From [Pseudopropionibacterium] massiliense (lineage in GTDB: Bacteria > Actinomycetota > Actinomycetes > Propionibacteriales > Propionibacteriaceae), in NCBI RefSeq assembly GCF_900607225.1, contig NZ_LR027842.1, forward strand, positions 2,582,284 to 2,646,283: 64,000 nt of DNA, given 5' to 3'. The notes below the pieces were generated by a model. That model had not been told where the DNA came from, ran no database searches, and worked only from the letters and a program-made list of their open reading frames with translations. The translations under genes and the position numbers were made by a program. How positions within the stretch are numbered: position 1 is the stretch's first letter; each line of letters begins with the position of its first letter. Of this stretch, positions 1 through 64,000 are shown in pieces.

Positions 1-154
1 GGCCTCGGCTGGCCTGCTTCCCTTCCCGCAAGCTGACCCGACCAGTCCAACGTCCTATGAAGAAGCTTCCACGCGACCATACATTGAGGCTTACCCATAA
101 GGTTGGGCTTATACATCCAGGGAAGACCCCGCGGCTTGCTGGCCCTAGTCGTGT

Positions 155-218
155 TTTGCTGGGTTTATTCATGTTTGCTGGCTTCGCAGCGCAGGCAAAC
201 GTGAATAAGCCCAGTAAA
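155..218. repeat. Long imperfect inverted repeat
   Basis: Arms 155-178 and 195-218 are complementary over 24 positions, with only three G-U type differences, around a 16-nt loop. The flanks (about 129-154 and 219-246) continue the symmetry more weakly. No T-run follows, so a simple terminator is not obvious. No coding region is supported in positions 1-882; this stretch holds three separate large inverted repeats and little else. Confidence 0.7.
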
Positions 219-308
219 CCTGCGGTAAGACCAGCAAATCGCAGGACGACGCTGGGTGGGACGCTCCTATTCGTTGTCGGCCGGGGCAGATGTCCTGAGC
301 AGAATCGC

Positions 309-378
309 GGTTCCGCAGCACTCAACCCACTTCAACATGGGTTGTGAGGCGAATGTGGGTGTTGAGTGTCGCGGAACC
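309..378. repeat. Inverted repeat, 22-24 bp arms
   Basis: The left arm 309-330 (begins GGTTCCGC) pairs with the right arm 355-378 (ends GCGGAACC). A smaller hairpin, AACCCA...TGGGTT, lies inside. It sits between the other two inverted repeats of this gene-free stretch. Function unknown; it could be a folded RNA, a remnant of a small mobile repeat, or a nucleoid or regulatory site. Confidence 0.6.
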
Positions 379-465
379 CGGTCAACCCCCAGCCCACTGG
401 GCGACCACGAGGCTTCCTCACAGAACATCGGTCAAGCTAGACCCCCTCTGGGGTGCTCCCCGCAC

Positions 466-529
466 AACGCTTGTCTTGTGGTTGAACGCCAGCACTATAG
501 TGCTGGCGTTCAACCACAAGACAAGCGTT
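466..529. repeat. 64-bp perfect palindrome, no spacer
   Basis: Positions 466-497 are exactly the reverse complement of 498-529, with the centre between 497 and 498 (CACTA|TAGTG). There is no loop and no mismatch across 32 bp. Such perfect palindromes are normally unstable in replication, so it is either recent, under selection (recombination or conjugation type site), or produced during assembly. The right flank has further GGCAAGC/GCAAGCG repeats. Confidence 0.85.
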
Positions 530-599
530 CCCGTCAGGAAGGCAAGCGAACTGCAGGTAAGCAAGCGGACTGCGGGGTGCTCTGGGCGGGAAGGCAAGC

Positions 600-622
600 T
601 CAATCTGCATCCTGTGAATAAA
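600..622. repeat. Remnant end of the dispersed palindromic repeat
   Basis: The string GCATCCTGTGAATAA matches, in reverse complement, the outer end of the 39405-39597 repeat copy (TTATTCACAGGATGC). Only the tip of the element is present. Confidence 0.4.
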
Positions 623-882
623 CATCATGGATCCGCCGCGGCCACATGCCCGACGGAATCCCGACGCACCCGCGTCGCGTGCTTCGTCCCGCCGCACGGG
701 ATTTCCGCATCACGCACCTCCCACCTCGAAGCGCTCGCCGTGTCCGCTTGGAGGGACCGCCGGACACAGCGGCGCCACAGAGACCTGACCCGCCCCGAAA
801 GACTTTCTTGACTTCACACTCGTCAACGCCTAGCGTCGCAGTGCCAAACCATTGCGCATGTGCCGACGTGAGGTTGATCAAC

Positions 883-1830
883 GTGAAAAATTTCCGAAAT
901 TCAATTACATCAGTGGCCAAGGCGCTACTGGTAACCGTTGCCCTGCTGACCGCCTCATCCCCGGCCCTTCCCGCCGTGGCGGATGACGACCCGGACATGG
1001 AGACGACAGAGGTGGCACCGATCGGCATCGATTCCGCCGGGGATCCTCTATCATGGCAACCCGACAACGCGGAGGCCGCCGATTCGGCAGACTCTGAGGA
1101 TTCCGTTCCCGGGAACAAACCGGATTCGGTCGAATCCGCTCCCGGAAGCGTCATCGCCGGGGACGGTCGGGTGCAGTTCACCGACACCACCACCTATCCG
1201 AACTCAGCCATCGTCTACATCACCAAGGACGGGAAGCCCCACTGCACGGGCTGGATGATCTCAGCGGACACGCTGGCCACCGCCGGGCACTGCGTGTACA
1301 GCTACGAGCGCGAGGAGTGGTTCTCAGGACTGGAGTTCAGCCCGGGAGCGAACGGCTCCGAACGCCCGTTCGAGACGGCGAAAGCGGTTCAGACCTGGAC
1401 CGACGTCTCCTGGACGAAGAAAGGAAGCCCTCTGCTCGACTGGGGGCTGGTCAAGCTCGACAAACGGCTCGGGGAGCAGAGCGGTTGGTTCGGTTTCGCC
1501 TGGCGTTCCGGGGAGTACAAGGACACCAAGACCGAACTGCGTGGATACCCCTACGACAAGAATCCCGGAGAGCTCTGGGGCATGGGCGGAACGGTGGCGG
1601 TGAGCCGGGGCAACCAACTCTGCTACTCGATGGACACCTACTCCGCCCAGAGCGGGTCGCCCCTCTACATGCCCGACGGCGCCTTCGTCATAGGAATTCA
1701 CGCCTACGGGAAAGACCCAGGACGATTCACCAGCCGCGAGTGCCCCAAGGAGTACAACGCCGGAACGAGAATCACCAAGGGGCTCTTCGAGTTGTTCCTC
1801 GACCTGAGGTCCCGGGTCGGCGTGGAGTAG
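883..1830 (+). CDS. Secreted V8-like (S1B) trypsin-fold serine endopeptidase
   Basis: A 315-residue exported serine protease of the glutamyl endopeptidase/V8 type. The GTG at 883 is chosen over an ATG at 646 because it opens a standard signal peptide (basic KNFRN, then a hydrophobic stretch at about 10-31 ending in ALPAVA). Residues 32-100 form an acidic, low-complexity propeptide-like segment. The catalytic triad is visible: His136 in TAGHC, Asp186 in LLDWGLVKL and Ser257 in AQSGSP. Cys121 and Cys137 may form the disulfide next to the active His. A weak GAGG lies about 9 nt upstream. The gene stands alone and converges on the cation ATPase. The substrate cannot be read from sequence. Confidence 0.85.
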   Translation: MKNFRNSITSVAKALLVTVALLTASSPALPAVADDDPDMETTEVAPIGIDSAGDPLSWQPDNAEAADSADSEDSVPGNKPDSVESAPGSVIAGDGRVQFTDTTTYPNSAIVYITKDGKPHCTGWMISADTLATAGHCVYSYEREEWFSGLEFSPGANGSERPFETAKAVQTWTDVSWTKKGSPLLDWGLVKLDKRLGEQSGWFGFAWRSGEYKDTKTELRGYPYDKNPGELWGMGGTVAVSRGNQLCYSMDTYSAQSGSPLYMPDGAFVIGIHAYGKDPGRFTSRECPKEYNAGTRITKGLFELFLDLRSRVGVE

Positions 1831-1848
1831 ACGGACCGGCATGGGTAC

Positions 1849-1884
1849 CCCGGGCCCGATCGAATTCTTCGACCGGGCTTCGGG
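1849..1884. terminator. Bidirectional hairpin between convergent genes
   Basis: CCCGGGCCCG (1849-1858) pairs imperfectly with CGGGCTTCGGG (1874-1884), with an inner TCGA/TCGA extension. It lies between the stop of the protease and the stop of the ATPase gene. There is no T-run, so the call is tentative. Confidence 0.35.
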
Positions 1885-4680
1885 TCAGGAAGCAACGGTG
1901 AAGGTGCGCCGAAGCAGTTTGCCCGCCTCCTCGTAGAGCAGCACCACGAGGCCAGCGCCGATGGCGACGGCCCAGTGGATCCAGTCCAGCGGCGCCGTAC
2001 CGAAGGCCGACTGCAGGAACGGCACCTCGACCACCAGCACCTGGAGCACCGTGACCAGCGCGAAGGATCCCCACAGCCAGGCGTTGCTGAACATGTGGGT
2101 GAAGGCACTTCCGGTATCGGAGCGGGAGTTCAGCGCGTTGAACAGCTGCATGAACACCAGGGCGGTGAACACGGTGGTGCGAGCGACCGCGAACTGCGTG
2201 TCGGGGGTGGCGAGACCCTCCAGGCCCCCGACGAGGCCACCGGGCAGGGTGAGGTCGTAGATCAGCAGGGCCAACAGTCCCATCACCAAGCCGACCCCGA
2301 TGATCCGCTGCCACATGTGGGCGTCGATGATCCGGTCGGTCAACTTGCGGGGGCCGCGGCTCATGACGTCGTCGGTCTCCGGGTCGACACCCATCGCGAG
2401 GGCAGGTCCGGAGTCGGTGACGAGGTTGATCCACAGGATCTGCGTGGCCAGCAGCGGGACGACGGCGGCTGCGGGGTTGGCGGGATCCGCGAGGCCGATG
2501 AGCCCGCCGAGCAGGACCGCGAGGAACACCGTCGCCACCTCACCCATGTTGGAGCTGAGCAGGTAGCGCATGAACTTCTTGATGTTGTCGAAGATTCCGC
2601 GGCCCTGCCTGACGGCTGCGACGATGGTGGAGTAGTTGTCGTCGCCGAGGATCATCTCCCCGGCCTCCTTGGTGACCTCGGTGCCGGTGATGCCCATCGC
2701 GATCCCGATGTCCGCGGACTTCAGGGCGGGGGCGTCGTTGACGCCGTCACCGGTCATGGAGACGACCTGCCCGCCGGCCTGCAGCGCGTCGACGATCCGC
2801 AGCTTGTGCTCCGGGGAGACGCGGGCGTAGACGTCGACGTCCCGGACCGCCCGGTTCAGTTCCTCTTCCCCCATGGATTCGATCTCGCGACCGGTCAGCG
2901 CCCGGGAGGCCCCTTCCGTGATGCCGAGATCGGCGGCGATACGGGCGGCCGTGACGGGGTGGTCGCCGGTGATCATGACGGTGCGGATGCCCGCGCGGTG
3001 TGCCTCCGCGATGGCCTCGATGGCCTCCGGCCGCGGCGGGTCGATGATGGCGACGACGCCGAGGTGCACCAGGTCGCGTTCGGCGTCCTCCGTGAAGGTA
3101 GCGGGGTCCTGTTCGAGGGCGCGGCGGCGGGCGACGCCGAGCGTGCGGTAGCCCTCGGCACTCAGGCGTTCGATGTCCGCCTCGATCCGGGCGCGGCGTT
3201 CGTCGCTGAGAGGCACGATGTCGCCGCCGACCAGTTCGGCCGTGCAACGCTCCAGCAGCACGTCGGGGGCTCCCTTGGCGAACAGGCGCACGTGCTCGTC
3301 GGTGGTGCGGCGCCCGAGCACGGACATCATCTTGCGTTCGGAGGTGAACGGCACCTCGCCGATGCGTTCCCACGCCCCGATCCGCTCGGGCACGCCGTCG
3401 AGTTTGTGCTGGGCCACGAGGAAAGCCGCCTCGGTGGGGTCGCCCTGGACCTCCCACGTGCCGTTGACCTCGGCGAGCTGCGCGTTGTTCGCCAGGGCGC
3501 CCGCCGCGAGGGTGCGCTCGGCCTCGACCCGGGTCCGGGCCTCGTCGCCGGTGATGACGGCCTCCCCGACGGGCTCGTACCCGGTGCCGGTCAGCTCGAC
3601 CCGCCCGGAGGGGGTGACGATCTCGCGGATCGTCATCTCGTTCTTGGTGAGGGTGCCTGTCTTGTCGGAGGCGATCACGGAAACCGAGCCGAGGGTCTCC
3701 ACCGAGTGGAGGTCCTTCATGACGGCGTTGCGGCGCGCCATGGCCTGCACGCCGATGGCGAGCACCAGCGACAGGATCGCGGGCAGGCCCTCCGGCACGG
3801 CGGCCACCGCCAGGGAGACACCGAGCAGCAGGATCTCGACGGCCTCGTGGAAGGAGGAGACGCCGTTGGCGGCGGCGACCACGATCATGACCACAACGGC
3901 GATGCCGATGACGAGAACGCCCAGGGTCCTGGATATCTGGGCAATCTCGCGCTGCAGCGGGGAGGGTTCGTCGGTCGTCTCGTCCAGCAGGGTGGCGATG
4001 TGCCCCATCTCGGTGTCCATGCCGGTGCCGGTGACGACGGCCCGTCCCACGCCGCGCGCGACGGCGGTGCCCTTGAACACCATGTTGTGTCGGTCCCCCA
4101 GGGATCCGAGTTCCGGAAGCGGGGCCACGGTCTTGGTGACCGCCTCCGACTCGCCGGTGAGCGATGCCTCCTGCACCTGCAGCGAGGACGCGCTGATCAG
4201 GCGCGCGTCGGCGGCCACCGCATCGCCCTCCCCCAGCACCAGGACATCGCCGGGCACGAGGTCGGCGGCGGGTAGCGTCACCAGCTTGCCGTCGCGCAGC
4301 ACCGTCGCCCGGGCAGCCGTCATGTCCGCCAGGGTGGCGACGGCGTCGGCGGCCCGGTTCTCCTGCACGAAACCGAGGATGGCATTGGCCAGCACGATCA
4401 GCAGGATGACGACGACGTCGATGGGCAGGCCGCTGGCTCCTTCGAGGACCCATGCCGCCAGCGAGATGGCCATGGCCCCGAACAGCAGGTAGACCAGCGG
4501 GTCGGCGAACTGCTTCAGGAAACGCCGCCAGGCGGCCTCCCGCGGCTGGGAGCGCAGCTCGTTGGGGCCGTGGCTCGCCAGGCGCGAGGCGGCCTCCGCC
4601 GAGGACAGCCCGGTCCCGGGGTCGACCCCGGCGGCGCTCAGCACCTCGTCGGCGGTGTGGATGGCGGGTGAGGTGGTCAT
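1885..4680 (-). CDS. P2-type cation-transporting ATPase (Ca2+-type)
   Basis: A 931-residue ion-pumping P-type ATPase in the inner membrane. Domain order: cation ATPase N-terminal domain (about 5-75), TM1-2, actuator with TGES (175-178), TM3-4 with the P2-type signature PEGLP (296-300), phosphorylation site DKTGTLT with Asp339, nucleotide domain, HAD hinge TGDGVNDAP, then a C-terminal six-helix cation ATPase domain. PEGLP and the C-terminal extension point to Ca2+ or Na+ transport rather than heavy metals (no CPC and no N-terminal metal-binding domain). It is divergent from a MarR gene across an 85-bp gap, so control by that MarR protein is plausible but inferred. Confidence 0.92.
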   Translation of the reverse strand: MTTSPAIHTADEVLSAAGVDPGTGLSSAEAASRLASHGPNELRSQPREAAWRRFLKQFADPLVYLLFGAMAISLAAWVLEGASGLPIDVVVILLIVLANAILGFVQENRAADAVATLADMTAARATVLRDGKLVTLPAADLVPGDVLVLGEGDAVAADARLISASSLQVQEASLTGESEAVTKTVAPLPELGSLGDRHNMVFKGTAVARGVGRAVVTGTGMDTEMGHIATLLDETTDEPSPLQREIAQISRTLGVLVIGIAVVVMIVVAAANGVSSFHEAVEILLLGVSLAVAAVPEGLPAILSLVLAIGVQAMARRNAVMKDLHSVETLGSVSVIASDKTGTLTKNEMTIREIVTPSGRVELTGTGYEPVGEAVITGDEARTRVEAERTLAAGALANNAQLAEVNGTWEVQGDPTEAAFLVAQHKLDGVPERIGAWERIGEVPFTSERKMMSVLGRRTTDEHVRLFAKGAPDVLLERCTAELVGGDIVPLSDERRARIEADIERLSAEGYRTLGVARRRALEQDPATFTEDAERDLVHLGVVAIIDPPRPEAIEAIAEAHRAGIRTVMITGDHPVTAARIAADLGITEGASRALTGREIESMGEEELNRAVRDVDVYARVSPEHKLRIVDALQAGGQVVSMTGDGVNDAPALKSADIGIAMGITGTEVTKEAGEMILGDDNYSTIVAAVRQGRGIFDNIKKFMRYLLSSNMGEVATVFLAVLLGGLIGLADPANPAAAVVPLLATQILWINLVTDSGPALAMGVDPETDDVMSRGPRKLTDRIIDAHMWQRIIGVGLVMGLLALLIYDLTLPGGLVGGLEGLATPDTQFAVARTTVFTALVFMQLFNALNSRSDTGSAFTHMFSNAWLWGSFALVTVLQVLVVEVPFLQSAFGTAPLDWIHWAVAIGAGLVVLLYEEAGKLLRRTFTVAS

Positions 4681-4765
4681 GGTTCCTCGCTGGATTCCGG
4701 AACGGATCGATGATTTACTTTGATGCTACCAACTATTTGTGCGAGGACAACCCGGGAGGCAGGCC

Positions 4766-5218
4766 ATGCGCACCGACGCGGACGAGACCGTCGCCGATCT
4801 CCACCGGCTCTTCTCCGGGCTCATCCGGTTGGCCAGCCGGATGCGACTGCGAAACGCCATGCACCCCAACGTCCGCAACCTGGCCCAGACCGATGTCTGG
4901 TTGCTGTCCCATTTGGCGGCGACGGGACCGGCGCGGATGTCCGCGCTGGCCGAGTGGCAGGCCGTCGACCCTTCGACGATGACCGCCCAGGTCAAGCACC
5001 TCGAACGCGCCGGGCTCGCCCGACGCCACACCGACCCCACCGACCGGCGGGCCAGCATCGTGACCCTGACCAAGGAGGGGGAGACGGTGTGCGACGAGAT
5101 CCGCAGGGGGGCCTCTGCTTTCTTCGCCGACCTCCTGTCCGGCTGGACCCCGGAGCAGCGCCGCGAGCTGATCGAGTCGATGACCCGGCTGAGCGCCGCC
5201 CTGGAGGAGCACCTTTGA
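4766..5218 (+). CDS. MarR-family transcriptional regulator
   Basis: A 150-residue winged-helix repressor. The ATG at 4766 is preceded by GGGAGG at 7-nt spacing, which decides the start. The core shows the MarR recognition region VDPSTMTAQVKHLERAGLAR followed by the wing DPTDRRASIVTLT. It is read divergently from the cation ATPase, and the 4681-4765 gap must hold both promoters. Autoregulation and control of the pump are inferred from arrangement only. Confidence 0.88.
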   Translation: MRTDADETVADLHRLFSGLIRLASRMRLRNAMHPNVRNLAQTDVWLLSHLAATGPARMSALAEWQAVDPSTMTAQVKHLERAGLARRHTDPTDRRASIVTLTKEGETVCDEIRRGASAFFADLLSGWTPEQRRELIESMTRLSAALEEHL

Positions 5219-5517
5219 ACCAGCATGAGGCGTAAGGCGCGGAAGGGCGTACAACTGTGAGCGATGACCCCGGGTCTCGGCGTCTCGCCACTTCAGCGGC
5301 CCGGGCGTGACGCAGCCCAGGAAAAGAACGGATCAGAAGTCCTTTGCAGGGGAATCACCTGAAATCCGGGAGCTGACAGATTCAGTGCGCACTTTTATTG
5401 CAGACGATCCGGAAGATCTATATAGTGAACCGGCTTCGCCGGTCGCCATGACCGGACGCCCTGAAGGAGTGGCTGAAATGAAGTCTTCGAGGTCTTGAGA
5501 TTTCCGACAGAAAGGTA

Positions 5518-5799
5518 GTGGGGGCTGATGACATCGTCACAACAGCATTCGGCGGGGTGGGACGCGTGACGGAGCATCCGCCCACACGGCTGGCATTTCG
5601 CCAGCTCGCCACAGCTATCAATCCCTGTGCCACCGAAGGCGAGGTTCCAGGCGTCATGACCATGCTCGGCGGCCATGCTTCCATCACAGAGGTCGGTCAC
5701 GTGATCGGGTCGGCCGGGCCGCTTGCCGTCACCGGGCCGACACCCGCTTCCCTCGCCACGATCGGGCGAGCAGAGCGGAGGGAAGGGGTGTCCCGATGA
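5518..5799 (+). CDS. Possible small protein coupled to the methyltransferase
   Basis: A 93-codon GTG-started frame whose TGA stop overlaps the ATG of the next gene (ATGA at 5796-5799), the usual mark of translational coupling. AGAAAGG precedes the GTG but only 2 nt away, which is a poor site. The product is not recognised; it has no clear membrane segment or motif. A second short frame (5307-5498, GTG start) lies just upstream and is weaker still. Positions 5219-5517 otherwise show nothing identifiable. Confidence 0.35.
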   Translation: MGADDIVTTAFGGVGRVTEHPPTRLAFRQLATAINPCATEGEVPGVMTMLGGHASITEVGHVIGSAGPLAVTGPTPASLATIGRAERREGVSR

Positions 5800-6500
5800 T
5801 CATCATTTCGACCGTTGTTGCGGTTCTGATCGCCTGTCGGCTGCTTCTGAAGCATCTGGCAGCGCAGTCCGAGCACCCCACGGGGCGGATCGGCGTGTGG
5901 ATGATGAGGCTCTGGAACAGGACCCATCTGCCCATGACCGAATGGGCACTTTCCCAGTTGCCCCAGCGGTCCTTCGAGAACATCTTGGACACCGGTGTCG
6001 GCAACGGCGCTTCAACGGCACTGCTCCACCGCTGTTTCCCGGGGAGCAGGATCATCGGAATCGACATCTCGGAGGAGGCCATCACGCAGGCCGGAAGGAA
6101 CAGGACCAACGGAGTCTTCTTCGACCGGAAGGACGTCGAGGACACCGGATATCCGGGAGATTCATTCGATTTGATCTGTGCTTTCCAGACCCATTTCCAC
6201 TGGGCGTACCTGGACAATTCTCTGCGTGAACTGAGGCGCCTCATGACCGATGACGGGCTGCTGATCATCGCCTGCGAGCAGAAGAAGATCTCCTACCACC
6301 TGCCTCGTCTGGAGAATGACGACGATCTGCGCTCCTGGTTGGAGGACCTCGGCCTGAACCTGACCCGGACCGCAAGAAGATCAGGCTGGGTTGCGTACAC
6401 GGTCGAGAAGCTCCCCCAGCGATCCGCGCGAACGGCTGAGCAGGTGTCCCGTGAACGACGTCTCGCGACTCGCGAATTCCCTGAGCCAACTCTGCGATGA
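5796..6500 (+). CDS. Membrane-anchored class I SAM-dependent methyltransferase
   Basis: A 234-residue protein. Residues 2-20 form one hydrophobic anchor. The Rossmann-like SAM site is LDTGVGNGAS (about 64-73), followed by the acidic ribose ligand in IIGIDISEEA and the motif IV-like region DSFDLICAFQTHFHW, with YLDNSLRELRRLMTDDGLLII as motifs V-VI. This fits methyltransferase domain 11/25 proteins. The C-terminal 30 residues are basic. GGAAGGGG lies upstream of the ATG, and the start overlaps the stop of a possible small coding region. The substrate is unknown. Confidence 0.82.
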   Translation: MIIISTVVAVLIACRLLLKHLAAQSEHPTGRIGVWMMRLWNRTHLPMTEWALSQLPQRSFENILDTGVGNGASTALLHRCFPGSRIIGIDISEEAITQAGRNRTNGVFFDRKDVEDTGYPGDSFDLICAFQTHFHWAYLDNSLRELRRLMTDDGLLIIACEQKKISYHLPRLENDDDLRSWLEDLGLNLTRTARRSGWVAYTVEKLPQRSARTAEQVSRERRLATREFPEPTLR

Positions 6501-6642
6501 GTCGATGAGCACAGCGCCGCAAGGGAGTGCGGCTTGTACCGGGAGACCTGTTCACAGGCGGGGCAGCCGCCGCTGCACTCCTTGGTCAGGGATGCATGTG
6601 AGGGGGTCGTGGTCAGGGCCTCGAGGGGTGGGAGCCGGCTGA

Positions 6643-6705
6643 GGCGGCCTGCTCCTTCGTCGCGGTCCGGCTCAACCAACTTCGGAAAGGCTCTGAACAA
6701 GCCTC
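6643..6705. repeat. Half copy of the dispersed palindromic repeat
   Basis: Contains only the right arm (GCTCCTTCGTCGCGGTCCGG, then CTCAACCAACTTC) and the outer end GAACAAGCCTC. It lies between the methyltransferase and the sirtuin gene; the 6501-6717 gap contains nothing else recognisable. Confidence 0.7.
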
Positions 6706-6717
6706 CGTGAAACCGAT

Positions 6718-7587
6718 TCATCCACCCGTCAGCATTTCGATCGCCTCGTCGGCTCCCACCGGGAGGGATGCGGAGATCCCGGCGAGGCGTTCCGGCACCC
6801 CCGGGTGTCCCGGGTTGATTCGGATCAGCCGGGCGTTGGGCAGCGTCCCCGCGATGTCCTCGACGGGCCAGCGCACCACGGCCGGGGTGTTGAACCCGGC
6901 CCCGAACTCGATCACCGCCACCTTCTCGTCTCCCCGGGCGGCATCCGCCAGCCAGGCGTTCGCCGCATCGGCGCCGGGAAGGAAATGGTCGTTGATGTAC
7001 CAGCTTCCCGCGTAGACGTTGAGGCTGACCGGGCCTCCGCAGTTGGGGCAGGCCGGCACCGCGGAGGTCTCGCCGGTGGTTTCGTCGTAACTTTCCAGGG
7101 CCCTGCGGATGATCGGTTCGGATTCCCACACCTGCCGGGTGCAGGGGGTCAGGCACTGGTAGAGCCCGTAGTCGCCCTGCGGGGTGAACTGCCGTCCGGG
7201 ATCGAAACCGTTGCGGATGAAGAGCTGGTCGACGTTCGAGCTCAACACGAAGCAGTCACGCTCCCCCGCCAGTTCCCGCAGGCTCCGGTAGAGGGGCGAG
7301 GGTTCCCTCCCGAACCGGATGTCCGAGGTGTGAACGGCCCAGAAACCCCACTGGAGGCCGGGTGGGAGGGGCTGCCCGATCATTTCGTAGCGGGCCTTGA
7401 ACCCGAGCCCTCTCAGGGCCGGGAACAGTTCGGCGAAACGCGCCTGGTCCGTGTAGTCGAATCCGGCGGCGGCGGAAAGCCCGGCGCCGGCGCCGATGAA
7501 CACCCGGTCGGCCTCGTGGAACCATTCGACGGCCTCGGTGCGGGTCAGGTGCCCGGGGACCAGTTCGCGGGGAGTGTTGGGTCTCAC
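6718..7587 (-). CDS. SirTM-type (class M) sirtuin, protein ADP-ribosyltransferase
   Basis: A 289-residue NAD-dependent sirtuin fold. It shows the NAD site GAGAGLSAAAG (32-42), the SSNVDQLF motif with Asn118, and Gln137 in TPQGDY where ordinary sirtuins have the catalytic His. That His-to-Gln change is the hallmark of class M sirtuins, which ADP-ribosylate rather than deacylate. Four cysteines (145, 149, 180, 183) form a zinc site. In known systems (Rack et al., staphylococci and streptococci) SirTM modifies a lipoylated GcvH-like carrier. Its start overlaps the stop of the macrodomain gene by 4 nt, so the two are co-translated. No GcvH-like gene is in this window. Confidence 0.9.
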   Translation of the reverse strand: MRPNTPRELVPGHLTRTEAVEWFHEADRVFIGAGAGLSAAAGFDYTDQARFAELFPALRGLGFKARYEMIGQPLPPGLQWGFWAVHTSDIRFGREPSPLYRSLRELAGERDCFVLSSNVDQLFIRNGFDPGRQFTPQGDYGLYQCLTPCTRQVWESEPIIRRALESYDETTGETSAVPACPNCGGPVSLNVYAGSWYINDHFLPGADAANAWLADAARGDEKVAVIEFGAGFNTPAVVRWPVEDIAGTLPNARLIRINPGHPGVPERLAGISASLPVGADEAIEMLTGG

Positions 7588-8399
7588 CGGTCGACCTCCG
7601 TCAAGGCCTCCCGGTGGATGGCCAGGTCGGTTTCGGTGAAGGCGCTGACGATCGGCCGGACGGTGGTGCCGGGATGCCCGGCCAGCCAGTCGCGGATGGT
7701 GGTGAGCGCCACGACGGCCGCGTCACGTTTCGGATAGCCGAAAACCCCGGTGGAGATGGCGCAGAAACCCACCGTGGACAGGCCGCGCCCGTGGCAGGCA
7801 TCGAGGATGCTGCGATAGCAGGAGGCCAGCAGCCCGGCGTCCCGTTCCGAGGGGGCGTCTGCCTCGACGACGGGACCGACGGTGTGGGCCACGAATCGCG
7901 CGGGCAGGTGGTATCCGGGTGTGAGAGTCGCGGTTCCCGTGGGTTCCGGATGCCCCCGGGCGCGGATGTGTTCGTGGCAGGCCAGCCGCAGGGCGGGACC
8001 TGCGACGCGGTGGATGGCGTTGTCGATGCACGCGTGTCCCGGGATGAAGCACCCCAGCATCCGGGAGTTCGCGGCGTTGACGATCACGTCGGCCGCGAGC
8101 CGGGTCAGGTCGCCACGCCAGATGACCAGGTGCCGGGCGAAACCCGAATCGCCGCAGGGTTCCAGGACCTCCGCGTCCTGGCGGGGAAGCGACGCGGCAC
8201 GAGCGGCCAGCAGCTCGTCGAGCCGTTCCGTGATCCCCCCGGGGATCGGCGCCGGTTCCCGCACGGTCAGCAGCGCATCCAGCACCTGCCCCGATGCGCC
8301 GGGATCCCCCACCAGCCGGTCGCGCACCTCGCCGGCCTGCTCCGCCGGGAGCTCGTCGATGAAGTAGTCCAGGACTTCCTGCGGGACGGAGGGATTCAC
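7584..8399 (-). CDS. Zinc-type macrodomain ADP-ribosyl hydrolase, SirTM partner
   Basis: A 271-residue protein. The GTG at 8399 is preferred because AAGGAG precedes it by about 5 nt; an upstream in-frame start at 8438 would add 13 residues. Residues 1-85 form a helical N-terminal extension. The macrodomain begins around 90 with VIWRGDLTRLAADVIVNAAN and then MLGCFIPGHACIDNAIH, giving Cys117, His122 and Cys124: the zinc-coordinating motif of SirTM-linked macrodomains. ISTGVFGYP is the second ADP-ribose loop. Known relatives remove the ADP-ribose placed by SirTM. It lies upstream of, and overlaps, the sirtuin gene. Confidence 0.9.
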   Translation of the reverse strand: MNPSVPQEVLDYFIDELPAEQAGEVRDRLVGDPGASGQVLDALLTVREPAPIPGGITERLDELLAARAASLPRQDAEVLEPCGDSGFARHLVIWRGDLTRLAADVIVNAANSRMLGCFIPGHACIDNAIHRVAGPALRLACHEHIRARGHPEPTGTATLTPGYHLPARFVAHTVGPVVEADAPSERDAGLLASCYRSILDACHGRGLSTVGFCAISTGVFGYPKRDAAVVALTTIRDWLAGHPGTTVRPIVSAFTETDLAIHREALTEVDR

Positions 8400-8466
8400 G
8401 CCTGCTCCTTCTCGTGATCGTTCTCGGGGTTCCAGCATGGCACCACCGGCTCCTCCGCCGCACCCG

Positions 8467-9336
8467 TCAGAGCAGCGGCAGGCGCATCCTGACCGTGGTT
8501 CCCCGGCCCTGGATGGAACTCAGTTCGCAGGAACCACCGAGCCTGCGCAGCACCGCCGCCACCATCGGCAATCCCAGGCCGTTGCCGGGAATGTGCCGGA
8601 CCTCCTTGGAGCGGGCCAGTTCACCCCAGACCTGGTCCACCTCGGAGGCCGGAATGCCGCGTCCCGTGTCGGAGACGTCCACCACCACGTGCCCGCGATC
8701 CTCCATGCCGCGCACCTCCAGCGTCGCCCCCGGTGAGGAGTACTTCACGGCGTTGCCCACCACGTTGTAGATGGCCAGGAACACCAGGTCACGGTCGCCG
8801 CGCACCGGGGGCAGGGGACGCGGGGCCCGGGGGAGGGCCACCACCACCTCGCGGTCGCCGGGCACCACGGTTTCGATCACCTCGGAGACCACCTCCGCGA
8901 CGTCCACCGGTTCGTCGGCCACCGGGTAGGAGTCGATCTCGCTGATCTTGCGGAGCTCCGCCACCAGCGACGCCAACCGGTCGACCTGCGCCCGCATGGA
9001 TTCCGCGAGCGCCGGGTCCCGCACTTCTCCGAGCCCCACGCGCAGGGCCATGAGGGGATTCTTCAGTTCGTGGTCGAGGCGCCCCACGAAGGTGCGGTGG
9101 GCCTCCCTGGCCTCCGCCCTGACGCCTTCCGTGGCCTCCTCGAGGACCCGGCCGTTCCTGCTTCGGCGCCACCTCAGCGTCAACGCCGCGACCAGCACAC
9201 TCGCCCCCGCGAGCAGTGGTAGTGCCCACAGCTCGACGCCCACCTTGAACATCTGGGTCGCCCCCGCGACCCGCATCCCGGCGGCGACGAGTGCCCCGAT
9301 CAGGGCGACCGCCCAGGCCCACACCGGTTTCCTCAC
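8467..9336 (-). CDS. Sensor histidine kinase
   Basis: A 289-residue membrane kinase. Two hydrophobic segments (about 6-24 and 36-55) give a very short extracytoplasmic loop of about a dozen residues, so it may sense the membrane or an accessory lipoprotein rather than a soluble ligand. The HisKA box is GRLDHELKNPLMALR with phospho-acceptor His89. The HATPase domain shows NVVGNAVKYS, DTGRGIP and GNGLGLP. The gene overlaps the response regulator stop by 4 nt. Two DUF3060 lipoprotein genes lie immediately upstream in the same direction and may be its partners or targets. Confidence 0.9.
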   Translation of the reverse strand: MRKPVWAWAVALIGALVAAGMRVAGATQMFKVGVELWALPLLAGASVLVAALTLRWRRSRNGRVLEEATEGVRAEAREAHRTFVGRLDHELKNPLMALRVGLGEVRDPALAESMRAQVDRLASLVAELRKISEIDSYPVADEPVDVAEVVSEVIETVVPGDREVVVALPRAPRPLPPVRGDRDLVFLAIYNVVGNAVKYSSPGATLEVRGMEDRGHVVVDVSDTGRGIPASEVDQVWGELARSKEVRHIPGNGLGLPMVAAVLRRLGGSCELSSIQGRGTTVRMRLPLL

Positions 9337-10028
9337 GCGGCGCGCACCTCGGGGTGGAAACGGTACCCGACCCCCTGAACGGTGTCGATGACCTCGAGTC
9401 CCCGGGCTCCCAGCACCCTGCGGAGTTCGGCGACGCGATGATCGACGGCGCGGGTGGTGATCGCGAACTCCACCCCCCAGACCTGTTCCAGGAGGTGGTC
9501 TCGGCTGAAGGTCTCTCCGTGGTGGACCATCAGGTACTCCAGCAGCGCGAGGGCCTTCGGGGTCAGCTGCACCGCATGACCCCGCGCGGTGACCGTCTTG
9601 GCCAGCCGGTCGAGCTCCAGGCCGCCTCCCCGGATGCGCGAGGCGTGGGTGAGGGTCCGGCCCAGCTGGCCCCGCCGCAGGACCGCCCGGATCCGGGCCA
9701 CCAGCTCGGCGGGGTCGAAGGGTTTGTTGAGGTAGTCGTCGGCCCCTTTTTCGAGGGCGTCGGCGCGGGTGCCGGACTGCCCGACACCGGTCAGCAGGAT
9801 CACGGGGGTCCAGTCCCCTCCCCTGCGCAACCTGGCCAGCACCTCCCGCCCGTCGGCGCGGGGCATCAGCACGTCCAGGACGATCAGATCGGGGTGCTGT
9901 TTCCCGACCACGTCGAGGGCCGCCACTCCGTCGGCGGCGGTGAACGCGACGAACCCCGCCCGCTCCAGGGTGCGGGCGAGGTGGTCGCGGATCATGGGGT
10001 CGTCGTCGACGACCAGGACCGAGCTCAC
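9333..10028 (-). CDS. OmpR-family response regulator
   Basis: A 231-residue protein: receiver domain with VVDDDP (7-12) and phospho-acceptor Asp52 in LIVLDVLMP, the conserved Lys in LNKPFDPAEL, then an OmpR/PhoB winged helix (about 130-228; VQLTPKALALLEYLM...VDHRVAELRRVL...VGYRF). The downstream kinase overlaps by 4 nt, and the upstream lipoprotein gene stop overlaps this start by 4 nt (ATGA). So lipoprotein, regulator and kinase form one coupled unit. Confidence 0.93.
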   Translation of the reverse strand: MSSVLVVDDDPMIRDHLARTLERAGFVAFTAADGVAALDVVGKQHPDLIVLDVLMPRADGREVLARLRRGGDWTPVILLTGVGQSGTRADALEKGADDYLNKPFDPAELVARIRAVLRRGQLGRTLTHASRIRGGGLELDRLAKTVTARGHAVQLTPKALALLEYLMVHHGETFSRDHLLEQVWGVEFAITTRAVDHRVAELRRVLGARGLEVIDTVQGVGYRFHPEVRAA

Positions 10029-10606
10029 GAGATGGTGTTGCCGCTGCCCGTGTCGTTCTTCTTCTCGACGCCCTGGGAGGAGACGGTGTTGCCGCTGCCG
10101 CTGACCGTGACCTCGTCGAGGTCGTCCGGGACGGTGACGCTGTTGCCGCTGGATGTGATCTCCACGTCGTCGAGTTCCTGACCGACGACGACGTTGCTGC
10201 CGCCGGAGAGGATCACCTTGTCGGCGGACTCGAAGGTGACCTGGTTGCCGCTCCCGGTGATCTTGATGGTGTCGCAGTGTCCGCTGAGGGTCACCACATC
10301 GTTGCTGGCGGAGACGTTCGGGTCCCCGACGCAGGGCTTGTCGTCGCTGTCGCTCTTGCCGCCGTCGCTCTTGTTCTCAGCGCTGCTCTTGTCATCAGAG
10401 CCGCTGGCGCTCGCGGTGACGTTCACGTCGCCTCCGTTGCTGGCGGTGGCCGTGGCTCCGGCAGGCGGGTTGCTGGCCGCCTGGGTGGTCGTGACCGCCT
10501 GGGTGTTCCCTGCGGGTTTGGTCTCGGCACCTGCGGAGCAGGCGCTCAACCCCAGGGCCGTGACGGCGGTGGCGGCGAGGGCGATGCGGATCAGGTTGGT
10601 CTTCAT
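10025..10606 (-). CDS. DUF3060 lipoprotein coupled to a two-component system
   Basis: A 193-residue lipoprotein: signal with lipobox LSAC (Cys23), a Ser/Asp/Lys-rich linker, and a C-terminal DUF3060 region (about 100-193) with repeated short beta units such as ITGSGNQV, ITSSGNSV and VSGSGNTV, consistent with a right-handed beta-helix on the outer face of the membrane. The start is the Met before KTNLIRI, with the 5' region holding GGAGA. Its stop overlaps the response regulator start, so it is the first gene of that operon. A second, diverged copy lies upstream. Confidence 0.8.
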   Translation of the reverse strand: MKTNLIRIALAATAVTALGLSACSAGAETKPAGNTQAVTTTQAASNPPAGATATASNGGDVNVTASASGSDDKSSAENKSDGGKSDSDDKPCVGDPNVSASNDVVTLSGHCDTIKITGSGNQVTFESADKVILSGGSNVVVGQELDDVEITSSGNSVTVPDDLDEVTVSGSGNTVSSQGVEKKNDTGSGNTIS

Positions 10607-10726
10607 GGTGTCTCCAGGGGGTGACTGGTTTAGGGAGCAAGCACATTGTGCCGGGTGAAAGATAGTCGTAGAACACCCACCCACCCAAAATCGGGGTCGG
10701 TTACGGGTGGGCAGGGTTGCGGGAGG

Positions 10727-11416
10727 TCAGTTGACGGCGTTTCCGGTTCCGGTGTCGCTGACCTTCCCGACGGTTCCGCTGACGGAAACGGCGTTTCCGA
10801 CGCCGGAGAGGTAGGCCTCCTTGACGTCACCGTCGACGGTGACGCTGCTGCTCGAACCGCTGATCTCGAGGCGGGAGATGTCACCGCCCTGGGTGACGGC
10901 CCCCGTCTGCTTGATGGTCAGCCTGCCGACGGACTCGTAGTAGACGACGGCTCCCGTCGCATCGACGGTGATGGAGTCGCAGTGTCCGGAGAAACGAACC
11001 ACCGAGCCGGTGTCCTTGACCACGGGGTCCTTGTTGCAGTCGACGGAGCGAGCGTTCTCGTTGCTGTCGTCGGAGTCGGAGCTTCTGGAGGTTTCACCGG
11101 GATCCACCGTGACGCCCGGAGCGGTCACACCACCGGGACCCACCGTGACACCCGGAGCCGACACCCCACCGGAACCCACCGTGACACCCGGAGCGGTCAC
11201 GCCACCGGACCCGACCTTGACGTCGCCGGCTGTGTCGTCGCTGCTCTCCGACTGCTGGGAGGCCGGGGAATTGGTCTGGACGGGAGCCGATTGGGAACCG
11301 CCGTTGTTGATCGAGGCGTCCTGCGGTGTGGCCTCCACGCCTGCGGAGCAGGCGGCGAACCCGAGGCTTGCAACGGCGAGGACGGCGAGGGCGGTGCGGG
11401 TAAGGATGGTTTTCAC
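10727..11416 (-). CDS. Second DUF3060 lipoprotein with Gly/Val tandem repeats
   Basis: A 229-residue paralogue of the next gene. The GTG at 11416 has AAGGAG about 6 nt upstream, and the lipobox is GFAAC (Cys23). Residues about 70-105 hold three near-identical 12-residue repeats (GSGGVTAPGVTV type). The C-terminal DUF3060 region has SSSSVTVDG, GVGNAVSV and TGTGNAVN units. The intervening 120 bp may hold a separate promoter for the second copy. The signal sequence and lipobox neighbourhood are very similar in both copies, indicating duplication. Confidence 0.8.
   Translation of the reverse strand: MKTILTRTALAVLAVASLGFAACSAGVEATPQDASINNGGSQSAPVQTNSPASQQSESSDDTAGDVKVGSGGVTAPGVTVGSGGVSAPGVTVGPGGVTAPGVTVDPGETSRSSDSDDSNENARSVDCNKDPVVKDTGSVVRFSGHCDSITVDATGAVVYYESVGRLTIKQTGAVTQGGDISRLEISGSSSSVTVDGDVKEAYLSGVGNAVSVSGTVGKVSDTGTGNAVN
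11105..11214. repeat. Three tandem 36-bp repeats inside the DUF3060 gene
   Basis: Three consecutive units beginning CCACCGTGAC(A/G)CCCGGAGC differ at only a few positions and encode the 12-residue Gly/Val/Pro repeats. Copy number could vary between strains by slippage. Confidence 0.75.
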
Positions 11417-11577
11417 GGCTGCTCCTTGGAAGAACTTGTTTCTCACTTGATGACTCAAGCTTGTCGGCTCCGGGCGTCGCGCGGCCCGTTCGTCGCAGGA
11501 TTGCGACAAACGTTGTTCATGGGTCCCACGGACGCGATGACGCCACGTATCCGTTGATCTCCCGTAGGCTCCCCTAC

Positions 11578-12627
11578 ATGCATGGCGAGTACAAGGTACC
11601 GGATGGAAAACTGGTGGCGGTCGACCTCGACGTGGTCGACGGGAAGCTGTCCCGGGTGGTGGTCTCCGGGGATTTCTTCCTGGAACCCGACGAATCCCTC
11701 GACGACATCGTCCGGGCGCTGACCGGCCTGCCCCACACCTCGTCGGTCGCCGATCTGGCCGCCGCCATCAAATCCCATCTGCCGGAGGACGCGCGGCTGC
11801 TCGGTTTCTCCCCGGAGGCCGTGGGCATCGCGGTGCGCCGCGCGCTGGGACACGCCACGAACTGGGACGACCACACCTTCGACGTCATCGGTCCGGTCAC
11901 CCTCGATCCAAGCCTGCACGTCGCCCTAGACGAGGTGCTGGCGGCGCGCATGGCCCGCGGCGAGATCGGCCCGTCGCTGCGGATCTGGGACTGGGACCGG
12001 CCCCTGGTGGTGATCGGTTCCTTCCAGAGCTACCGCAACGAGATCGACGAGGAGGGGCGTGAACGTCACGGCATCAACGTGGTGCGGCGCATCACGGGTG
12101 GTGGCGCGATGTTCATGGAGCCGGGCAACTGCGTCACCTATTCGCTGCTGGTTCCGGGTTCCCTGGTGGAGGGGCTGAGTTTCGAACGCAGCTACGAGTT
12201 CCTCGACCAGTGGGTGATGGGGGCTCTTGCGGAGCTGGGGGTGAAGGCCCGCTACGTGCCGTTGAACGACATCGCCTCCGACAAGGGCAAGATCGCGGGC
12301 GCGGCGCAACGCAGGCTGACCAGCGGCGTGGTGCTGCACCACGTGACGATGGCCTACGACATCGACGCGGACAAGATGCTCCAGGTGCTGCGCATCGGCC
12401 GGGAGAAGTTGTCGGACAAGGGAACGAAATCGGCGAACAAGCGCGTCGATCCGCTGCGTTCGCAGACCCGGCTGCCCCGCGACCAGATCATCGATTCCTT
12501 CCTGCAGCACTTCGAGTCCCGCTACTCCACGCGTCGCCGCGACTACACCGACGACGAGCTCGCGGCCGCCGCGGAACTGGTGAAGAGCAAGTTCGCCACC
12601 CCGGAGTGGACCCGCCGCATCCCCTGA
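11578..12627 (+). CDS. Lipoate--protein ligase A-like protein, accessory domain first
   Basis: A 349-residue member of the biotin/lipoate ligase (BPL/LplA/LipB) fold. The catalytic region shows the binding loop VVRRITGGGAMFMEPGN and the lysine motif KGKIAGAAQ. About 90 residues precede it (VPDGKLVAVDLDVVDGKLSRVVVSGDFFLEP) and resemble the LplA C-terminal accessory domain, here placed at the N-terminus. The ATG at 11578 is chosen; no strong ribosome site is visible. The gene is monocistronic. It lies 3.2 kb from the SirTM/macrodomain pair, a family that in other bacteria sits with a dedicated LplA2. A link here is possible but unproven. Confidence 0.82.
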   Translation: MHGEYKVPDGKLVAVDLDVVDGKLSRVVVSGDFFLEPDESLDDIVRALTGLPHTSSVADLAAAIKSHLPEDARLLGFSPEAVGIAVRRALGHATNWDDHTFDVIGPVTLDPSLHVALDEVLAARMARGEIGPSLRIWDWDRPLVVIGSFQSYRNEIDEEGRERHGINVVRRITGGGAMFMEPGNCVTYSLLVPGSLVEGLSFERSYEFLDQWVMGALAELGVKARYVPLNDIASDKGKIAGAAQRRLTSGVVLHHVTMAYDIDADKMLQVLRIGREKLSDKGTKSANKRVDPLRSQTRLPRDQIIDSFLQHFESRYSTRRRDYTDDELAAAAELVKSKFATPEWTRRIP

Positions 12628-12788
12628 CCCGGTGGCCGCATCGGCAGAACCCGCGAATTCCCGCGGGACACCCCGCTGTGCTCCGCGACACCCCTTGTGA
12701 CAGGCAGGTCTGGTCTCAGCGCAGCCAGAACGTAGAGTGTTGTGAACGATGTCCAATCGTGCCGTCAGTTCAGGAGACCGGAGCGGAC

Positions 12789-14987
12789 ATGGCCAAAACA
12801 CGACATGGGAACACGAACAACCAGGAGTCGGCCCCGGCCCCGTCACCGAAACGGGAGGTGCTCGGGGGCGTCGCACAGCCCGCTGCGCCGCGAGAGTCGT
12901 CGCGGGAGAAGGAGGCCCTGCTGCCCGCTCCCCGGGACAGGGCGCCGCTCAAGAACGCTTGGCCGGAGTCCCGGAAAAGCACCTTCCCACCCGTGCCGTC
13001 CCCGTTCGCGCCGCCGCCGACCATGTGGCCGGAGCTGGCCGGGACCGCAGCACCCCAGAGGTCCCTCTCCACCATCCCGAAACGCCCCGACACCGGATCG
13101 GGCGACTCGCGTTCCGATTCACCTGACTCCCCGGGCGGACCGACGAGGGCCAATGGCCGGCTCCTGGCCTCCGTCGGCGAGCGCGCAGCGCTCCTGGCAC
13201 GCCCGCCTGCACATCAGGCCGACGATGACGGCGAGGGGGAGCCCCGACGCGGGACGCTGACCGATGCGACCCCGGCCTACGTCTCGTCGTCCCCGCCCCA
13301 TTCCCCTGACAAGTCCGGACCGTCTCGCGGGGAGGAGGAGCCGGAAATCTCGGCGACCGGCCCGGAGGGATCCGCGGAACTGGCCGAGAAACCCATCGAA
13401 ACGCAGCCACTGCCCGGGGCGGAGGAGCCCGCGAGGGCCCGACCGGGCGATCCCGTCGAGCCGGCCACGGCCGCTTCCCACAGCGCACACCACGAAAGAG
13501 CACGTTCAGGTGATGCGTCGAAACCGTCCGAACTGTCCGAACCGTCCGGGAACGACGAGGTACCGAGAAAGCCCCGGGAGGTCGCTGACCCCCTTCCCCC
13601 GGAGAAGGCCCGACCCGAGACAGCCGACCCCGTCGCCACGCCGCTGCCCGGTGAACCGCCCGAACGACCCGCTGGGCCCGTCACCGACCAGGCCCCCACC
13701 CCGGGGGAACCAGCGACGACATCGACCACCGCCTCGGGATCCTCACGGCGCGCATCGGATCCCACGCAAGAGAGCAACCTCGCGGTCACTTCCCCCACCC
13801 ACTCGCGGATCCGCAGCATTTCCCGAGGACACTGGGGGCTCACCTTCCTGTTCAGCCTCGGGATTCTCGTTCTGACCACGGTGCTGGTCATCGTCGCGTC
13901 CTCGATTCAGCAGTTCACCGTTTTCGGCGGTCTGCCGAACTCCGCCGCCCTGCTGGGACAGATCACCCGCACGTGGGAACAGCTCGCTACCGATGGATTC
14001 GCCCAGCTGCTGGCGATCATGCTCCCCGTGCCGCTCGCTCTCCTGGCCTCCCTCTACATCGCGTTCTCGATCCAGGGCAGCCGCAGCCCGGATCGCGACG
14101 TACACGTGACGAACGAGCAGATCGCCCTCCAGCAGATGCGGGAGGGAGTCGTCCTGATGCTGGCGGGCCTGACGGGGATGGTGCTCACCCTGGCGATCCC
14201 CTGGATCACGGAACGCGCCCCGCTCCTGCTCACCATACCCGTCGGCGGGGTGTTCACCTGTGGTTTCATGATTGCGATCCGGAGCCGGTCGTTGGAGAAC
14301 GAACGGATGCGTCTGGCGCGCTCCACCCAGCAGGAGGCGGCCCTTTGCCAGAAGGGTGTCGAGGCAGCCGAGGCCCGCCTCCGGAAACTGGGAAAAGACC
14401 GTGAGCACCGTCCGGGTGAGAAGGGCCGGGACGAGAGGAAGACAAAGCCCGGTCGGGAAGCACTTCTGGGTCACACACGACGAAAGCTGCTGATGCGACA
14501 TTTCATCATCGTGACCCTCCTCGCGGCCCTGAGCCCGATTCCCCTGACCTGGCATCTCGCGCACAACGTGACCACGGTCTGGGAGGTTGTGCTGTTCTAC
14601 GTTCCGACCGTCCTGTGGATCAGGTTCTTCTGGGGATGCAGCTTCACCCTGATGCGGAAGGACGTGTTGGCCGAGGCCATGAAACCGGGAAACAACCGTC
14701 TGGCCCGGCTCGGCGCCTGGATGATGCGCACGACATTCGAGCTGCAGGTCACGCTCATCGCCCTGGGACTGATCATCCTGGTCTTCGTGCGACTCCCGGG
14801 GCTGTCCGAGTTGCCGTTCATCGTCATCTGCACGATCTGCTGGCACGTGGTTCTCGTGGTGGTTCGTTGGCTCTACCAGCAGTACAGCAGGACGGGTCGA
14901 GGCATCCAGCAGGTGGATCGCCGCCTGAAACTGATCAGGCTGCGACGAGAGGTCGCAGAGCTGCGCGCAGGGATCACACACCCCTGA
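12789..14987 (+). CDS. Large proline-rich polytopic membrane protein, unknown
   Basis: A 732-residue protein starting at ATG 12789 (GGAG 5 nt upstream). Residues 1-350 are disordered, rich in Pro, Glu, Ser and Thr. Then come about eight hydrophobic segments in two blocks of four, separated by a charged, probably coiled segment (about 500-560, many Arg/Lys/Glu). The C-terminus is basic and helical. No catalytic motif or family is recognised. It precedes an ABC exporter on the same strand by about 110 bp but is not overlapped, so operon membership is uncertain. Confidence 0.8.
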   Translation: MAKTRHGNTNNQESAPAPSPKREVLGGVAQPAAPRESSREKEALLPAPRDRAPLKNAWPESRKSTFPPVPSPFAPPPTMWPELAGTAAPQRSLSTIPKRPDTGSGDSRSDSPDSPGGPTRANGRLLASVGERAALLARPPAHQADDDGEGEPRRGTLTDATPAYVSSSPPHSPDKSGPSRGEEEPEISATGPEGSAELAEKPIETQPLPGAEEPARARPGDPVEPATAASHSAHHERARSGDASKPSELSEPSGNDEVPRKPREVADPLPPEKARPETADPVATPLPGEPPERPAGPVTDQAPTPGEPATTSTTASGSSRRASDPTQESNLAVTSPTHSRIRSISRGHWGLTFLFSLGILVLTTVLVIVASSIQQFTVFGGLPNSAALLGQITRTWEQLATDGFAQLLAIMLPVPLALLASLYIAFSIQGSRSPDRDVHVTNEQIALQQMREGVVLMLAGLTGMVLTLAIPWITERAPLLLTIPVGGVFTCGFMIAIRSRSLENERMRLARSTQQEAALCQKGVEAAEARLRKLGKDREHRPGEKGRDERKTKPGREALLGHTRRKLLMRHFIIVTLLAALSPIPLTWHLAHNVTTVWEVVLFYVPTVLWIRFFWGCSFTLMRKDVLAEAMKPGNNRLARLGAWMMRTTFELQVTLIALGLIILVFVRLPGLSELPFIVICTICWHVVLVVVRWLYQQYSRTGRGIQQVDRRLKLIRLRREVAELRAGITHP

Positions 14988-15099
14988 CCCGGAGGCCGCG
15001 CACCGGACAGCTCCGGCATGACCGATGTCGTGCGAACCGCGGTCGAGCCGATCGGTTTTCGACACACGCACGCGTTGGCAGAGCCCTTACAGTACATGG

Positions 15100-16896
15100 G
15101 TGCGCAACATGGGCAGGATCCTCGTGGCGGCCAGACGGTTGTGGCCGCTGTACCTCGGTGTCGTCGTCGGTGCCGTCGCGATCTCGGCGACGACACTGCT
15201 GATTCCCTTCATCATCGCCCACGCCACCGACACCGTGATCTCGGTGGTGCAGGGCACCGGCGGATCGGTGGGCGACCTGATCTGGTTGGCGGTGTGGTTG
15301 CTGATCGCCAGTCTCGCGAACTCGGTGCTGACCAACGTCACCGGCTACTGGGGCGACGTGATGGCCGCCCGGCTCCGGGTGATCCTCTCGCAGCGCTACT
15401 ACGACAAGCTGCTGCGGCTTCCCCAGCGCTACTACGACAACGAGCTGACCGGCACCATCATCTCCCGGCTCAACCGGTCGATCACGTCCATCACCGACTT
15501 CCTCAAGACCTTCGCCAACTCGTTCTTCCCGCTGCTGCTGACCATTGGCGCGGTGCTGGTCATATCCAGCATCTACTCGCCCTGGCTGGCGGTGCTGCTG
15601 ATCGTGATCTACCCGGCCTTCGTGTGGCTGACGACCCTCACATCGAGGCGCTGGCAGATCTGGGAGAAGGCGAAGAACGAGGCCTACGACGTCGCGGGAG
15701 GCAGGTTCGCGGAGGTCATCGGCCAGATGCGGGTGGTCAAGTCGTTCCTGTCCGAACGCCACGAATTCGACCGGTTCTCGAAGCTGTACGACAGCACCGT
15801 CACCACCACCCGGGAGCAGTCGCGGTTCTGGCACTCCATGGACACCATCCGCCGCGCCGTGTTGGACGTCGTGTTCTTCGCGATCTTCGTCATCATCTTC
15901 ATCCAGACCGCACAGGGCGCCTACGGCATCGGGGCGATGGTGCTGCTGATCCAGCTGGTGAACATGGCCCGCGAACCGGTGGCGTCGATGAGTTGGCTGG
16001 TCGACACCAGCCAGCGCGCCGTCACGGGCAGCAGCGAGTACTTCGCGGTGATGGACGAGCCGGACGAACCCAACAACGCCCTCGAGGCATCGCCCGACGT
16101 CACCATCGCACGCAGCGTCGCGGGCCCGGTGATCGAGTTCGACCACGTCAACTTCAGCTACGGCGACACCTCGGAACCCGTTCTGACCGACATCACCCTG
16201 GCCATCGGGCGCGGGGAACGCATCGCCTTCGTCGGGGAATCCGGGGGCGGCAAGACGACGCTGGTCAACCTGATCCTGAAGCTCTACCCCGCCACCTCGG
16301 GGCAGGTCCGGGTCCACGGGCAGCCGGTCAACGGGATCCCCGTCACCGCGCTGCGCCGTGAGATCGGGGTGGTCTTCCAGGACGCCTCGCTGTTCAGCGG
16401 CACGATCCGCGACAACATGGCCTACGGCACCGCGGCCACCGACGAGGAGCTCGCCACCGCGGCCCGGCGCGCCAACGCCGCCGGGTTCATCGGCAAACTC
16501 ACCGACGGTTTCGACACCGAGATCGGGGAACGCGGGATCAAACTCTCAGGTGGGCAGAAGCAGCGCATCTCCGTCGCCCGGGCCCTGCTGAAGGACGCAC
16601 CCATCCTCATCCTCGACGAGGCCACCAGCGCACTGGACACCAAGGCCGAGCGCGCCGTCCAGGCCGGCCTGGACGAGCTGATGGAGGGCCGCACGACGTT
16701 GATCATCGCGCACCGGTTGTCGACGATCTCGACGGTGGACCGGATCGTCACGCTGCGCGACGGGCGCATCGACGAGATCGGTTCGCCCGCCGAACTGGCC
16801 GCATCCGGGGGCATCTACGCCGAGCTGCTGGCCCTCCAGGGTTCGACCCGCAAGGCCGACAAGGCGAAACTGCTGCGCTACGACATCACCCATTGA
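15100..16896 (+). CDS. ABC exporter half-transporter (fused TMD-NBD)
   Basis: A 598-residue type IV ABC exporter: six-helix transmembrane domain (about 10-310), then an ATPase domain with Walker A GESGGGKTT, Q-loop VVFQDASLF, signature LSGGQKQR, Walker B ILILDEATSALD and the switch His in IAHRLS. It should work as a dimer. The GTG at 15100 (or ATG 15109) is chosen because a TACAGT -10-like element ends 6 nt upstream, suggesting a leaderless transcript; an earlier ATG at 15025 would add an unlikely basic extension. The substrate is unknown (lipid, peptide or drug). Confidence 0.9.
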   Translation: MRNMGRILVAARRLWPLYLGVVVGAVAISATTLLIPFIIAHATDTVISVVQGTGGSVGDLIWLAVWLLIASLANSVLTNVTGYWGDVMAARLRVILSQRYYDKLLRLPQRYYDNELTGTIISRLNRSITSITDFLKTFANSFFPLLLTIGAVLVISSIYSPWLAVLLIVIYPAFVWLTTLTSRRWQIWEKAKNEAYDVAGGRFAEVIGQMRVVKSFLSERHEFDRFSKLYDSTVTTTREQSRFWHSMDTIRRAVLDVVFFAIFVIIFIQTAQGAYGIGAMVLLIQLVNMAREPVASMSWLVDTSQRAVTGSSEYFAVMDEPDEPNNALEASPDVTIARSVAGPVIEFDHVNFSYGDTSEPVLTDITLAIGRGERIAFVGESGGGKTTLVNLILKLYPATSGQVRVHGQPVNGIPVTALRREIGVVFQDASLFSGTIRDNMAYGTAATDEELATAARRANAAGFIGKLTDGFDTEIGERGIKLSGGQKQRISVARALLKDAPILILDEATSALDTKAERAVQAGLDELMEGRTTLIIAHRLSTISTVDRIVTLRDGRIDEIGSPAELAASGGIYAELLALQGSTRKADKAKLLRYDITH

Positions 16897-16984
16897 CCCC
16901 TGCCCTGCTGGCGCGGCCCGGGCGAGGGCTCACCGAGCGGGACGAGCCGGGCACGCCCTCCGCGACAGGGCCTAAGCTCGGGTT

Positions 16985-17707
16985 GTGTACGTGGCGAAAC
17001 ATTTCGAGATTCCCGGCGACTACCTGGCAGAGCTGCTCGGCCGGGTGCGGGCCGGCAACTTCGTGACGGTCCACGAATCGGGTCCGCAGGCGACCTTCGT
17101 CCCGTTCCACCTGGAGACACGCGAGACCGGCCAGGTGCTCGTGACGCACCTGATGCGCAACAACCCGCAGGCCGTCGAACCCGTCACGGGCCCGGCGCTG
17201 GTGATCATCGACATCGACGACGCCTACGTCTCCCCGGCCTGGTACGCCACCAACAAGGACCTCCCCAACGTCCCCACCTGGGACTACATCACCATTCACG
17301 TCACCGGCGGGGTCCGTTTCACCACCGACCCCGGCGCCGCCCTCGAAGCGGCCCGCGAACTCACCTCCCGGATGGAACCACCCGAGGTGCTGGAGGCCGT
17401 CGGCGAGGAGAAACTACGAAAAATGGCGCGGGCGATCGTCAGGGCCGAGGTGGTGGTGGAGAGGATCCAGGGCAAGGCGAAGGCCAGCCAGAACCGCCAC
17501 CCCGACGACGTCAGCAGCCTCCTTGCCCACCTGGAACGCGAGGGCGAGACGGAGCTTGTGAGGTACCTGAGGGAGGTCGCACTCCCCCACGCCACCGAAC
17601 GTTTCGGCATGATCCACGACCTGCGGGCGACCCGGCGACTACCCACCAGCACCACCGGATGGAAGGCGCCACGGGCGGAGGAATCCCCTTCCCCCGAGAT
17701 TGGATGA
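16985..17707 (+). CDS. PaiB-like FMN-binding protein
   Basis: A 240-residue protein of the PaiB/FMN-binding negative regulator family (split-barrel flavin fold). Visible family features are the N-terminal YVAKHFEIP, the segment TFVPFHLETRETGQVLVTHLMRNNP, the YVSPAWYATN motif and WDYITIHVTG. The family was named for a Bacillus sporulation/protease regulator, but most members have no proven DNA-binding role. The GTG start at 16985 has no ribosome site and lies close to a TAAGCT -10-like element, so it may be leaderless. A dispersed repeat array follows. Confidence 0.85.
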   Translation: MYVAKHFEIPGDYLAELLGRVRAGNFVTVHESGPQATFVPFHLETRETGQVLVTHLMRNNPQAVEPVTGPALVIIDIDDAYVSPAWYATNKDLPNVPTWDYITIHVTGGVRFTTDPGAALEAARELTSRMEPPEVLEAVGEEKLRKMARAIVRAEVVVERIQGKAKASQNRHPDDVSSLLAHLEREGETELVRYLREVALPHATERFGMIHDLRATRRLPTSTTGWKAPRAEESPSPEIG

Positions 17708-17765
17708 GCCGCCCCAAAACCCCTACAGCAGCTGGTTGGGGCGACCCGCGGGCGTCTCACTTCCT

Positions 17766-17998
17766 GAAGCCGGTTGAATCGACGCGTGAGCGCCAGCGAA
17801 CGGCTGACTCGAAACCACCCCACACCCAGCAACCCAGAACCCGACCCCAGTCCCCAACCACGCGCAAGAGGTTTCGACACGGGCCGCTCCTTCGTCGCAG
17901 CCCGGCTCAACCAACTTCAGACAGGGCAAAGCTGGTTGAGCCAGCACGTGAGCGCCAGCGAACGGCTGAGTCGAAACCACCCGGCAGCCGAAAAGCCG
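17766..17998. repeat. Dispersed palindromic repeat, one full plus one half unit
   Basis: The full unit 17766-17920 has the left arm GGTTGAATCGACGCGTGAGC...CTCGAAACCACCC and the right arm GGTTTCGACACGGG...GGCTCAACCAACTTC. A left half unit follows at 17930-17998. Together they occupy most of the 17708-18243 gap, which has no supported gene apart from a possible 45-codon remnant on the minus strand (18103-18240). Confidence 0.75.
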
Positions 17999-18243
17999 AC
18001 TTGATCACAAGTCCCCGAAAACACACGCTTCGGAGTGCTACACGTTTCGTGGATCCAACTGAACTTGGACCTGCGGACCAACGCTCCAACCAAACCGAGG
18101 TGTTACTTGGATCCCGTTCCGCCGGGCCCTAGCAAAGACGCCGGGGCGGCACGCAGTATCGCGTGATCCATCGCTTCCCAGGCGTCCCGGAGGTAGCGAT
18201 GTGTCTTCTTCGTGTCTTCTTCGGGTTCTCCAGGACGGGGTTT

Positions 18244-20172
18244 CTAGCTTTTGGAACTCCAGGGAAGCCCGGCCAGGTCCCGGATGGCCTCGCTGAGTTC
18301 GACCGGATCCATCCCGGAACGTTCACCGGTGATCCCGACCATCTGCAAACGCACCGGATCGGCTGGCGGCTCACCGCCACGGGACCAGAAAGCAGTGCTG
18401 ATGCGTAGATCCAGGTAACCGCCCTTCAGCTCCCGACGGAATCCATCCACGCTTTCCCTGTCGTCGTAGTGGGCTTTCCAGCCGCGCACCTCGAGCCCGC
18501 GCAGGGCCTCACCCCGGACGTGATTCCCGGAGAACTCCGGAACCTCCGCGTAGGTGTGCCGACCAATCTGTTCCACCAGCGGGGTCATGTGGTAATCGAT
18601 GAAAAGGGACACCCACTCGTCCGACATCTCCAGGGGATGCGCCAGACCGATGACCGCCCCCGCCGGCAGGACGACCGGTTTCTCACGGACATCGAGCAGG
18701 CCCAAATCATCGCCGACACGGAACAGCACTGCTCGTTCATCAACATCGCGGGCGGCCCAGATCAGGTCCTGCGCCACCAACCGCATCACGGGATGCTCCA
18801 GATAGATGACGCGGAACTCGTCCTGGCTCCAACACCGACGGGTACTCATCGCGACTTCCAACCTGGCTTCCTGGGAACGAATCACGGCAGCGAGTTGTTT
18901 CTTGAACTCCCGGAATTTCATGACGGCTTCCCCGGCCGCCACGGGGTCGTCCTTGACACCCGGTCTGGGTAGAGTCCTCATGGGTTTCCCATCAGCCGTC
19001 GATACCAAGGGGGTCAGTTCGAGATTCAACCGCACCTCGAACTGACGCGGACCGAAATCGAGCCACAAACGACCGTTCTCGTCGAGACCCAGGTCCGGTA
19101 TGGCCTGTTCGGCCAGCTGCTCCACACCGATTCCCCGTTCCCCTGCCAGCCGTTCCAGAACGGTTCGGGCCCGCCCTCCCAGTTCACCACTCCGAGGATG
19201 TTCGGCTATCTCCACCAAACCCAGGATCGCACTCCTGCTTCGCATCCTGGCCAGGACCTCCATTCCCTCGAGTGCACGACCCCAACGGGAACGTTGCCAC
19301 GATTGCTTGACGAGGACGGTCACCAGACGGGCGTTGACCTCCCCGCCCATGCTCTGCCGGGCCAGAACCCACTCGCATCCCCTGGCCTCACAGGCCCGCC
19401 ACTGCCACATCAGATCCGCCAAAAAGGCAGCGAGACTGGCCCGGGTGAAACACCTGGCAGTGTTCCCGTGCTCGTCAACCATCAGGTTTCTCACCACTTC
19501 CCCGACCTGCTCGACGGGAACGACCCGTCCGGTGTCGGCCAGTACCAGACGCGGTGCCCGGATCGGATTGAACCATTTCGGGATGCCCGGTGAATCGTCA
19601 TCCGCGCAGATGGGCAGCTCGATTCCTGCCGCATCAACACCCGGTCCCGGGGCCAGCAACCAGTCGACGCGGGCGTCAGCGTTGCGGAGCGCCTCGACGC
19701 AGCCGGGATACCGCCAGGCAAGGATCTGGAACAGGTCCGCGGCACGCTGCCCACGCCGGGGATTCAATCCCAGAAGGGATTCGAGGGAATCCAGCGGCCA
19801 GCGCGAAGCGCTGGTGAGGAACATCATGTAGGCCTGAGGGTTGTCGAGATGCCTCAACAGTGCGTCCCGGGATGCGCGGCTGCCGAGGCTCGTGATCAAC
19901 CGGGCAGCTGCCGACGATCTCGTTCGATGGGTGAACTCCGATTCGAGCTGGGGCAGTGCTCCGTCGCCGTGCCAGGCCACGAGACACGCCAGGGCGGCAC
20001 CACGGCTCGGAGCCGCATCCAGCAGCGACTGGTCGAGTTCTCGGGGTGCATTGGTGCGGCGGAACGAGACCCCGAGCCGTTTCTCCACCTTCGGGACCCC
20101 GGAGAGCATCCGGGTCACCCCGGGCACGGGAATCGGGGTACCGTCGGGTCGGGCATCGAGTCTGGCCATACC
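18244..20172 (-). CDS. DUF4132 domain protein
   Basis: A 642-residue protein if started at ATG 20172; a GTG at 20334 is in frame but its added 54 residues look non-coding. The N-terminal two thirds are helical, HEAT-like repeats (many Leu/Ala/Arg helices). The C-terminal third is DUF4132, starting near DDPVAAGEAVMKFREFKKQL with the conserved segments WSQDEFRVIYLEHPVMRLVAQDLIWA and GLAHPLEMSD. DUF4132 proteins often sit beside WGR/MolR-type proteins, but none is here. The protein is shorter than many relatives, so N-terminal truncation is possible. Function unknown. Confidence 0.75.
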   Translation of the reverse strand, partial: GMARLDARPDGTPIPVPGVTRMLSGVPKVEKRLGVSFRRTNAPRELDQSLLDAAPSRGAALACLVAWHGDGALPQLESEFTHRTRSSAAARLITSLGSRASRDALLRHLDNPQAYMMFLTSASRWPLDSLESLLGLNPRRGQRAADLFQILAWRYPGCVEALRNADARVDWLLAPGPGVDAAGIELPICADDDSPGIPKWFNPIRAPRLVLADTGRVVPVEQVGEVVRNLMVDEHGNTARCFTRASLAAFLADLMWQWRACEARGCEWVLARQSMGGEVNARLVTVLVKQSWQRSRWGRALEGMEVLARMRSRSAILGLVEIAEHPRSGELGGRARTVLERLAGERGIGVEQLAEQAIPDLGLDENGRLWLDFGPRQFEVRLNLELTPLVSTADGKPMRTLPRPGVKDDPVAAGEAVMKFREFKKQLAAVIRSQEARLEVAMSTRRCWSQDEFRVIYLEHPVMRLVAQDLIWAARDVDERAVLFRVGDDLGLLDVREKPVVLPAGAVIGLAHPLEMSDEWVSLFIDYHMTPLVEQIGRHTYAEVPEFSGNHVRGEALRGLEVRGWKAHYDDRESVDGFRRELKGGYLDLRISTAFWSRGGEPPADPVRLQMVGITGERSGMDPVELSEAIRDLAGLPWSSKS

Positions 20173-20424
20173 AGCAAGAATAGGAATGACCGCCGACAGA
20201 GCCGGGTCAAGAGGTTCCTGACGCCTTCCACGACAATTGTCGCCATGGAACGTAGGCTCGGTATCACGGGCCACGGGACCCGGAATACCGAGGGACGGTA
20301 TGGCTGACGCATCGGGAAATCCCTGTGGGGCCACCCCGACAGTGATGAGGCCAGCCAGCTGGCTTCCCGCTCCCCCGGCACCACCAATAGCGTCGGGACA
20401 TCACGTTTCCTTGAAAGGTAATTC

Positions 20425-22107
20425 ATGTCCCGACGTCTCCTCACGTGGTTCCCGGCACTGGCGGCGGCGCTCGCCGTCATAGCAGCGGTCTCGTTGTTTC
20501 TCATGCCGGCCCCGAAACCGGTCGACTCCGATCCGGCGGGCTTCTCCGCGGATCGTGCCAAGCAACTGATCGACACCTTCGCCGACGAACCCCACAGCGT
20601 CCTGCACACCGAGGCGCACGCCAGGGCCCGGGACGAGATCGTCGCCATGTTCCGGGATCTCGGCTACCAGCCGGAGATCCATTCCGACCCGATGCCGTTG
20701 CCCGAGGAGGGAATCCTCCACCAGTACAGCCAGGACAGCATCGATGCCCTGTCACGGCTCAGCACGGAGAACATCGTGGTCAGGATTCCGGGCAGATCCG
20801 ACGGCACCATGATGCTCACCGCCCACTACGACTCCGCCGCCACCTTCACGAAGAACGCGAACGGCACCCTTGACCTGGAACCCGGGGTGTCCTCCGGGGC
20901 CGCGGACGACGGCTACGGGGTCGCGACCATCCTCGAGACCTTGCGGGCGATCAAGGCGGACGGCAGGGCCCCGGAACGCAGTCTCCTGGTCGTCATCACC
21001 GACGCCGAGGAACTCTATCTGCTGGGGGCCATGAACGAGATGCTCCACCACCGCACCGACTACGACAACGTCGACCTGATCGTCAACATCGAGGCACGTG
21101 GCACCAGCGGCCCGGCGGTCATGTTCGAGACCAGCGACACGAACGCTGCGGTCACGGAGTTCTTCCTGAAAACCACACCACGTCACTTCGCCACCTCCTT
21201 GATGCCCGCCGTCTACCGGATGATGCCGAATGGCACCGACCTGTCGATCTACCTGAAAGAGGGCTTCACGGGTCTCAATTTCGCATCCATCGGGAATTCC
21301 GAGAATTACCACACCGCCAGTGATTCGCCCGCGTACTCGGATCTGACCTCGCTGCAACACTACGGGGATCAGGTCCTGGGACTGACCCGTGCCTGGAGCT
21401 TCGACCAGGACACCCCGCAACTCACCGATGGTCAGGACCGGGTTTTCTTCCCCGTCTTCAGCGGGTTCACCGTCCACTACCCGGCGACGGCTGGCGTAAT
21501 TCTCGGCGTGGTGGCGATCGCACTGGCGGCCGCCGCAACGGTTCGGCAGGCCAGAAAGGTGCGATGGTCCCGGGTGGCCGGCACCGTCTGGGGTTTGGCA
21601 TGGCGCGTCGCCGTCTCCGCCGGAGCCGCCTTCCTGGTCCAGTTCGGCGCAAACAGCTTCGGACTGTTCACTTCCTTTGAGGGCAACACGTGGGTCTATC
21701 GAACCGTGCTGTACCTGGTGCCGACGCTGCTGGCCACTGCGTTGATCACGCGTTTCCTGCTCAAGCGGCGACGCGGCGGCCTCAGTCGAGAGGCCTCGAT
21801 GGCGACGTTGCTGATGTTCGCCGTCTCCTCTGTGCTGTTCATGATCCTGTTGCCCGGGGCCGCCTATCCGTTCGTACTGACCACGGTCGCCCTTGCCCTG
21901 ACCGGCCTGGTACCGGCATCCCTCAGGCCCATCGCAGCGGCGATGGCATGTTTCGCGGTCGCGGTGCTGTTCACCCCGATCTCCTGGATGGTGGCGGAGG
22001 CCCTGACGGCAAGCTTCGTGGCGGTCCCGATCGTTCTCACCGCCTCTGCCGTCGCACCGCTGGTCCTGAACCTCCTGCCGCCCTCGGCCACACCCGCACA
22101 CGCATGA
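20425..22107 (+). CDS. Membrane M28-family zinc aminopeptidase
   Basis: A 560-residue protein. An N-terminal anchor (5-27) is followed by an extracytoplasmic M28 peptidase domain (about 40-340) and seven or eight C-terminal membrane helices (350-555). The zinc and active-site residues are all visible: TAHYDS, GAADDGYG, TDAEE, NIEARG and NYHTASD. This layout (M28 plus membrane C-terminus) matches the Fxna/ERMP1-like and actinobacterial M28 membrane peptidases. GAAAGG lies 8 nt before the ATG. It is divergent from the DUF4132 gene. Confidence 0.9.
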   Translation: MSRRLLTWFPALAAALAVIAAVSLFLMPAPKPVDSDPAGFSADRAKQLIDTFADEPHSVLHTEAHARARDEIVAMFRDLGYQPEIHSDPMPLPEEGILHQYSQDSIDALSRLSTENIVVRIPGRSDGTMMLTAHYDSAATFTKNANGTLDLEPGVSSGAADDGYGVATILETLRAIKADGRAPERSLLVVITDAEELYLLGAMNEMLHHRTDYDNVDLIVNIEARGTSGPAVMFETSDTNAAVTEFFLKTTPRHFATSLMPAVYRMMPNGTDLSIYLKEGFTGLNFASIGNSENYHTASDSPAYSDLTSLQHYGDQVLGLTRAWSFDQDTPQLTDGQDRVFFPVFSGFTVHYPATAGVILGVVAIALAAAATVRQARKVRWSRVAGTVWGLAWRVAVSAGAAFLVQFGANSFGLFTSFEGNTWVYRTVLYLVPTLLATALITRFLLKRRRGGLSREASMATLLMFAVSSVLFMILLPGAAYPFVLTTVALALTGLVPASLRPIAAAMACFAVAVLFTPISWMVAEALTASFVAVPIVLTASAVAPLVLNLLPPSATPAHA

Positions 22108-22257
22108 GAACACCCTCTGGCCGGGTTTCCCAACACAACGGGAGACCCGGCCGGGCGCCCCGGGTTTGTTGCCAGAACCATCTGGACATCGGCAGAATCG
22201 ATACGGGGAGAGCCCCTGATGGCCTCCATGGGATACGAACACCGAACAGGAACAGTG

Positions 22258-23160
22258 ATGACTTGGCGCGACGAGGCCCGGCAATGGCTGCGCAGGTTGT
22301 TCGCCACTTCCCGACGCTTCGAGGTCGAGGTGGTCCGGGAGCGAAGCTGGGGATCGGTCTGGACGGTCACCACAGACGCGGGTCGCCACTGGCTCAAGGC
22401 TGCTCACCCCGCGTTACAAGGCGAAGCAGCGTTGCGGCGGGTGTTGGAGCGCTACGCCGGTAAGCATGTGGTACCAATGACAGCGGTCCATCCCGGGACC
22501 GGTTGGATCGTCACCAAGGATCAGGGGGCGACGTTGGCCGCAGGGGAAAAGACGAAGAATTCCCGGCACCTTGCGGAACTGGCCGTCACTGCGGGACGGA
22601 TTCAGCAAGCGGTACCCGTCGAGGAACTGGCGGCACTGTCCTTGGCGCTGCACCGGCCTGAGGACGCCGTCACCAATCTCGATCATGTCCTGGCCTGGTT
22701 CGCCCGCCTGCCCGCAGATCACCCGACCCATATCGACACCGCAACCCGCATGGAGGCGCTGCATGCGATGGAAGTTCAGGTGCGTCGCTGGTCGTCGGTG
22801 GATCCGGGCCTGGGCCTTGCCATCGACCACAATGACCTCCATCTCGGTAACGCCTTCCCCGGTCCGGTGATCTCCGACTGGGGCGACGCGGTCATCAGCC
22901 ATCCGTTCTGCACGATGCGGACGGTCTCCCTCATCGCAACGAGTACCGGTGCAGATACTCGGTTCATCGAGGACTCCTACCTGAGGTTGTGGGGAACCCC
23001 GACGGATCTGCGGGAAGCACTCCACGTGGCGACCCGACTCGCCGTGTGTCAGCGTCTGCGGATGTGGTGCCTGTTCGACGATCCTGACCTGGTGGCCGAG
23101 TACGGCTCCTACATCACCGCGCTGATCCACGAGATCGGCAGACAGCCCACCATTCCTTGA
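22258..23160 (+). CDS. Aminoglycoside phosphotransferase-like kinase
   Basis: A 300-residue APH/choline-kinase fold. Catalytic loop IDHNDLHLGNAF carries the Brenner motif (H-N-D....N) and is followed by the metal-binding DWGDA. The nucleotide lobe is short (GSVWTVTTDAGRHWLKA). The ATG at 22258 is preferred (AGGAA 7 nt upstream); an in-frame ATG at 22219 is possible. The substrate is not evident; the family includes many small-molecule and sugar kinases, so resistance should not be assumed. It converges on purL with a 6-bp gap. Confidence 0.78.
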   Translation: MTWRDEARQWLRRLFATSRRFEVEVVRERSWGSVWTVTTDAGRHWLKAAHPALQGEAALRRVLERYAGKHVVPMTAVHPGTGWIVTKDQGATLAAGEKTKNSRHLAELAVTAGRIQQAVPVEELAALSLALHRPEDAVTNLDHVLAWFARLPADHPTHIDTATRMEALHAMEVQVRRWSSVDPGLGLAIDHNDLHLGNAFPGPVISDWGDAVISHPFCTMRTVSLIATSTGADTRFIEDSYLRLWGTPTDLREALHVATRLAVCQRLRMWCLFDDPDLVAEYGSYITALIHEIGRQPTIP

Positions 23161-23166
23161 AATGAA

Positions 23167-25425
23167 TCAGTTCCGCATGGCCTCCGGGATCGGTCGCGAC
23201 CAGATGTCGTGGAGCTCCGCCAGCGGGATGTTCAGCAGACCCACGACATTGGCGTCCAGTTGCTCGATGACCTCACCGAGTCTGGTCAGCGGCACGAGGT
23301 TCTCCCGACACAGCGATTCCACCCGCTCCACCGACGACTCCGGCATGGTCACCAGCGCCCGGGCGGCGGATTCGCTGAACAGCTGAACCGTCGGATCCTC
23401 GCCCGGCAGCGTGATGGTGAACCCGAAACCGCCCTGCAACGCGGACTCCACCAGGCTCACCGCGAGACCACCCTCGCTGACGTCGTGGGCGGAACGCATG
23501 AGACGCTCCACGGCCGCGTCGCGGATCACCCTGGCCAACCCGGCCTCGGCCCGCAGGTCGACGCGCGGCGGCACACCCCCCAGGTGCCCGTCGTGGACGG
23601 CATCCGCCCAGATCGAACCCGACAGCTCCTCCCGGGCCGAACCCAGCAGCCAGATCCCGTCACCGGCCTTCGCGAAACCCGAGCGCAGTCGTTTCGTGAC
23701 GTCGTCGATCACGCCCAGCACACCGACGGTCGGGGTGGGCAGGATCGGGGTTCCACCGGTCTGGTTGTACAGGGAGACGTTGCCACCCGTGACCGGGATG
23801 CCGAGTTCCTTGCAGGCGTCCACCAGTCCGAGGATTGCCTCGACGAAACTCCACATCACCTCTGGATCCTCAGGGGAACCGAAGTTCAGGCAGTCGGTGA
23901 CCGCCACCGGTTCCGCCCCCGTCACCGCGACGTTGCGGTACGCCTCGGTCAGCGACTGCTGCGCCCCGACGTACGGATTGAGGTAGGTGAAACGCGAGTT
24001 CGCGTCGAGCGCCAGCGCGATGCCCAATCCCGTTTCCTCGTCGATCCGCAGCATCCCTGCGTCCTGGGGCTGGGCAAGGACGGAGTTGCCGCGTACGTAA
24101 CGGTCGTACTGGTTGGTGACCCACGATTTGTCGGCGATGTTGCCGTGCGCCATCACTTTCAACCACGCGGCGCGCACCCCCTCGGGAGAGTTGTCGCGCG
24201 GCAGGTTCTCCGCGACATCCGCGTTGACCCGGTCCAGCCACTCCGGACGCCGGTAGGAGCGATGATAGGTGGGGCCCTCGTGGGCGACGGTTCCGGGGTC
24301 CACGTCGACGATGCAGTGACCGTGCCAGTGGATGATGAGCCGTTCGCCGTCGGTGACCTCGCCGACGACCGTGGCCGTCACGTCCCACTTCCGGCAGATC
24401 TCCATGAAACGTTCCACGTTCCTGGGTTCCACCACCGCCATCATGCGTTCCTGCGACTCGCTCATCAGGATCTCCTCGGGAGCGAGGTTCGGGTCACGCA
24501 ACGGCACGAGGTCGAGGTTGATGGACATGCCGCTGTTGCCGGCGGAGGCCAGCTCCGATGTGGCGCAGGAGATTCCCGCCGCCCCGAAGTCCTGGATTCC
24601 GACGATGACACCGGCCTTGAACAATTCGAGGGTGCACTCGATGAGGAGCTTCTCCATGAACGGGTCGCCGACCTGCACGCTGGGGCGTTTCGCAGGACCG
24701 GTCTCGTCGAAGGTCTCGGAGGCGAGAATGGATGCCCCACCGATGCCGTCCCCGCCGGTGGCGGCACCGAAGAGGATCACCTTGTTTCCCACCCCGGAGG
24801 CGTGGGCCCGGTGCAGGTCCTCGTGCCGCAGCACCCCGACGCACAGCGCGTTGACGAGGGGATTGCCGAGGTAGGTCCTGTGGAACTGCACCTCGCCGCC
24901 GATGTTCGGCAACCCCAGGCAGTTGCCGTAGCCGCCGACCCCCGCGACGACACCGGGCAGGACACGGCGGGTGTCGGCCTCGTCGAGCGGTCCGAAACGC
25001 AGCGAATCCATCACGCCGATGGGCCGGGCCCCCATCGCGAGGATGTCGCGGACGATGCCTCCGACACCGGTGGCCGCACCCTGGTAGGGCTCGACGAAGC
25101 TCGGATGGTTGTGGGACTCCGCCTTGAACGTGACGGCGTAGCCCTGCCCGATGTCGACGACACCGGCGTTCTCGCCGATGCCCGCCAGGAGCGGGCCGCG
25201 CGGGGTGTCCTGGCTGAGTTCGCCGAACTTCTTCAGGTGCACCTTCGAGGACTTGTAGGAGCAGTGCTCCGACCACATCACCGAGTACATCGCCAGCTCG
25301 GCGCTGGTGGGGCGGCGGCCGAGGATCTCCCTGATACGTGCGTACTCGTCGTCCTTCACGCCGAGCGCCGCGTACGGCTGCTCCAGGTCGGGGGTTTCCA
25401 ATGCATGAGCCACGGTGTCTGCCAC
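23167..25425 (-). CDS. purL: Phosphoribosylformylglycinamidine synthase subunit PurL
   Basis: A 752-residue small-type PurL (fourth step of purine synthesis, FGAR to FGAM), which works with separate PurS and PurQ subunits not encoded here. Key segments are the N-terminal [15 protein letters not shown], the ATP site with [26 protein letters not shown], and [21 protein letters not shown]. The GTG at 25425 is favoured: TAGATT lies 7 nt upstream, typical of a leaderless transcript, whereas the frame upstream lacks family similarity. It is divergent from the PfkB kinase. Confidence 0.93.
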
Positions 25426-25592
25426 GGGATCAAATCTATCTGTTGAAACCTCGATTTCGAGGGATGCCCCAGCCGCGGTCCCCAAGATGATCGATCGGCG
25501 TTGACCGGCGACTCGACTGCCCCGGTCCGCTGCCCTATGGTTGTGCCGGACGCCGCCTCGAAGTCGAGCCGCCGGAAGGAGCCATCCAGGAC

Positions 25593-26729
25593 ATGACCCA
25601 GCCAACCCATTCCGAGGAGTTCTGCGAACGCTGCTGGAGCTTCGATCCGCTGGCGGCCACCCGCGGCGACGACGACCCGCCGCTCGACGTCATCACCTCG
25701 GGAACCATCTTCTTCGACATCATCTTCGCGGGGCTGCCGCGCATTCCCGAACCGGGCGAGGAATTGTGGAGCACGGGGCTCGGTTCCTGCCCGGGGGGCA
25801 TCGCGAACCTGGCGACGGCGCTGGCCCGGCTCGGGTTGCGCACGGGCCTGGTCGCGGGTTTCGGTGACGACGCCTACGCGGACTGGATCTGGGAGACCCT
25901 CCTGGAGCAGGAGCACATCAACCTGACCACCTCGCCCCGCTACGACGACTTCCACACATCGCTGACGGTGGCCGTCACCGTCGAGGGGGATCGAGCGATG
26001 GTCACCCACGGCCACGAATTGCCGGAGTCGTTGTCCTCCCACATCCTCGAAGCACCGGCGTCGCGCACCGCGGTGGTCGATCTCGGCGGTGAGACCGACT
26101 GGTGGGACGAGTTGAGGTCCCGCGGCACCGTCCTGTTCGCCGACATCGGTTTCGACACCTCCGGTCGCTGGGATCCGGCGGACCTACGGCCGCTGCGGCA
26201 CTGCCGGGCCTTCACCCCCAACGCCGTGGAGGCCATGGCCTACACCCGGACGGACTCCCCCAACCTGGCGGTGCGCAAACTCGCCGAACGCGTTCCCCTC
26301 GCCGTGGTGACCGACGGGATCGGCGGGACATACGCCATCGACCAGGACACGGGTGAGGAGGAGTGGTGCCCCGCTGTGACGGCGTCGGTCACCGACGCGA
26401 CGGGAGCCGGGGACGTGTTCGCCTCCGGCCTGGTGCTGGGGTGTCTGGCGGGCTGGCCGCTGGAGCAGCGCCTGAAGTTCGCCTCCCTGACGGCCTCCCT
26501 GGCGGTGCAGCAGTTCGGTGGTTCCCTGGCGGCCCCCGGGTGGGGTGACATCGCGGACTGGTGGCGCTGCCTGCGACGCAGGGCCACCGGCGGGGATTTG
26601 AAAGCCGCGCACATCAGCCGCGACTACGGTTTCCTCGAAGACCTCATCCCTCGCCACCAGGTGCACAGCGTCCGGCGCGCGGAGGCGACCTTCGCCAGCC
26701 ACTCGGACCTGCCCGACAAACGGAAATGA
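25593..26729 (+). CDS. PfkB-family carbohydrate kinase
   Basis: A 378-residue ribokinase-like sugar kinase. The N-terminal half has the substrate-binding [15 protein letters not shown] and [14 protein letters not shown]; the catalytic PfkB-2 motif is [16 protein letters not shown] (Asp is the base). About 35 residues precede the ribokinase fold and contain CERC, and a 45-residue C-terminal tail is unusual. AGGAC lies just before the ATG. Which sugar or nucleoside it phosphorylates is not visible. It is alone between divergent purL and a tRNA gene. Confidence 0.88.
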
Positions 26730-26741
26730 CGCGGGCACCAC

Positions 26742-26818
26742 TGGCACCCCCGACGGGACTCGAACCCGCACTGGAGCGGGTTTAAGCCGCTTGCCTCTGC
26801 CGATTGGGCTACGGGGGC
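26742..26818 (-). tRNA. Class I tRNA with anticodon UAA (annotated as tRNA-Leu, atypical)
   Basis: A 77-nt cloverleaf including an encoded CCA. Acceptor GCCCCCG/CGGGGGT (G1-U72 wobble), D arm GCC...GGC with CAATCGG loop, anticodon stem AGCGG/CCGCT around loop CTTAAAC (anticodon UAA), 5-nt variable loop CCAGT, T arm GCGGG-TTCGAGT-CCCGT. A UAA anticodon reads UUA (Leu), but leucine tRNAs have a long variable arm and discriminator A73; this one has a short variable loop and G73. The identity of the amino acid is therefore open. It lies just downstream of the PfkB gene and 4 bp from the ppx stop. Confidence 0.85.
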
Positions 26819-26822
26819 TGGG

Positions 26823-27731
26823 TCAGGCCAGCAACTCCAAGGCTATTGCGTCGAGGATGTCCGTTTCGCTGATACGAATTTTTTCCTCCGGAATCCGGGA
26901 GATCGTCTCGTCGAGGATCAAAGCCCCCGCCCCGATCACTCCGGCACGAAGCGGTTGCATGCAGGGTTCCTGCTCTATGAGACCCACCGGGGTGGTCAAC
27001 CAGTGCTCCGTCACCGCGTCGACATCGCCGCGCCCCACCACCAGGCCGTGCACCGCCTCGCGGGAGTAGCTCTCCAAACCGAGCACCCGGGCACCGACGC
27101 TGGTGACGGTGCCCGCCACCCCGACCGCGTCGGCAACGGCTGCGAAGTCGATTCCGGAACCGTCCAACAGGTCATCGACGAACTCCCGGGCGTTTGTCCG
27201 TTCCCCCGGGGTCGGGGGATCGGTGTGCAGGAAACGCTCCCGGAGCCGCACCGCACCGACGTTGAGGGAGACCGAGTGCAGGATCGTCCCCGCAGCATCC
27301 ACGAGCACCAGTTCCGTGGATCCGCCGCCGATGTCGACGACCAGGGTCGGCGAGGCCACATCCAAAGCGCAGAGCGCACCCACGCTCGACAGCCGCGCCT
27401 CCTCCCGGCCCGTGATCACGTCCACGTCCACGCCCAGTCGTTCGCGCACCCCGTCGACGAGCAGCTGCCGGTTGGAGACGTCGCGCGCCGCGGAGGTCGC
27501 GACGAAACGCACTTTCTCCGCCCCGTGGTGACGAATGATCCGGGCGAACTCCTCACACACCGCGAAGGTCCGGACCAGCGCCTCGGGATGGAACTCACCG
27601 GTGGCGTCGACCCCCTGCCCGAGCCGCGCCAGCCGTACCTCACGTGCCAGCTCGACGGGGGCTGCGCGGCTGCCCGAGAGCACGAGCAGGCGAATGGAGT
27701 TGGTCCCGCAGTCGATGGCGGCCACCCTCAT
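26823..27731 (-). CDS. ppx: Ppx/GppA exopolyphosphatase
   Basis: A 302-residue acetate-kinase/Hsp70-fold phosphatase that removes phosphate from polyphosphate or pppGpp. Motifs: phosphate-1 AAIDCGTNSIRLLV, VATSAARDVSN, ITGREEA, and phosphate-2 VDIGGGSTEL. It is the short actinobacterial form, without the C-terminal HD domain. The ATG at 27731 overlaps the DUF501 stop by 4 nt, so it is co-translated in the eno-ftsB-DUF501-ppx unit, an arrangement common in actinobacteria. Confidence 0.92.
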   Translation of the reverse strand: MRVAAIDCGTNSIRLLVLSGSRAAPVELAREVRLARLGQGVDATGEFHPEALVRTFAVCEEFARIIRHHGAEKVRFVATSAARDVSNRQLLVDGVRERLGVDVDVITGREEARLSSVGALCALDVASPTLVVDIGGGSTELVLVDAAGTILHSVSLNVGAVRLRERFLHTDPPTPGERTNAREFVDDLLDGSGIDFAAVADAVGVAGTVTSVGARVLGLESYSREAVHGLVVGRGDVDAVTEHWLTTPVGLIEQEPCMQPLRAGVIGAGALILDETISRIPEEKIRISETDILDAIALELLA

Positions 27732-28258
27732 GCCGGCTCCTCGCAGCAGTTCTCGCCGATCCGTTCCCGGACCAGGGCCAGGGCCTCGTCGCCGAGGGGG
27801 TTCACCCCCGGGCCCACGGCCAGCGCGTGCCCCACGAGCACGTGGAGGCATTTCACCCGGGTCGGCATGCCGCCAGCCGAGATGCCCTCGATCTCCGGCA
27901 CGACGCCGAGGGCGGCGCGGTCGGTGAGATAGGCCTCGTGGGCGGCCCGGTACCGTGCAGCGAGGTCGTCGTCCTCGCGGAGTCGCCGAGTCATCTCCGC
28001 CATCAGCCCGGAGGCCTCCAGAGACGAGCAGGCCGCGACGTAGCGCGGATTGGTCAGGTAGTAGACGGTCGGGAAGGGGGTGCCGTTGTCGAGCCTGGGA
28101 AGGGTTGTGATGACCCCGGGCCGTCCGCAGGGGCAGCGCCACGCCACCGCGGCCACCCCCCGCGGGGTCCGCCCCAGCTGCGCCTCGATCACCTCGAGGT
28201 CAGCGGCGGTGGGGACTTCCCCCGCCGGTCTGGGAGCCTGTCCGATCTCGGTGTTCAA
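27728..28258 (-). CDS. DUF501 family protein
   Basis: A 176-residue protein of DUF501, found in the actinobacterial eno-ftsB-DUF501-ppx cluster. Conserved segments are VAWRCPCGRPGVITTLPRL, FPTVYYLTNPR and the C-terminal AGGMPTRVKCLHVLVGHALA, with Cys and His that may bind a metal. The biochemical role is unknown. Its stop overlaps the ppx start, and 6 bp separate it from ftsB. Confidence 0.88.
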   Translation of the reverse strand: MNTEIGQAPRPAGEVPTAADLEVIEAQLGRTPRGVAAVAWRCPCGRPGVITTLPRLDNGTPFPTVYYLTNPRYVAACSSLEASGLMAEMTRRLREDDDLAARYRAAHEAYLTDRAALGVVPEIEGISAGGMPTRVKCLHVLVGHALAVGPGVNPLGDEALALVRERIGENCCEEPA

Positions 28259-28264
28259 AGATCT

Positions 28265-28837
28265 TCACTTCTCCTCTGCGGGGGCGTCGGCGACCCCGAC
28301 GGTTCCCCACATCTGCTGCCACCACATCCCGGTGCTGGGTTTGCTGGGGGCCAGGACGGTGGAGTCGCCACCGATGGGTTTGCCGTCGGCCCCGATCACC
28401 CGATATCCGGTCTCCCCCGGCACCACCCAGCCGAGCCTGGTCCTGGCCTCAGCCTTCACGAAGGCGGGGTCCTTCCACCGCGCCAACTGGTTGTCGAGGG
28501 CGGTGATCTCCTGTTTGCTCTGGGCGATCTGCTGCTGCAACGTGGCCATTTCCTTCGCCTGGGCGAAGTAGACGCGCAGGCTCTGGGCGAGCGTGACCAC
28601 CAGGGCGGCCATCACGACACCCAGGATCAGCAACCGCCACGTCATCCCGAGCGCACGTTCGGAGGAGGACGGGCGGGGATGCTCCTCGGTGGCCCGGGCC
28701 ACCGTCTCCGCATCCAGGGGACGGGTGCGGGGACGTCCGCTGGAAATCCGCTCACCCGGACGGGCAGCGGTCCGGGACCGTGGCGAACCACGTCCCGGAC
28801 CGCTGCCCGCGGGCTTGTTCCTGGGATTACTGGGCAT
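28265..28837 (-). CDS. ftsB: FtsB/DivIC-like septum formation protein
   Basis: A 190-residue bitopic divisome protein: a basic, Pro/Arg/Ser-rich cytoplasmic N-terminus (1-65), one membrane helix (about 67-90; LLILGVVMAALVVTLAQ), then a coiled coil (90-125; AKEMATLQQQIAQSKQEITAL) outside the membrane and the DivIC end KAEARTRLGWVVPGET. It is encoded directly downstream of eno, as in other actinobacteria. It should act with FtsL and FtsQ in the septal complex. Confidence 0.88.
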   Translation of the reverse strand: MPSNPRNKPAGSGPGRGSPRSRTAARPGERISSGRPRTRPLDAETVARATEEHPRPSSSERALGMTWRLLILGVVMAALVVTLAQSLRVYFAQAKEMATLQQQIAQSKQEITALDNQLARWKDPAFVKAEARTRLGWVVPGETGYRVIGADGKPIGGDSTVLAPSKPSTGMWWQQMWGTVGVADAPAEEK

Positions 28838-28867
28838 ACGACCAGTGTGACCGATTCGTGGTGCGCA

Positions 28868-30537
<1,670 letters not shown>

Positions 30538-30548
<11 letters not shown>

Positions 30549-32109
30549 GCGAGAACTCCGAGATGAGGTTCGGGACGCTCAGGTCGAAGCCTGCGACATC
30601 CAGCATGCCGGGATCACCCGGATCGGCGATGCTGAACCTGCTCGCGTCCATGCCCACCACGATGAGCTTCGCATCGATGCCCATCGTGTCCCGGTACCGG
30701 GACAGGGCCTGGTGCGGGTGGATCTTCCCGTACCAGGTCTCGTTGTCGGTGTAGATGATGAAGGTGTCCACCTCCACCTTCTGCTTGAGTGCATGGAGCA
30801 TTGGCTGCGCACAGTCCGTCGAGCCGAAGGGCAGACCGTCGATGCGACGCAGCACATCGTCGAGACGCTGCCTGGGTGAGATGTCCAGCGGCACGAAACG
30901 GTCCTGGAAGGCCATCACCGAGACCTGCGGTTCGGTGGCCAGCTGCACGAGGCAGAGTGCCGCCGAGGCCTCCCGCGGGGTGAGCGGGGTGCCCGCAAGA
31001 CCTCCCAGGGCCATCGACCCTGAGACGTCGAGCCCCACGAGGGTTCGCTTCCCCGCCGGCGTGACCGCCCCGAAAGCTGCGTGGAAGGCCGCATCGAGGG
31101 CATCGGTCACCTTGGCGGTGGGCTCCCACGTCGAGCCGCCCCGGAAGGAACGACCAGCCGCGTAGGTGCGGGCCGCCGCCAGCACAGTGACGGGGTGCAC
31201 CCGGGCCCGGCGCAGCCGCTCCGGATCGGCGAGCTGCGCACACACCTCGTCGGTGCGTCCCCCGAGCCCCGGCAGCAAACCGAGGCGGGTGAGTCGCGGC
31301 AGCTGCCTCAGCAGCGCGGTCTGCGGGATACCGACATCCAGAAGCGCTTCCCAGACCTCAGCCTTGGTCACGGCCTCGTCGGGAAGCATCTCCCAGGTGA
31401 GGCGGTACTGACGGATCAGCTCCACCCACCTCGCAACGTCACGGGTCGCCTGGGCGGCCATGAAACCGTGGATGAGCTGCGGGGTGTGCTCGTCGACGCC
31501 GGAACGCACGATCCACTCGAAGGTGGAACGCAGCTCCGGCACCACCGTCGCAGGATGGGACAGTCGCAGCAGATCACGGTGGCTCCAGCCCTCACGTTGC
31601 CGGTACTTAACCGCCTGGTGGGCCAAGGCGTCGGCGCCCCTGTCGAGGTACCAGGACCCGACGGCGCGCCGGAGCCCGCGTCCCCAGCCACGGAACTGAC
31701 CGACGTACCCCGCGAAGGTGAACAGGTGCATTCCCGTGCGGGCGACGCGCGGCAGGGCCGCCAGGGCCAGCGGCGACGACTCTGCCACGGAGGTCGCGTA
31801 GGCCAGGGCGAACAGGGCCGGTCCCTGCTTGGGCGCGACGCCTCCTTCGGAGACCTCGACGATGGTCTCGACGAGGCCCGTCGGGTCACTGGAAGCCATT
31901 CGGGTGAGGACCTTCACGTTGTCGAGCGCGAGCTCACGCGGAGCGACGTAGTAGGTGCCACCATCGACCCCCAAGGTCAGGAAGCGACGCAGGCGCGCCC
32001 GATCATCGAGCCGGAAGGTGTATCCGCCCGCCGAATTGGGGACCTGGCGTGCGTCGGCCGGTTCACTCTGCCGTGCGACTCGGGTACTGATGGCACGAAG
32101 GGGGTCCAT
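30538..32109 (-). CDS. rsr: TROVE-domain protein, Ro60 orthologue (Rsr)
   Basis: A 523-residue ring-forming RNA-binding protein. The TROVE HEAT-repeat domain spans about 20-350 and a von Willebrand A-like domain about 355-523, with the metal site DVSGS (Asp361, Ser363, Ser365) and later TDN. The length and layout match Ro60/Rsr, which binds Y RNA and, in Deinococcus, tethers PNPase for structured-RNA degradation. A strong AAAGGAGG lies 7 nt before the ATG. Two tRNA-like RNA candidates lie immediately upstream on the same strand, and a small HTH gene overlaps its end. No rtcB/rtcA genes are nearby. Confidence 0.93.
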
Positions 32110-32150
32110 GACCTCGCCTCCTTTCTGGTTGTCGTGGTGACCATGGGTTC

Positions 32151-32297
32151 CTGGGCCCGGGCGGGCATGAGGTGGGCACCGGCTGGGCTTACGCCCGGCG
32201 CTCTCGACCGCTGAGCTACCCCCGGAGGGAGCGGGATTCGAACCCGCGACTCCTCATGGATAGTGATACCTGATGCTCTTCGGGCCGCCCGGGCCAG
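32151..32297 (-). ncRNA. Candidate Y RNA (YrlA-like, permuted tRNA-like) upstream of rsr
   Basis: The minus-strand RNA is closed by a 12-bp stem: 5' arm 32297-32286 (CTGGCCCGGGCG) with 3' arm 32163-32151, one bulge. Inside, in 5' to 3' order, are a T arm (GCGGG-TTCGAAT-CCCGC, 32247-32231), an acceptor-like hairpin closed by a short loop (CTCCC/GGGGG, about 32232-32217), and a D arm (GCTC...GAGC, 32216-32200), then a GGGC-GTAA-GCCC hairpin. T arm before D arm with a closed acceptor is the known layout of bacterial YrlA RNAs, which mimic tRNA. TACTGA (32307-32302) lies 5 nt upstream as a possible -10. The RNA ends about 41 nt before the rsr start. Confidence 0.78.
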
Positions 32298-32373
32298 AAA
32301 GTCAGTACGCGAGGGCCGCCCGGACGTGTGTTGACATCCGGGTGCATCATCGTTCGGATGACTACCGAACGTC

Positions 32374-32519
32374 GGCCCGCGGAAGGCGAACCGAGGGGAC
32401 TTGAACCCCGAGCAGACCGCGCTGGTCCGCATTACCACTTTGATAACCGAGCATCTCCGGCCCGGGCGGTCCTCGCGCTGTGGAGTTGTGTTCTCGCGGG
32501 CCTCTCGGCCCATCAACTG
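32374..32519 (-). ncRNA. Second candidate tRNA-like/Y RNA with its own promoter
   Basis: The closing stem GGCCCGCG (32502-32495) pairs with CGCGGGCC (32381-32374). Inside are a D-like hairpin TTATCA-AAG-TGGTAA (about 32447-32432), a 7-bp hairpin GCGGACC/GGTCTGC (32430-32412), and a T arm GGGG-TTCAAGT-CCCC (32409-32395). A 5' hairpin GGGCC-GAGA-GGCCC competes with the closing stem. No acceptor consistent with a charged tRNA can be built. Two hairpins follow downstream (32371-32351 and 32342-32319), without T-runs. It lies in tandem with the other candidate and rsr. Confidence 0.6.
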
Positions 32520-32530
32520 TGTAACACAGT
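32516..32530. promoter_or_regulatory. 15-bp palindrome over the RNA promoter, possible operator
   Basis: ACTGTGT-A-ACACAGT, perfectly symmetric around one central base, overlaps the -10 and start site of the tRNA-like RNA. It looks like a repressor site; no regulator is assigned. Confidence 0.5.
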
Positions 32531-32554
32531 ACACACTTTGCGGCCAAGGCACAA
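32526..32554 (-). promoter_or_regulatory. Promoter of the distal tRNA-like RNA
   Basis: On the minus strand, -35 TTGTGC (32554-32549), a 17-bp spacer, and -10 TACTGT (32531-32526). Predicted start is about 32519. Confidence 0.55.
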
Positions 32555-32577
32555 CCCAGGATTCGGTGACCCCGGGA

Positions 32578-33210
32578 TCACTGCGCCCCCGCGGCCTCCT
32601 CGGCGCGGCGGATGCGTTCCTCCAGGCCTCGCAGGGCCTCCCTGACGGCCGCGTCCGCATCGATCCCGCTCGCCTGGGCGCGGGCGACGAGGCACTGGAT
32701 CTGTTCCCCGACCTCCTCTGTGGTGACGGGTTCGTCGGGAAGCTCGACCGGCACCTCGTGCACCCTGGCGCGCGCGATCACCTTCTGGGTGCGTGCCAGG
32801 GAGCTCATGGACCGGGCGATCCCGTCCAGCGACGAGGTTCGTCCCTTCTCCTGACGTTTGCGACGTTCCCAGACACCGCGGAGGTTCTCGGGCACCTCAC
32901 CGTCACCGAAGACGTGGGGGTGGCGGCGGATCAGTTTGTCCGCGATGCCGTTGGCGACGTCGTCGAGGGTGAAACGTCCCTCGTCCTCCGCGATCCGGGC
33001 GTGGAAGTACACCTGGAGCAGCAGGTCGCCGAGTTCCTCGCGCAGGTCGTCGTCCGTGCCGTCCTCCACCGCGTCGACCACCTCACAGGTTTCCTCGACG
33101 AGATGGGTCAGCAGCGAGGCGTGTGTTTGTTCGCGGTCCCAGGGGCATTCGACACGCAGTCGCGCCATCACCTCGTTCAGACGGATCAGCTGCTCGCCGG
33201 TCCCGGGCAT
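32578..33210 (-). CDS. mazG: Nucleoside triphosphate pyrophosphohydrolase MazG
   Basis: A 210-residue protein that cleaves (d)NTPs to NMP and pyrophosphate (house-cleaning, stress). The helical MazG core shows LRVECPWDREQTHASLLTHLVEETCEVVDAV and the metal-binding LREELGDLLLQVYFHARIAE. The C-terminal half is a degenerate second domain. The ATG at 33210 overlaps the stop of the SurA-like lipoprotein gene, consistent with the conserved actinobacterial order. Confidence 0.92.
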   Translation of the reverse strand: MPGTGEQLIRLNEVMARLRVECPWDREQTHASLLTHLVEETCEVVDAVEDGTDDDLREELGDLLLQVYFHARIAEDEGRFTLDDVANGIADKLIRRHPHVFGDGEVPENLRGVWERRKRQEKGRTSSLDGIARSMSSLARTQKVIARARVHEVPVELPDEPVTTEEVGEQIQCLVARAQASGIDADAAVREALRGLEERIRRAEEAAGAQ

Positions 33211-33689
33211 CAGCTCTTCGCCTCGACCGAGATCGATCCGCCCATCGGATCGAAACCCTGCTCCGGATCCCATGCCCCGTAGCGGGGGTTGATCTCCACG
33301 GCGGGGATGGATGCCTTCACGCTTCCCGGGTCCAGAACCTTTTTGCCGATCTGCACCCTGAACCCGTCCTTGAACGGCTTCTCGCACGGGGTTCCCGCCA
33401 ACGAGGCCACCCCGGGATCGCCTTTCATCGCTTGGAGCGCCGCCTCGTCGAGGGATTGTCCGAGACGCCGGGCGGCGCCCTCGAAGATCTTTCCGAAAAC
33501 CATGAGGGACAGGACCTTCGACCGATTGGGTTTGAGCCCTGCCGCCCTGCAGGAGTCCACGATCTCGGTGAGCTCCGCATCCGAGATGACCCGTTCCCCC
33601 ACGATCGCCGCGGTCGACGGGCCGTGCGCGCATCCGGCGAGGGCGGCGAGCGCCAGAAGCGGAACGGCGAGGCGGGCGACGAGTTTCAT
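33210..33689 (-). CDS. SurA N-terminal-like lipoprotein
   Basis: A 159-residue exported lipoprotein: signal peptide with lipobox LAGC (Cys20), then a SurA N-terminal chaperone-like segment (VGERVISDAELTEIVDSCRAAGLKPNRS) of helical character. No PPIase domain is present; the C-terminal 50 residues are loop-rich. Homologues are encoded next to mazG in many actinobacteria, probably in envelope protein folding. The stop overlaps the mazG start. GGAGG lies about 7 nt before the ATG. Confidence 0.8.
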   Translation of the reverse strand: MKLVARLAVPLLALAALAGCAHGPSTAAIVGERVISDAELTEIVDSCRAAGLKPNRSKVLSLMVFGKIFEGAARRLGQSLDEAALQAMKGDPGVASLAGTPCEKPFKDGFRVQIGKKVLDPGSVKASIPAVEINPRYGAWDPEQGFDPMGGSISVEAKS

Positions 33690-33772
33690 GGGCGGTCCTC
33701 CTGGAGACGGTTTCGCCCCGAAGCATACCCGCGGGCGGCTGGTTGGCGTCAGCGCGTCGCGGTGGGACGAAA

Positions 33773-33802
33773 CCGCCCCGACGGACGTATCCGTCGGGGC
33801 GG
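33773..33802 (-). terminator. Hairpin terminator after the 33.8-35.4 kb lipoprotein gene
   Basis: A perfect 13-bp stem (CCGCCCCGACGGA and its complement) with a CGTA loop, followed on the minus strand by TTTCGT. It lies 28 nt past the lipoprotein stop. Confidence 0.75.
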
Positions 33803-33829
33803 TCGGGATCTCAGGAGAAGACCCTCGGC

Positions 33830-35347
33830 TCAGGAGAACGTGATGTCGACCGTCTCCGCCTCAGGGGCCACCACGTCCTTCTTCTCACGGCGGCTGCCCT
33901 CCGACAATTTCGCGCTCATGTAGTTGTACTCAAGGGTGCCCTTGGGCTGATAGGTGACCTGGAAGTCGGTGGCGTCCTGCGGGATCTTGAGCACCACGCG
34001 ATCGGTGTATCCGGTGTCGACCATTTCAAGGGCTGACCCGCCAGAGGTCACCTTCCAGCTACCGGGCCAGTCCAGCGTGGTGGTGGCAATCGTACTGGGG
34101 TCGAATTTGGAATTCTCCACGGAGAGCACGAGCCACGCCTGACCGGCGGGAGCCCAGCCGAGCGTGGACTCGAAGGGGGTCCGGTAGGCGGCAGTCAAAC
34201 GACCGTCGTAATTGATGTTGATGGCAGTGAGATCGGTGCTTCCCGCCTTTTCCGCCGAGGACACGGCCTCGAACTTCTTGGGACCCCAGTTCGTGGAGAC
34301 GTCCACCTTCGTCTTGCCCCCCTGGTACAGGATCTGGGAGTGGTCGACCTGGGTCGCTCCACCCTCCAGCGACACCTTCTCGGCCTGCCCGTCGGTGGTC
34401 GCCACCAGCTGCGCACCGTCGAGGGAGGCCGTGGAGACCACCAGCAGGTACTGACCCGCTTTTACCTCGCCGCACTTGACGTGCGGGCACTTGAGGCCCG
34501 AGACCTCGTCGTTCGAACTCGAGCCCGTTCCCCGATCGGCGAGCCCATCGGCACCACGCACGTTGAGCTGGGTCTGTCCGATCTCCACGCCCAGGGCCGC
34601 CGTGGCATTCTTGGGTTTCTGCACATTCGAGCTGGAGTCAGCGGACCGGTACTCCGGAGCCATGTCCTCCGGATTGGCGAGATCCACCTTCCACGCACCA
34701 AGACTCTGCCCCTCGGCGGGCCGACGCATACCAGACCCTCCGGCAGGGACCTGACCACCATTGAGGATCTGCAACACGTCGCCCGGGATGCCCTCGAGCT
34801 CCGCTTTCGCGGTGACCGTGAGGGTGCCTGCCGGTTCCTTCAGCACGGCGGGGGTTTCCAGGTCCGTGAGCTCGAGCGAGGGAACGGAGTCAAGGGAGAC
34901 CAGGACCGCGAACTCCTTCTGGTCGGTTCGGGGCCCAAGGGGAGCCGCTAGCTTCTCCGGGTCGCCGGGTGAGGCGTTGTCGGGGCGGAACAGCTTGCCC
35001 TGGGGGTCTCCCTGCTCCTTCACGGTCGCATCCGAGAGCACGACGCCCTTGGATGAGTTGGAGGCCTGGAACGACATGGACGTCCAGGATCCCGTCTCCC
35101 CGTACCGTTTCGCAGGACCGCAGTAGACCATCCCCGTGATCTCACCGGTGCCGCTGCCCTCCTCGAAGAAACACTTGGCGTCATCCGCAACAGTGACGAC
35201 GTCGGGGCCCAGCTTCGCGGTGTCCTCCTTGAAGGTGGCTTCCGTGGCTTCCAGGAACTCCTTGGCGTTGGTAATGTCCGCGCCGTTGGCCTTGGGGGTT
35301 GTCGTCCCGCAGCCCGTCAGGCCGACCGCCAAGGCGATCGCAACCAC
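33830..35347 (-). CDS. Unknown lipoprotein with a frameshifted signal peptide
   Basis: A 505-residue lipoprotein of unknown function, lipobox LTGC. Read from GTG 35347 the signal has no basic n-region. A better start, GTG 35379 with GGAGG 5 nt upstream, opens VKKVKRTADSV in another frame; removing one GT from the GTGT at 35349-35346 joins it to VAIALAVGLTGCG as a perfect lipoprotein signal. So the gene probably carries a 2-bp insertion, or a sequencing error. The mature part is beta-rich, with Cys pairs (for example CPHVKCGE) and no known domain. A terminator follows. Confidence 0.75.
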   Translation of the reverse strand: MVAIALAVGLTGCGTTTPKANGADITNAKEFLEATEATFKEDTAKLGPDVVTVADDAKCFFEEGSGTGEITGMVYCGPAKRYGETGSWTSMSFQASNSSKGVVLSDATVKEQGDPQGKLFRPDNASPGDPEKLAAPLGPRTDQKEFAVLVSLDSVPSLELTDLETPAVLKEPAGTLTVTAKAELEGIPGDVLQILNGGQVPAGGSGMRRPAEGQSLGAWKVDLANPEDMAPEYRSADSSSNVQKPKNATAALGVEIGQTQLNVRGADGLADRGTGSSSNDEVSGLKCPHVKCGEVKAGQYLLVVSTASLDGAQLVATTDGQAEKVSLEGGATQVDHSQILYQGGKTKVDVSTNWGPKKFEAVSSAEKAGSTDLTAININYDGRLTAAYRTPFESTLGWAPAGQAWLVLSVENSKFDPSTIATTTLDWPGSWKVTSGGSALEMVDTGYTDRVVLKIPQDATDFQVTYQPKGTLEYNYMSAKLSEGSRREKKDVVAPEAETVDITFS

Positions 35348-35482
35348 ACCGAGTCGGCTGTTCGTTTGACTTTCTTCACTATTCCTCCGTCCATCGGTAC
35401 CCTCGGGCGACCGGAAGATTTATTTGTCAAACGAAGACTAGCGACCCGTTCTGCGACGCCCACGGGCACCCCCGGTCGATCC

Positions 35483-38400
35483 TCAGCCGATCACCCTGTC
35501 CAGCAGCGACATCGCCCAGGCGATCGCGTCGCCGTCGGGTTTGGGCACCAGCAACTGCGATGTCGCCTGCTTGTACACCGCCCCCGGGTAGAGGCGTTGC
35601 AGCCGCACCTTGCGCGACTCGGGGAGGTTCACCGGTTCGATCCGGACGTTCTTGCCCTGCGCGACGATGTCGACCACGCCCAGTTCCCGGGCGCGGTTGC
35701 GCAGCACCGCGACCCCGAGGAGCTGTTCGACGGGTGGGGGCGGTTCACCATAACGATCGGCCAGTTCGGAACGCACCGCCTCGACGTCGCCGGCCGACCG
35801 GATCTCCGCGATCTGCTTGTACATCTCCAGCCGAAGCCGCTCGGAGGGAACGTACTCGTCGGGCAGGTGGGCGTCGACGGGAAGTTCGATGCGAAGCGCC
35901 GGTTCCGGGGTGGTGTCCTCGCCGCGGTACTGGGCGACGGCCTCCCCCACCAGCCGCAGGTACATGTCGAAACCGACGTCGGCGATGTGCCCGGACTGTT
36001 CCCCTCCCAGGAGGTTCCCGGCGCCGCGCAGCTCCAGGTCGCGCATGGCGATCGACATGCCCGCCCCCAGGTCGGTGTGGGAGGCCATCGTCGTGAGGCG
36101 TTCGTGGGCGGTCTGGGTGAGGGTTTTGTCCGCGGGGTACAGGAAGTAGGCGTAGCCGCGTTCCGAGGAGCGCCCCACCCGGCCCCTGAGCTGGTGCAGC
36201 TGCGAGAGCCCGAGCACGTCGGCGCGGTCGATGATGAGGGTGTTGGCGGTCTGGATGTTCAGGCCCGCCTCGACGATGGTGGTGCACACCAGCACGTCGG
36301 CTCGGCGCTCCCAGAAGTCAAGCATCACCTGCTCCAGTCTCGCCTCCCCCATCTGGCCGTGGGCGGTGGCCACGCGGGCCTCCGGCACCAGGTCGCGCAG
36401 CTCGGCAGCCACCTTGTCGATGCTCTCGACGCGGTTGTGGACGAAGAACACCTGCCCCTCCCGCGCCAGTTCGCGCCGGATCGCGGCCCGCACCTGCCCC
36501 TTGTCGTAGGGGCCGACGAGGGTGAGCACGGGGTGGCGTTCCTCGGGTGGGGTGGCGATCACGCTCATCTCCCGGATGCCGGTGATCGCGATCTCCAGGG
36601 TGCGCGGGATGGGGGTGGCCGACATCGACAGCACGTCGACGTTGACCCGCAGCTCCTTGAGGCGTTCCTTGTGCTCGACGCCGAAACGCTGCTCCTCGTC
36701 GATGATCACCAGGCCGAGGTCCTTGAACGCGACCTCCTTCGCCAGCAGCCGGTGGGTGCCGATCACGAGGTCGACGCGGCCGCTGGCGAGACCATCGAGG
36801 ACCTTCCTCGACTCGGCCTCGCCCTGGAACCGGCTCAGCTGCGCCATGTGGACGGGGAAACCCGCGAACCGGGAGGCGAAGGTCTGGTGGTGCTGGCTGA
36901 CGAGCAGGGTGGTGGGCACCAGCACCGCCACCTGTTTGCCGTCCTGGATGGCCTTGAAGGCCGCCCTCACGGCGATCTCGGTCTTGCCGAACCCGACATC
37001 TCCGCAGATCAGGCGGTCCATGGGGACCACCTTCTCCATGTCGGCCTTGACCTCCTGGATCGCGGCGAGCTGGTCGGGGGTCTCGACGAAACTGAACGCG
37101 TCCTCCAGCTCCCGCTGCCAGGGCGTGTCGGGCCCGAAGGCGTGGCCCCTGGTGGCCTGCCGGGCGGCGTAGAGCTTGATGAGTTCGGCGGAGATCTCCT
37201 TGACGGCCCTGCGTGCCCTGGATTTGCGTTTCGCCCAGTCGGCGCCGCCCATCTTGTCCAGGGCGGGAGTTTCGGAGCCGACGTAGCGGGTCAGCTGGTC
37301 GAGCTGGTCCATCGGCACGAAAAGCCGGTCACCGGGCTGGCCGCGTTTGCTGGCGGCGTACTCGATGACGAGGTAGTCGCGGACGGAACCCTGGACGGTG
37401 CGCTGCACCAGTTCCACGAAACGCCCGACCCCGTGGACCTCGTGGACGATCGGGTCGCCGGCCTTGAGCTTGAGGGGTTGGATGGTGTTGCGACGGCGCG
37501 ACGGCAGTTTCCGCTGGCCGCGTTCCGAGCTCTGCTGGCCCGACAGTTCGGCGGCGGTCAGCAGCTCCAGTTTCGCCGGTTCCGATCGCCAGCCGCGCCG
37601 GAAGGACCCGACGATCACGTGCGCGGTCCCGGCCTCGGGTTCGACCTCGAGTCCGGAGACCCGCGCGGTGATGCCGTGTTCGGCCAGCAGCTCGGTCATG
37701 CGATTGGCCAGGCCCCTGCCCTCCACACCGATCAGGAGCCGCCAGCCGTCGCGGAGCCGGGCCCGGATGTGGGCGACGGCGGCGTCCACGTCGCCGCGGA
37801 AGTCGTCGACGGGGGTGATCCCGAGCCGCCGGGAGTGCACGGAACCGGCGTCGAGGTTGGCGTCGGGGGCCTCCTCCAGGGTGAACGGGCTGAGGCTCCA
37901 CCACTTGTGTCCCAGCGCCATGGTGTGTTCCCGGACCTCACCGAGGGCCCGGTAGGAGGACGCGCCCAGGTCGATGGGCGAGGTGCCCCCGCTGGCCGCC
38001 GCCGCCCAGCTGGCACTCAGGAACTCCTCGCTGGTGGCGACCAGCTCGACGGCGCGGGCGCGCACCAGCTCGGGCGCGGCCACCAACACCAGGGAGCGCT
38101 CCGGAAGAACGTCGGTCAGCAGTTCCAGGCCGTCGACCAGGACGGGGATGAGGGCCTCCATGCCCTCGACGGCGTGCCCCTCGGCCAGGCGGGAGAGCAT
38201 GTCGGACAGCTGCGGGTGCTGGAGCTGGAGGTCCTCGGCACGGCGGCGGACGGCGTCGGTGAGCAGCAGCTCCCGGCAGGGTTCGGCCGTGACCCGTTCC
38301 AGTTGTTCGCCGGTGGAGCGCTGGTCGGCCACCGAGAAGGGCCGGATCTCGGTCACCTCGTCGCCGAAGAAGTCGATGCGCACGGGTTGTTCGGCGGTGG

Positions 38401-38962
38401 GCGGGAAGACGTCGACGATGCCGCCGCGCACCGCGAACTCGCCGCGGCGTTCCACCAGGTCGACGCGGTTGTAGGCGGCGTCCACCAGCGATTTCAGCAG
38501 GTCGGTGAGGTCGCGTTCCCGGCCGGCCTCGACGGTGACGGGGCGCATCGCAGCGAGACCCTTGACCTGCGGCTGGAGGAGGGCCCGCACGGGCGCGACC
38601 ACGACCCGCGGCGGCGCGTCGGAGACGAGCCACCGTAGCACCGCCAGGCGCCTGCCGACGGTGTCGGCGCGGGGCGAGAGGCGTTCGTGGGGCAGGGTTT
38701 CCCAGGCCGGATAGTAGGCGACGGCGTCCTCCCCGAGCAGCCCGGAGGTCTCGGCCGCGATGGCCTCGGCCTCCCGGAAGGTGGAGGTGACCAGCAGAAT
38801 CGTGCGCCCGGACTCGGATGCGAGCATCGCCGTCGCGGTGGCGAAGAAGGACGTTGCGCAGGTGATGTCGCGCGCCTCGGCGCCCACCACCTGGGAGTCG
38901 CGCAGGGTGGCCCGGACGGCCGGGTCTGCCTCGAGGGCGGGAAGAAGTCCGGGAAATCTCAC
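35483..38962 (-). CDS. mfd: Transcription-repair coupling factor Mfd
   Basis: A 1159-residue translocase that removes stalled RNA polymerase and recruits UvrA. Order: UvrB-like damage module (1-350), polymerase-interacting CarD-like domain near GDPIVHEVHGVGRFVELVQ (about 490-560), superfamily 2 helicase with Walker A GDVGFGKTE, DEEQRFG box, SATPIPRTL and the second RecA domain with HNRVESI and GRVGRSSERGYAYF, then the C-terminal UvrA-masking domain. It is full length. It lies upstream of the lipoprotein and mazG genes in the conserved actinobacterial neighbourhood. Confidence 0.97.
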   Translation of the reverse strand: MRFPGLLPALEADPAVRATLRDSQVVGAEARDITCATSFFATATAMLASESGRTILLVTSTFREAEAIAAETSGLLGEDAVAYYPAWETLPHERLSPRADTVGRRLAVLRWLVSDAPPRVVVAPVRALLQPQVKGLAAMRPVTVEAGRERDLTDLLKSLVDAAYNRVDLVERRGEFAVRGGIVDVFPPTAEQPVRIDFFGDEVTEIRPFSVADQRSTGEQLERVTAEPCRELLLTDAVRRRAEDLQLQHPQLSDMLSRLAEGHAVEGMEALIPVLVDGLELLTDVLPERSLVLVAAPELVRARAVELVATSEEFLSASWAAAASGGTSPIDLGASSYRALGEVREHTMALGHKWWSLSPFTLEEAPDANLDAGSVHSRRLGITPVDDFRGDVDAAVAHIRARLRDGWRLLIGVEGRGLANRMTELLAEHGITARVSGLEVEPEAGTAHVIVGSFRRGWRSEPAKLELLTAAELSGQQSSERGQRKLPSRRRNTIQPLKLKAGDPIVHEVHGVGRFVELVQRTVQGSVRDYLVIEYAASKRGQPGDRLFVPMDQLDQLTRYVGSETPALDKMGGADWAKRKSRARRAVKEISAELIKLYAARQATRGHAFGPDTPWQRELEDAFSFVETPDQLAAIQEVKADMEKVVPMDRLICGDVGFGKTEIAVRAAFKAIQDGKQVAVLVPTTLLVSQHHQTFASRFAGFPVHMAQLSRFQGEAESRKVLDGLASGRVDLVIGTHRLLAKEVAFKDLGLVIIDEEQRFGVEHKERLKELRVNVDVLSMSATPIPRTLEIAITGIREMSVIATPPEERHPVLTLVGPYDKGQVRAAIRRELAREGQVFFVHNRVESIDKVAAELRDLVPEARVATAHGQMGEARLEQVMLDFWERRADVLVCTTIVEAGLNIQTANTLIIDRADVLGLSQLHQLRGRVGRSSERGYAYFLYPADKTLTQTAHERLTTMASHTDLGAGMSIAMRDLELRGAGNLLGGEQSGHIADVGFDMYLRLVGEAVAQYRGEDTTPEPALRIELPVDAHLPDEYVPSERLRLEMYKQIAEIRSAGDVEAVRSELADRYGEPPPPVEQLLGVAVLRNRARELGVVDIVAQGKNVRIEPVNLPESRKVRLQRLYPGAVYKQATSQLLVPKPDGDAIAWAMSLLDRVIG

Positions 38963-39046
38963 CGGGTCATCTTGTCACGAATGCCCCGAAATCCTGGTCT
39001 CCCATTGATGCGATGCGCCACCGCATCATGATGTTACCTTCGAGGC

Positions 39047-39265
39047 ATGAGGACGACCGTTACCATTGCCGATGACGTCCGTGCCGAGATCGAGAGGATG
39101 CGCGCCGAGCAGGGTATCGGTCCGAGCGAAGCGCTGAACACCTTGGCCCGCAGGGGCATGATGCGCTCTCCCGCGTCTCCCATCACCCTCCCGGCCCCGG
39201 TCGCGATGGGGGCTCGCTTCGACATCACCAACATCGGCGAGGTTCTGGAGATTCTCGATTCGTAG
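39047..39265 (+). CDS. VapB-like antitoxin (ribbon-helix-helix)
   Basis: A 72-residue protein with an N-terminal RHH fold (RTTVTIADDVRAEIERMRAEQGIGPSEAL) and a C-terminal toxin-binding tail. It is typical of type II antitoxins. Eleven bases downstream a GTG opens MIVDANVLHAT, the hallmark N-terminus of a VapC PIN-domain toxin, but this is cut off after about 15 codons by a dispersed repeat. The antitoxin therefore appears orphaned. Confidence 0.82.
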   Translation: MRTTVTIADDVRAEIERMRAEQGIGPSEALNTLARRGMMRSPASPITLPAPVAMGARFDITNIGEVLEILDS

Positions 39266-39276
39266 GAGCCCGGGTC

Positions 39277-39327
39277 GTGATCGTCGACGCCAATGTGCTC
39301 CACGCCACCGGTGAGGAAACGTCCCGG
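39277..39327 (+). pseudogene. Truncated vapC toxin remnant
   Basis: The opening IVDANVL with the first catalytic PIN-domain Asp (D4) is intact, preceded by a GTG start in the standard position after vapB. The frame then runs into unrelated sequence and the repeat at 39405. The remaining three PIN acidic residues are absent. Confidence 0.7.
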
Positions 39328-39404
39328 CAGTTCCGCCCGGTTTCCTGGGGTGGAGGGGGTGAATCCCATCAGAACGTGACGGCGCCCGGCGGTTCCGCGT
39401 CCTT

Positions 39405-39597
39405 GAGGCTTATTCACAGGATGCTGGTTGAGCCAGCTCGTGAGCGCCAGCGAACAGCTGTATCGAAACCACCCGGCGGCCGAGAAGCACACTCGGACCC
39501 CGAGTGTCCTCAGACACCCACGGGGTGGTTTCGACTCGGACTGCTCCTTCGTCGCGGTCCGGCCCAACCAGCTTCGGAGAGACCATGAACAAGCCTC
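39405..39597. repeat. Dispersed palindromic repeat, full copy
   Basis: A 193-bp element with outer inverted ends GAGGCTTRTTCA...TGAACAAGCCTC, then arms GCTGGTTGAGCC...TCGAAACCACC and GGTGGTTTCGACTCGG...CCAACCAGCTTC converging on a short centre. It lies between the vapC remnant and pth and fills most of the 39266-39606 gap. Confidence 0.85.
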
Positions 39598-39606
39598 CTT
39601 TGCGTC

Positions 39607-40185
39607 TCAGTTGTTGAAGCGGTTCTGCGCCGCCACGAGACCCTCCGTCACCAGGGTCTCGACCGCGTCGGCCGCGACCGCGGCATCGAGCCGCATGGCG
39701 TCCAGGTCTACGGGACGCATCCGGGAGAGCACGTAGTCGGCGGCGGGTTGGCGCCCCGGAGGGCGCCCGATCCCCACCCGCACGCGGTGGAAGTCGCCGG
39801 TGCCGAGGTGGGCGCGGATGGATTTGAGTCCGTTGTGGCCGTTGTCGCCGCCACCGAGTTTCAGGCGCAGGCGGGTCGGCTCCAGGTCCAGTTCGTCATG
39901 GATGACGATCACGCCGACGGGGGGGATCCTGTGGAACCTGGCGACGGCCGCGACCGCGATCCCCGAGTCGTTCATGTAGGTGGTGGGTTTCACCAGCACC
40001 AACCGGTGTTCGCCCGGGAGTTGTCCCGTCGCGACCTCGGCCCGTTGCCCACGGGCGATGCCGAACCGCGCCCCGAGGCGGGAGGCCAGGTCGTCGACCG
40101 CCCAGAATCCGACGTTGTGCCGGGTCGGGGCGTAGGCCGGGCCCGGGTTCCCGAGCCCGGCCACGAGATGAACCGAGGGGCTCAC
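39607..40185 (-). CDS. pth: Peptidyl-tRNA hydrolase
   Basis: A 192-residue hydrolase that recycles peptidyl-tRNA. Visible are VAGLGNPGPAYAPTRHNVGF with the catalytic His, the tRNA-binding VKPTTYMNDSG, and HDELDLEP followed by GGDNGHNGLKSI. The start overlaps the rplY stop (ATGA), so the two translation genes are coupled, as in other bacteria. Confidence 0.95.
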   Translation of the reverse strand: MSPSVHLVAGLGNPGPAYAPTRHNVGFWAVDDLASRLGARFGIARGQRAEVATGQLPGEHRLVLVKPTTYMNDSGIAVAAVARFHRIPPVGVIVIHDELDLEPTRLRLKLGGGDNGHNGLKSIRAHLGTGDFHRVRVGIGRPPGRQPAADYVLSRMRPVDLDAMRLDAAVAADAVETLVTEGLVAAQNRFNN

Positions 40186-40475
40186 TCGCCCTTGACCGGC
40201 ATCAGGTCGACGTGTTCCAGGAAACCGGTGATCGGGTCGCGCTGCACCTGCTTCGGGGCGACGATCACCGGGTCGGCGCCGTCGATGCTGATCTCGAGGA
40301 CGACCCCGGGTTCACGGAGCAGCAGGAAGGTCTCCTGGCCGGGCAGGGAGATGTGGACGGGTTCGATGCCGGGCCCGTAGATGACGGCGGGGACGCGCTC
40401 GGCGCGACGCAGCCTGCGGGCCGCACCCTTGCCGAACTCGGTGCGGGCGGCGGCTTCCAGTTTGTGGGTGGCCAT
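40182..40475 (-). CDS. rplY: Ribosomal protein L25, short form
   Basis: A 97-residue L25 that binds 5S rRNA. It begins MATHKLEAAARTEFGKGAARRLRRAERVPAVIYG and ends VDLMPVKGE. Many actinobacteria encode a longer Ctc-type L25 with a beta C-terminal domain; here only the short, E. coli-like length is present, and the stop overlaps pth. AGGAGG lies about 8 nt upstream of the ATG. Confidence 0.9.
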   Translation of the reverse strand: MATHKLEAAARTEFGKGAARRLRRAERVPAVIYGPGIEPVHISLPGQETFLLLREPGVVLEISIDGADPVIVAPKQVQRDPITGFLEHVDLMPVKGE

Positions 40476-40656
40476 GTCTACCTCCTGAGGTGTGGATCGG
40501 GATGCACGCCTGCAGGGGGTGCTAGTCGATAACGGACGTCGGGTCCCTCGCCAGGCAGCGCGCACAGCCTACCCCAGGTTCGGCAGCAATCCGGAACGCG
40601 AAAGCCGGACCGGACAGCCAGCTGCTCCCCCGAACCCTGAACGGCGGCCTCCCGGA

Positions 40657-40956
40657 AACCGGTTGATCCGGACCGCGACGAAGGAGCAGTCCGAGTCGAA
40701 ACCACCCGGAAGCCAACAAACAGCCCCCACCCCAGCCCCGGACAAGCTCACCATGATTTCGACACGCCCAGCTCGCAGAGCGACTCAACCAGCTTCCACC
40801 CCACAAGCCGGTTGAGCCGGGGCGCGAGGAACGAGCGACCCGAGTCGAAACCACAGGAAACCGAAAAGCAGACCCGACCCCAGACTCCGACCACCCGCAC
40901 CATGATTTCGACACGCCCAGCTCGCAGAGCGAGCAGGCCGGCTCAACCAGCTTCGA
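40657..40956. repeat. Two tandem units of the dispersed palindromic repeat
   Basis: Unit one is 40657-40797 and unit two 40805-40956. Each runs from GGTTGA-CCGG through TCGAAACCAC to ATTTCGACACG...CTCAACCAGCTTC. The segment CCATGATTTCGACACGCCCA and the 13 bases after it are identical in both units. They occupy much of the 40476-41111 gap, where no other feature is seen. Confidence 0.8.
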
Positions 40957-41111
40957 GGATGCGCCGCTTCGGGACCGGTCGTTCGCCGGGGCGAAGCGTT
41001 TCCGCACGCGTTTCGTACGCGACGCAGGAAAATTGTGGTTTCAATGACCTCACAGGTTCACGCCGGGAATCTCACAGCTTCTTCACAGAACCGTCGCGAG
41101 GATGTACCGGT

Positions 41112-42494
41112 ATGGCCGCTTCACCCCGAACGCTGTCACGCACGGCGCAACGGGCCCCCGCCCAGCCGCGCGGGCGACGCATGCGTTTCTGGCGTGCCCT
41201 GCTCGCCGGGTCGGCCTGGGCGGGCACGGCCCTCGCAGTCGCCCTGCGTCTCGCGGACGGCACCGCACAGCAGATCACTGATTTCCCCGGGCTGCTGGGT
41301 GTGCTCGGGGTCGTGGCCGGGCTGGTTGCGATGAATTCGTTGTCCTTCATGCTGCTGCTGGCCGCCCGGGTGCCGGTGATCGACCGGGTGCTGGGGCAGG
41401 TCAGGGCGGCCCGGTGGCACCGGGGACTGGGACGGGTCACCGTGTTCGGGGCACTGGCCCACGTCGCCCTGGTCCTCACCGGGACCGGATGGACCAGGCG
41501 CGACGACCTCGTCGCCGCCGCCGGCTCCCTGTGGACGAGAGATCTGTCGCTGGCCCTTGCGGCCGCTGCCCTGCTGCTGCCGACGACGGCCACCTCGCTG
41601 ATGACGCGGCGCAGCCTGCGTCACGAGGTGTGGCCCGTTCACGTTCTTTCCTGCACTGCCGTGCTCCTGGCGATCCCCCACGTGATCTCCCGGGCCCGGG
41701 TACCCCTGCCCGGCGATGTGCAACGCATCTACTGGGTCGTCCTGCTGGGCGCCGTCGGCGCCTGCCTGGCCTGGTACCGGATCCTGAACCCACTCCTCCT
41801 TTCCCGGCGGCACCGGTTGGTGCTGGCGAACGCCGTGCATCTGGCCCCCGATCTTCTCCACCTGGAGTTCGCCGGCAGGAACCTCGACACGTTGAGGGCC
41901 CAGGGCGGCCAGTGCTTCACATGGCGCCTGCTCACCCCGCAGCTGTGGCACCGGGCCCAGCCGTTCTTCCTGTCAGCGGCGCCGACGAACAACCGGTTGC
42001 GCATCACCCTCCGGGTCACCGATGAGCGCACGGCGGAGCTGGCGGCGGCACGGCCCGGCACGAGAGTCGTGTTCACGGGCCCCCACGGCGCCTTCACGGA
42101 CGCATCCCGCACCCGGAACGGCCTGGTGCTGATCGGGGCCGGAACCGGCCTCGTCCCGGTCAGGTCACTGCTGGAGACCACCACGGCGCACCCGGCGGAC
42201 ACCGTCGTGATCCTCCGCGCTTCCCGACCCGAGGACCTGTTCCTCCTCGACGAGTTCCGGGAGCTGTGCGACGACCGCGGCATCACCCTGCACCTGATGA
42301 CCGGTCCGCGCCACGATGGCCGATGGGTGAGCATCGGATACGCCGACCACGACCTGTCGACGCTGGTCCCGAACCTCGGGGATTCCGACGTGTTCGTGTG
42401 CGGCCCGGACGGATTCGTCGGTTCCGTCCTGACCGAGGCCCGCCGCCTGGGAGTCGCAGCCGAGCAGTGCCACGAGGAGAGACTCACCCTGTGA
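41112..42494 (+). CDS. Ferric reductase-like flavocytochrome
   Basis: A 460-residue membrane oxidoreductase. Six helices (about 25-225) carry paired histidines (RWHRGLG, LAHVALV, VWPVHVL, IPHVIS) that should bind two hemes. The cytoplasmic half is a ferredoxin-NADP reductase module: FAD site near QCFTWRLL and RAQPFFLSAAP, NAD(P) site LIGAGTGLVPVRSLL, and C-terminal VFVCGPDGFVGSV. It lacks a C-terminal [2Fe-2S] domain. The ATG at 41112 has AGGA upstream. The partners FMN-binding protein and ApbE are not nearby. Confidence 0.88.
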   Translation: MAASPRTLSRTAQRAPAQPRGRRMRFWRALLAGSAWAGTALAVALRLADGTAQQITDFPGLLGVLGVVAGLVAMNSLSFMLLLAARVPVIDRVLGQVRAARWHRGLGRVTVFGALAHVALVLTGTGWTRRDDLVAAAGSLWTRDLSLALAAAALLLPTTATSLMTRRSLRHEVWPVHVLSCTAVLLAIPHVISRARVPLPGDVQRIYWVVLLGAVGACLAWYRILNPLLLSRRHRLVLANAVHLAPDLLHLEFAGRNLDTLRAQGGQCFTWRLLTPQLWHRAQPFFLSAAPTNNRLRITLRVTDERTAELAAARPGTRVVFTGPHGAFTDASRTRNGLVLIGAGTGLVPVRSLLETTTAHPADTVVILRASRPEDLFLLDEFRELCDDRGITLHLMTGPRHDGRWVSIGYADHDLSTLVPNLGDSDVFVCGPDGFVGSVLTEARRLGVAAEQCHEERLTL

Positions 42495-42563
42495 AAGCCG
42501 ACCCCGGCTGTTCCAAGGCAGGCAACTCGCCGGCCTGAGCGGCAAAAACACAGACTCCAAGGC

Positions 42564-43007
42564 TCAGGAGGCTGTGGCCTCCAGCGCCTTCGTTACGAGG
42601 TCCACCGGCCCGGTCTGCCAGACGGGGACCATGCGCATGGCCGCCACCCGCCAGTTTCCCTCACACTTGTGGAGTCGGAAGTGGTAGTCGCCTCCGAGTG
42701 TCCAGGTCTCACCCCGGAACTGGTGGGTGGCGATGAAGGATGCGGTCGCCGTCGCTTCCTCATCCTCGATCTCCACCATGTGGTTGGCGACGAGGTGCTG
42801 ATGGGCGTCGAGGGCCTCGAAAGCGGGTCGCCAACCGTCAACGACCTCACTGGGGGCGCAGATCCGAGGTTCCCCACCGAGGGTAGCGGTATAGTCCAGC
42901 AGCACCCGGCCCGCGAAGGTGCGACACAGACCCTCCCAATCATGATGGTCAGTGGCCCAGAACAGCTTCGTCAGTGTGATGACAATCTCGTTTCCATCAT
43001 TCATCAC
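42564..43007 (-). CDS. SnoaL/NTF2-like protein
   Basis: A 147-residue cone-fold protein of the SnoaL-like type: N-terminal helices (FWATDHHDWEGL, FAGRVLLDYTATLG), then a curved sheet (HLVANHMVEIEDEEATATASFIATHQ, YHFRLHKCEGNWRVAAMRMVPVW). Such domains act as small enzymes or binding proteins. It lies 9 bp after the alpha/beta hydrolase gene on the same strand, so co-transcription is likely. The substrate is unknown. Confidence 0.82.
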   Translation of the reverse strand: MMNDGNEIVITLTKLFWATDHHDWEGLCRTFAGRVLLDYTATLGGEPRICAPSEVVDGWRPAFEALDAHQHLVANHMVEIEDEEATATASFIATHQFRGETWTLGGDYHFRLHKCEGNWRVAAMRMVPVWQTGPVDLVTKALEATAS

Positions 43008-43016
43008 GCATGTTCC

Positions 43017-43916
43017 TCACAGGGTGTTACGGAAGTGGGAGACGGCCCGCTCGAGGCTGACAGCCACTTGGGCAGGTTGGTCGTAGAAGTCCAGCTGACC
43101 ACCTTCGGTCCAGGTCAGTTCCGACGGGCCTTGCAGCTGCTCGTGGAACAGCTTCGCTCCATCAGGTACGGCAGCGGTCCGGGAGTGGATCGACTGCACC
43201 GGGATGTCGATCCGGGATGCGGAACTGATGGCATCGAAGGTCAACCATGGTTCCCATGACATGACCGCCAGCTGCGCGTCCCATTCGGGAATGGCACCGC
43301 GCTCCGGATCCAAGTAGTAGTCGTAGGGGCCGAACATGGCAGCCGCAGGATTGGTGGTGGAGACCGCCGGGACGAATTCCTGCACCCCGTCGGTCTCGTA
43401 GGCGATCCGGGCGCGACGCGAGGCGGCGATCCGCTCCGCCACTCCCTCCGGACCGCCGTAATAGGGCGCCACCAGCTCAGGGTCGTGCAGCCAGGGAGCG
43501 ATCATCACCAGCGACCTGACCCGCGGGTCGGCAGCAGCGTTGGCCGCCTGGTAGCCACTGGATGCGCACACCCCGACAGCCCCGATCCGGTCCGGATCCA
43601 CATCGCCGCGGCCGGTCAGATGGGTAATGGCGGCATTGATGTCGGCGATCTTGCGCTCGGGGTTCTCCCAGTCGCGTGGCTGACCCCGACTCTGCCCGAA
43701 TCCCCGGAAGTCGAACGTCAGACTACTGATCCCCGCAGCCGCGAGCCGTCGAGCGTAGAAATCAGCCTGCTGTTCCTTACTGGTGGTCCAGGAGCCGGTC
43801 ACGACGACAACCGCCCCGTCGAAGAATTCGGGCGTTTCAACAGGGCGGTGTAGGTCACCCACCAGGACATCGCCGCCGGAGACGAACCGAACCCGGTTCG
43901 TGGTGTAGATGGTCAT
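43017..43916 (-). CDS. Alpha/beta hydrolase (YcjY/dienelactone hydrolase-like)
   Basis: A 299-residue alpha/beta hydrolase starting at ATG 43916. The nucleophile elbow is VGVCASSGYQAANAA, the GxCxSxG-like form with Cys or Ser nucleophile seen in this subfamily rather than GxSxG. Also visible are LTFDFRGFGQSRG (oxyanion region) and the C-terminal His near WTEGGQLDFYDQP. It sits between a LysR regulator upstream and an NTF2-like gene downstream, both on the same strand, forming a likely three-gene unit. Confidence 0.83.
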   Translation of the reverse strand: MTIYTTNRVRFVSGGDVLVGDLHRPVETPEFFDGAVVVVTGSWTTSKEQQADFYARRLAAAGISSLTFDFRGFGQSRGQPRDWENPERKIADINAAITHLTGRGDVDPDRIGAVGVCASSGYQAANAAADPRVRSLVMIAPWLHDPELVAPYYGGPEGVAERIAASRRARIAYETDGVQEFVPAVSTTNPAAAMFGPYDYYLDPERGAIPEWDAQLAVMSWEPWLTFDAISSASRIDIPVQSIHSRTAAVPDGAKLFHEQLQGPSELTWTEGGQLDFYDQPAQVAVSLERAVSHFRNTL

Positions 43917-43974
43917 GACCGCATTCTGCGTCGGTCTCCGGAAGCCTTCCAATACTTCTTCGCATGCCCGTCCG

Positions 43975-44865
43975 CTATGAATGGGCCCCATCGGCTCGCA
44001 CTGCCCGGAGAGCCTCGATGGTCACCTCACGGTCGTCACCCGCCCTCCTGACGAGGGCCAACCGCGCGGGCGGAAGGTCCAGGACAGGTATGAACACGAC
44101 TCCTGGATGTGCGTGTACGACGGAATTTCCCAGCGAGAGCAGCACCGCACCCAGGCCAGCAGCCACGGCCTCGAGCGCCTCAGCCGGAGTGTGCGCCACC
44201 AATGCGACCGAAGCGGGTTCGCAGCGGGCATGGCCGGCCAACCAGAAGTCCCGTAGGTCGCCGGCCTGCTCCGGTAGGGCGATGAGCGGCAGGGTTACGA
44301 TCTCCGCGAAAACCAGCGATGACCTGTCCGCCAACTCGTGCCCTTCGGGGACCGCCAGCACGATCGGTTCCTCAGCGACCACCACATGCTCCATGTCATC
44401 GGCGACCACGACGGGCAACCACACAAAACCGATGTCAGTCTGCCCGGACCGCACACCCGCAGACGGATCCTCCCAAGAGATCTGACGCAGTTCGATCCGC
44501 CACCCGGGACAGGACTGGCCCAGCCGATTGATGAGACGCCGTACCAGACCACGCCCGATTCCAGTCTGCTGCCCCACGAGCAGAACCGATCGCGACTCCG
44601 AGTCGAGACGAAGCATCTCCCCGTGGCACAGCGCCCAGTCAGCCAGCATCCGCCGAGCGTGCTCCAGTAGAACCTCTCCGGCCGGGGTTGGCCGAACGTG
44701 CCGGGGCGCGCGTTCGAGGAGCCGGACACGCAGGTCGCGTTCCAGTTTCGCCACCTGCCGCGAGAGCACCGGTTGCGACACGAACAGGCGTTCCGCGGCC
44801 CGGCTGAACCCACCTTCCTCCACGACCGCGACGAAATAACGCAAATCCCGGCTGTGGAAGTCCAT
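43975..44865 (-). CDS. LysR-family transcriptional regulator
   Basis: A 296-residue regulator. The N-terminal HTH is typical (RDLRYFVAVVEEGGFSRAAERLFVSQPVLSRQVAKLE) and a periplasmic-binding-fold effector domain follows (about 90-290). The ATG at 44865 is chosen (GGAG 9 nt upstream), 30 nt inside a longer frame. It lies 58 bp upstream of the hydrolase gene in the same direction, so it is probably its regulator; the effector is unknown. Confidence 0.9.
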   Translation of the reverse strand: MDFHSRDLRYFVAVVEEGGFSRAAERLFVSQPVLSRQVAKLERDLRVRLLERAPRHVRPTPAGEVLLEHARRMLADWALCHGEMLRLDSESRSVLLVGQQTGIGRGLVRRLINRLGQSCPGWRIELRQISWEDPSAGVRSGQTDIGFVWLPVVVADDMEHVVVAEEPIVLAVPEGHELADRSSLVFAEIVTLPLIALPEQAGDLRDFWLAGHARCEPASVALVAHTPAEALEAVAAGLGAVLLSLGNSVVHAHPGVVFIPVLDLPPARLALVRRAGDDREVTIEALRAVRADGAHS

Positions 44866-44904
44866 TCCCAGCACTCCAAAACCTAATGGGACCACGGGCG
44901 TCGG

Positions 44905-45549
44905 TTAGATGGTTTCCGGCGGGGTCTCCCGCGCCCCGAGGTCGTTGATGAACTCCACGTGCGGACCCTGTTCGGTGACCAGGAAGGACGTCATGGACGC
45001 GGGCGCAAGGGTGAGACGCCGCGCGGGCAGCAGGTCGATCCCGAGCACCAGCGAGATGCAGCTCATGATCGGCCCCCAGTGGGTCACCACCACCGTGGTG
45101 CCGCTGAGCCCCATGAGCTTCTCGAACGCGGGCCGCACCCGGGTGTGCAGACCGACATGGGATTCGCCGCCGGGCACCTGGAAGGTCTCGTCACCCCAGA
45201 ATCGGAGGAGTTCGTCGGGTTTCTGGCTGCGCAGTTCGTCGCCGGTGATGCCGTCCCATTCCCCGAAGGCGAGCTCGTCCCAGACCCTCCTGGGAGTGAC
45301 CCCGGTCCCGAACAACTCGGCCACGGGGGCGGCGGTTTCCTTGGCGCGCCGCAGGGACGACGACACCACGCGCACCTCCGGCGCGTCCCCGAGGAAGGCC
45401 CCGACGCGGGCGGCGAGGTCACGGGCCTGGGCCTGCCCCTCGGCGTTGAGCGCCGGGTCGGCTCCCCCACGTCCGTCCCACCGACCAGAAGCGGTGAAAT
45501 CGGTGACACCGTGCCTGCAGAGAACAACGCGACTTCCAGTCAGCAGCAT
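44905..45549 (-). CDS. Histidine phosphatase family protein
   Basis: A 214-residue phosphoglycerate-mutase-like phosphatase. The N-terminal RHG motif is LCRHGVTDF with the phospho-His; second-site residues are SSSLRRAKETAAPV (Arg) and the late His in VVVTHWGPIM. Glu in WDELAFGEWDG is the probable acid. Many actinobacterial members are broad phosphatases; the substrate is not assigned. It is adjacent to but not overlapping the LysR gene. Confidence 0.88.
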   Translation of the reverse strand: MLLTGSRVVLCRHGVTDFTASGRWDGRGGADPALNAEGQAQARDLAARVGAFLGDAPEVRVVSSSLRRAKETAAPVAELFGTGVTPRRVWDELAFGEWDGITGDELRSQKPDELLRFWGDETFQVPGGESHVGLHTRVRPAFEKLMGLSGTTVVVTHWGPIMSCISLVLGIDLLPARRLTLAPASMTSFLVTEQGPHVEFINDLGARETPPETI

Positions 45550-45649
45550 GAACAGAAGGCTAGTGGCAGCGGTGCCTGCCTGTCAGCAGCCGCTCCGGCA
45601 GATGGGATCGTTGACCACTTCCGGGCCCGGCCCACGGCACAATGCCCCC

Positions 45650-46300
45650 ATGGACCTGCCCGGCTACGCACGCGCCTCCCGCAACTGGTTTCGCCGCCCC
45701 GTCCTCGACCTCGCCCCGCTGCTGCTCGGGTGTGCACTGGCCCGGACCACCGGTGAGGGCACCGTCGCGATCCGCATCACCGAGGTGGAGGCCTATGCCG
45801 GACCCGCCGACCCCGGGTCGCACGCCTTCCGGGGCCGCACCGCCCGCAACGCCACCATGTTCGGGGAGCCAGGGCACCTGTACTGCTATGTCAGCTACGG
45901 GATGCACCACAACCTCAACGTGGTGTGCGACGAGGAGGGCGTCCCGACGGGGTGTCTGCTGCGGGCCGGCGAGGTCATCGAGGGCGCGGACCTGGCGCGC
46001 AGCCGGCGTGCGGCGAGGCCCCGCTCCACCCCTCTGCCGGAGCATCACCTGGCCCGAGGCCCCGGGAATTTGGGGCAGGCGCTCGGTTCGTCGCGCGAAA
46101 CCGACGGCGCCGACCTGCTGGGCAAGGAGTGGTCGTGGTGGCTGCCCGACAACCCACCCGGCGAGTGGCTGACGGGCCCCCGGGTGGGGGTGTCGGGCCC
46201 GGGAGGCGACGGCACGCGCCACCCGTGGCGTTTCTGGCTGCCCGGCGAACCCAGCGTCTCGGCCTACCGTCCGGGAGCCTCCAGACGTCGCCCGGGCTGA
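45650..46300 (+). CDS. 3-methyladenine DNA glycosylase (Mpg/AAG family)
   Basis: A 216-residue alkylbase DNA glycosylase. Conserved: VLDLAPLLLGCALART, the catalytic Glu in ITEVEAYAGPADPGSHAFRG, and the intercalating YVSYGMHHNLNVVC. It removes alkylated purines in base excision repair. The ATG at 45650 overlies the first family residues. A different alkyladenine glycosylase (Tag) is at 60829. The gene is divergent from the phosphatase. Confidence 0.92.
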   Translation: MDLPGYARASRNWFRRPVLDLAPLLLGCALARTTGEGTVAIRITEVEAYAGPADPGSHAFRGRTARNATMFGEPGHLYCYVSYGMHHNLNVVCDEEGVPTGCLLRAGEVIEGADLARSRRAARPRSTPLPEHHLARGPGNLGQALGSSRETDGADLLGKEWSWWLPDNPPGEWLTGPRVGVSGPGGDGTRHPWRFWLPGEPSVSAYRPGASRRRPG

Positions 46301-46302
46301 GG

Positions 46303-46938
46303 TCAGTGGTCCTGCCGTTCGTAGAAACGGATGGCCACCGGCAGCGATCCCACATAGAACATCAGGCCGAGGGTCAGGAGCAGGTACGGCCACCCCACCT
46401 GTCCCCATTCCGGGGCTGGCGTCTGCGAATCCAAAAAACCAGCGATCGTCAGCACAACCACAATCCCAACAACTACTATCCCGATAATCTCTACGCAAGC
46501 ACCGAAACGAATCAATACGGGAACCATGATCGCAGAAAAGGAAAAAAAGATTCCCACAGAGATGACGACCATCACCCACCAGTTATCGATGACTTTCACC
46601 CCCACAAGCTTCCCGGCGACCAGCATCGCCGCTGCCATGATCTCAGCGACGATCACGCAAATCAATGAAACCAGGTAGTGCGAGATCACCCTCGCTCTGC
46701 GCCGCAGAGGCAAGGTGTCATAGAGCAGGTCATCACTCTTCACCCCCCTCGGGGAATGACTATGCCAGAGAGTATTTATCGTCCCCCAGAGCACACTCAT
46801 GGAGAGAATGAACGCCAAGCACATCAACCCCCTATCTTGGATACAGCAGACCCAAACCGGCATCGCAATGGCAAGACTGCAAAGGAATCCCACCAAGCGC
46901 AACACATCCATCCTCATGATGTTTCCCAGTTCTCGCAT
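46303..46938 (-). CDS. ABC-2-type membrane protein, paralogue 2
   Basis: A 211-residue protein with six hydrophobic segments, start MRELGNIMRMDVLRL. The cytoplasmic LLYDTLPLRRRARVISHYL and the end FYERQDH match the paralogue at 47201-47863 (LLLDVLPLRRRTVMLSYYL, NYERQDH). It is clearly less GC-rich than its neighbours. A dispersed repeat separates it from the rest of the YtrA-type ABC operon, which may have moved it into a separate transcript. Probably the second permease half. Confidence 0.78.
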   Translation of the reverse strand: MRELGNIMRMDVLRLVGFLCSLAIAMPVWVCCIQDRGLMCLAFILSMSVLWGTINTLWHSHSPRGVKSDDLLYDTLPLRRRARVISHYLVSLICVIVAEIMAAAMLVAGKLVGVKVIDNWWVMVVISVGIFFSFSAIMVPVLIRFGACVEIIGIVVVGIVVVLTIAGFLDSQTPAPEWGQVGWPYLLLTLGLMFYVGSLPVAIRFYERQDH

Positions 46939-47011
46939 ACCATCACCACTTTCACACAACCACGCCACGACGATTCAGCCGCAACTCTTCTCGCGTTCTC
47001 ATCTGATCAGT

Positions 47012-47202
47012 GAGGCTTGTTCACAGGATGCTGGTTGAGCCAGCTCGTGAGCGCCAGCGAACAGCTGTGTCGAAACCACCCGGCGGCCGAGAAGCACACT
47101 CGGACCCCGATTCCTCAGATACCCGTGGGGTGGTTTCGACTCGGACTGCTCCTTCGTCGCGGTCCGGCTCAACCAGCTTCGGAGAGGCCATGAACAAGCC
47201 TC
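47012..47202. repeat. Dispersed palindromic repeat between two permease genes
   Basis: A 191-bp full copy with outer ends GAGGCTTGTTCA...TGAACAAGCCTC, nearly identical to 39405-39597. Its right end merges with the stop codon of the first permease (TGA at 47203-47201). The flanks add TGATCAGT/AGTGATCC, extending the symmetry. Confidence 0.85.
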
Positions 47203-47863
47203 AGTGATCCTGCCGCTCGTAGTTGCGAATGGACACGAACAGCGACGCAACCCAGGCCACCAGGCCGACGAGCAGCAGCAACCATGGCATCGCACCCAGA
47301 AACCAGCCGGCGAAAGGCTGTTCCCACGAGCCCTGGGGCGTCGACAACATCCCTGCACGAAATCCCGCCAGTCCAGCAAGCACGAAGGCCATGAGCAGCG
47401 GAAGAACCAGCCTTCCCCGAGAGGTTCCAGACCCAACCCACACGGGAATTATGATGGAGAAAATCGACAACATGATTCCTGTATTACCCGCAGCCAAAGC
47501 AGGCCAGCCCGCGTCGACGGCCACCCCGAGAGCCGACCCAGCCATCAGCACGACAGAAACCATGACTTCGAAGACGACCAAGAGAATCAATGTCATCAGA
47601 TAATACGACAACATCACCGTCCGGCGACGCAGGGGCAGAACATCAAGAAGCAGAAACACCTTTCCTTCTCCAACAATGTCGATATCACTATAGAAAACAA
47701 CCATGGCGACCAGCAGCACATAAATGCCATAGGAAGAGAGCTCCTCCAATCTCTCCACCTGCGTTCTGGAGAGGATAAACACAAGCATCAGCGGCAACAA
47801 CACCTTGGACACCTTGGCGAGTTTGCTCAGGTGCATTTTCATCATGGCTTTGAACTCACGCAT
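47201..47863 (-). CDS. ABC-2-type membrane protein, paralogue 1
   Basis: A 220-residue permease: start MREFKAMMKMHLSKL, six membrane helices, the LPLRRR cytoplasmic motif and a NYERQDH end. Its start overlaps the ATPase gene stop by 8 nt, so it is translationally coupled to it. It is lower in GC than most of the window. Likely the permease half of an export pump of the YtrA/BcrA type. Confidence 0.8.
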   Translation of the reverse strand: MREFKAMMKMHLSKLAKVSKVLLPLMLVFILSRTQVERLEELSSYGIYVLLVAMVVFYSDIDIVGEGKVFLLLDVLPLRRRTVMLSYYLMTLILLVVFEVMVSVVLMAGSALGVAVDAGWPALAAGNTGIMLSIFSIIIPVWVGSGTSRGRLVLPLLMAFVLAGLAGFRAGMLSTPQGSWEQPFAGWFLGAMPWLLLLVGLVAWVASLFVSIRNYERQDH

Positions 47864-48692
47864 TCTTCCCCTCCTTCGTAAGATGCACCAGCAGCTCCTC
47901 GATTGACGGGGTCTCCGCCACGACACCGGGGCCGCACAGCCCCAGGTCGGTGACAGGAAGCAGCCCCTCCCAGCCAACGGAGTGCCGCCTGAGGCCACGA
48001 ACCCGGCTGCTCAGGTCATCGGTCAGGTCGGCGACACCACCACGGACCATCACCCACGCCTCGAGCAGGTCGTCGCGGGAACCGGATGCGATCACCCTGC
48101 CGGCATCGAGAATGGTGACCAGATCGGCGATACGGTCCAGATCGGTGGTGATGTGAGTGGAGAAGAGGACAGAGTGCCGCTCACTGGTCATGAACTCGGA
48201 CAGCTTGTCCAGCAACTCCCCGCGGGCCAGGGGGTCGAGGCCGCTGGTCGGCTCGTCGAGCACCAGCAGTTCGGCCTCGTGCGCCAGCGCAAACGCCATC
48301 TGCATCTTCATGCCCATGCCGCGGGAGAACTCCTTCACCCTCAGTCGCCGCGAGGCCCCGGCCCACTCGCACAGCTCGTCGAAGACCTGCTGGTTCCAGC
48401 CGGGGTAGAACGGGCCGAGCAGCCGGGAGATGTCACGGACCCGCCAGCGGGAGGGCCAGCACGGCCGGTCGAGAACCACACCGACACGGGTCTTGTCGAT
48501 CATGTGCGCCACTCCGTTCCCGGGGAGCACGGCACCAAGGGCAATCTTGATGGCGGTGGTCTTGCCCGCACCGTTGGCCCCGACCAGGCCCATCACGTAA
48601 CCGCGCGGCACGTCCAGATCGATGGGGCCGAGGCGGAACTCCTTGTACTCCTTGGTGATTCCTCGAAGCCTGAGAGGGCTGTCGTCGTTCAT
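47856..48692 (-). CDS. ABC transporter ATP-binding protein
   Basis: A 278-residue ATPase subunit: Walker A GANGAGKTT, signature EFSRGMGMKMQ (a divergent form of LSGGQ seen in Bcr/Ytr ATPases), Walker B LLVLDEPTSGLDP, and switch His in FSTHI. It overlaps both the upstream GntR gene (4 nt) and the downstream permease (8 nt). Together they form a YtrA-type GntR/ABC export operon, often linked to cell-envelope stress or peptide antibiotics; the substrate is not shown. Confidence 0.92.
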   Translation of the reverse strand: MNDDSPLRLRGITKEYKEFRLGPIDLDVPRGYVMGLVGANGAGKTTAIKIALGAVLPGNGVAHMIDKTRVGVVLDRPCWPSRWRVRDISRLLGPFYPGWNQQVFDELCEWAGASRRLRVKEFSRGMGMKMQMAFALAHEAELLVLDEPTSGLDPLARGELLDKLSEFMTSERHSVLFSTHITTDLDRIADLVTILDAGRVIASGSRDDLLEAWVMVRGGVADLTDDLSSRVRGLRRHSVGWEGLLPVTDLGLCGPGVVAETPSIEELLVHLTKEGKNA

Positions 48693-49075
48693 GTGTCCTC
48701 CCCGGGGTTGAGAATGAGCTCGAGAATGGCGCGGATCTCGTCGTCATCGACGTCAGCCAGCCGTGCGGCGGCAACACCATCCGCGAAATGGGCCTCCGTC
48801 TCGCGGAGCACCTGTTCGCGAACGAGCCCGGCGTCACGCGGCAGGACGAAGTACCCCTTGCCGGGAACGTTGGCGACGAGACCGTCGGCCACCAGTTCCG
48901 CGTAGGCACGGGTGGTGGTGATGACGGAGACCCTGAGGTCGCGAGCGAGGGCGCGGATGGAGGGCAGCACATCCCCCTCGGAGACCTCACCGCGCAGGAT
49001 CGCAGCCTTGATCTGATCCTCGATCTGGACGTAGATCGGGATCCCCGCGGTGTTCGACAACACGATATCCACCAC
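48689..49075 (-). CDS. YtrA-type GntR transcriptional regulator
   Basis: A 128-residue short GntR with a winged helix (IYVQIEDQIKAAILRGEVSEGDVLPSIRALARDLRVSVITTTRAYAEL) and a small C-terminal tail. The GTG at 49075 is chosen: AGAAGGG lies 6 nt upstream, and a longer start at 49102 would put the operator inside the coding region. It heads the operon and presumably represses it via the 49086-49108 palindrome. Confidence 0.9.
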   Translation of the reverse strand: MVDIVLSNTAGIPIYVQIEDQIKAAILRGEVSEGDVLPSIRALARDLRVSVITTTRAYAELVADGLVANVPGKGYFVLPRDAGLVREQVLRETEAHFADGVAAARLADVDDDEIRAILELILNPGEDT

Positions 49076-49085
49076 ATCCGCCCTT

Positions 49086-49108
49086 CTGTATATATGCAGC
49101 ATATACAG
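49086..49108. promoter_or_regulatory. Likely GntR (YtrA) operator
   Basis: CTGTATAT-ATGCAGC-ATATACAG: 8-bp arms around a 7-bp spacer, with a nested ATATGC-A-GCATAT. It is centred about 20 bp before the gntR start, over the expected -10/start region. Confidence 0.6.
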
Positions 49109-49174
49109 TCAGCACGGTAGGCGCAAACGCATGGCGGGGTGCCCACACGAAACCTGCACATCTCGGCAAATTAC

Positions 49175-49197
49175 GATATTCTCTATCCATAGATATC
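49175..49197. promoter_or_regulatory. Imperfect palindrome upstream of the SDR/Rrf2 pair
   Basis: GATATTCTCTATC-CAT-AGATATC shows outer GATAT/ATATC symmetry about 30 bp before the SDR ATG. It could be the site of the Rrf2-type regulator encoded next; this is inference. Confidence 0.4.
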
Positions 49198-49226
49198 AAA
49201 CATCGCAATTTTGTCAGGAGCGTGAC

Positions 49227-49811
49227 ATGCCCTTCAACGTCCTTCTGGGTGGCAACGGCTACATCGGCCGCGAGGTCACCAGCCAGTGGCTGGACGCGGA
49301 CCCCGAGGCCCGTTTCGTCGTGATCTCGAGCAGCGGGAAGAACTCCCTGGTCTCGGACCGGGTCACCACCGTCGCCGCGGATGCCACCAGCTACGAGGCG
49401 CTCGCCGAGGCCCTTCCCGAACGGTTCGACACCATCGTCAACTTCTTGGGGCATCCCGCGAAGAGCGAGGAGGAAAACCAGCGAATCAACGTGGCCCCGG
49501 TCCGGGCCATGAAACGTCTGGCACAGGAACGAGGAGCCGATGCGATCGGGTACGTCGGGGGAATCCTCGGTCCCAGGAGTTTCACCGAGACCAAGAAACG
49601 GATGATCGAGGATCTCAGGGATTCGGGCCTGCCTGTGGCGGTCGTGGAACCGACGATCGTGTACGGCGGAGGCCGCAGGGATACCCTGAGCCGCATGGTT
49701 CCCCTGTTCAAGTTCCTCGGCCTGTTCTCCGCGACGTTCAAACCCGTGCTCGTGAGTGATGTGGCAGCCGGTCTCGTGGGCCAGCTGCGCGACGCGACGA
49801 ACCGAGCCTGA
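49227..49811 (+). CDS. NAD(P)-binding atypical SDR, epimerase-like
   Basis: A 194-residue Rossmann protein: VLLGGNGYIGREV (N-terminal nucleotide site), AADATSYEAL, and YVGGILGPRSFTETKKRMIEDLR followed by VVEPTIVYGGGR. It lacks the YxxxK of classical SDRs, fitting the atypical NAD(P)-binding family, and is short. AGGAG 6 nt before ATG 49227. An Rrf2 regulator gene follows by 18 bp. The substrate is unknown. Confidence 0.83.
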   Translation: MPFNVLLGGNGYIGREVTSQWLDADPEARFVVISSSGKNSLVSDRVTTVAADATSYEALAEALPERFDTIVNFLGHPAKSEEENQRINVAPVRAMKRLAQERGADAIGYVGGILGPRSFTETKKRMIEDLRDSGLPVAVVEPTIVYGGGRRDTLSRMVPLFKFLGLFSATFKPVLVSDVAAGLVGQLRDATNRA

Positions 49812-49829
49812 AGCCACGAGAGTATCGAC

Positions 49830-50297
49830 GTGCGAATGAACAAGAGCACAGAGCAGGCGGTTTTCGCCATGCTCATGCTCGCTCTGCAGAAACATCACCG
49901 GCCCGTGCGGTCGAGCACACTGGCTCGGGTACTCAGGGTCTCCGACTCCTATCTGAAGAAGGTCCTGAAGGCCATGGTGGACGCCGGGTTGCTCCAAGCG
50001 GTCGCGGGCAGGGACGGCGGCTACTGCCTGACCAGGCCGATCACCGAGTTCACCTACGGCCACGTGTTCGACGCTCTTGAAGGGTTCGAACACCCGGTGA
50101 CCTCGACCGCCCTCGCCCGCGCCGTCTACGAACCCAGCGACCACCTGGAGGCGAGTATCGCGCTGGTGGACGAAATCCACGCAAAGGCTGCCACGGCATT
50201 CATCGCCGAGCTCCACCAGCTGCCGCTGGCACGGCTCCTCGTCCCCGATGCCCTCGCTGACGGGCTGATCGACTGGGAAGCCGGGACGGGCGGGTGA
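49830..50297 (+). CDS. Rrf2-family transcriptional regulator without Fe-S cysteines
   Basis: A 155-residue winged-helix protein: STEQAVFAMLMLALQKHHRPVRSSTLAR, recognition helix SDSYLKKVLKAMVDAGLL and wing AGRDGGYCLTRP. The three cysteines that bind a cluster in IscR/NsrR are missing, so it senses something else, if anything. GTG 49830 (GAGAG 7 nt upstream) or ATG 49836. It probably regulates the SDR gene just upstream. Confidence 0.88.
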   Translation: MRMNKSTEQAVFAMLMLALQKHHRPVRSSTLARVLRVSDSYLKKVLKAMVDAGLLQAVAGRDGGYCLTRPITEFTYGHVFDALEGFEHPVTSTALARAVYEPSDHLEASIALVDEIHAKAATAFIAELHQLPLARLLVPDALADGLIDWEAGTGG

Positions 50298-50379
50298 CGC
50301 AACCAACCGGCGACGTCCCCGCCCGTCCCAGACCTCGGTTTCTGCTTTTCGACGGTCGGTGCCCGATGTCGCCCGACCG

Positions 50380-52809
50380 CTACTCGGCCGCGAGGGCCTC
50401 CGTCGGAGTGGCATTGGCAGCGCGCCTACCGGGCAGCACCGAGGCGAGAGCCGCCGCGACCACACAGACCAGGATCAGACCGCCCGTGTAGAGCAGGTCG
50501 ACGGAGAACACCGCCTCGGGTCGGGAGGATTCGTCCATCATCCCGAGCGAGGTGACCACCCCCAACCAACCGAAGAACGAACCGGCCGCGACACCCATCA
50601 CGATGCCCACCACGGCCAGCAGCATCGCCTCGGCCAGCAACATCAACCGGAGCGACCTGCGCTGCATGCCGAGGGCCCGCAGCAGCGCCGACTCGCGTTG
50701 CCGCTCGATCACCGACAGACCGAGGGTGTTGCCGACACCGACCAGGGCGATCACCACGGCGACGCCGAGTAACGCGGTCAGCACCATGAGAAGCACGTTC
50801 ACGATCTGCTCCAGTATCCCTGCCATGGCAGCGCCACCGCCGATTTCAACCTCGGAGGCCAGGGGAGAAACCACCTTCATCACCTGGTTCAGGGCGGTGG
50901 CGGAGGTTCGATCAGTCAGCTTGACCCAGACCTCCCGGATCTCGCTCTGCCCGGGCAGCTTCTCGAAGGTCGCCTCGGAAACCACCGCCGCGTCAAAGGG
51001 AACCGACTTCGACGAGCGCACCTCGACCTCTCCCACGCCCGGAAGATCCAGCCGGCCGGGCAGCGTGGCAACGGTTTCCGGACTGACCAGGATCACCCCG
51101 TCCGGGGCGTTCATCCGGTCCGGGAGACCGAGCTCGGCGCGGGCGGCGTTCACGTTGCGGACGGAGAACCGCATGCGGCCAAGTTCAACCTGTTTGCTGG
51201 AAATCTCCACCACCTTCGCTGCCCCCTCGTTCCCGCGGAGCTCCTCCACCACACCGGATTTGAGGGGACCGTCGTAGTCCCGCACGCTGACGTCCACCGG
51301 GTAGCGCTGGTTGATCTCGGCCAAGGCCGAGGTGCGCATGGTGGAGACCGCCACCTGGAGCGTGACCACGAGCCCCACCGCGAGCATCAGGGCCACCGCC
51401 GTGGCCGAGGCGCGACGAGGATTCCGGACGGAATTGCTGGTGGCCAGCTTGACCGTGGAACCCATGAATCCCAGGAGCCACCCGAAAAGGCGCAACAGCA
51501 CCGGCACGTAGAACGGTGCCGCCAGCAGGATCGCCAGGGAGAGGAAACCGCCGCCGCCAATGGCCCAGAGCAAACCGCTGGCCGGATTGGCGAAGGCCTG
51601 GAAGACCAAGCCACCCCCCAGGAGCAGGAACAGGCAGCAGAACACCCCGCGGGTGATGCCCAACCTTTTGACCCGGGCGGCGCTGGGCACCACCTGCAGG
51701 GCCTCGAGGGGGCTGACCCGGGTGGCCGCGAGCGACGGACCGGCCATCGACAGCACGGTTATCAGCACACCGACGAGGACGGCGATCCCCAACTCGCCAA
51801 CCGGGAACACCAGACCCCAGTAGATGGCGCCCGTCCAGAAACCCGCCATCGCGGCGACACCGGCCCCGATGCCCACGCCGAGCAGCGATCCGACGAGCCC
51901 CAGCAGAACCGCCTCCGCGAAGAGCCTCCCTCTGACCTGGCCCGTCGACGCTCCGACGGCCCGCAACAGACCGATCTGGCGTCGGCGCTGGGTGACGAGG
52001 ATCGTGAAGGTGTTGGCGATGATGATCATGCCGACGACCGCGGAGATCGCGGCGAATCCCAGCAGGAGGTTGCGGAACACGTCGAACCCACCCGTGAGCT
52101 GCTTCATCTGATCGGTGCGGTAGTCGTCCGTGGTCCTGACCTTGAAGTTGTCCGATCCGAACGCGTTGAGGGCCTGCTGGATGGAAGTGACAGCGGCCCG
52201 GGGATCCTGGGACTTGACGATCCACGTACTGGGCTGCCGGGTCGCCCCGAGGGTGGTGACGTAGGCGTTCTCGGAATAGAGCGAGGGAGCATCATTGCTG
52301 ATACCGACAACCCGGTGTCCGCTCCGCTCACCCCCTTCCTCTGCGAAACCCACGGTGATCTCGTCCCCGACCTTCACGTGGAGCTTCTCCGCCCCTTTCT
52401 TCGCCAGGACGATCTCCCCCTCCTTCGACGGCCAGTCACCCTCCGCGAGGGGTGCCCAGCGAAATTCAGGCGACGGCAGTAGCATGACGTTGCCGTAGAT
52501 CGAGAAGTCCCCGTGTCCCAGGGGAAGGCTCCCCGAGAGGGAGGCCTCCGCCTTCGTCACCCCGGACGCCCCCTGAATGGCCCTGAGCACCTCCTCCGGA
52601 TCGACCCGCTCCCCCGCCTCGGTCTTCTCGATCACCACGTCGGACTTCGATACCGCAATCACCCCGGAGCGTGTCAGCGAATTCTCCTCGGTGCGCACCC
52701 CGATCATGATCGCCGAGATGAACCCGACGCTGATGGCAATGGCGATCAGGGTCGCGGCGAACCGACCCGGATGCAGCCGGATCTCGTTGATGGCATCGCG
52801 CAGCATCAC
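50380..52809 (-). CDS. MacB/FtsX-like ABC transporter permease
   Basis: An 809-residue permease with two FtsX units (about 250-370 and 690-800) and two large extracytoplasmic domains, the first starting after TM1 (about 40-240). MacB periplasmic core-like segments are visible (VSPETVATLPG and similar). The start overlaps the ATPase gene stop by 4 nt. Such transporters usually drive mechanotransmission or export of peptides or lipoproteins rather than classic transport. A Crp-type regulator is divergent beyond the ATPase. Confidence 0.88.
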   Translation of the reverse strand: MMLRDAINEIRLHPGRFAATLIAIAISVGFISAIMIGVRTEENSLTRSGVIAVSKSDVVIEKTEAGERVDPEEVLRAIQGASGVTKAEASLSGSLPLGHGDFSIYGNVMLLPSPEFRWAPLAEGDWPSKEGEIVLAKKGAEKLHVKVGDEITVGFAEEGGERSGHRVVGISNDAPSLYSENAYVTTLGATRQPSTWIVKSQDPRAAVTSIQQALNAFGSDNFKVRTTDDYRTDQMKQLTGGFDVFRNLLLGFAAISAVVGMIIIANTFTILVTQRRRQIGLLRAVGASTGQVRGRLFAEAVLLGLVGSLLGVGIGAGVAAMAGFWTGAIYWGLVFPVGELGIAVLVGVLITVLSMAGPSLAATRVSPLEALQVVPSAARVKRLGITRGVFCCLFLLLGGGLVFQAFANPASGLLWAIGGGGFLSLAILLAAPFYVPVLLRLFGWLLGFMGSTVKLATSNSVRNPRRASATAVALMLAVGLVVTLQVAVSTMRTSALAEINQRYPVDVSVRDYDGPLKSGVVEELRGNEGAAKVVEISSKQVELGRMRFSVRNVNAARAELGLPDRMNAPDGVILVSPETVATLPGRLDLPGVGEVEVRSSKSVPFDAAVVSEATFEKLPGQSEIREVWVKLTDRTSATALNQVMKVVSPLASEVEIGGGAAMAGILEQIVNVLLMVLTALLGVAVVIALVGVGNTLGLSVIERQRESALLRALGMQRRSLRLMLLAEAMLLAVVGIVMGVAAGSFFGWLGVVTSLGMMDESSRPEAVFSVDLLYTGGLILVCVVAAALASVLPGRRAANATPTEALAAE

Positions 52810-53555
52810 GCCCCCAGACGCCCGAGGCTGGCGAGCATGATCTCGGCGGATGGCCTGGGCACGTCATCGACGATGCTCCCGTCGGAGAGCACCAGGGCGC
52901 GATCCGCGTATCCCGCGGCCTTGGGGTCGTGGGTGACCATGATGATGGTCTGCCCCTGGACGCGGGAGCAGTGCTGCAGGTACTGCAGAAGCGCGGTGCC
53001 CGTACGGGAGTCCAGGGCGCCCGTTGGCTCATCTGCGAATATCACCTGTGGCTGGGTGACCAGCGCACGCGCGATCGCGACCCTTTGCTGCTGACCCCCG
53101 GAGAGCTGGCTCGGACGATGGGTGAGGCGTTCGGCGATCCCCAGGGAATCCACGATCTCCCTGAACATCTCACGGTTGGGCTTGCGACCGGCCAACTCGA
53201 GAGGCAGCAGGATGTTCTGCTCCGCGGTGAGGGTGGGAAGCAGGTTGAAGGACTGGAAAACGAAGCCGATCCGATCCCGTCGGATCCTGGTGACCTGCCG
53301 TTCGGAGAGCCTGGAGAGGTCCTCCTGCCCCACCCAGGCCGACCCACTGGTGGCACGATCCAGGCCGGCCATGCAGTGCATCAACGTCGACTTGCCGGAG
53401 CCAGAAGGTCCCATGATGGCCGTGAACGACCCGACATCGATGGCGAGACTCACGTTGTTGACGGCGACGACGGGCCGGGGCCCGCCCTCCCCGAACACCT
53501 TCGTCAGGTTCTGGGCGCCGCATGCGGGGGCCGCGGTGGGTGGAGCGATACTCAC
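52806..53555 (-). CDS. ABC transporter ATP-binding protein, MacB/LolD type
   Basis: A 249-residue ATPase: Walker A GPSGSGKST, Q-loop VFQSFNLLPTL, signature LSGGQQQR, Walker B VIFADEPTGALD and switch His in MVTHD. It overlaps the permease gene, so the pair is one transporter. A possible 103-residue gene lies just upstream on the same strand. Confidence 0.94.
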   Translation of the reverse strand: MSIAPPTAAPACGAQNLTKVFGEGGPRPVVAVNNVSLAIDVGSFTAIMGPSGSGKSTLMHCMAGLDRATSGSAWVGQEDLSRLSERQVTRIRRDRIGFVFQSFNLLPTLTAEQNILLPLELAGRKPNREMFREIVDSLGIAERLTHRPSQLSGGQQQRVAIARALVTQPQVIFADEPTGALDSRTGTALLQYLQHCSRVQGQTIIMVTHDPKAAGYADRALVLSDGSIVDDVPRPSAEIMLASLGRLGA

Positions 53556-53594
53556 GTCGGTACCTTCCTCGATTCTTGAACTGGCGGTCTCAAA

Positions 53595-53906
53595 CTACCT
53601 TCGCTCAACGGCCGGAGCATCGTCCTGGAGAACAATTGTCCGCGACTCCTCCCCAGACCACGGTGCCGCACCCCCCGGAGCGCATCTCGGGGTGCTGCCC
53701 CGACCCGGCCATGGGGCCGACGGGGTCCTCGACGGCATCCCTGCTGTACCCGAACAATCAATCACACCGGCTCGGCCGGCGATGCGCACGCGATCACCCG
53801 GCTGCGGAATGGCACGACGAACCCATGCGGGGGGAGACCGGGCCGCGTTGTTCTCCTCGAACACACGGTCCAATGAGGACAGGAAGCCTTTCAGGTCAAA
53901 AACCAT
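53595..53906 (-). CDS. Possible small protein upstream of the ABC transporter
   Basis: A 103-codon frame 39 bp before the ATPase start, opening MVFDLKGFLSSLDRVFEEN (amphipathic) and then loop-rich, Pro/Gly-heavy sequence. Not recognised. It lies in the 53556-54072 gap; the rest of that gap holds only promoter elements for the divergent Crp-type gene. Confidence 0.4.
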   Translation of the reverse strand: MVFDLKGFLSSLDRVFEENNAARSPPAWVRRAIPQPGDRVRIAGRAGVIDCSGTAGMPSRTPSAPWPGRGSTPRCAPGGAAPWSGEESRTIVLQDDAPAVERR

Positions 53907-54024
53907 GGGCCCACGGATGATCTGACCAGTTCAACCGGGCCGCGGGAAACCTCTCCGCTACTCTATTGACGCGCTCGCCAATCACCTTTGACTCGTCAGG
54001 GTTTTGCATTTTGACCCCGGATAC

Positions 54025-54065
54025 AGTTAACTATCGGAGAAGGCACTAGTTAACCGGGGTTAAGA
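54025..54065 (+). promoter_or_regulatory. GTTAAC boxes and leaderless promoter of the Crp-type gene
   Basis: AGTTAACT (54025-54032) and TAGTTAAC (54047-54054), then GGGGTTAA, repeat the GTTAA core. TAAGAT (54060-54065) ends 7 nt before the ATG at 54073, so the transcript may be leaderless. Autoregulation via the boxes is inferred. Confidence 0.45.
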
Positions 54066-54072
54066 TCTGATC

Positions 54073-54762
54073 ATGACCAGCGTCACACATCTCGTAGGCA
54101 CCCGCTGGGAACACGTCGCGCGGCGGACCGTCGAGAAAATCGTCGGTTGTCCCATGCCGGGTTGGAACCTGTGCGCGGCGTCCTCCGCCCTCGTGGAGAT
54201 CGATTCCGGGCAGCCGGTGCCCAACGGGAGCCAACCCATGATGTGGCTGGTGCTGAGTGGAACCATCACGTCCATGGTCACCATCAAAGAGAAATCCCAC
54301 GTCACCAATTACCTGCAAAAAGGAGACGTCTTCCTCAGCACGACCCCTCACGAACTCAGCGAACTACTCGACCTTCCCCCGAACCATCAGATCCTGGAAT
54401 CCCCACTCGCGCTCTCGCACGAACGTGGAGTGGCGAAGGAAAACTCCATCCTCCTCGGCGCTCCGATTCGTCTCCTCTCCGCACTGGGTAACCGCCACCC
54501 CGAATGGTATCGCTTCACGATCGCCACCCTGCTGCGTCTCGTGGCTTATCACACGCACCGCGAATACCAGTTCCTGACCATGAGCACCGAGGAGCGCTAC
54601 TTGGCCTTCCTGCAGGAATACCCTCGGCTGGCAGCGCGTCTGCCGCAACGCGAGGTGGCCCAGTATCTCGGCCTGACCCCCGTCGGCCTGAACCGCGTGG
54701 TCTCCCGACTCCGCCAAAGGGGAGCCATTCCCCGACCGTCGTCACAGGAACACACGGCCTGA
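54073..54762 (+). CDS. Crp/Fnr-type transcriptional regulator
   Basis: A 229-residue regulator: a cupin-like N-terminal domain (about 20-130; LVLSGTITSMVTIKE, YLQKGDVFL) without the cAMP-binding arginine/serine cluster or FNR cysteines, then a C-terminal HTH_Crp (RLPQREVAQYLGLTPVGLNRVVSRLRQRG). The long helix around 140-170 (YRFTIATLLRLVAYHTHREYQFL) fits the dimer helix. It faces the ABC transporter genes across a 500-bp gap and may control them. A bidirectional terminator follows. Confidence 0.85.
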   Translation: MTSVTHLVGTRWEHVARRTVEKIVGCPMPGWNLCAASSALVEIDSGQPVPNGSQPMMWLVLSGTITSMVTIKEKSHVTNYLQKGDVFLSTTPHELSELLDLPPNHQILESPLALSHERGVAKENSILLGAPIRLLSALGNRHPEWYRFTIATLLRLVAYHTHREYQFLTMSTEERYLAFLQEYPRLAARLPQREVAQYLGLTPVGLNRVVSRLRQRGAIPRPSSQEHTA

Positions 54763-54816
54763 AAGGTGCCCGTCTTCCTGCCTGCGCCACGCAGGCAGGA
54801 AGACGGCACGTTTCAG
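54760..54816. terminator. Bidirectional terminator between crp-type gene and ldh
   Basis: CTGAAAGGTGCC...CCTGCG pairs with CGCAGG...GGCACGTTTCAG: a stem of 20 bp with one bulge, a short CCA loop, and A/T-rich ends on both strands. It lies between convergent genes. Confidence 0.85.
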
Positions 54817-54820
54817 GTTC

Positions 54821-55771
54821 TCAGAACCCCAATGATTTCAGCGTGTGCCGAATGGCGTCAGCGGATTCGTGCATGCAACCGAGTTCCCCGTCGGTCAGCG
54901 GCTGCCTGAGGGAACGTCCGGCTCCTTGACGATCGACGAGGGTGGGCACGGAAAGACAGACGTCCTTGATGCCGTGCCAGTCCTCGACGAGACTCGAGAT
55001 CGGAAGCACCCGGTGCTCGTCGCGCAGCACCGACTCGATGATCCGGGTGGCCGCAAGGCCGATCGCGTAGTTGGTGGCTCCCTTGCCCGCGATCACCTCG
55101 TAGGCGGCGTTCACCACACGATCCGCGATCGCGTCGCGGGTGGACTCGTCCAGTTTCCCGGTCTGGCGCTCCCAGTCCAGCAGTGGCACACCACCAATGG
55201 TGGCAGCGCTCCACAGCGGGATCTCGGAGTCCCCGTGTTCACCCGCGATGTAGGCGTGGACGTTCACCACCGCGACCTCGCAGGCCTCGGCGACGAGGTA
55301 CCGCAGCCGGGAGGAGTCCAGCACCGTACCGGAGCCGAACAGCTGGTTGCGAGGAAGCCCGCTGATCTTCAAGGCCGCGTAGGTGGTGACGTCCACCGGG
55401 TTGGTCACCATGAGGAAAATCGCCTCCGGGGAACGTTCCACCAGCGGTGGGATCACCTTCTTCATCAGGTTCACGGTGGACGCCGCCAGATCCATCCGGG
55501 TCTCCCCCGGTTTCTGTTTCGCTCCCGCGGTGATCACGACCACGTCGGACCCCCGGGTGATCTCAGGGTCCTCCGATCCCTCGACCTTCGCCTGCGGCAT
55601 GAACTGGCTGCCGTGGGCCAGGTCGAGGGCCTCGGCGCGCACCTTCGCCGCGTTGATGTCGTGCAGCACGACGTGCCGGGCAACCCCCCGGATCAGGCTG
55701 GCGTAGGCCAGCGAGGAGCCCACCGCACCGGCACCGATGATTGACAGCTTGTTAACCCCACGAACACTCAT
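54821..55771 (-). CDS. ldh: L-lactate dehydrogenase
   Basis: A 316-residue NAD-dependent LDH. NAD site IIGAGAVGSSLAY, Asp in VLHDINAAK, active loop KPGETRMDL, TNPVDVTTY, and catalytic His in YIAGEHGDSE with SxxP region beyond. It lies last in a glmU-prs-ldh run and its start overlaps the prs stop by 4 nt (ATGA), an unusual pairing of a fermentation gene with PRPP synthesis. Confidence 0.92.
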   Translation of the reverse strand: MSVRGVNKLSIIGAGAVGSSLAYASLIRGVARHVVLHDINAAKVRAEALDLAHGSQFMPQAKVEGSEDPEITRGSDVVVITAGAKQKPGETRMDLAASTVNLMKKVIPPLVERSPEAIFLMVTNPVDVTTYAALKISGLPRNQLFGSGTVLDSSRLRYLVAEACEVAVVNVHAYIAGEHGDSEIPLWSAATIGGVPLLDWERQTGKLDESTRDAIADRVVNAAYEVIAGKGATNYAIGLAATRIIESVLRDEHRVLPISSLVEDWHGIKDVCLSVPTLVDRQGAGRSLRQPLTDGELGCMHESADAIRHTLKSLGF

Positions 55772-56763
55772 TTGTATGCCTGCCCTCCAAACAGAGATGT
55801 CACCGATCCGTCACGGAAGACGGCGTTGATGGCCCTCGCTATCAACGGGGCTATCGACAGCACCGTCAGATTGTCGATTGGCTCGGCGGTCCGGATCGGC
55901 AGCGTGTTGGTCACGATGATCTCCGCCATGCCCGAGTTGTTCAGCCGCTCCACCGCAGGCCCCGAGAACACTGCGTGGGTGGCGGCGCAGATGACCTTGC
56001 TGGCACCCCGCTCCTGCAGCGCGAGCGCCGCCTGGGTGATGGTTCCGGCAGTGTCGATCATGTCGTCGACGAGGATGCAGGTCCTGCCCTGCACGTCACC
56101 GACCACTTCATGCACGGCGACCGTGTTGGCCTTCTCGTGGTCGCGGCGCTTGTGGATGATCGCGAGCGGACAACCGAGCTCGTCCGTCCACATGTCGGCC
56201 AGCCGGACCCGTCCCGCGTCGGGTGAGACGACACACATCTCGGAGGTGTCGTAGTGCTCCCGGACGTAGTCGCTCAGCACCGGCAGCCCCCAGAGGTGAT
56301 CCACCGGGCCGTCGAAGAAACCCTGGATCTGGGAGGCGTGAAGATCCACCGACATGATCCGGTCGGCGCCCGCGGCCTTGTAGAGGTCGGCCACTAGCCG
56401 GGCCGAGATGGGTTCCCGCCCGAGGTGTTTCTTGTCCTGGCGTGCGTACGGGTAGAAGGGTGCGACCACGGTGATGCGTTTCGCGGAGGCCCGTTTCAGG
56501 GCATCCACCATGATCAGCTGTTCCATGATCCACTCGTTCACGGGCGCGGTGTGCGACTGGATCACGAAGGCGTCGCAGCCACGCACCGATTCCTCGAAGC
56601 GCACGTAGATCTCGGAGTTTGCGTAGGCGAGAGCACGGGTCGGGACCAGGCTCGTCTCGAGCGTGGACGCGATCTCCTCGGCCAGTTCCGGGAAGGCCCT
56701 GCCCGAGAAGAGCATCAGATGTTTGTTGTTCGCGGTCTCGTTGCCCATACGAACTCGCTTCAT
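55768..56763 (-). CDS. prs: Ribose-phosphate pyrophosphokinase
   Basis: A 331-residue PRPP synthetase (ribose-5-phosphate + ATP to PRPP), class I. MLFSGRAFPELAEEIA, the flexible loop PFYPYARQDKKHLGREPISARL, DLHASQIQGFF, and the PRPP site CILVDDMIDTAGT. The ATG overlaps the glmU stop, and the ldh start overlaps its own stop, so translation is coupled through the three genes. Confidence 0.96.
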   Translation of the reverse strand: MKRVRMGNETANNKHLMLFSGRAFPELAEEIASTLETSLVPTRALAYANSEIYVRFEESVRGCDAFVIQSHTAPVNEWIMEQLIMVDALKRASAKRITVVAPFYPYARQDKKHLGREPISARLVADLYKAAGADRIMSVDLHASQIQGFFDGPVDHLWGLPVLSDYVREHYDTSEMCVVSPDAGRVRLADMWTDELGCPLAIIHKRRDHEKANTVAVHEVVGDVQGRTCILVDDMIDTAGTITQAALALQERGASKVICAATHAVFSGPAVERLNNSGMAEIIVTNTLPIRTAEPIDNLTVLSIAPLIARAINAVFRDGSVTSLFGGQAYK

Positions 56764-58241
56764 TCTTTTTTCCTGGCCCTTGCCTCGACGACCGCGGGAT
56801 GGACGTTGCCATCGCTCTCGGCCGCGGCCCGTGCGGCTTTTGATCCGGGACGGCGTGTCACGACCCAGTCGTCGACGTTGCGCTGCCGCCCCCTGGCCAC
56901 GGCGAGCCCCCCCACGGGGACGTCGTCGGTGACCGCGGAACCGGCGGCCACGAAGGCCCCGTCGGCGATGTCGACGGGCGCCACGAGCACAGAGTTCGAC
57001 CCGATGAAGGCGGAGTTCCCGACGTGGGTGGTGGATTTGTTGACGCCGTCGTAGTTGGCGAAGATCGTACCCGCCCCGATGTTGGCCCCGTCGCCGATGA
57101 CCGCGTCACCGACGTAGCTGAGGTGCGGCACCTTCGATCCCTCCCCGATGACCGCGTTCTTGGTCTCGACGAAGGCGCCGATCTTCCCGCCGGGACCGAG
57201 CTGGGTTCCGGGACGCAGGTAGGAGAACGGACCCACGTTGGCCCCGTCGCCGATGATCGCGAAGGACCCGTGGGAGCGGATCACGGTGGCGTTCTGACCC
57301 ACCTCGACGTCCTGGAGGGTGGTGTCCGGACCTATGACGGCACCGGATGCGATGGTGGTGGCTCCCTGGAGGATCACTCCGGGCATGAGAGTGACGTCCT
57401 GGCTGAGGTCGACGTCGACGTCGACCCACGTGTTGCGCGGGTCGATGACGGTCACTCCCTCCCGCATCCAGCGTTCCAGGATGCGACGGTTCAGTTCCTG
57501 GCTCATCCGGGTCAGCTGGACGCGGTCGTTGACGCCCTCGGTCTGCCACACGTCGTCGGTGATCAACGCCCCGACGGGACGGTCGAGGTCGTGGGCGTAA
57601 CGGAGGATGTCGGTGAGGTACTGCTCGCCCTGTGCGTTGTCGGTGCTCAGGTGGGCCAGGCCGTCGCGCAGGACGGCGGCGTCGAAGACGTAGATGCCGG
57701 AGTTGATCTCGCGGATCAGGAGCTGCTCGTCGGAGGCGTCGCGGTGTTCGACGATTCCGGTGACCTTTCCGCCGGTGCGCACGATCCGCCCGTAGCCCGT
57801 CGGGTCCTCCACCTCCGCGGTCAGCACCGTGACGGCGTTGCTCTCGGCGCGGTGGATGGAGACGAGTTTGCGGAGGGTCTTGCCCGTGAGCAGCGGCACA
57901 TCACCGTATGTGACGACCACCTCGCCCTCGAGGTCCGGCAGCTGCTCCAGTCCGCAGGCGACCGCGTGGCCGGTGCCCAGCTGTTGTTCCTGGACCGCGG
58001 TGGTCACGTTCTGGCTCAGCGATTCGAGGTGTTCCAGGACCTCGACGCGTTGGTGCCCGACCACGACCACGAGGTGCTGCGGGTTGAGCGCCGAGGCCGC
58101 CGAGACGGCGTAGCTGAGCATCGATTTGCCACACAGCTCGTGAAGCAGTTTGGAGTGACGCGATTTCATTCGTGTTCCACCACCGGCGGCCAGGACGATG
58201 ACCGCTGCGACGGGAGCCAGGTCGCTGTCAGGGATGGTCAA
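56760..58241 (-). CDS. glmU: Bifunctional GlmU (UDP-GlcNAc synthesis)
   Basis: A 493-residue enzyme: pyrophosphorylase domain (VLAAGGGTRMKSRHSKLLHEL, about 15-240) and C-terminal left-handed beta-helix acetyltransferase (about 260-460; hexapeptides, KNAVIGEGSKVPHLSYVGDA, ANIGAGTIFANYDGVNKSTT with acidic and His catalytic elements). The C-terminal 30 residues are disordered. It starts the glmU-prs-ldh run. Confidence 0.95.
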   Translation of the reverse strand: MTIPDSDLAPVAAVIVLAAGGGTRMKSRHSKLLHELCGKSMLSYAVSAASALNPQHLVVVVGHQRVEVLEHLESLSQNVTTAVQEQQLGTGHAVACGLEQLPDLEGEVVVTYGDVPLLTGKTLRKLVSIHRAESNAVTVLTAEVEDPTGYGRIVRTGGKVTGIVEHRDASDEQLLIREINSGIYVFDAAVLRDGLAHLSTDNAQGEQYLTDILRYAHDLDRPVGALITDDVWQTEGVNDRVQLTRMSQELNRRILERWMREGVTVIDPRNTWVDVDVDLSQDVTLMPGVILQGATTIASGAVIGPDTTLQDVEVGQNATVIRSHGSFAIIGDGANVGPFSYLRPGTQLGPGGKIGAFVETKNAVIGEGSKVPHLSYVGDAVIGDGANIGAGTIFANYDGVNKSTTHVGNSAFIGSNSVLVAPVDIADGAFVAAGSAVTDDVPVGGLAVARGRQRNVDDWVVTRRPGSKAARAAAESDGNVHPAVVEARARKKE

Positions 58242-58383
58242 GGCGGTTTCCTTCCCTTGGGTTCGCCGGGGCCTCCCCCGGACTCACGGTACGAAACTAC
58301 CAGTCGTGGGGCCTGCTGGCCCACCACCAGGCCGACCTGATCCACCGAAACGGTCAGGTCCGCTGACCCACTGTGTCGATACC

Positions 58384-59490
58384 ATGAAGTTCATGGTGAG
58401 ATTCAACACGGACCCCTTGGTCGCACCACTCACCACACAGGAAATCCAAGCACTGAAACAACGTCGCAGACAAGGCGAGTTCGGTCCCACGACGCATGGC
58501 CTTTACGTGGTGGGAGCCATCGGAGTGATCGCGCTCATTGGTGGACACATGCTCTGGACGACCGTGCAACTCATCGGGGTAATGGTCTCATCCGGAGATT
58601 CACCACGCCCCCTGTGGCAATCGTTTCTGCCGATCCTGATCATCATCGCGATCTGCGCCACGGCTCTGTTCATGGTGTTGCTGATCAGGGCATATCTGCG
58701 ACGGCAGCGCTCCTGGGTCTTGCTGGCGCGTTTCGCCGACGCCAACGGGATGCGGTTCGGGATCCGTTCGGCGGAGCCCCGGTATCCCGGGCTGCTCTTC
58801 AACGAGGGGCGTTCCCGGGCCTCGACCCTTCACATGTTCTCCCCGGCCGGAGTGCTGGCCGACGTCGGCGACTACAAGTACGTCACCGGCAGGGGCGATA
58901 ACAGGACCACCCACCACTGGCGTTTCGCCGCGTTCCGGCTGCCGCATCCCGTCCCGCACCTGCTGCTCGACGCCAAGGCAAACAACATGTGGATGCTGAC
59001 GAATCTTCCCAAGGCGTTCGCGTCCTCGCAGCGAATCAGCCTGGGGGAACCCTTCGACAGCCACTACCAGCTCTACGCCCCCGACGGTTACGGCCGCGAC
59101 GCCTTCCAGCTGCTGCCTCCCCACGTCATGGAGGCACTGCTGAACGCTCCCGCGGTCTACGACATCGAAATGGTCGACGACTGGCTGTTCTGCTACACCC
59201 AATCCCAGCAGGACCTGACGAACCCGGCCACCTGGCGCCTGCTGGAGATCATCGCGAACGGCGTGCTGGGTTCGCTCGCCCCGGTCGTCGGCCGCTACTC
59301 GGACTCACACCTGCCGGGGCAGGCGGCCGCCCCCGCCCTGTACGGCCCGGGAACCCCGGCGCTGGTGGCGCCGCTGGGCAGACGCCTCCGGAGCGGACCA
59401 AACCTGGGGCTGGCCCTCCTGATCGTCGGAGTCATCGGGGCCATCGGATTCTTCCTGTTCATCCAGATGACCTACATACTCGCCAGGTAG
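58384..59490 (+). CDS. Membrane protein, tandem paralogue A
   Basis: A 368-residue protein: N-terminal cytoplasmic ~35 residues, two membrane helices (about 40-95), a soluble domain (110-320; ARFADANGMRFGIRS, LPHPVPHLLLDAKANN, GEPFDSHYQLYAPDGYGRDAFQLLPPHVMEAL), and a C-terminal helix. The soluble domain, with its conserved FDSHYQLYAPDGYGRDAF, recalls DUF3137-like proteins. ATG 58384 or 58393 (the paralogue starts at the second). It is about two-thirds identical to the next gene. Confidence 0.78.
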   Translation: MKFMVRFNTDPLVAPLTTQEIQALKQRRRQGEFGPTTHGLYVVGAIGVIALIGGHMLWTTVQLIGVMVSSGDSPRPLWQSFLPILIIIAICATALFMVLLIRAYLRRQRSWVLLARFADANGMRFGIRSAEPRYPGLLFNEGRSRASTLHMFSPAGVLADVGDYKYVTGRGDNRTTHHWRFAAFRLPHPVPHLLLDAKANNMWMLTNLPKAFASSQRISLGEPFDSHYQLYAPDGYGRDAFQLLPPHVMEALLNAPAVYDIEMVDDWLFCYTQSQQDLTNPATWRLLEIIANGVLGSLAPVVGRYSDSHLPGQAAAPALYGPGTPALVAPLGRRLRSGPNLGLALLIVGVIGAIGFFLFIQMTYILAR

Positions 59491-59553
59491 CGGCGGGGCC
59501 GGGCCGGGGCCGGCCCTACCACGTGAGCCCTCGTCTGGTTAGCCTGAGGGTTC

Positions 59554-60615
59554 ATGGTGAGATTCAACACGGATCCCTTGGTGGCTCCCCTCGCCCCGCA
59601 GGAGTTGCAGGTCCTGAAACAGCGCCGCAGAAACGGCGAGTTCGGACCCCACAAGTCGTCCACGTGGCTTCTCGTGCTCATCTTCGTGGTCGCCTTCGTC
59701 TTGAGCGCCTTCAACTTCTTCATCGGCTTGCGATTCTCCAGATCCTCGAATCAGTTCCTGCTCTTCGCGCTCTTTTTCTGCGCAGTCCTCGTCACGATGG
59801 CCGTCACTGTCGTCAGGAACCTTTTGAAGGCTCGTCGGCGCCGGATGGACTGGGCCCTGCTGGCGCGTTTCGCCGACGCCAACGGGATGCGGTTCGGAAT
59901 CCGCTCGGCCGATCCCAACTACCCGGGGCTGCTTTTCAACAAGGGGCGTTCCCGGGCCTCCACCTTCCATCTGTTCTCCCCGACCGGGGTGCTGGCCGAT
60001 GCCGGCTGCTACGAATACACCACGGGTTCGGGCGAGGACAACACCACCCACCGCTGGCGTTTCGCCGCGTTCCGGCTGCCGCATCCCGTACCGCACCTGC
60101 TGCTCGACGCCAGGGCGAACAACGGCAGGTGGGGAACGAACCTGCCGGAGACCTTCGCGTCCTCGCAGCGCATCAGCCTGGGGGAACCCTTCGACAGCCA
60201 CTACCAGCTCTACGCCCCCGACGGTTACGGCCGCGACGCCTTCCAGCTGCTGCCGCCCCACGTCATGGAGGCCTTGCTGAACACCCGGGTGGTCTACGAC
60301 ATCGAAATGGTCGACGACTGGTTGTTCTGCTACACGGGTTCCGCCCAGGATCTGACGAACCCGGCCACCTGGCGCCTGCTGGAGACCATCGCGAACGGCG
60401 TGCTGGGTTCGCTCACCCCGGTCGTCGGCCGCTACAGCGATCCACGTGCGCTGGCCGGGGCTGCGGGGAACGCCGGTTACGGACCGGGATACCCCGTTCA
60501 GGTCGCGCCGGAGGGCAAACGGCTGCGGCGCGGGGTGAACATCTCGGTCTTCATCGTGTTCGCCGTCTTCCTGGCCTACATGATCCTGACCAGGTTCCTC
60601 GGGCTCCCCGGGTAG
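59554..60615 (+). CDS. Membrane protein, tandem paralogue B
   Basis: A 353-residue copy of the preceding gene, sharing long identical stretches in the soluble domain (ARFADANGMRFGIRSA, FDSHYQLYAPDGYGRDAFQL, VYDIEMVDDWLFCYT) but diverged in the membrane segments. GAGG lies 4-5 nt before the ATG. The two probably arose by tandem duplication and share a role, which is unknown. Confidence 0.78.
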   Translation: MVRFNTDPLVAPLAPQELQVLKQRRRNGEFGPHKSSTWLLVLIFVVAFVLSAFNFFIGLRFSRSSNQFLLFALFFCAVLVTMAVTVVRNLLKARRRRMDWALLARFADANGMRFGIRSADPNYPGLLFNKGRSRASTFHLFSPTGVLADAGCYEYTTGSGEDNTTHRWRFAAFRLPHPVPHLLLDARANNGRWGTNLPETFASSQRISLGEPFDSHYQLYAPDGYGRDAFQLLPPHVMEALLNTRVVYDIEMVDDWLFCYTGSAQDLTNPATWRLLETIANGVLGSLTPVVGRYSDPRALAGAAGNAGYGPGYPVQVAPEGKRLRRGVNISVFIVFAVFLAYMILTRFLGLPG

Positions 60616-60682
60616 GAGTCGAACCTACTTCGCTAGTCCTGATTCAAAGTCAGGCGGGCCCTGCCGGAAGACCAACCGGGGA
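60604..60682 (-). tRNA. tRNA-Gln (anticodon UUG)
   Basis: Acceptor TCCCCGG/CCGGGGA, D arm GGTC...GGCC, anticodon stem CCTGA/TCAGG around CTTTGAA (anticodon UUG), T arm GTAGG-TTCGACT-CCTAC, discriminator G. The variable region is 9 nt (ACTAGCGAA), longer than usual for glutamine, and only CC of CCA is encoded. A tRNA near glmU is common in actinobacteria, which supports the call. Confidence 0.8.
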
Positions 60683-60828
60683 ACGGCCCGAACCCCGGGC
60701 CGGTCGCAAGTCTAACGGAAAGAAGTGCTCGTTGGGTTTCCACATTCTCGCGTCGGCGTTGCGTTTCCGGAGGATCCGGCTCCGGTGTGTTCATGATTAC
60801 TGAAGGAGGATCGATCCGAGGAGGAGAC

Positions 60829-61389
60829 ATGGAGCGTTGTTTCGGCACGGGAGACCCGCTGTACGAGCGGTATCACGACACCGAGTGGGGACGCCCCCTT
60901 CCCGAGGATCCGGAGGAGTCGGCACTGCTCGAACGGCTCGTGCTGGAGGGCTTCCAGTCGGGGCTGAGCTGGATCACCGTGCTGCGCAAGCGTGATGCGT
61001 TCCGATCGGCCTTCGCGGGCTTTCACCCGGAGACGGTGGCGGGTTTCGGGGAGGAGGACGTCACCCGGTTGATGGCCGATTCCGGGATCATCCGCAACGA
61101 GCGGAAGATCCGGGCCGGCATCTTCAACGCCAGGGCCCTGGTCGCCCTGCACGTCGCGGGTGGACGTCTGGCGGACATCTTCGCCGAGCACGCCCCTCCT
61201 GAGTCGCCCCCGCCGAGAAGTCGCGATGAGATACCGACCCGGACGCCGGGCAGCGAGGCCCTCAGCAACCGGTTGAAGAACCTGGGGTTCCGTTTCGTCG
61301 GTCCGGTGACGCTGTACTCCACCATGCAGGCCATCGGGCTGGTCAACGACCACCTCGCATCGTGCTTGGTACGTGAGGCGAGGACATGA
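60829..61389 (+). CDS. tag: DNA-3-methyladenine glycosylase I (Tag)
   Basis: A 186-residue alkyladenine glycosylase: N-terminal RCFGTGDPLYERYHDTEWG (zinc Cys and His), catalytic region EGFQSGLSWITVLRKRDAFR, and the C-terminal zinc pair in VNDHLASCL. GGAGGAG lies 5 nt before the ATG, which decides the start over an upstream ATG. It repairs 3-methyladenine; a second, Mpg-type glycosylase is at 45650. Confidence 0.94.
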   Translation: MERCFGTGDPLYERYHDTEWGRPLPEDPEESALLERLVLEGFQSGLSWITVLRKRDAFRSAFAGFHPETVAGFGEEDVTRLMADSGIIRNERKIRAGIFNARALVALHVAGGRLADIFAEHAPPESPPPRSRDEIPTRTPGSEALSNRLKNLGFRFVGPVTLYSTMQAIGLVNDHLASCLVREART

Positions 61390-61449
61390 ACACCGGACCC
61401 CCGGGGCCCTTGTTTGGGTATCGCCCCGCGGATGCGGGAGACTGGAACC

Positions 61450-62112
61450 ATGCCAACGCCCGCCAGCACACGCGCCCGCCGTTCGCGAGTGCGCCTGAGC
61501 TCGGCGGAACGACGCGAACAGTTGCTCACCGTCGCCCGGGAGGTTTTCGCGGAGCGGGGTTTCGAGGGCACCTCCGTGGAGGAGATCGCCGCTCGGGCCG
61601 GGGTGTCGAAACCCGTGGTCTACGAACACTTCGGAGGCAAGGACGGCGCTTATCAGGCGGTGGTGGAGCGGGAGACCACCACACTGCACGCGGAGATCCG
61701 GGCAGCGCTGAACAAACCCGGCGCGGGTCCCCGGGAAACCCTCGAGCGCGGTGCCCTGGCTCTCCTCGACTACATCGACCGATGCCCGGATGGTTTCCGC
61801 ATCCTCTCACGCGACTCATCGCTGGCGAATCCGACCGGCTCCTTCACCTCCATCCTCAGCGAGATCGCCATCCAGGTGGAGGAGATCCTGGGGGCCGAGT
61901 TCGCCCGCCTGGGTCACGACCCGCGATACGCGCACCTGTATGCCCAGGCCCTGGTGGGGCTGGTCGCAATGACCGGCCAACAGTGGCTGGACAATCGCGA
62001 GCCGGAGCGGCTGGTGGTGGCCCGGCACCTTATCAACCTGGCCTGGAACGGGATGGCCAACCTGAAGGCCAGGCCGAAGCTTCTCGTTGAGTTCAAGGAC
62101 GGGCTGCGATGA
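61450..62112 (+). CDS. TetR-family transcriptional regulator
   Basis: A 220-residue repressor with N-terminal HTH (RREQLLTVAREVFAERGFEGTSVEEIAARAGVSKPVVYEHFGGKDG) and a helical effector domain. Start ATG 61450 (GGGAG 9 nt upstream). It lies 60 bp after tag on the same strand; what it regulates is not evident. The broken metallopeptidase gene follows. Confidence 0.9.
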   Translation: MPTPASTRARRSRVRLSSAERREQLLTVAREVFAERGFEGTSVEEIAARAGVSKPVVYEHFGGKDGAYQAVVERETTTLHAEIRAALNKPGAGPRETLERGALALLDYIDRCPDGFRILSRDSSLANPTGSFTSILSEIAIQVEEILGAEFARLGHDPRYAHLYAQALVGLVAMTGQQWLDNREPERLVVARHLINLAWNGMANLKARPKLLVEFKDGLR

Positions 62113-62228
62113 GCCAGCCGCGACGCCCGGCAGAGTGACGCAGCGATTCCTTCCGGTAGTGGATGATCCCGGAAGATGCGAACATTTTGTTGACAGTTGT
62201 CGTAACGGACTGAAGGAACAGAAGGACG

Positions 62229-62687
62229 ATGAGCGTTTCTGGCCCGGGTGGGCAGTGGCAGGCGGACCCGCGACCTACCTGGGGGCCTCAGCAAGGCCCC
62301 GGACAGGGCTGGGCTCCCATGTCCACGAATCCTTACTGGAATCCCCAAGGACCTCGCCCTCAGGCCCCACAGAGTTTCGGGTTCCAGTACGCTCCTCAGC
62401 ACCAGTACGCACCTCGGCCTCCGGTCCGCGGGGGCGGCAACAATGTACCGCTGGCACTCGGCGTCGTGCTCGGGGCGGTTGTGCTGGTTTCCTTTCTGGC
62501 GTTGCTGGCAGGCACCCTCCGCTCCCACGAGCCCACGGCGACGGTGCCGCACGAGACCTCCACCCGTCCCGGCAGCAACTCATCAGCCAGCACCGAGCCG
62601 ACCACGACCTCCAGAAGAACGCAGAAGTCTGCACCACCATCGTCCCAGCAGACCCCATCACCAGTACCCACCCCCACCACTATATAG
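62229..62687 (+). pseudogene. N-terminal half of a membrane metallopeptidase, split by an artefact
   Basis: A 152-codon segment: Pro/Gln-rich cytoplasmic start, one membrane helix (about 76-98; NNVPLALGVVLGAVVLVSFL), then a Ser/Thr/Pro linker. AAGGAC lies upstream of the ATG. It should continue into the zinc peptidase domain at 62858-63483, but noise sequence plus an Illumina adapter interrupt it at about 62688-62857, so the stop seen here is not biological. Confidence 0.85.
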
Positions 62688-62857
62688 CTGAGCAAGAAAG
62701 TAAAGAAGACTGATACGACCGACATATGTCAATAGACGATGTAGAAGAGGATCAACGCTAACGCGTGTAGTCTCTGTATATTTTTTTTTTTCAAGCAGAA
62801 GACGGCATACGAGATCCTCTCTGGTCTCGTGGGCTCGGAGATGTGTATAATAGTCAG
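62688..62857. other. Sequencing artefact: Illumina Nextera i7 adapter with poly-T and noise
   Basis: Positions 62792-62815 match the P7 flow-cell sequence (CAAGCAGAAGACGGCATACG... ), followed by index CCTCTCTG (62816-62823, Nextera N708), GTCTCGTGGGCTCGG (62824-62838) and AGATGTGTATAA with a degraded AGAGACAG tail (to 62857). Eleven T residues (62781-62791) and about 95 bases of low-complexity noise precede it. Read on the minus strand this is exactly a short-insert read running through the adapter into poly-A. It is not genomic. Confidence 0.97.
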
Positions 62858-63483
62858 ACCTCAGCTGGCCCGATCTGACCGGCTGCCCCAAGGCATCCCA
62901 CGCCGATTCCATGGCCGAGATGAAGAAGCAGGTGGAGGCAGGAATTGAGTGTGTGCAGAAAGCCTGGAAGCCGGTGTTCGAACGACTCGGGTATTCCACC
63001 CATTCGGTTCCTGTCTACTACTTCGAGGGCGACACAGCACACTCACCGTGTGGAAGTATGCAGGCTCCCGCCGTGTACTGTTCCGCCGATGGCGGCAGCC
63101 TGTACTTCGGCACCAAGCTGCTGACGGACAGCGTCGCAAGCGAGATCTGGATCAAACTCATGATCTTCCACGAGTACGGACATCACATCCAGAACCTCAG
63201 CAAGGTGCAGGCGGTCCGACACCAACTTCCCAGCGGCAACGAGACGGCGCGCCGGACAGAGATACAGGCCGAATGCTATGCGACAGGGATGCTGCGCAGC
63301 GACGACTCCTTCCAACTAACCCGGGCAAACTACGAAGAGGTTCGCAAGAGCATGCAGAGCTTCCTCGACGACGGCATCCACGGCAGCCCTGAGTCGCTGC
63401 TGTACTGGGGCATGCGGGGTTTCCACTCCGAGACCATCGGCGGGTGCAACACCTGGGTGGTGGGCTCGGAGAAGGTCAGGTGA
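62858..63483 (+). pseudogene. C-terminal zinc metallopeptidase domain, real end of the split gene
   Basis: Open in frame from 62858 (LSWPDLTGCPKASHADSMAE...) to the stop at 63483. The motif HEYGHHIQ (His-Glu...His) and a later Glu in EIQAECYATGML match the neutral zinc metallopeptidase (YpfJ/KPN_00555-type) family. An ATG at 62911 would be a false start. Together with 62229-62687 it forms one membrane-anchored peptidase of about 350-400 residues once the artefact is removed. Confidence 0.85.
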
Positions 63484-63966
63484 TCACCCGGAGGCAAGCA
63501 GCAGACGGCGAAGCATCGCCGCGAGATTGTCACGTTCATGGAGATCCCATCCGGCCAGCAGCGATTCCTCCAGTTCGACCAGCGTCCCGAGGGCCTCGTC
63601 GACGGCCCGGCGGCCGGCGGCGGTGAGCCCGATGAGGGCGGCTCGGCCGTCGCTCGGGTCGGCATGGCGGGTGACCAGCCCCCGGGCGCGAAGCCGGTCG
63701 ACCCGGTTGGTCATGGTCCCGGAGGTGACGTGGGTCTGCTGCAGCAGCTGGCCCGGGGACAGCCGGTAGGGCCTGCCGGCGCGCCGCAGTGCCGCCAGGA
63801 CATCGAACTCCCAGATCTCCAGGCCGTGTTCGGCGAAGCAGTATTTGCGCTCCGCGTCCAGGAGAGCCGCCAGCCGGTGGATCCGCGACCACACCCCCAT
63901 GGGGGATGTAGCGAGGTCGGGGCGTTCCCGGTGCCACGCGGCCATCACCTCGTCGACCTCGTCCAT
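63484..63966 (-). CDS. MarR-family transcriptional regulator
   Basis: A 160-residue regulator: WEFDVLAALRRAGRPYRLSPGQLLQQTHVTSGTMTNRVDRLRARGLV (HTH) and wing DPSDGRAALIGLTAAG. It is complete within the window, convergent with the metallopeptidase gene with no gap between the stops. Confidence 0.9.
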   Translation of the reverse strand: MDEVDEVMAAWHRERPDLATSPMGVWSRIHRLAALLDAERKYCFAEHGLEIWEFDVLAALRRAGRPYRLSPGQLLQQTHVTSGTMTNRVDRLRARGLVTRHADPSDGRAALIGLTAAGRRAVDEALGTLVELEESLLAGWDLHERDNLAAMLRRLLLASG

Positions 63967-64000
63967 CCCTGCTCCTTCAGCTCACGACCCGCGCACCCGA

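Follow-up and report, generated by a model that had tools for sequence, protein, structure and literature searches.

A tandem Y RNA array, a Ro60 orthologue, and a candidate helix-turn-helix regulator at a propionibacterial rsr locus

The rsr gene and the adjacent Y RNA

Y RNAs that neighbor rsr, their tRNA mimicry, and the Ro proteins of phages are already known. The 64,000-nucleotide stretch of DNA analyzed here, which we refer to as the window, is from [Pseudopropionibacterium] massiliense, an oral-type actinobacterium, and encodes rsr on the minus strand (30538..32109). Pfam and NCBIfam profiles identify its 523-aa product, which carries the MIDAS motif DVSGS, as a bacterial Ro60 orthologue, and its TROVE (4.7e-42) and vWA_Ro60 (3.9e-66) domains score above the Pfam cut-offs. 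The match to the NCBIfam Rsr model NF041674 (E = 1.2e-153) covers residues 4-522 and reaches 512 bits, which misses the cut-off of 900; judged by sequence, the window Rsr is an orthologue outside this strict equivalog model.

A preliminary description of the locus had proposed a YrlA-like Y RNA about 41 nt before rsr and on the same strand. Both the element, here called Y1 (32151..32297), and its placement hold up: 41 nt separate its 3' end (32151) from the rsr ATG (32109), and both are on the minus strand. The two ends of Y1 form a closing stem of 11 uninterrupted pairs (32295-32285 with 32164-32154), one fewer than the "perfect 12-bp" stem first reported. Enclosed by this stem, and in the order originally given, the minus-strand sequence contains a T arm (32247-32231, GCGGG-UUCGAAU-CCCGC), a closed acceptor hairpin with a UCCG tetraloop (32230-32219, UCCC-UCCG-GGGG), and a D arm (32216-32200, GCUC-AGCGGUCGA-GAGC). 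This is the permuted order of YrlA, and the tRNA-like part of Y1 spans 32200..32247 on the minus strand. A plus-strand reading was rejected; the plastid UTR families of Rfam that match this strand do so at the reverse complement of the T arm.

The Rfam YrlA covariance model (RF02553), which had been suggested as a check, does match Y1, but with 26.5 bits against a cut-off of 69 and only in the tRNA-like part (32250-32200). At the gathering cut-off, this model has no match in the window or in any of 19 related loci (0/19). We therefore file Y1, on sequence grounds, under the wider Y RNA kind and not under the curated Rfam family. Because the folding energy alone beats chance only modestly (z = -2.4; 3/200 shuffles), the reality of Y1 rests on comparative evidence. 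We used MAFFT to align 26 tRNA-like units located upstream of rsr in relatives, including the window Y1 (alignment A2), and the unforced consensus comprises the same five helices. The compensatory changes whose absence in relatives had been named as grounds for rejecting the element are present, with double changes in 22 of the 36 pairs, and 96.3% of the cells are paired, a value that falls to 35-50% when the partner is shifted by one to three columns. Covariation is 0.417 versus 0.154 in shuffled alignments and was never reached in 500 shuffles (0/500). Helix 1, the stem of the 5' and 3' ends, has 97.7% of its cells paired and double changes in 9/13 pairs, and helices 3-5, which correspond to the tRNA-like domain, also covary. 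The RNA folds and their covariation are thus directly supported.

A covariance model built on the 26 aligned rows (R1) matches Y1 with 101 bits (E = 1.8e-17), the window copy being one of the training rows. Across 63 rsr loci, many of them outside the training set, R1 identified 146 units in 59 loci, all of which are upstream of rsr and on its strand (four units in 14 loci, three in 10, two in 25, and one in 10). The Rfam YrlA model misses this clade, as R1 shows. Among 61 genomes, R1 matched 9/9 that have rsr (at least 50% identity) versus 2/52 that do not; class-wide TROVE sampling yielded too few rsr genomes for use. The two matches without a detected rsr (G058:C1:2817298-2817433, E = 8e-6; G041:C1:658415-658567, E = 7e-5) are either orphan Y RNAs or false matches. 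The probability that a degenerate tRNA gene or a fold arising by chance explains 32297-32151 is negligible: a T-loop consensus is present and the energy is only modestly better than that of shuffles, but the permuted arm order, the covariation in 26 sequences, the place before rsr, and the absence of an ARAGORN tRNA call at Y1 argue against it, and the order, covariation, and ARAGORN result rule out the decayed tRNA. Elsewhere in the window, ARAGORN calls a tRNA-Gln (ttg) at 60601-60683 (minus), where the Rfam tRNA match is below cut-off.

Tandem Y RNAs with varied tips

The original extent of Y1 stands as that of one unit, but a second, distal Y RNA had been missed. Y2 (32307..32478, minus strand) was absent from the training set of R1, which matches it at 32471-32314 with 47.2 bits (E = 3e-7). 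Its stem has 15 pairs, one mismatch, and the canonical motif GGGCCG..UCGGUUAUC. A T arm (32409-32395; loop UUCAAGU) is followed by an acceptor-like hairpin of 7 bp (32392-32374). Y2 has no D arm; a third hairpin (32371-32351) takes its place. This layout is kept, in the same or a shortened form, in six relatives.

At most related rsr loci, two to four Y RNAs form a tandem array, and from its sequence context Y1 is classed as one unit of such an array. Some units in other relatives have no tRNA-like tip at all (L007 -298..-194, L018 -155..-40, and L024 -131..-38). Varied tips are thus found on one kind of stem, and one Ro60 protein may therefore be served by several tips. In this clade, a Ro60 gene usually comes with two to four Y RNAs that differ from one another, which suggests several effector tips for a single protein.

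The stem of Y2 is canonical, and the Rsr-binding stem of Y1 has a different inner helix (GCAU/AUGC, AGGU/ACCU). The Y1 motif departs from the consensus at three near-invariant Rsr-binding positions (GGCCCG..CAGGUAUC versus GGGCCG..CGGUUAUC; 32297-32264 and 32177-32155, minus strand), all three of which are kept in the nearest relative, L002. Because of these changes, Rsr binding by the window Y1 may be altered or in the process of being lost.

The small gene after rsr and the upstream palindrome

Clustering of open frames near rsr revealed, in 24 loci, a same-strand frame of 70-100 aa directly 3' of rsr; a profile search added two more, giving 26 bacterial loci. The window copy (30261..30548, minus strand) has its stop at 30261 and starts at either GTG 30548 (95 aa, overlapping rsr) or GTG 30467 (68 aa, the conserved core). 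Relative to its nearest relatives, 19 of 24 changes fall at third codon positions. AlphaFold2 models the protein with a pLDDT of 94.7 as a long helix (residues 2-40) followed by helix-turn-helix (HTH) helices (47-54/58-66), a predicted classical HTH fold. Taken alone, the window protein is below every HTH family cut-off, and a divergent relative (L044) passes Pfam HTH_28. No family describing the protein was found in Pfam, NCBIfam, or PHROGs, and PDB sequence and fold searches returned nothing significant, the fold matches being weak HTH domains (E >= 0.6). The homologue in L024 (4568-4861) scores above the cut-off of Pfam MRP-L20, a mitochondrial ribosomal protein, which is probably a spurious helix-plus-HTH similarity that could mislead annotation. 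Seven of the eight rsr-bearing genomes of the genus have the HTH gene once, and in the eighth the contig ends at rsr; no copy was found elsewhere in 61 relatives, genomes without rsr included.

Ahead of the Y RNA array lies the palindrome TGTGTA-N6-TACACA (32518..32535, no strand assigned), the proposed operator, which occurs once in this genome and once in each of the eight rsr-bearing genomes of the genus. A genome of the genus that lacks rsr (G022) has a site of this pattern at another place (C19:34733-34750). All 18 bases are identical between the window and its nearest relative, and the flanks have diverged. The core TGTA-N6-TACA is present within 1 kb upstream of rsr in 26/26 bacterial loci with the HTH gene versus 0/27 without it, using a pattern that was relaxed after inspection of some of the discovery loci (L036 and L045 were found blind) and counting loci that, here and below, are not phylogenetically independent. 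Further bacterial loci, with duplicates removed, gave 6/7 versus 0/10: L101, L103, L105, L109, L114, and L119 have the core and L118 does not. L105 has both the HTH gene and the palindrome, and L108, from the same genus, has neither.

The same association is seen in viral contigs. A scan with the HTH alignment alone detected 24 homologues, 24/24 of which are downstream of rsr; tblastn with the 68-aa protein had found no match in a phage collection at 1e-5, whereas the profile-guided search does find phage homologues. The core is present in 14/21 viral rsr loci with the HTH gene within 1.5 kb versus 0/19 without it (duplicates and truncated loci left out), and under a stricter 400-base rule the counts are 11/16 versus 3/24 (p = 5e-4). 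The exact core is absent within 1-1.2 kb in seven viral HTH-bearing loci and in L118. R1 has 75 matches in the 24 viral loci L077-L100, and some actinophages carry several Y RNAs before rsr. The order of the genes and the association of the HTH gene with palindrome and rsr are thus directly observed.

The half-sites, ten base pairs apart, are constant. The six bases at the center are variable, with an inversion in Actinomyces, and we therefore read the palindrome as a likely DNA operator for a dimer. An attenuator hairpin, i.e., a palindrome acting at the RNA level, was rejected, given that both half-sites are kept despite free variation of the spacer and its inversion in Actinomyces. In the Actinomyces loci concerned (L017, L034, L035, and L050), the asymmetric center is inverted (TGTAGGGGTCTACA), and further Y RNAs are found upstream of the palindrome. 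The palindrome precedes a Y RNA motif by 9-56 nt in most loci; in L036, the core is between the Y RNA and rsr. L109 has two copies, at 670 and 322 nt ahead of rsr. A Y RNA motif follows each of them after 22-25 nt, and this locus therefore seems to hold two Y RNA units under separate control. A consensus scan of the window found no sigma-70-like promoter.

Predicted control of the operon and its relation to known Ro60 systems

We consider it likely, from the comparative sequence data, that the operator, Y2, Y1, rsr, and the HTH gene form a self-contained minus-strand operon and that the operator is the binding site of the HTH protein, probably a repressor. Transcription is predicted to begin at the operator/promoter (about 32535-32518) and to proceed through Y2, Y1, rsr, and the small HTH gene. 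Each Y RNA would combine a stem that bears the conserved Ro-binding motif with a tip of its own; the stem would bind Rsr, and the RNA would tether or gate PNPase, whose gene is present in the genome, and structured-RNA substrates, as in Deinococcus. A dimer of the HTH protein is predicted to bind the TGTA-N6-TACA palindrome and control its own operon. The position of the palindrome, at the promoter of the Y RNA array, makes autorepression the most likely mode of control.

An activator in place of a repressor is fairly unlikely. Some operators are 30-56 nt before the Y RNA, a distance that would be workable for an activator too, but in several relatives the palindrome comes right after TTGACA and supplies the expected -10 region, the usual place for a repressor. 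It is improbable that the functional unit consists of Y RNA and Rsr only, with the HTH gene and the palindrome being conserved neighbors that have no mutual functional link. Neither of the two accompanies the Y RNAs and rsr at mycobacterial, Promicromonospora, and many phage loci, so both appear dispensable for the ribonucleoprotein (RNP). Yet the two are present or absent together almost perfectly over several families, in viral contigs, and within one genus (L105/L108), and no HTH gene away from rsr turned up in the searched genomes and contigs. The small basic protein with its long helix, encoded by a gene that overlaps rsr and showing the weak, spurious likeness to a mitoribosomal profile, could also act on the RNA or the Rsr RNP as a third protein of the complex while another factor binds the palindrome. 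We regard this as quite improbable, since the site of an unlinked regulator is not expected to come and go exactly with the HTH gene, and the AlphaFold2 model has a classical HTH.

A more far-reaching version of the autorepressor reading, which we think has only a slim chance of being correct, is a mobile, self-regulating Ro60 RNP cassette shared by actinobacteria and phages, in which the HTH protein represses the operon and the RNP titrates the HTH protein. Free tRNA-like Y RNA or damaged tRNA, for example, could then compete with the operator, and Y RNA demand would set Y RNA supply.

YrlA is a bacterial Y RNA (Chen et al. 2014, cited in PMC8394870 and PMC4726728) that is encoded beside rsr and whose two ends form a stem around a tRNA-like domain (T, acceptor, and D arms). 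Y1 shares the end-formed stem, the T/acceptor/D domain, and the location. Unlike YrlA (RF02553), the window RNAs are below the Rfam cut-off, several non-identical copies occur in a row, and Y2 lacks the D arm.

RYPER is the Rsr-Y RNA-PNPase machine of Deinococcus radiodurans. Genes for Rsr, Y RNA, and PNPase are all present here, and several Y RNAs replace the single one of RYPER. Mechanistically, the Y RNA stem binds Rsr, and the Y RNA tethers or gates PNPase (PMC8394870, PMC4726728). In Salmonella, the rsr-yrlBA-rtcBA operon encodes two Y RNAs and is controlled by RtcR (PMC7790460). The window resembles it in having a regulated (here predicted) operon with rsr and more than one Y RNA; it differs in that the Y RNAs precede rsr and that a small HTH gene and a palindromic operator replace RtcR. 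RtcR-type control was rejected because rtcB is elsewhere in the genome (C1:1448175), far from rsr.

The use of this system in the lineage had been called little described, which is true only in part: among commensal Ro60 proteins with a relation to lupus, that of Propionibacterium (now Arachnia) propionicum is already known (review PMC11773492). Three published epitopes of that protein exactly match locus L007 of the genus, so the window comes from a sister species. At L007 itself, the HTH gene and the operator are accompanied by three Y RNAs. The control of Rsr and Y RNAs in this genus is of medical interest, since one of its members, Arachnia propionica, has a Ro60 regarded as a candidate trigger of anti-Ro60 autoimmunity. 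We found no link of the HTH protein or the palindrome to Ro60 in a literature search that did not take in the main review and the 2014 paper, and within this scope the dedicated regulator and operator appear to be undescribed. The Y RNAs and Rsr are additions to known kinds, and the HTH protein appears not to have been linked previously to a Ro60 unit. With a single predicted 18-bp target and a candidate dedicated regulator, the switching of a Ro60 RNP outside the enteric (RtcR) bacteria becomes testable in culturable actinobacteria and their phages.

Annotations of phage genomes treat these elements as separate or generic features. In Mycobacterium phage Sparky (L122), no Y RNA is annotated and the HTH gene is labeled a "hypothetical protein." Genes 43/42 of Gordonia phage BearBQ are arranged as in the window, with rsr ("Ro-like RNA binding protein") followed by a slightly overlapping small HTH gene; unlike in the operon reading proposed here, the latter is annotated separately and generically as a "helix-turn-helix DNA binding domain protein."

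Follow-up and report, generated by a model that had tools for sequence, protein, structure and literature searches.

The minus-strand RNA at about 32308-32477 of the window, the whole 64,000-nucleotide stretch of [Pseudopropionibacterium] massiliense DNA analysed here, is very probably a bacterial Y RNA that works through Rsr, judging from its sequence and those of its relatives. This RNA, here called element 2, lies in tandem with a first Y RNA (element 1), and both are located directly upstream of rsr and on its strand. Element 2 represents a T-arm-only (T-only) sub-type of bacterial Y RNA in which the tRNA shape is only partly preserved; the novelty of this sub-type with respect to the earlier literature is uncertain. 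Comparison with related loci shows a predicted Y core together with an effector loop in which a capped acceptor-like hairpin accompanies a canonical T arm. Most likely, element 2 would bind Rsr and offer its T arm to a nuclease or to enzymes that recognise tRNAs.

Read along the minus strand, the locus begins with a promoter-like region (32554-32518), after which come element 2, element 1, rsr and, last, a small HTH-like gene. The rsr gene (30538-32109, minus strand) encodes a Ro60 orthologue with TROVE and Ro60 vWA domains (Pfam PF25045 and PF05731). Its product scores 512 bits against the NCBIfam model NF041674, "RNA-binding protein Rsr", which is below the model cutoff of 900, and its nearest named relatives are A. 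propionica records with 82-83% identity, which places the window in the genus Arachnia. The distribution of rsr within the genus is patchy: nine same-genus genomes carry the gene and at least 20 do not, and the Y RNAs occur where it occurs and are missing where it is missing.

The extent of element 2 was derived from family motifs in the window, which delimit a module at 32316-32469, and from a further 7 bp that extend its closing stem to 32308-32477. With two additional bases on each side (32306-32479), the RNA folds with -94.2 kcal/mol and a z-score of -4.73, and none of 200 shuffles folds as well. The Rsr-type closing stem, based on sequence, fold and pairing counts, consists of a 5' strand at 32460-32477 (CGCGAGG, one mismatched a at 32470, and CCGCCCGGGC) and a 3' strand at 32308-32325 (GTCCGGGCGG, one mismatched c at 32315, and CCTCGCG). 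The core comprises the 10-bp lower stem, a CGRAG internal loop, the 9-bp upper stem (TCGG/CCGG), and then the UUAYC motif. Covariation among modules identifies the two strands of the upper stem as GATGCTCGG (32447-32455) and CCGGATGTC (32333-32341), which contain one C-A mismatch, and the UUAUC motif that directly follows the stem (32442-32446) is invariant in A4. Element 2 has the build of a Y RNA: its two ends pair to form a lower stem, above which lie a conserved, asymmetric internal loop and then an upper stem.

The loop beyond the core contains the partial tRNA likeness. The linker after UUAUC reads AAAGUGGUAAU and includes UGGUA (32433-32437), a D-loop-like UGGYR motif recognised by motif counts across modules. 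It is followed at the variable-arm position by an extra hairpin in the fold, GCGGACC-AGCGC-GGTCTGC (32412-32430), whose stem GCGGACC/GGTCTGC is retained in locus L004 with a changed loop. The canonical T arm GGGG-TTCAAGT-CCCC, described in the first-pass annotation, is present exactly as given there, on the minus strand at 32409-32395. The same annotation had stated that the RNA cannot form an acceptor stem. A 9-bp hairpin, TCGGTTCGC-CTTCC-GCGGGCCGA (32372-32394, 7 bp of it in the computed fold), nevertheless follows the T arm at the place of the YrlA-type capped acceptor stem, and nearly all T-only modules have a hairpin there. At the D-arm position, the sequence contains a hairpin without D-arm consensus, CGTTCGG-TAGTCAT-CCGAACG (32351-32371); its 7-bp stem is also found in the fold of L004, and the minimum-energy fold of the window has an alternative pairing in this region. 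The Y stem would take the place of the tRNA anticodon arm, and the acceptor ends would be joined by the cap, as in element 1.

The minimum-energy fold of the single sequence lacks the upper stem and prefers a local hairpin, in which UUAUC pairs with GGUAA. This local hairpin, TTATCAAAGTGGTAA (32446-32432), is the D-like hairpin that had been noticed earlier, and it is indeed visible as such. By inspection, the UUAUC-GGUAA pairing is possible in the window and in L004, but there is no covariation behind it, and UUAYC is kept even in modules that have no pairing partner for it.

Covariation supports the core fold. A repeated module with the 5' motif G-CCGRnG-nnnn-TCGGTTAYC and the 3' motif CCGG-...-CAC-GYCCG occurs upstream of rsr in the family of the window (28 rsr loci). 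In 72 modules with 58 distinct stems, 96% of the cells of the inner 10-bp lower stem are paired, compared with 70%, and at most 75%, with shuffled partners. The outer six pairs of the lower stem are paired in 93% versus 54% of cells in the 35 motif-anchored stems, which were counted separately because pairing had helped to place the 3' strand in the full set. The sequence of the 9-bp upper stem is free to vary while its pairing is kept (72 modules, 3' strand placed by best pairing). This stem also covaries in a set of 14 T-only modules taken from other families, which were aligned with MAFFT without structure; changes on both sides affect 16 of 24 pairs in these modules and 7.4 in shuffles. 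Double-changed cells number 44 in this set, the training set of the R1 model, and 11 in shuffles, and the signal is lost when the partner is slid. The T stem covaries in T-only modules as well, with both-side changes in four of its five pairs.

R1 is a covariance model built from the 14 other-family modules, to whose training the window's family contributed no sequence. In the window, it matches element 2 at 32316-32469 (38.6 bits, E 1.3e-5) and element 1 at 32157-32292 (31.0 bits, E 4.2e-4), E-values that are rough because the calibration was short; beyond these two elements, the window holds no match better than E 0.9. In the whole genome of the strain, elements 1 and 2 are the only R1 matches. 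The earlier claim that two RNAs lie here one behind the other is confirmed.

The earlier reading had drawn this RNA differently, at 32374-32519, closed by an 8-bp stem (32502-32495 with 32381-32374), with the D-like hairpin followed by the T arm, and had offered it as a possible new tRNA-like RNA class. The 8 bp are able to pair, and a D-like UGGYR before the T arm is recurrent. However, the segment 32374-32519 folds no better than shuffles (z -0.61, 53 of 200 shuffles as good), a result that holds for either strand, and its boundaries exclude the 3' portion of the conserved core. The proposed closing stem takes its 3' strand from a local hairpin, of which this is likewise the 3' strand; its 5' strand falls within a leader that most relatives lack or have in a different form. 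This fold is very improbable; covariation supports a fold for the element, but not the one drawn at that time.

The Y RNA reading is also consistent with the distribution of the modules. In the 197 genomes of the window's family, an R1 match is found in 26 of the 30 genomes that carry rsr and in none of the 167 that lack it. Of the four genomes missed, three have contigs that break off at or inside rsr, and the remaining one, G164, shows weaker matches on direct search. Within this family, modules of this kind occur only where a Ro60 orthologue is encoded as well. In 64 viral and 59 other-family rsr loci, all R1 matches lie on the rsr strand. The covarying Y core, the same-strand position directly upstream of rsr, and the occurrence only with rsr support the earlier suggestion that element 2 may be a paralogous Y RNA working with Rsr, and this suggestion also survived the check for absence among rsr-bearing relatives, in which the element was present. 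The Streptomyces-like TROVE proteins of one large-genome genus (g32) are not accompanied by an R1 match. One further R1 match (46.3 bits), at 152260-152396 of contig C105 in genome G246, lies on a contig different from that of the TROVE gene.

Element 2 could alternatively be the remnant of a tRNA gene, or a tRNA-like pseudogene, located near rsr by chance. The canonical T arm and weak tRNA-Sec and mascRNA-like matches point in this direction. A tRNA would have an acceptor stem formed from two ends, together with D, anticodon and T arms; element 2 does not show this arrangement, no acceptor strands flank its body, and neither ARAGORN nor Rfam at the gathering threshold reports a tRNA or any other match at the locus. 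Moreover, its lower and upper stems are conserved and covarying. Y-core covariation and co-occurrence with rsr led to the rejection of the tRNA remnant, the probability of which is practically negligible. Elsewhere in the window, ARAGORN reports an 83-nt tRNA-Gln (60601-60683, minus strand) that is absent from the Rfam results, and R1 matches its T arm only.

As a Y RNA, element 2 is not covered by any bacterial Rfam family at the gathering threshold. It does not show the YrlA order of T arm, capped acceptor stem and D arm, as the 3' D-arm consensus is absent, and it gives no match to the YrlA model RF02553 at E up to 5; the gathering score of 69 of this model is strict, because clear modules of relatives with both T and D arms (T+D modules) also remain below it. 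No bacterial Y family of Rfam reaches gathering in 20 rsr loci, and the T+D modules in these loci match YrlA below gathering, with up to 52 bits. The nematode stem-bulge RNA (sbRNA) model RF01656 matches T-only modules, in two actinobacterial cases above its gathering score of 38 (L084 1359-1468, 42.0 bits; L080 1365-1470, 38.9 bits). Element 2 itself has no match to RF01656, and the UUAUC motif also lies within the RF01656 match of a relative.

Element 1 (32157-32292, minus strand) is the more YrlA-like of the two RNAs, with the layout T arm (32231-32247), capped acceptor hairpin TCCCTCC/GGGGGTA, and D arm GCTC..GAGC (32200-32216). It matches RF02553 with 26.5 bits, below the gathering score of 69. 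Its core at 32261-32284 (minus strand) is substituted, reading CCCGAAGAGCATCAGGTATC where L004 has GCCGAAGAGCATCGGTTATC, and the scores are 31 and 51.9 bits, respectively. Because of this substituted core motif, element 1, or the locus, may be decaying in the strain of the window. The first-pass annotation held that the second RNA differs from the first in arm order. The T arm followed by an acceptor-like hairpin is ordered as in element 1; the part of the claim that stands is that element 2 has no canonical 3' D arm and carries a D-loop-like UGGYR on the 5' side, since T-only modules often have this motif just after UUAYC.

Modules were sorted by simple patterns into the classes T+D, T-only and neither. 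UGGYR within 6 nt of UUAYC is found in 31 of 77 T-only modules, none of 121 T+D modules and 10 of 141 with neither arm; the p-value of 2e-15 for T-only versus T+D overstates independence because the module sequences are related. In a module set found without R1, the counts are 29 of 47 T-only and 2 of 77 T+D modules. The motif is thus not universal in the T-only class, and the simplest reading is that UGGYR may supply a D-loop-like GG from the 5' side. T+D and T-only modules stand side by side in 31 of the 54 other-family rsr loci with matches. By inspection, T+D precedes T-only in 29 of these 31, and the minimal module, where present, is usually last; the order is reversed in the window, L004, L009 and L028. 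T-only Y RNAs are thus repeatedly found next to Y RNAs of the tRNA-mimic type in the region upstream of rsr, both in actinobacteria and on viral contigs, and the term "new tRNA-like RNA class" is too strong for what is a T-arm-only sub-type of Y RNA.

On viral contigs, the number of modules reaches seven (L136). Tandem arrays of six or seven Y RNA modules were observed in the viral (IMG/VR) rsr loci L136 (545-1426), L167, L160 and L186, and three other viral loci (L177, L185 and L188) have their Y modules downstream, not upstream, of rsr. A broader proposal, put forward tentatively, is that T-only Y RNAs may be a distinct tRNA mimic in which the T-loop-docking GG comes from the 5' linker UGGYR and not from a D arm. 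They would then stand in the middle of a three-type array with a set order (tRNA mimic, T-only, minimal), which would provide several interchangeable adaptors per Rsr in bacteria and viral genomes.

The second RNA had also been credited with its own promoter. A promoter-like region does lie just upstream of element 2, with the candidate TTGTGC, 17 nt, TACTGT (32526-32554, minus strand) in the same register as TTGACA-17-TACTGT in L005-L007. It is most likely common to both RNAs and rsr, since only about 15 nt separate the end of element 2 from element 1. A scan for consensus promoters and terminators reported nothing at the locus, this candidate included. The -10 box overlaps a palindromic operator candidate, TGTGTACTGTGTTACACA (32518-32535), which is conserved ahead of the first module, either as such or as a related form, in 21 same-family loci including the window, and which is a single site in the 3.48-Mb genome with up to three mismatches. 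The small HTH-like gene (30261-30548, minus strand) follows rsr in most same-family loci and directly in 12 of 59 other-family loci; its product belongs to no clear family (Pfam MRP-L20, 28.4 bits, below the cutoff of 30.4). A TGTGTA-type operator occurs in 7 of the 59 other-family loci, in six of which the HTH gene follows rsr, while the seventh contig ends at rsr. Because of this co-occurrence, the HTH protein is a candidate repressor that may act through the operator.

The arrangement raises the question of whether the modules act mainly in cis. Both lie between the sole evident promoter and the rsr start codon without a detected terminator, a ribosome-binding site (AAAGGAGG) immediately follows element 1, and module arrays are found upstream of rsr in nearly all relatives. 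Rsr might therefore bind its own 5' region and regulate translation or stability of its mRNA, with free Y RNA being secondary. This reading is unlikely, since every module is closed by a stem of its own, as free Y RNAs are, modules also occur downstream of rsr in L177, L185 and L188, and the bacterial Y RNAs studied are free small RNAs (PMC4726728).

If element 2 acts as a Y RNA, the promoter and operator region at about 32518-32554 would produce one transcript containing element 2, element 1 and rsr, from which both Y RNAs might be excised or within which they might be active. The lower stem of element 2 would bind to the outside of the Rsr ring, and the UGGYR linker would perhaps lock the T arm in the role of the D-loop GG. 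The T arm could make the Rsr particle recognisable to T-arm-binding enzymes of the TruB/TrmA type and could act as the adaptor that links it to an RNase, for example PNPase; as the effector partner, PNPase or another RNase is a rather doubtful candidate. Element 1 would be the fuller mimic, with T, acceptor and D parts, and the two RNAs would therefore give two Rsr particles with different partners. An array in which ordered Y RNAs mimic tRNA to different degrees makes the purpose of the effector domain testable by comparison within one locus. A. propionica is the current name of Propionibacterium propionicum. Ro60 particles of P. propionicum with bacterial Y RNAs are reported to be precipitated by the sera of lupus patients (Greiling et al., cited in PMC11277228). 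Knowledge of the Y RNA content of these particles would be directly useful in that context.

Among known RNAs, the nematode stem-bulge RNAs (RF01656, ceN72-3_ceN74-2) share the core CGGxCCGxxG, an upper stem, and GGUUAUC with element 2. Unlike it, they are animal RNAs, and the loop domain of their model is not matched to the T arm. The match of bacterial T-only modules to this model bears on a review statement that denies homology between bacterial and vertebrate Y RNAs (PMC4726728), but the nematode similarity alone is not decisive: shared ancestry and convergence are both possible. The Y RNA of Deinococcus radiodurans (DrY, RYPER) resembles element 2 in being small, modular, encoded with rsr, and equipped with a lower stem for Rsr, a likeness drawn from published descriptions of DrY; the tethering of PNPase is a feature of DrY (PMC4726728, PMC8394870). 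YrlA (RF02553) binds Rsr by its basal stem and is a substrate modified by DusA and TruB (PMC8394870, PMC4726728). Element 2 differs from YrlA in the missing canonical 3' D arm, the 5' D-loop-like UGGYR, and the extra hairpin before the T arm, and it resembles YrlA in the Y stem that closes a loop with a T arm and then a capped acceptor-like hairpin, in the position of its gene next to rsr, and in its presumed binding to Rsr.
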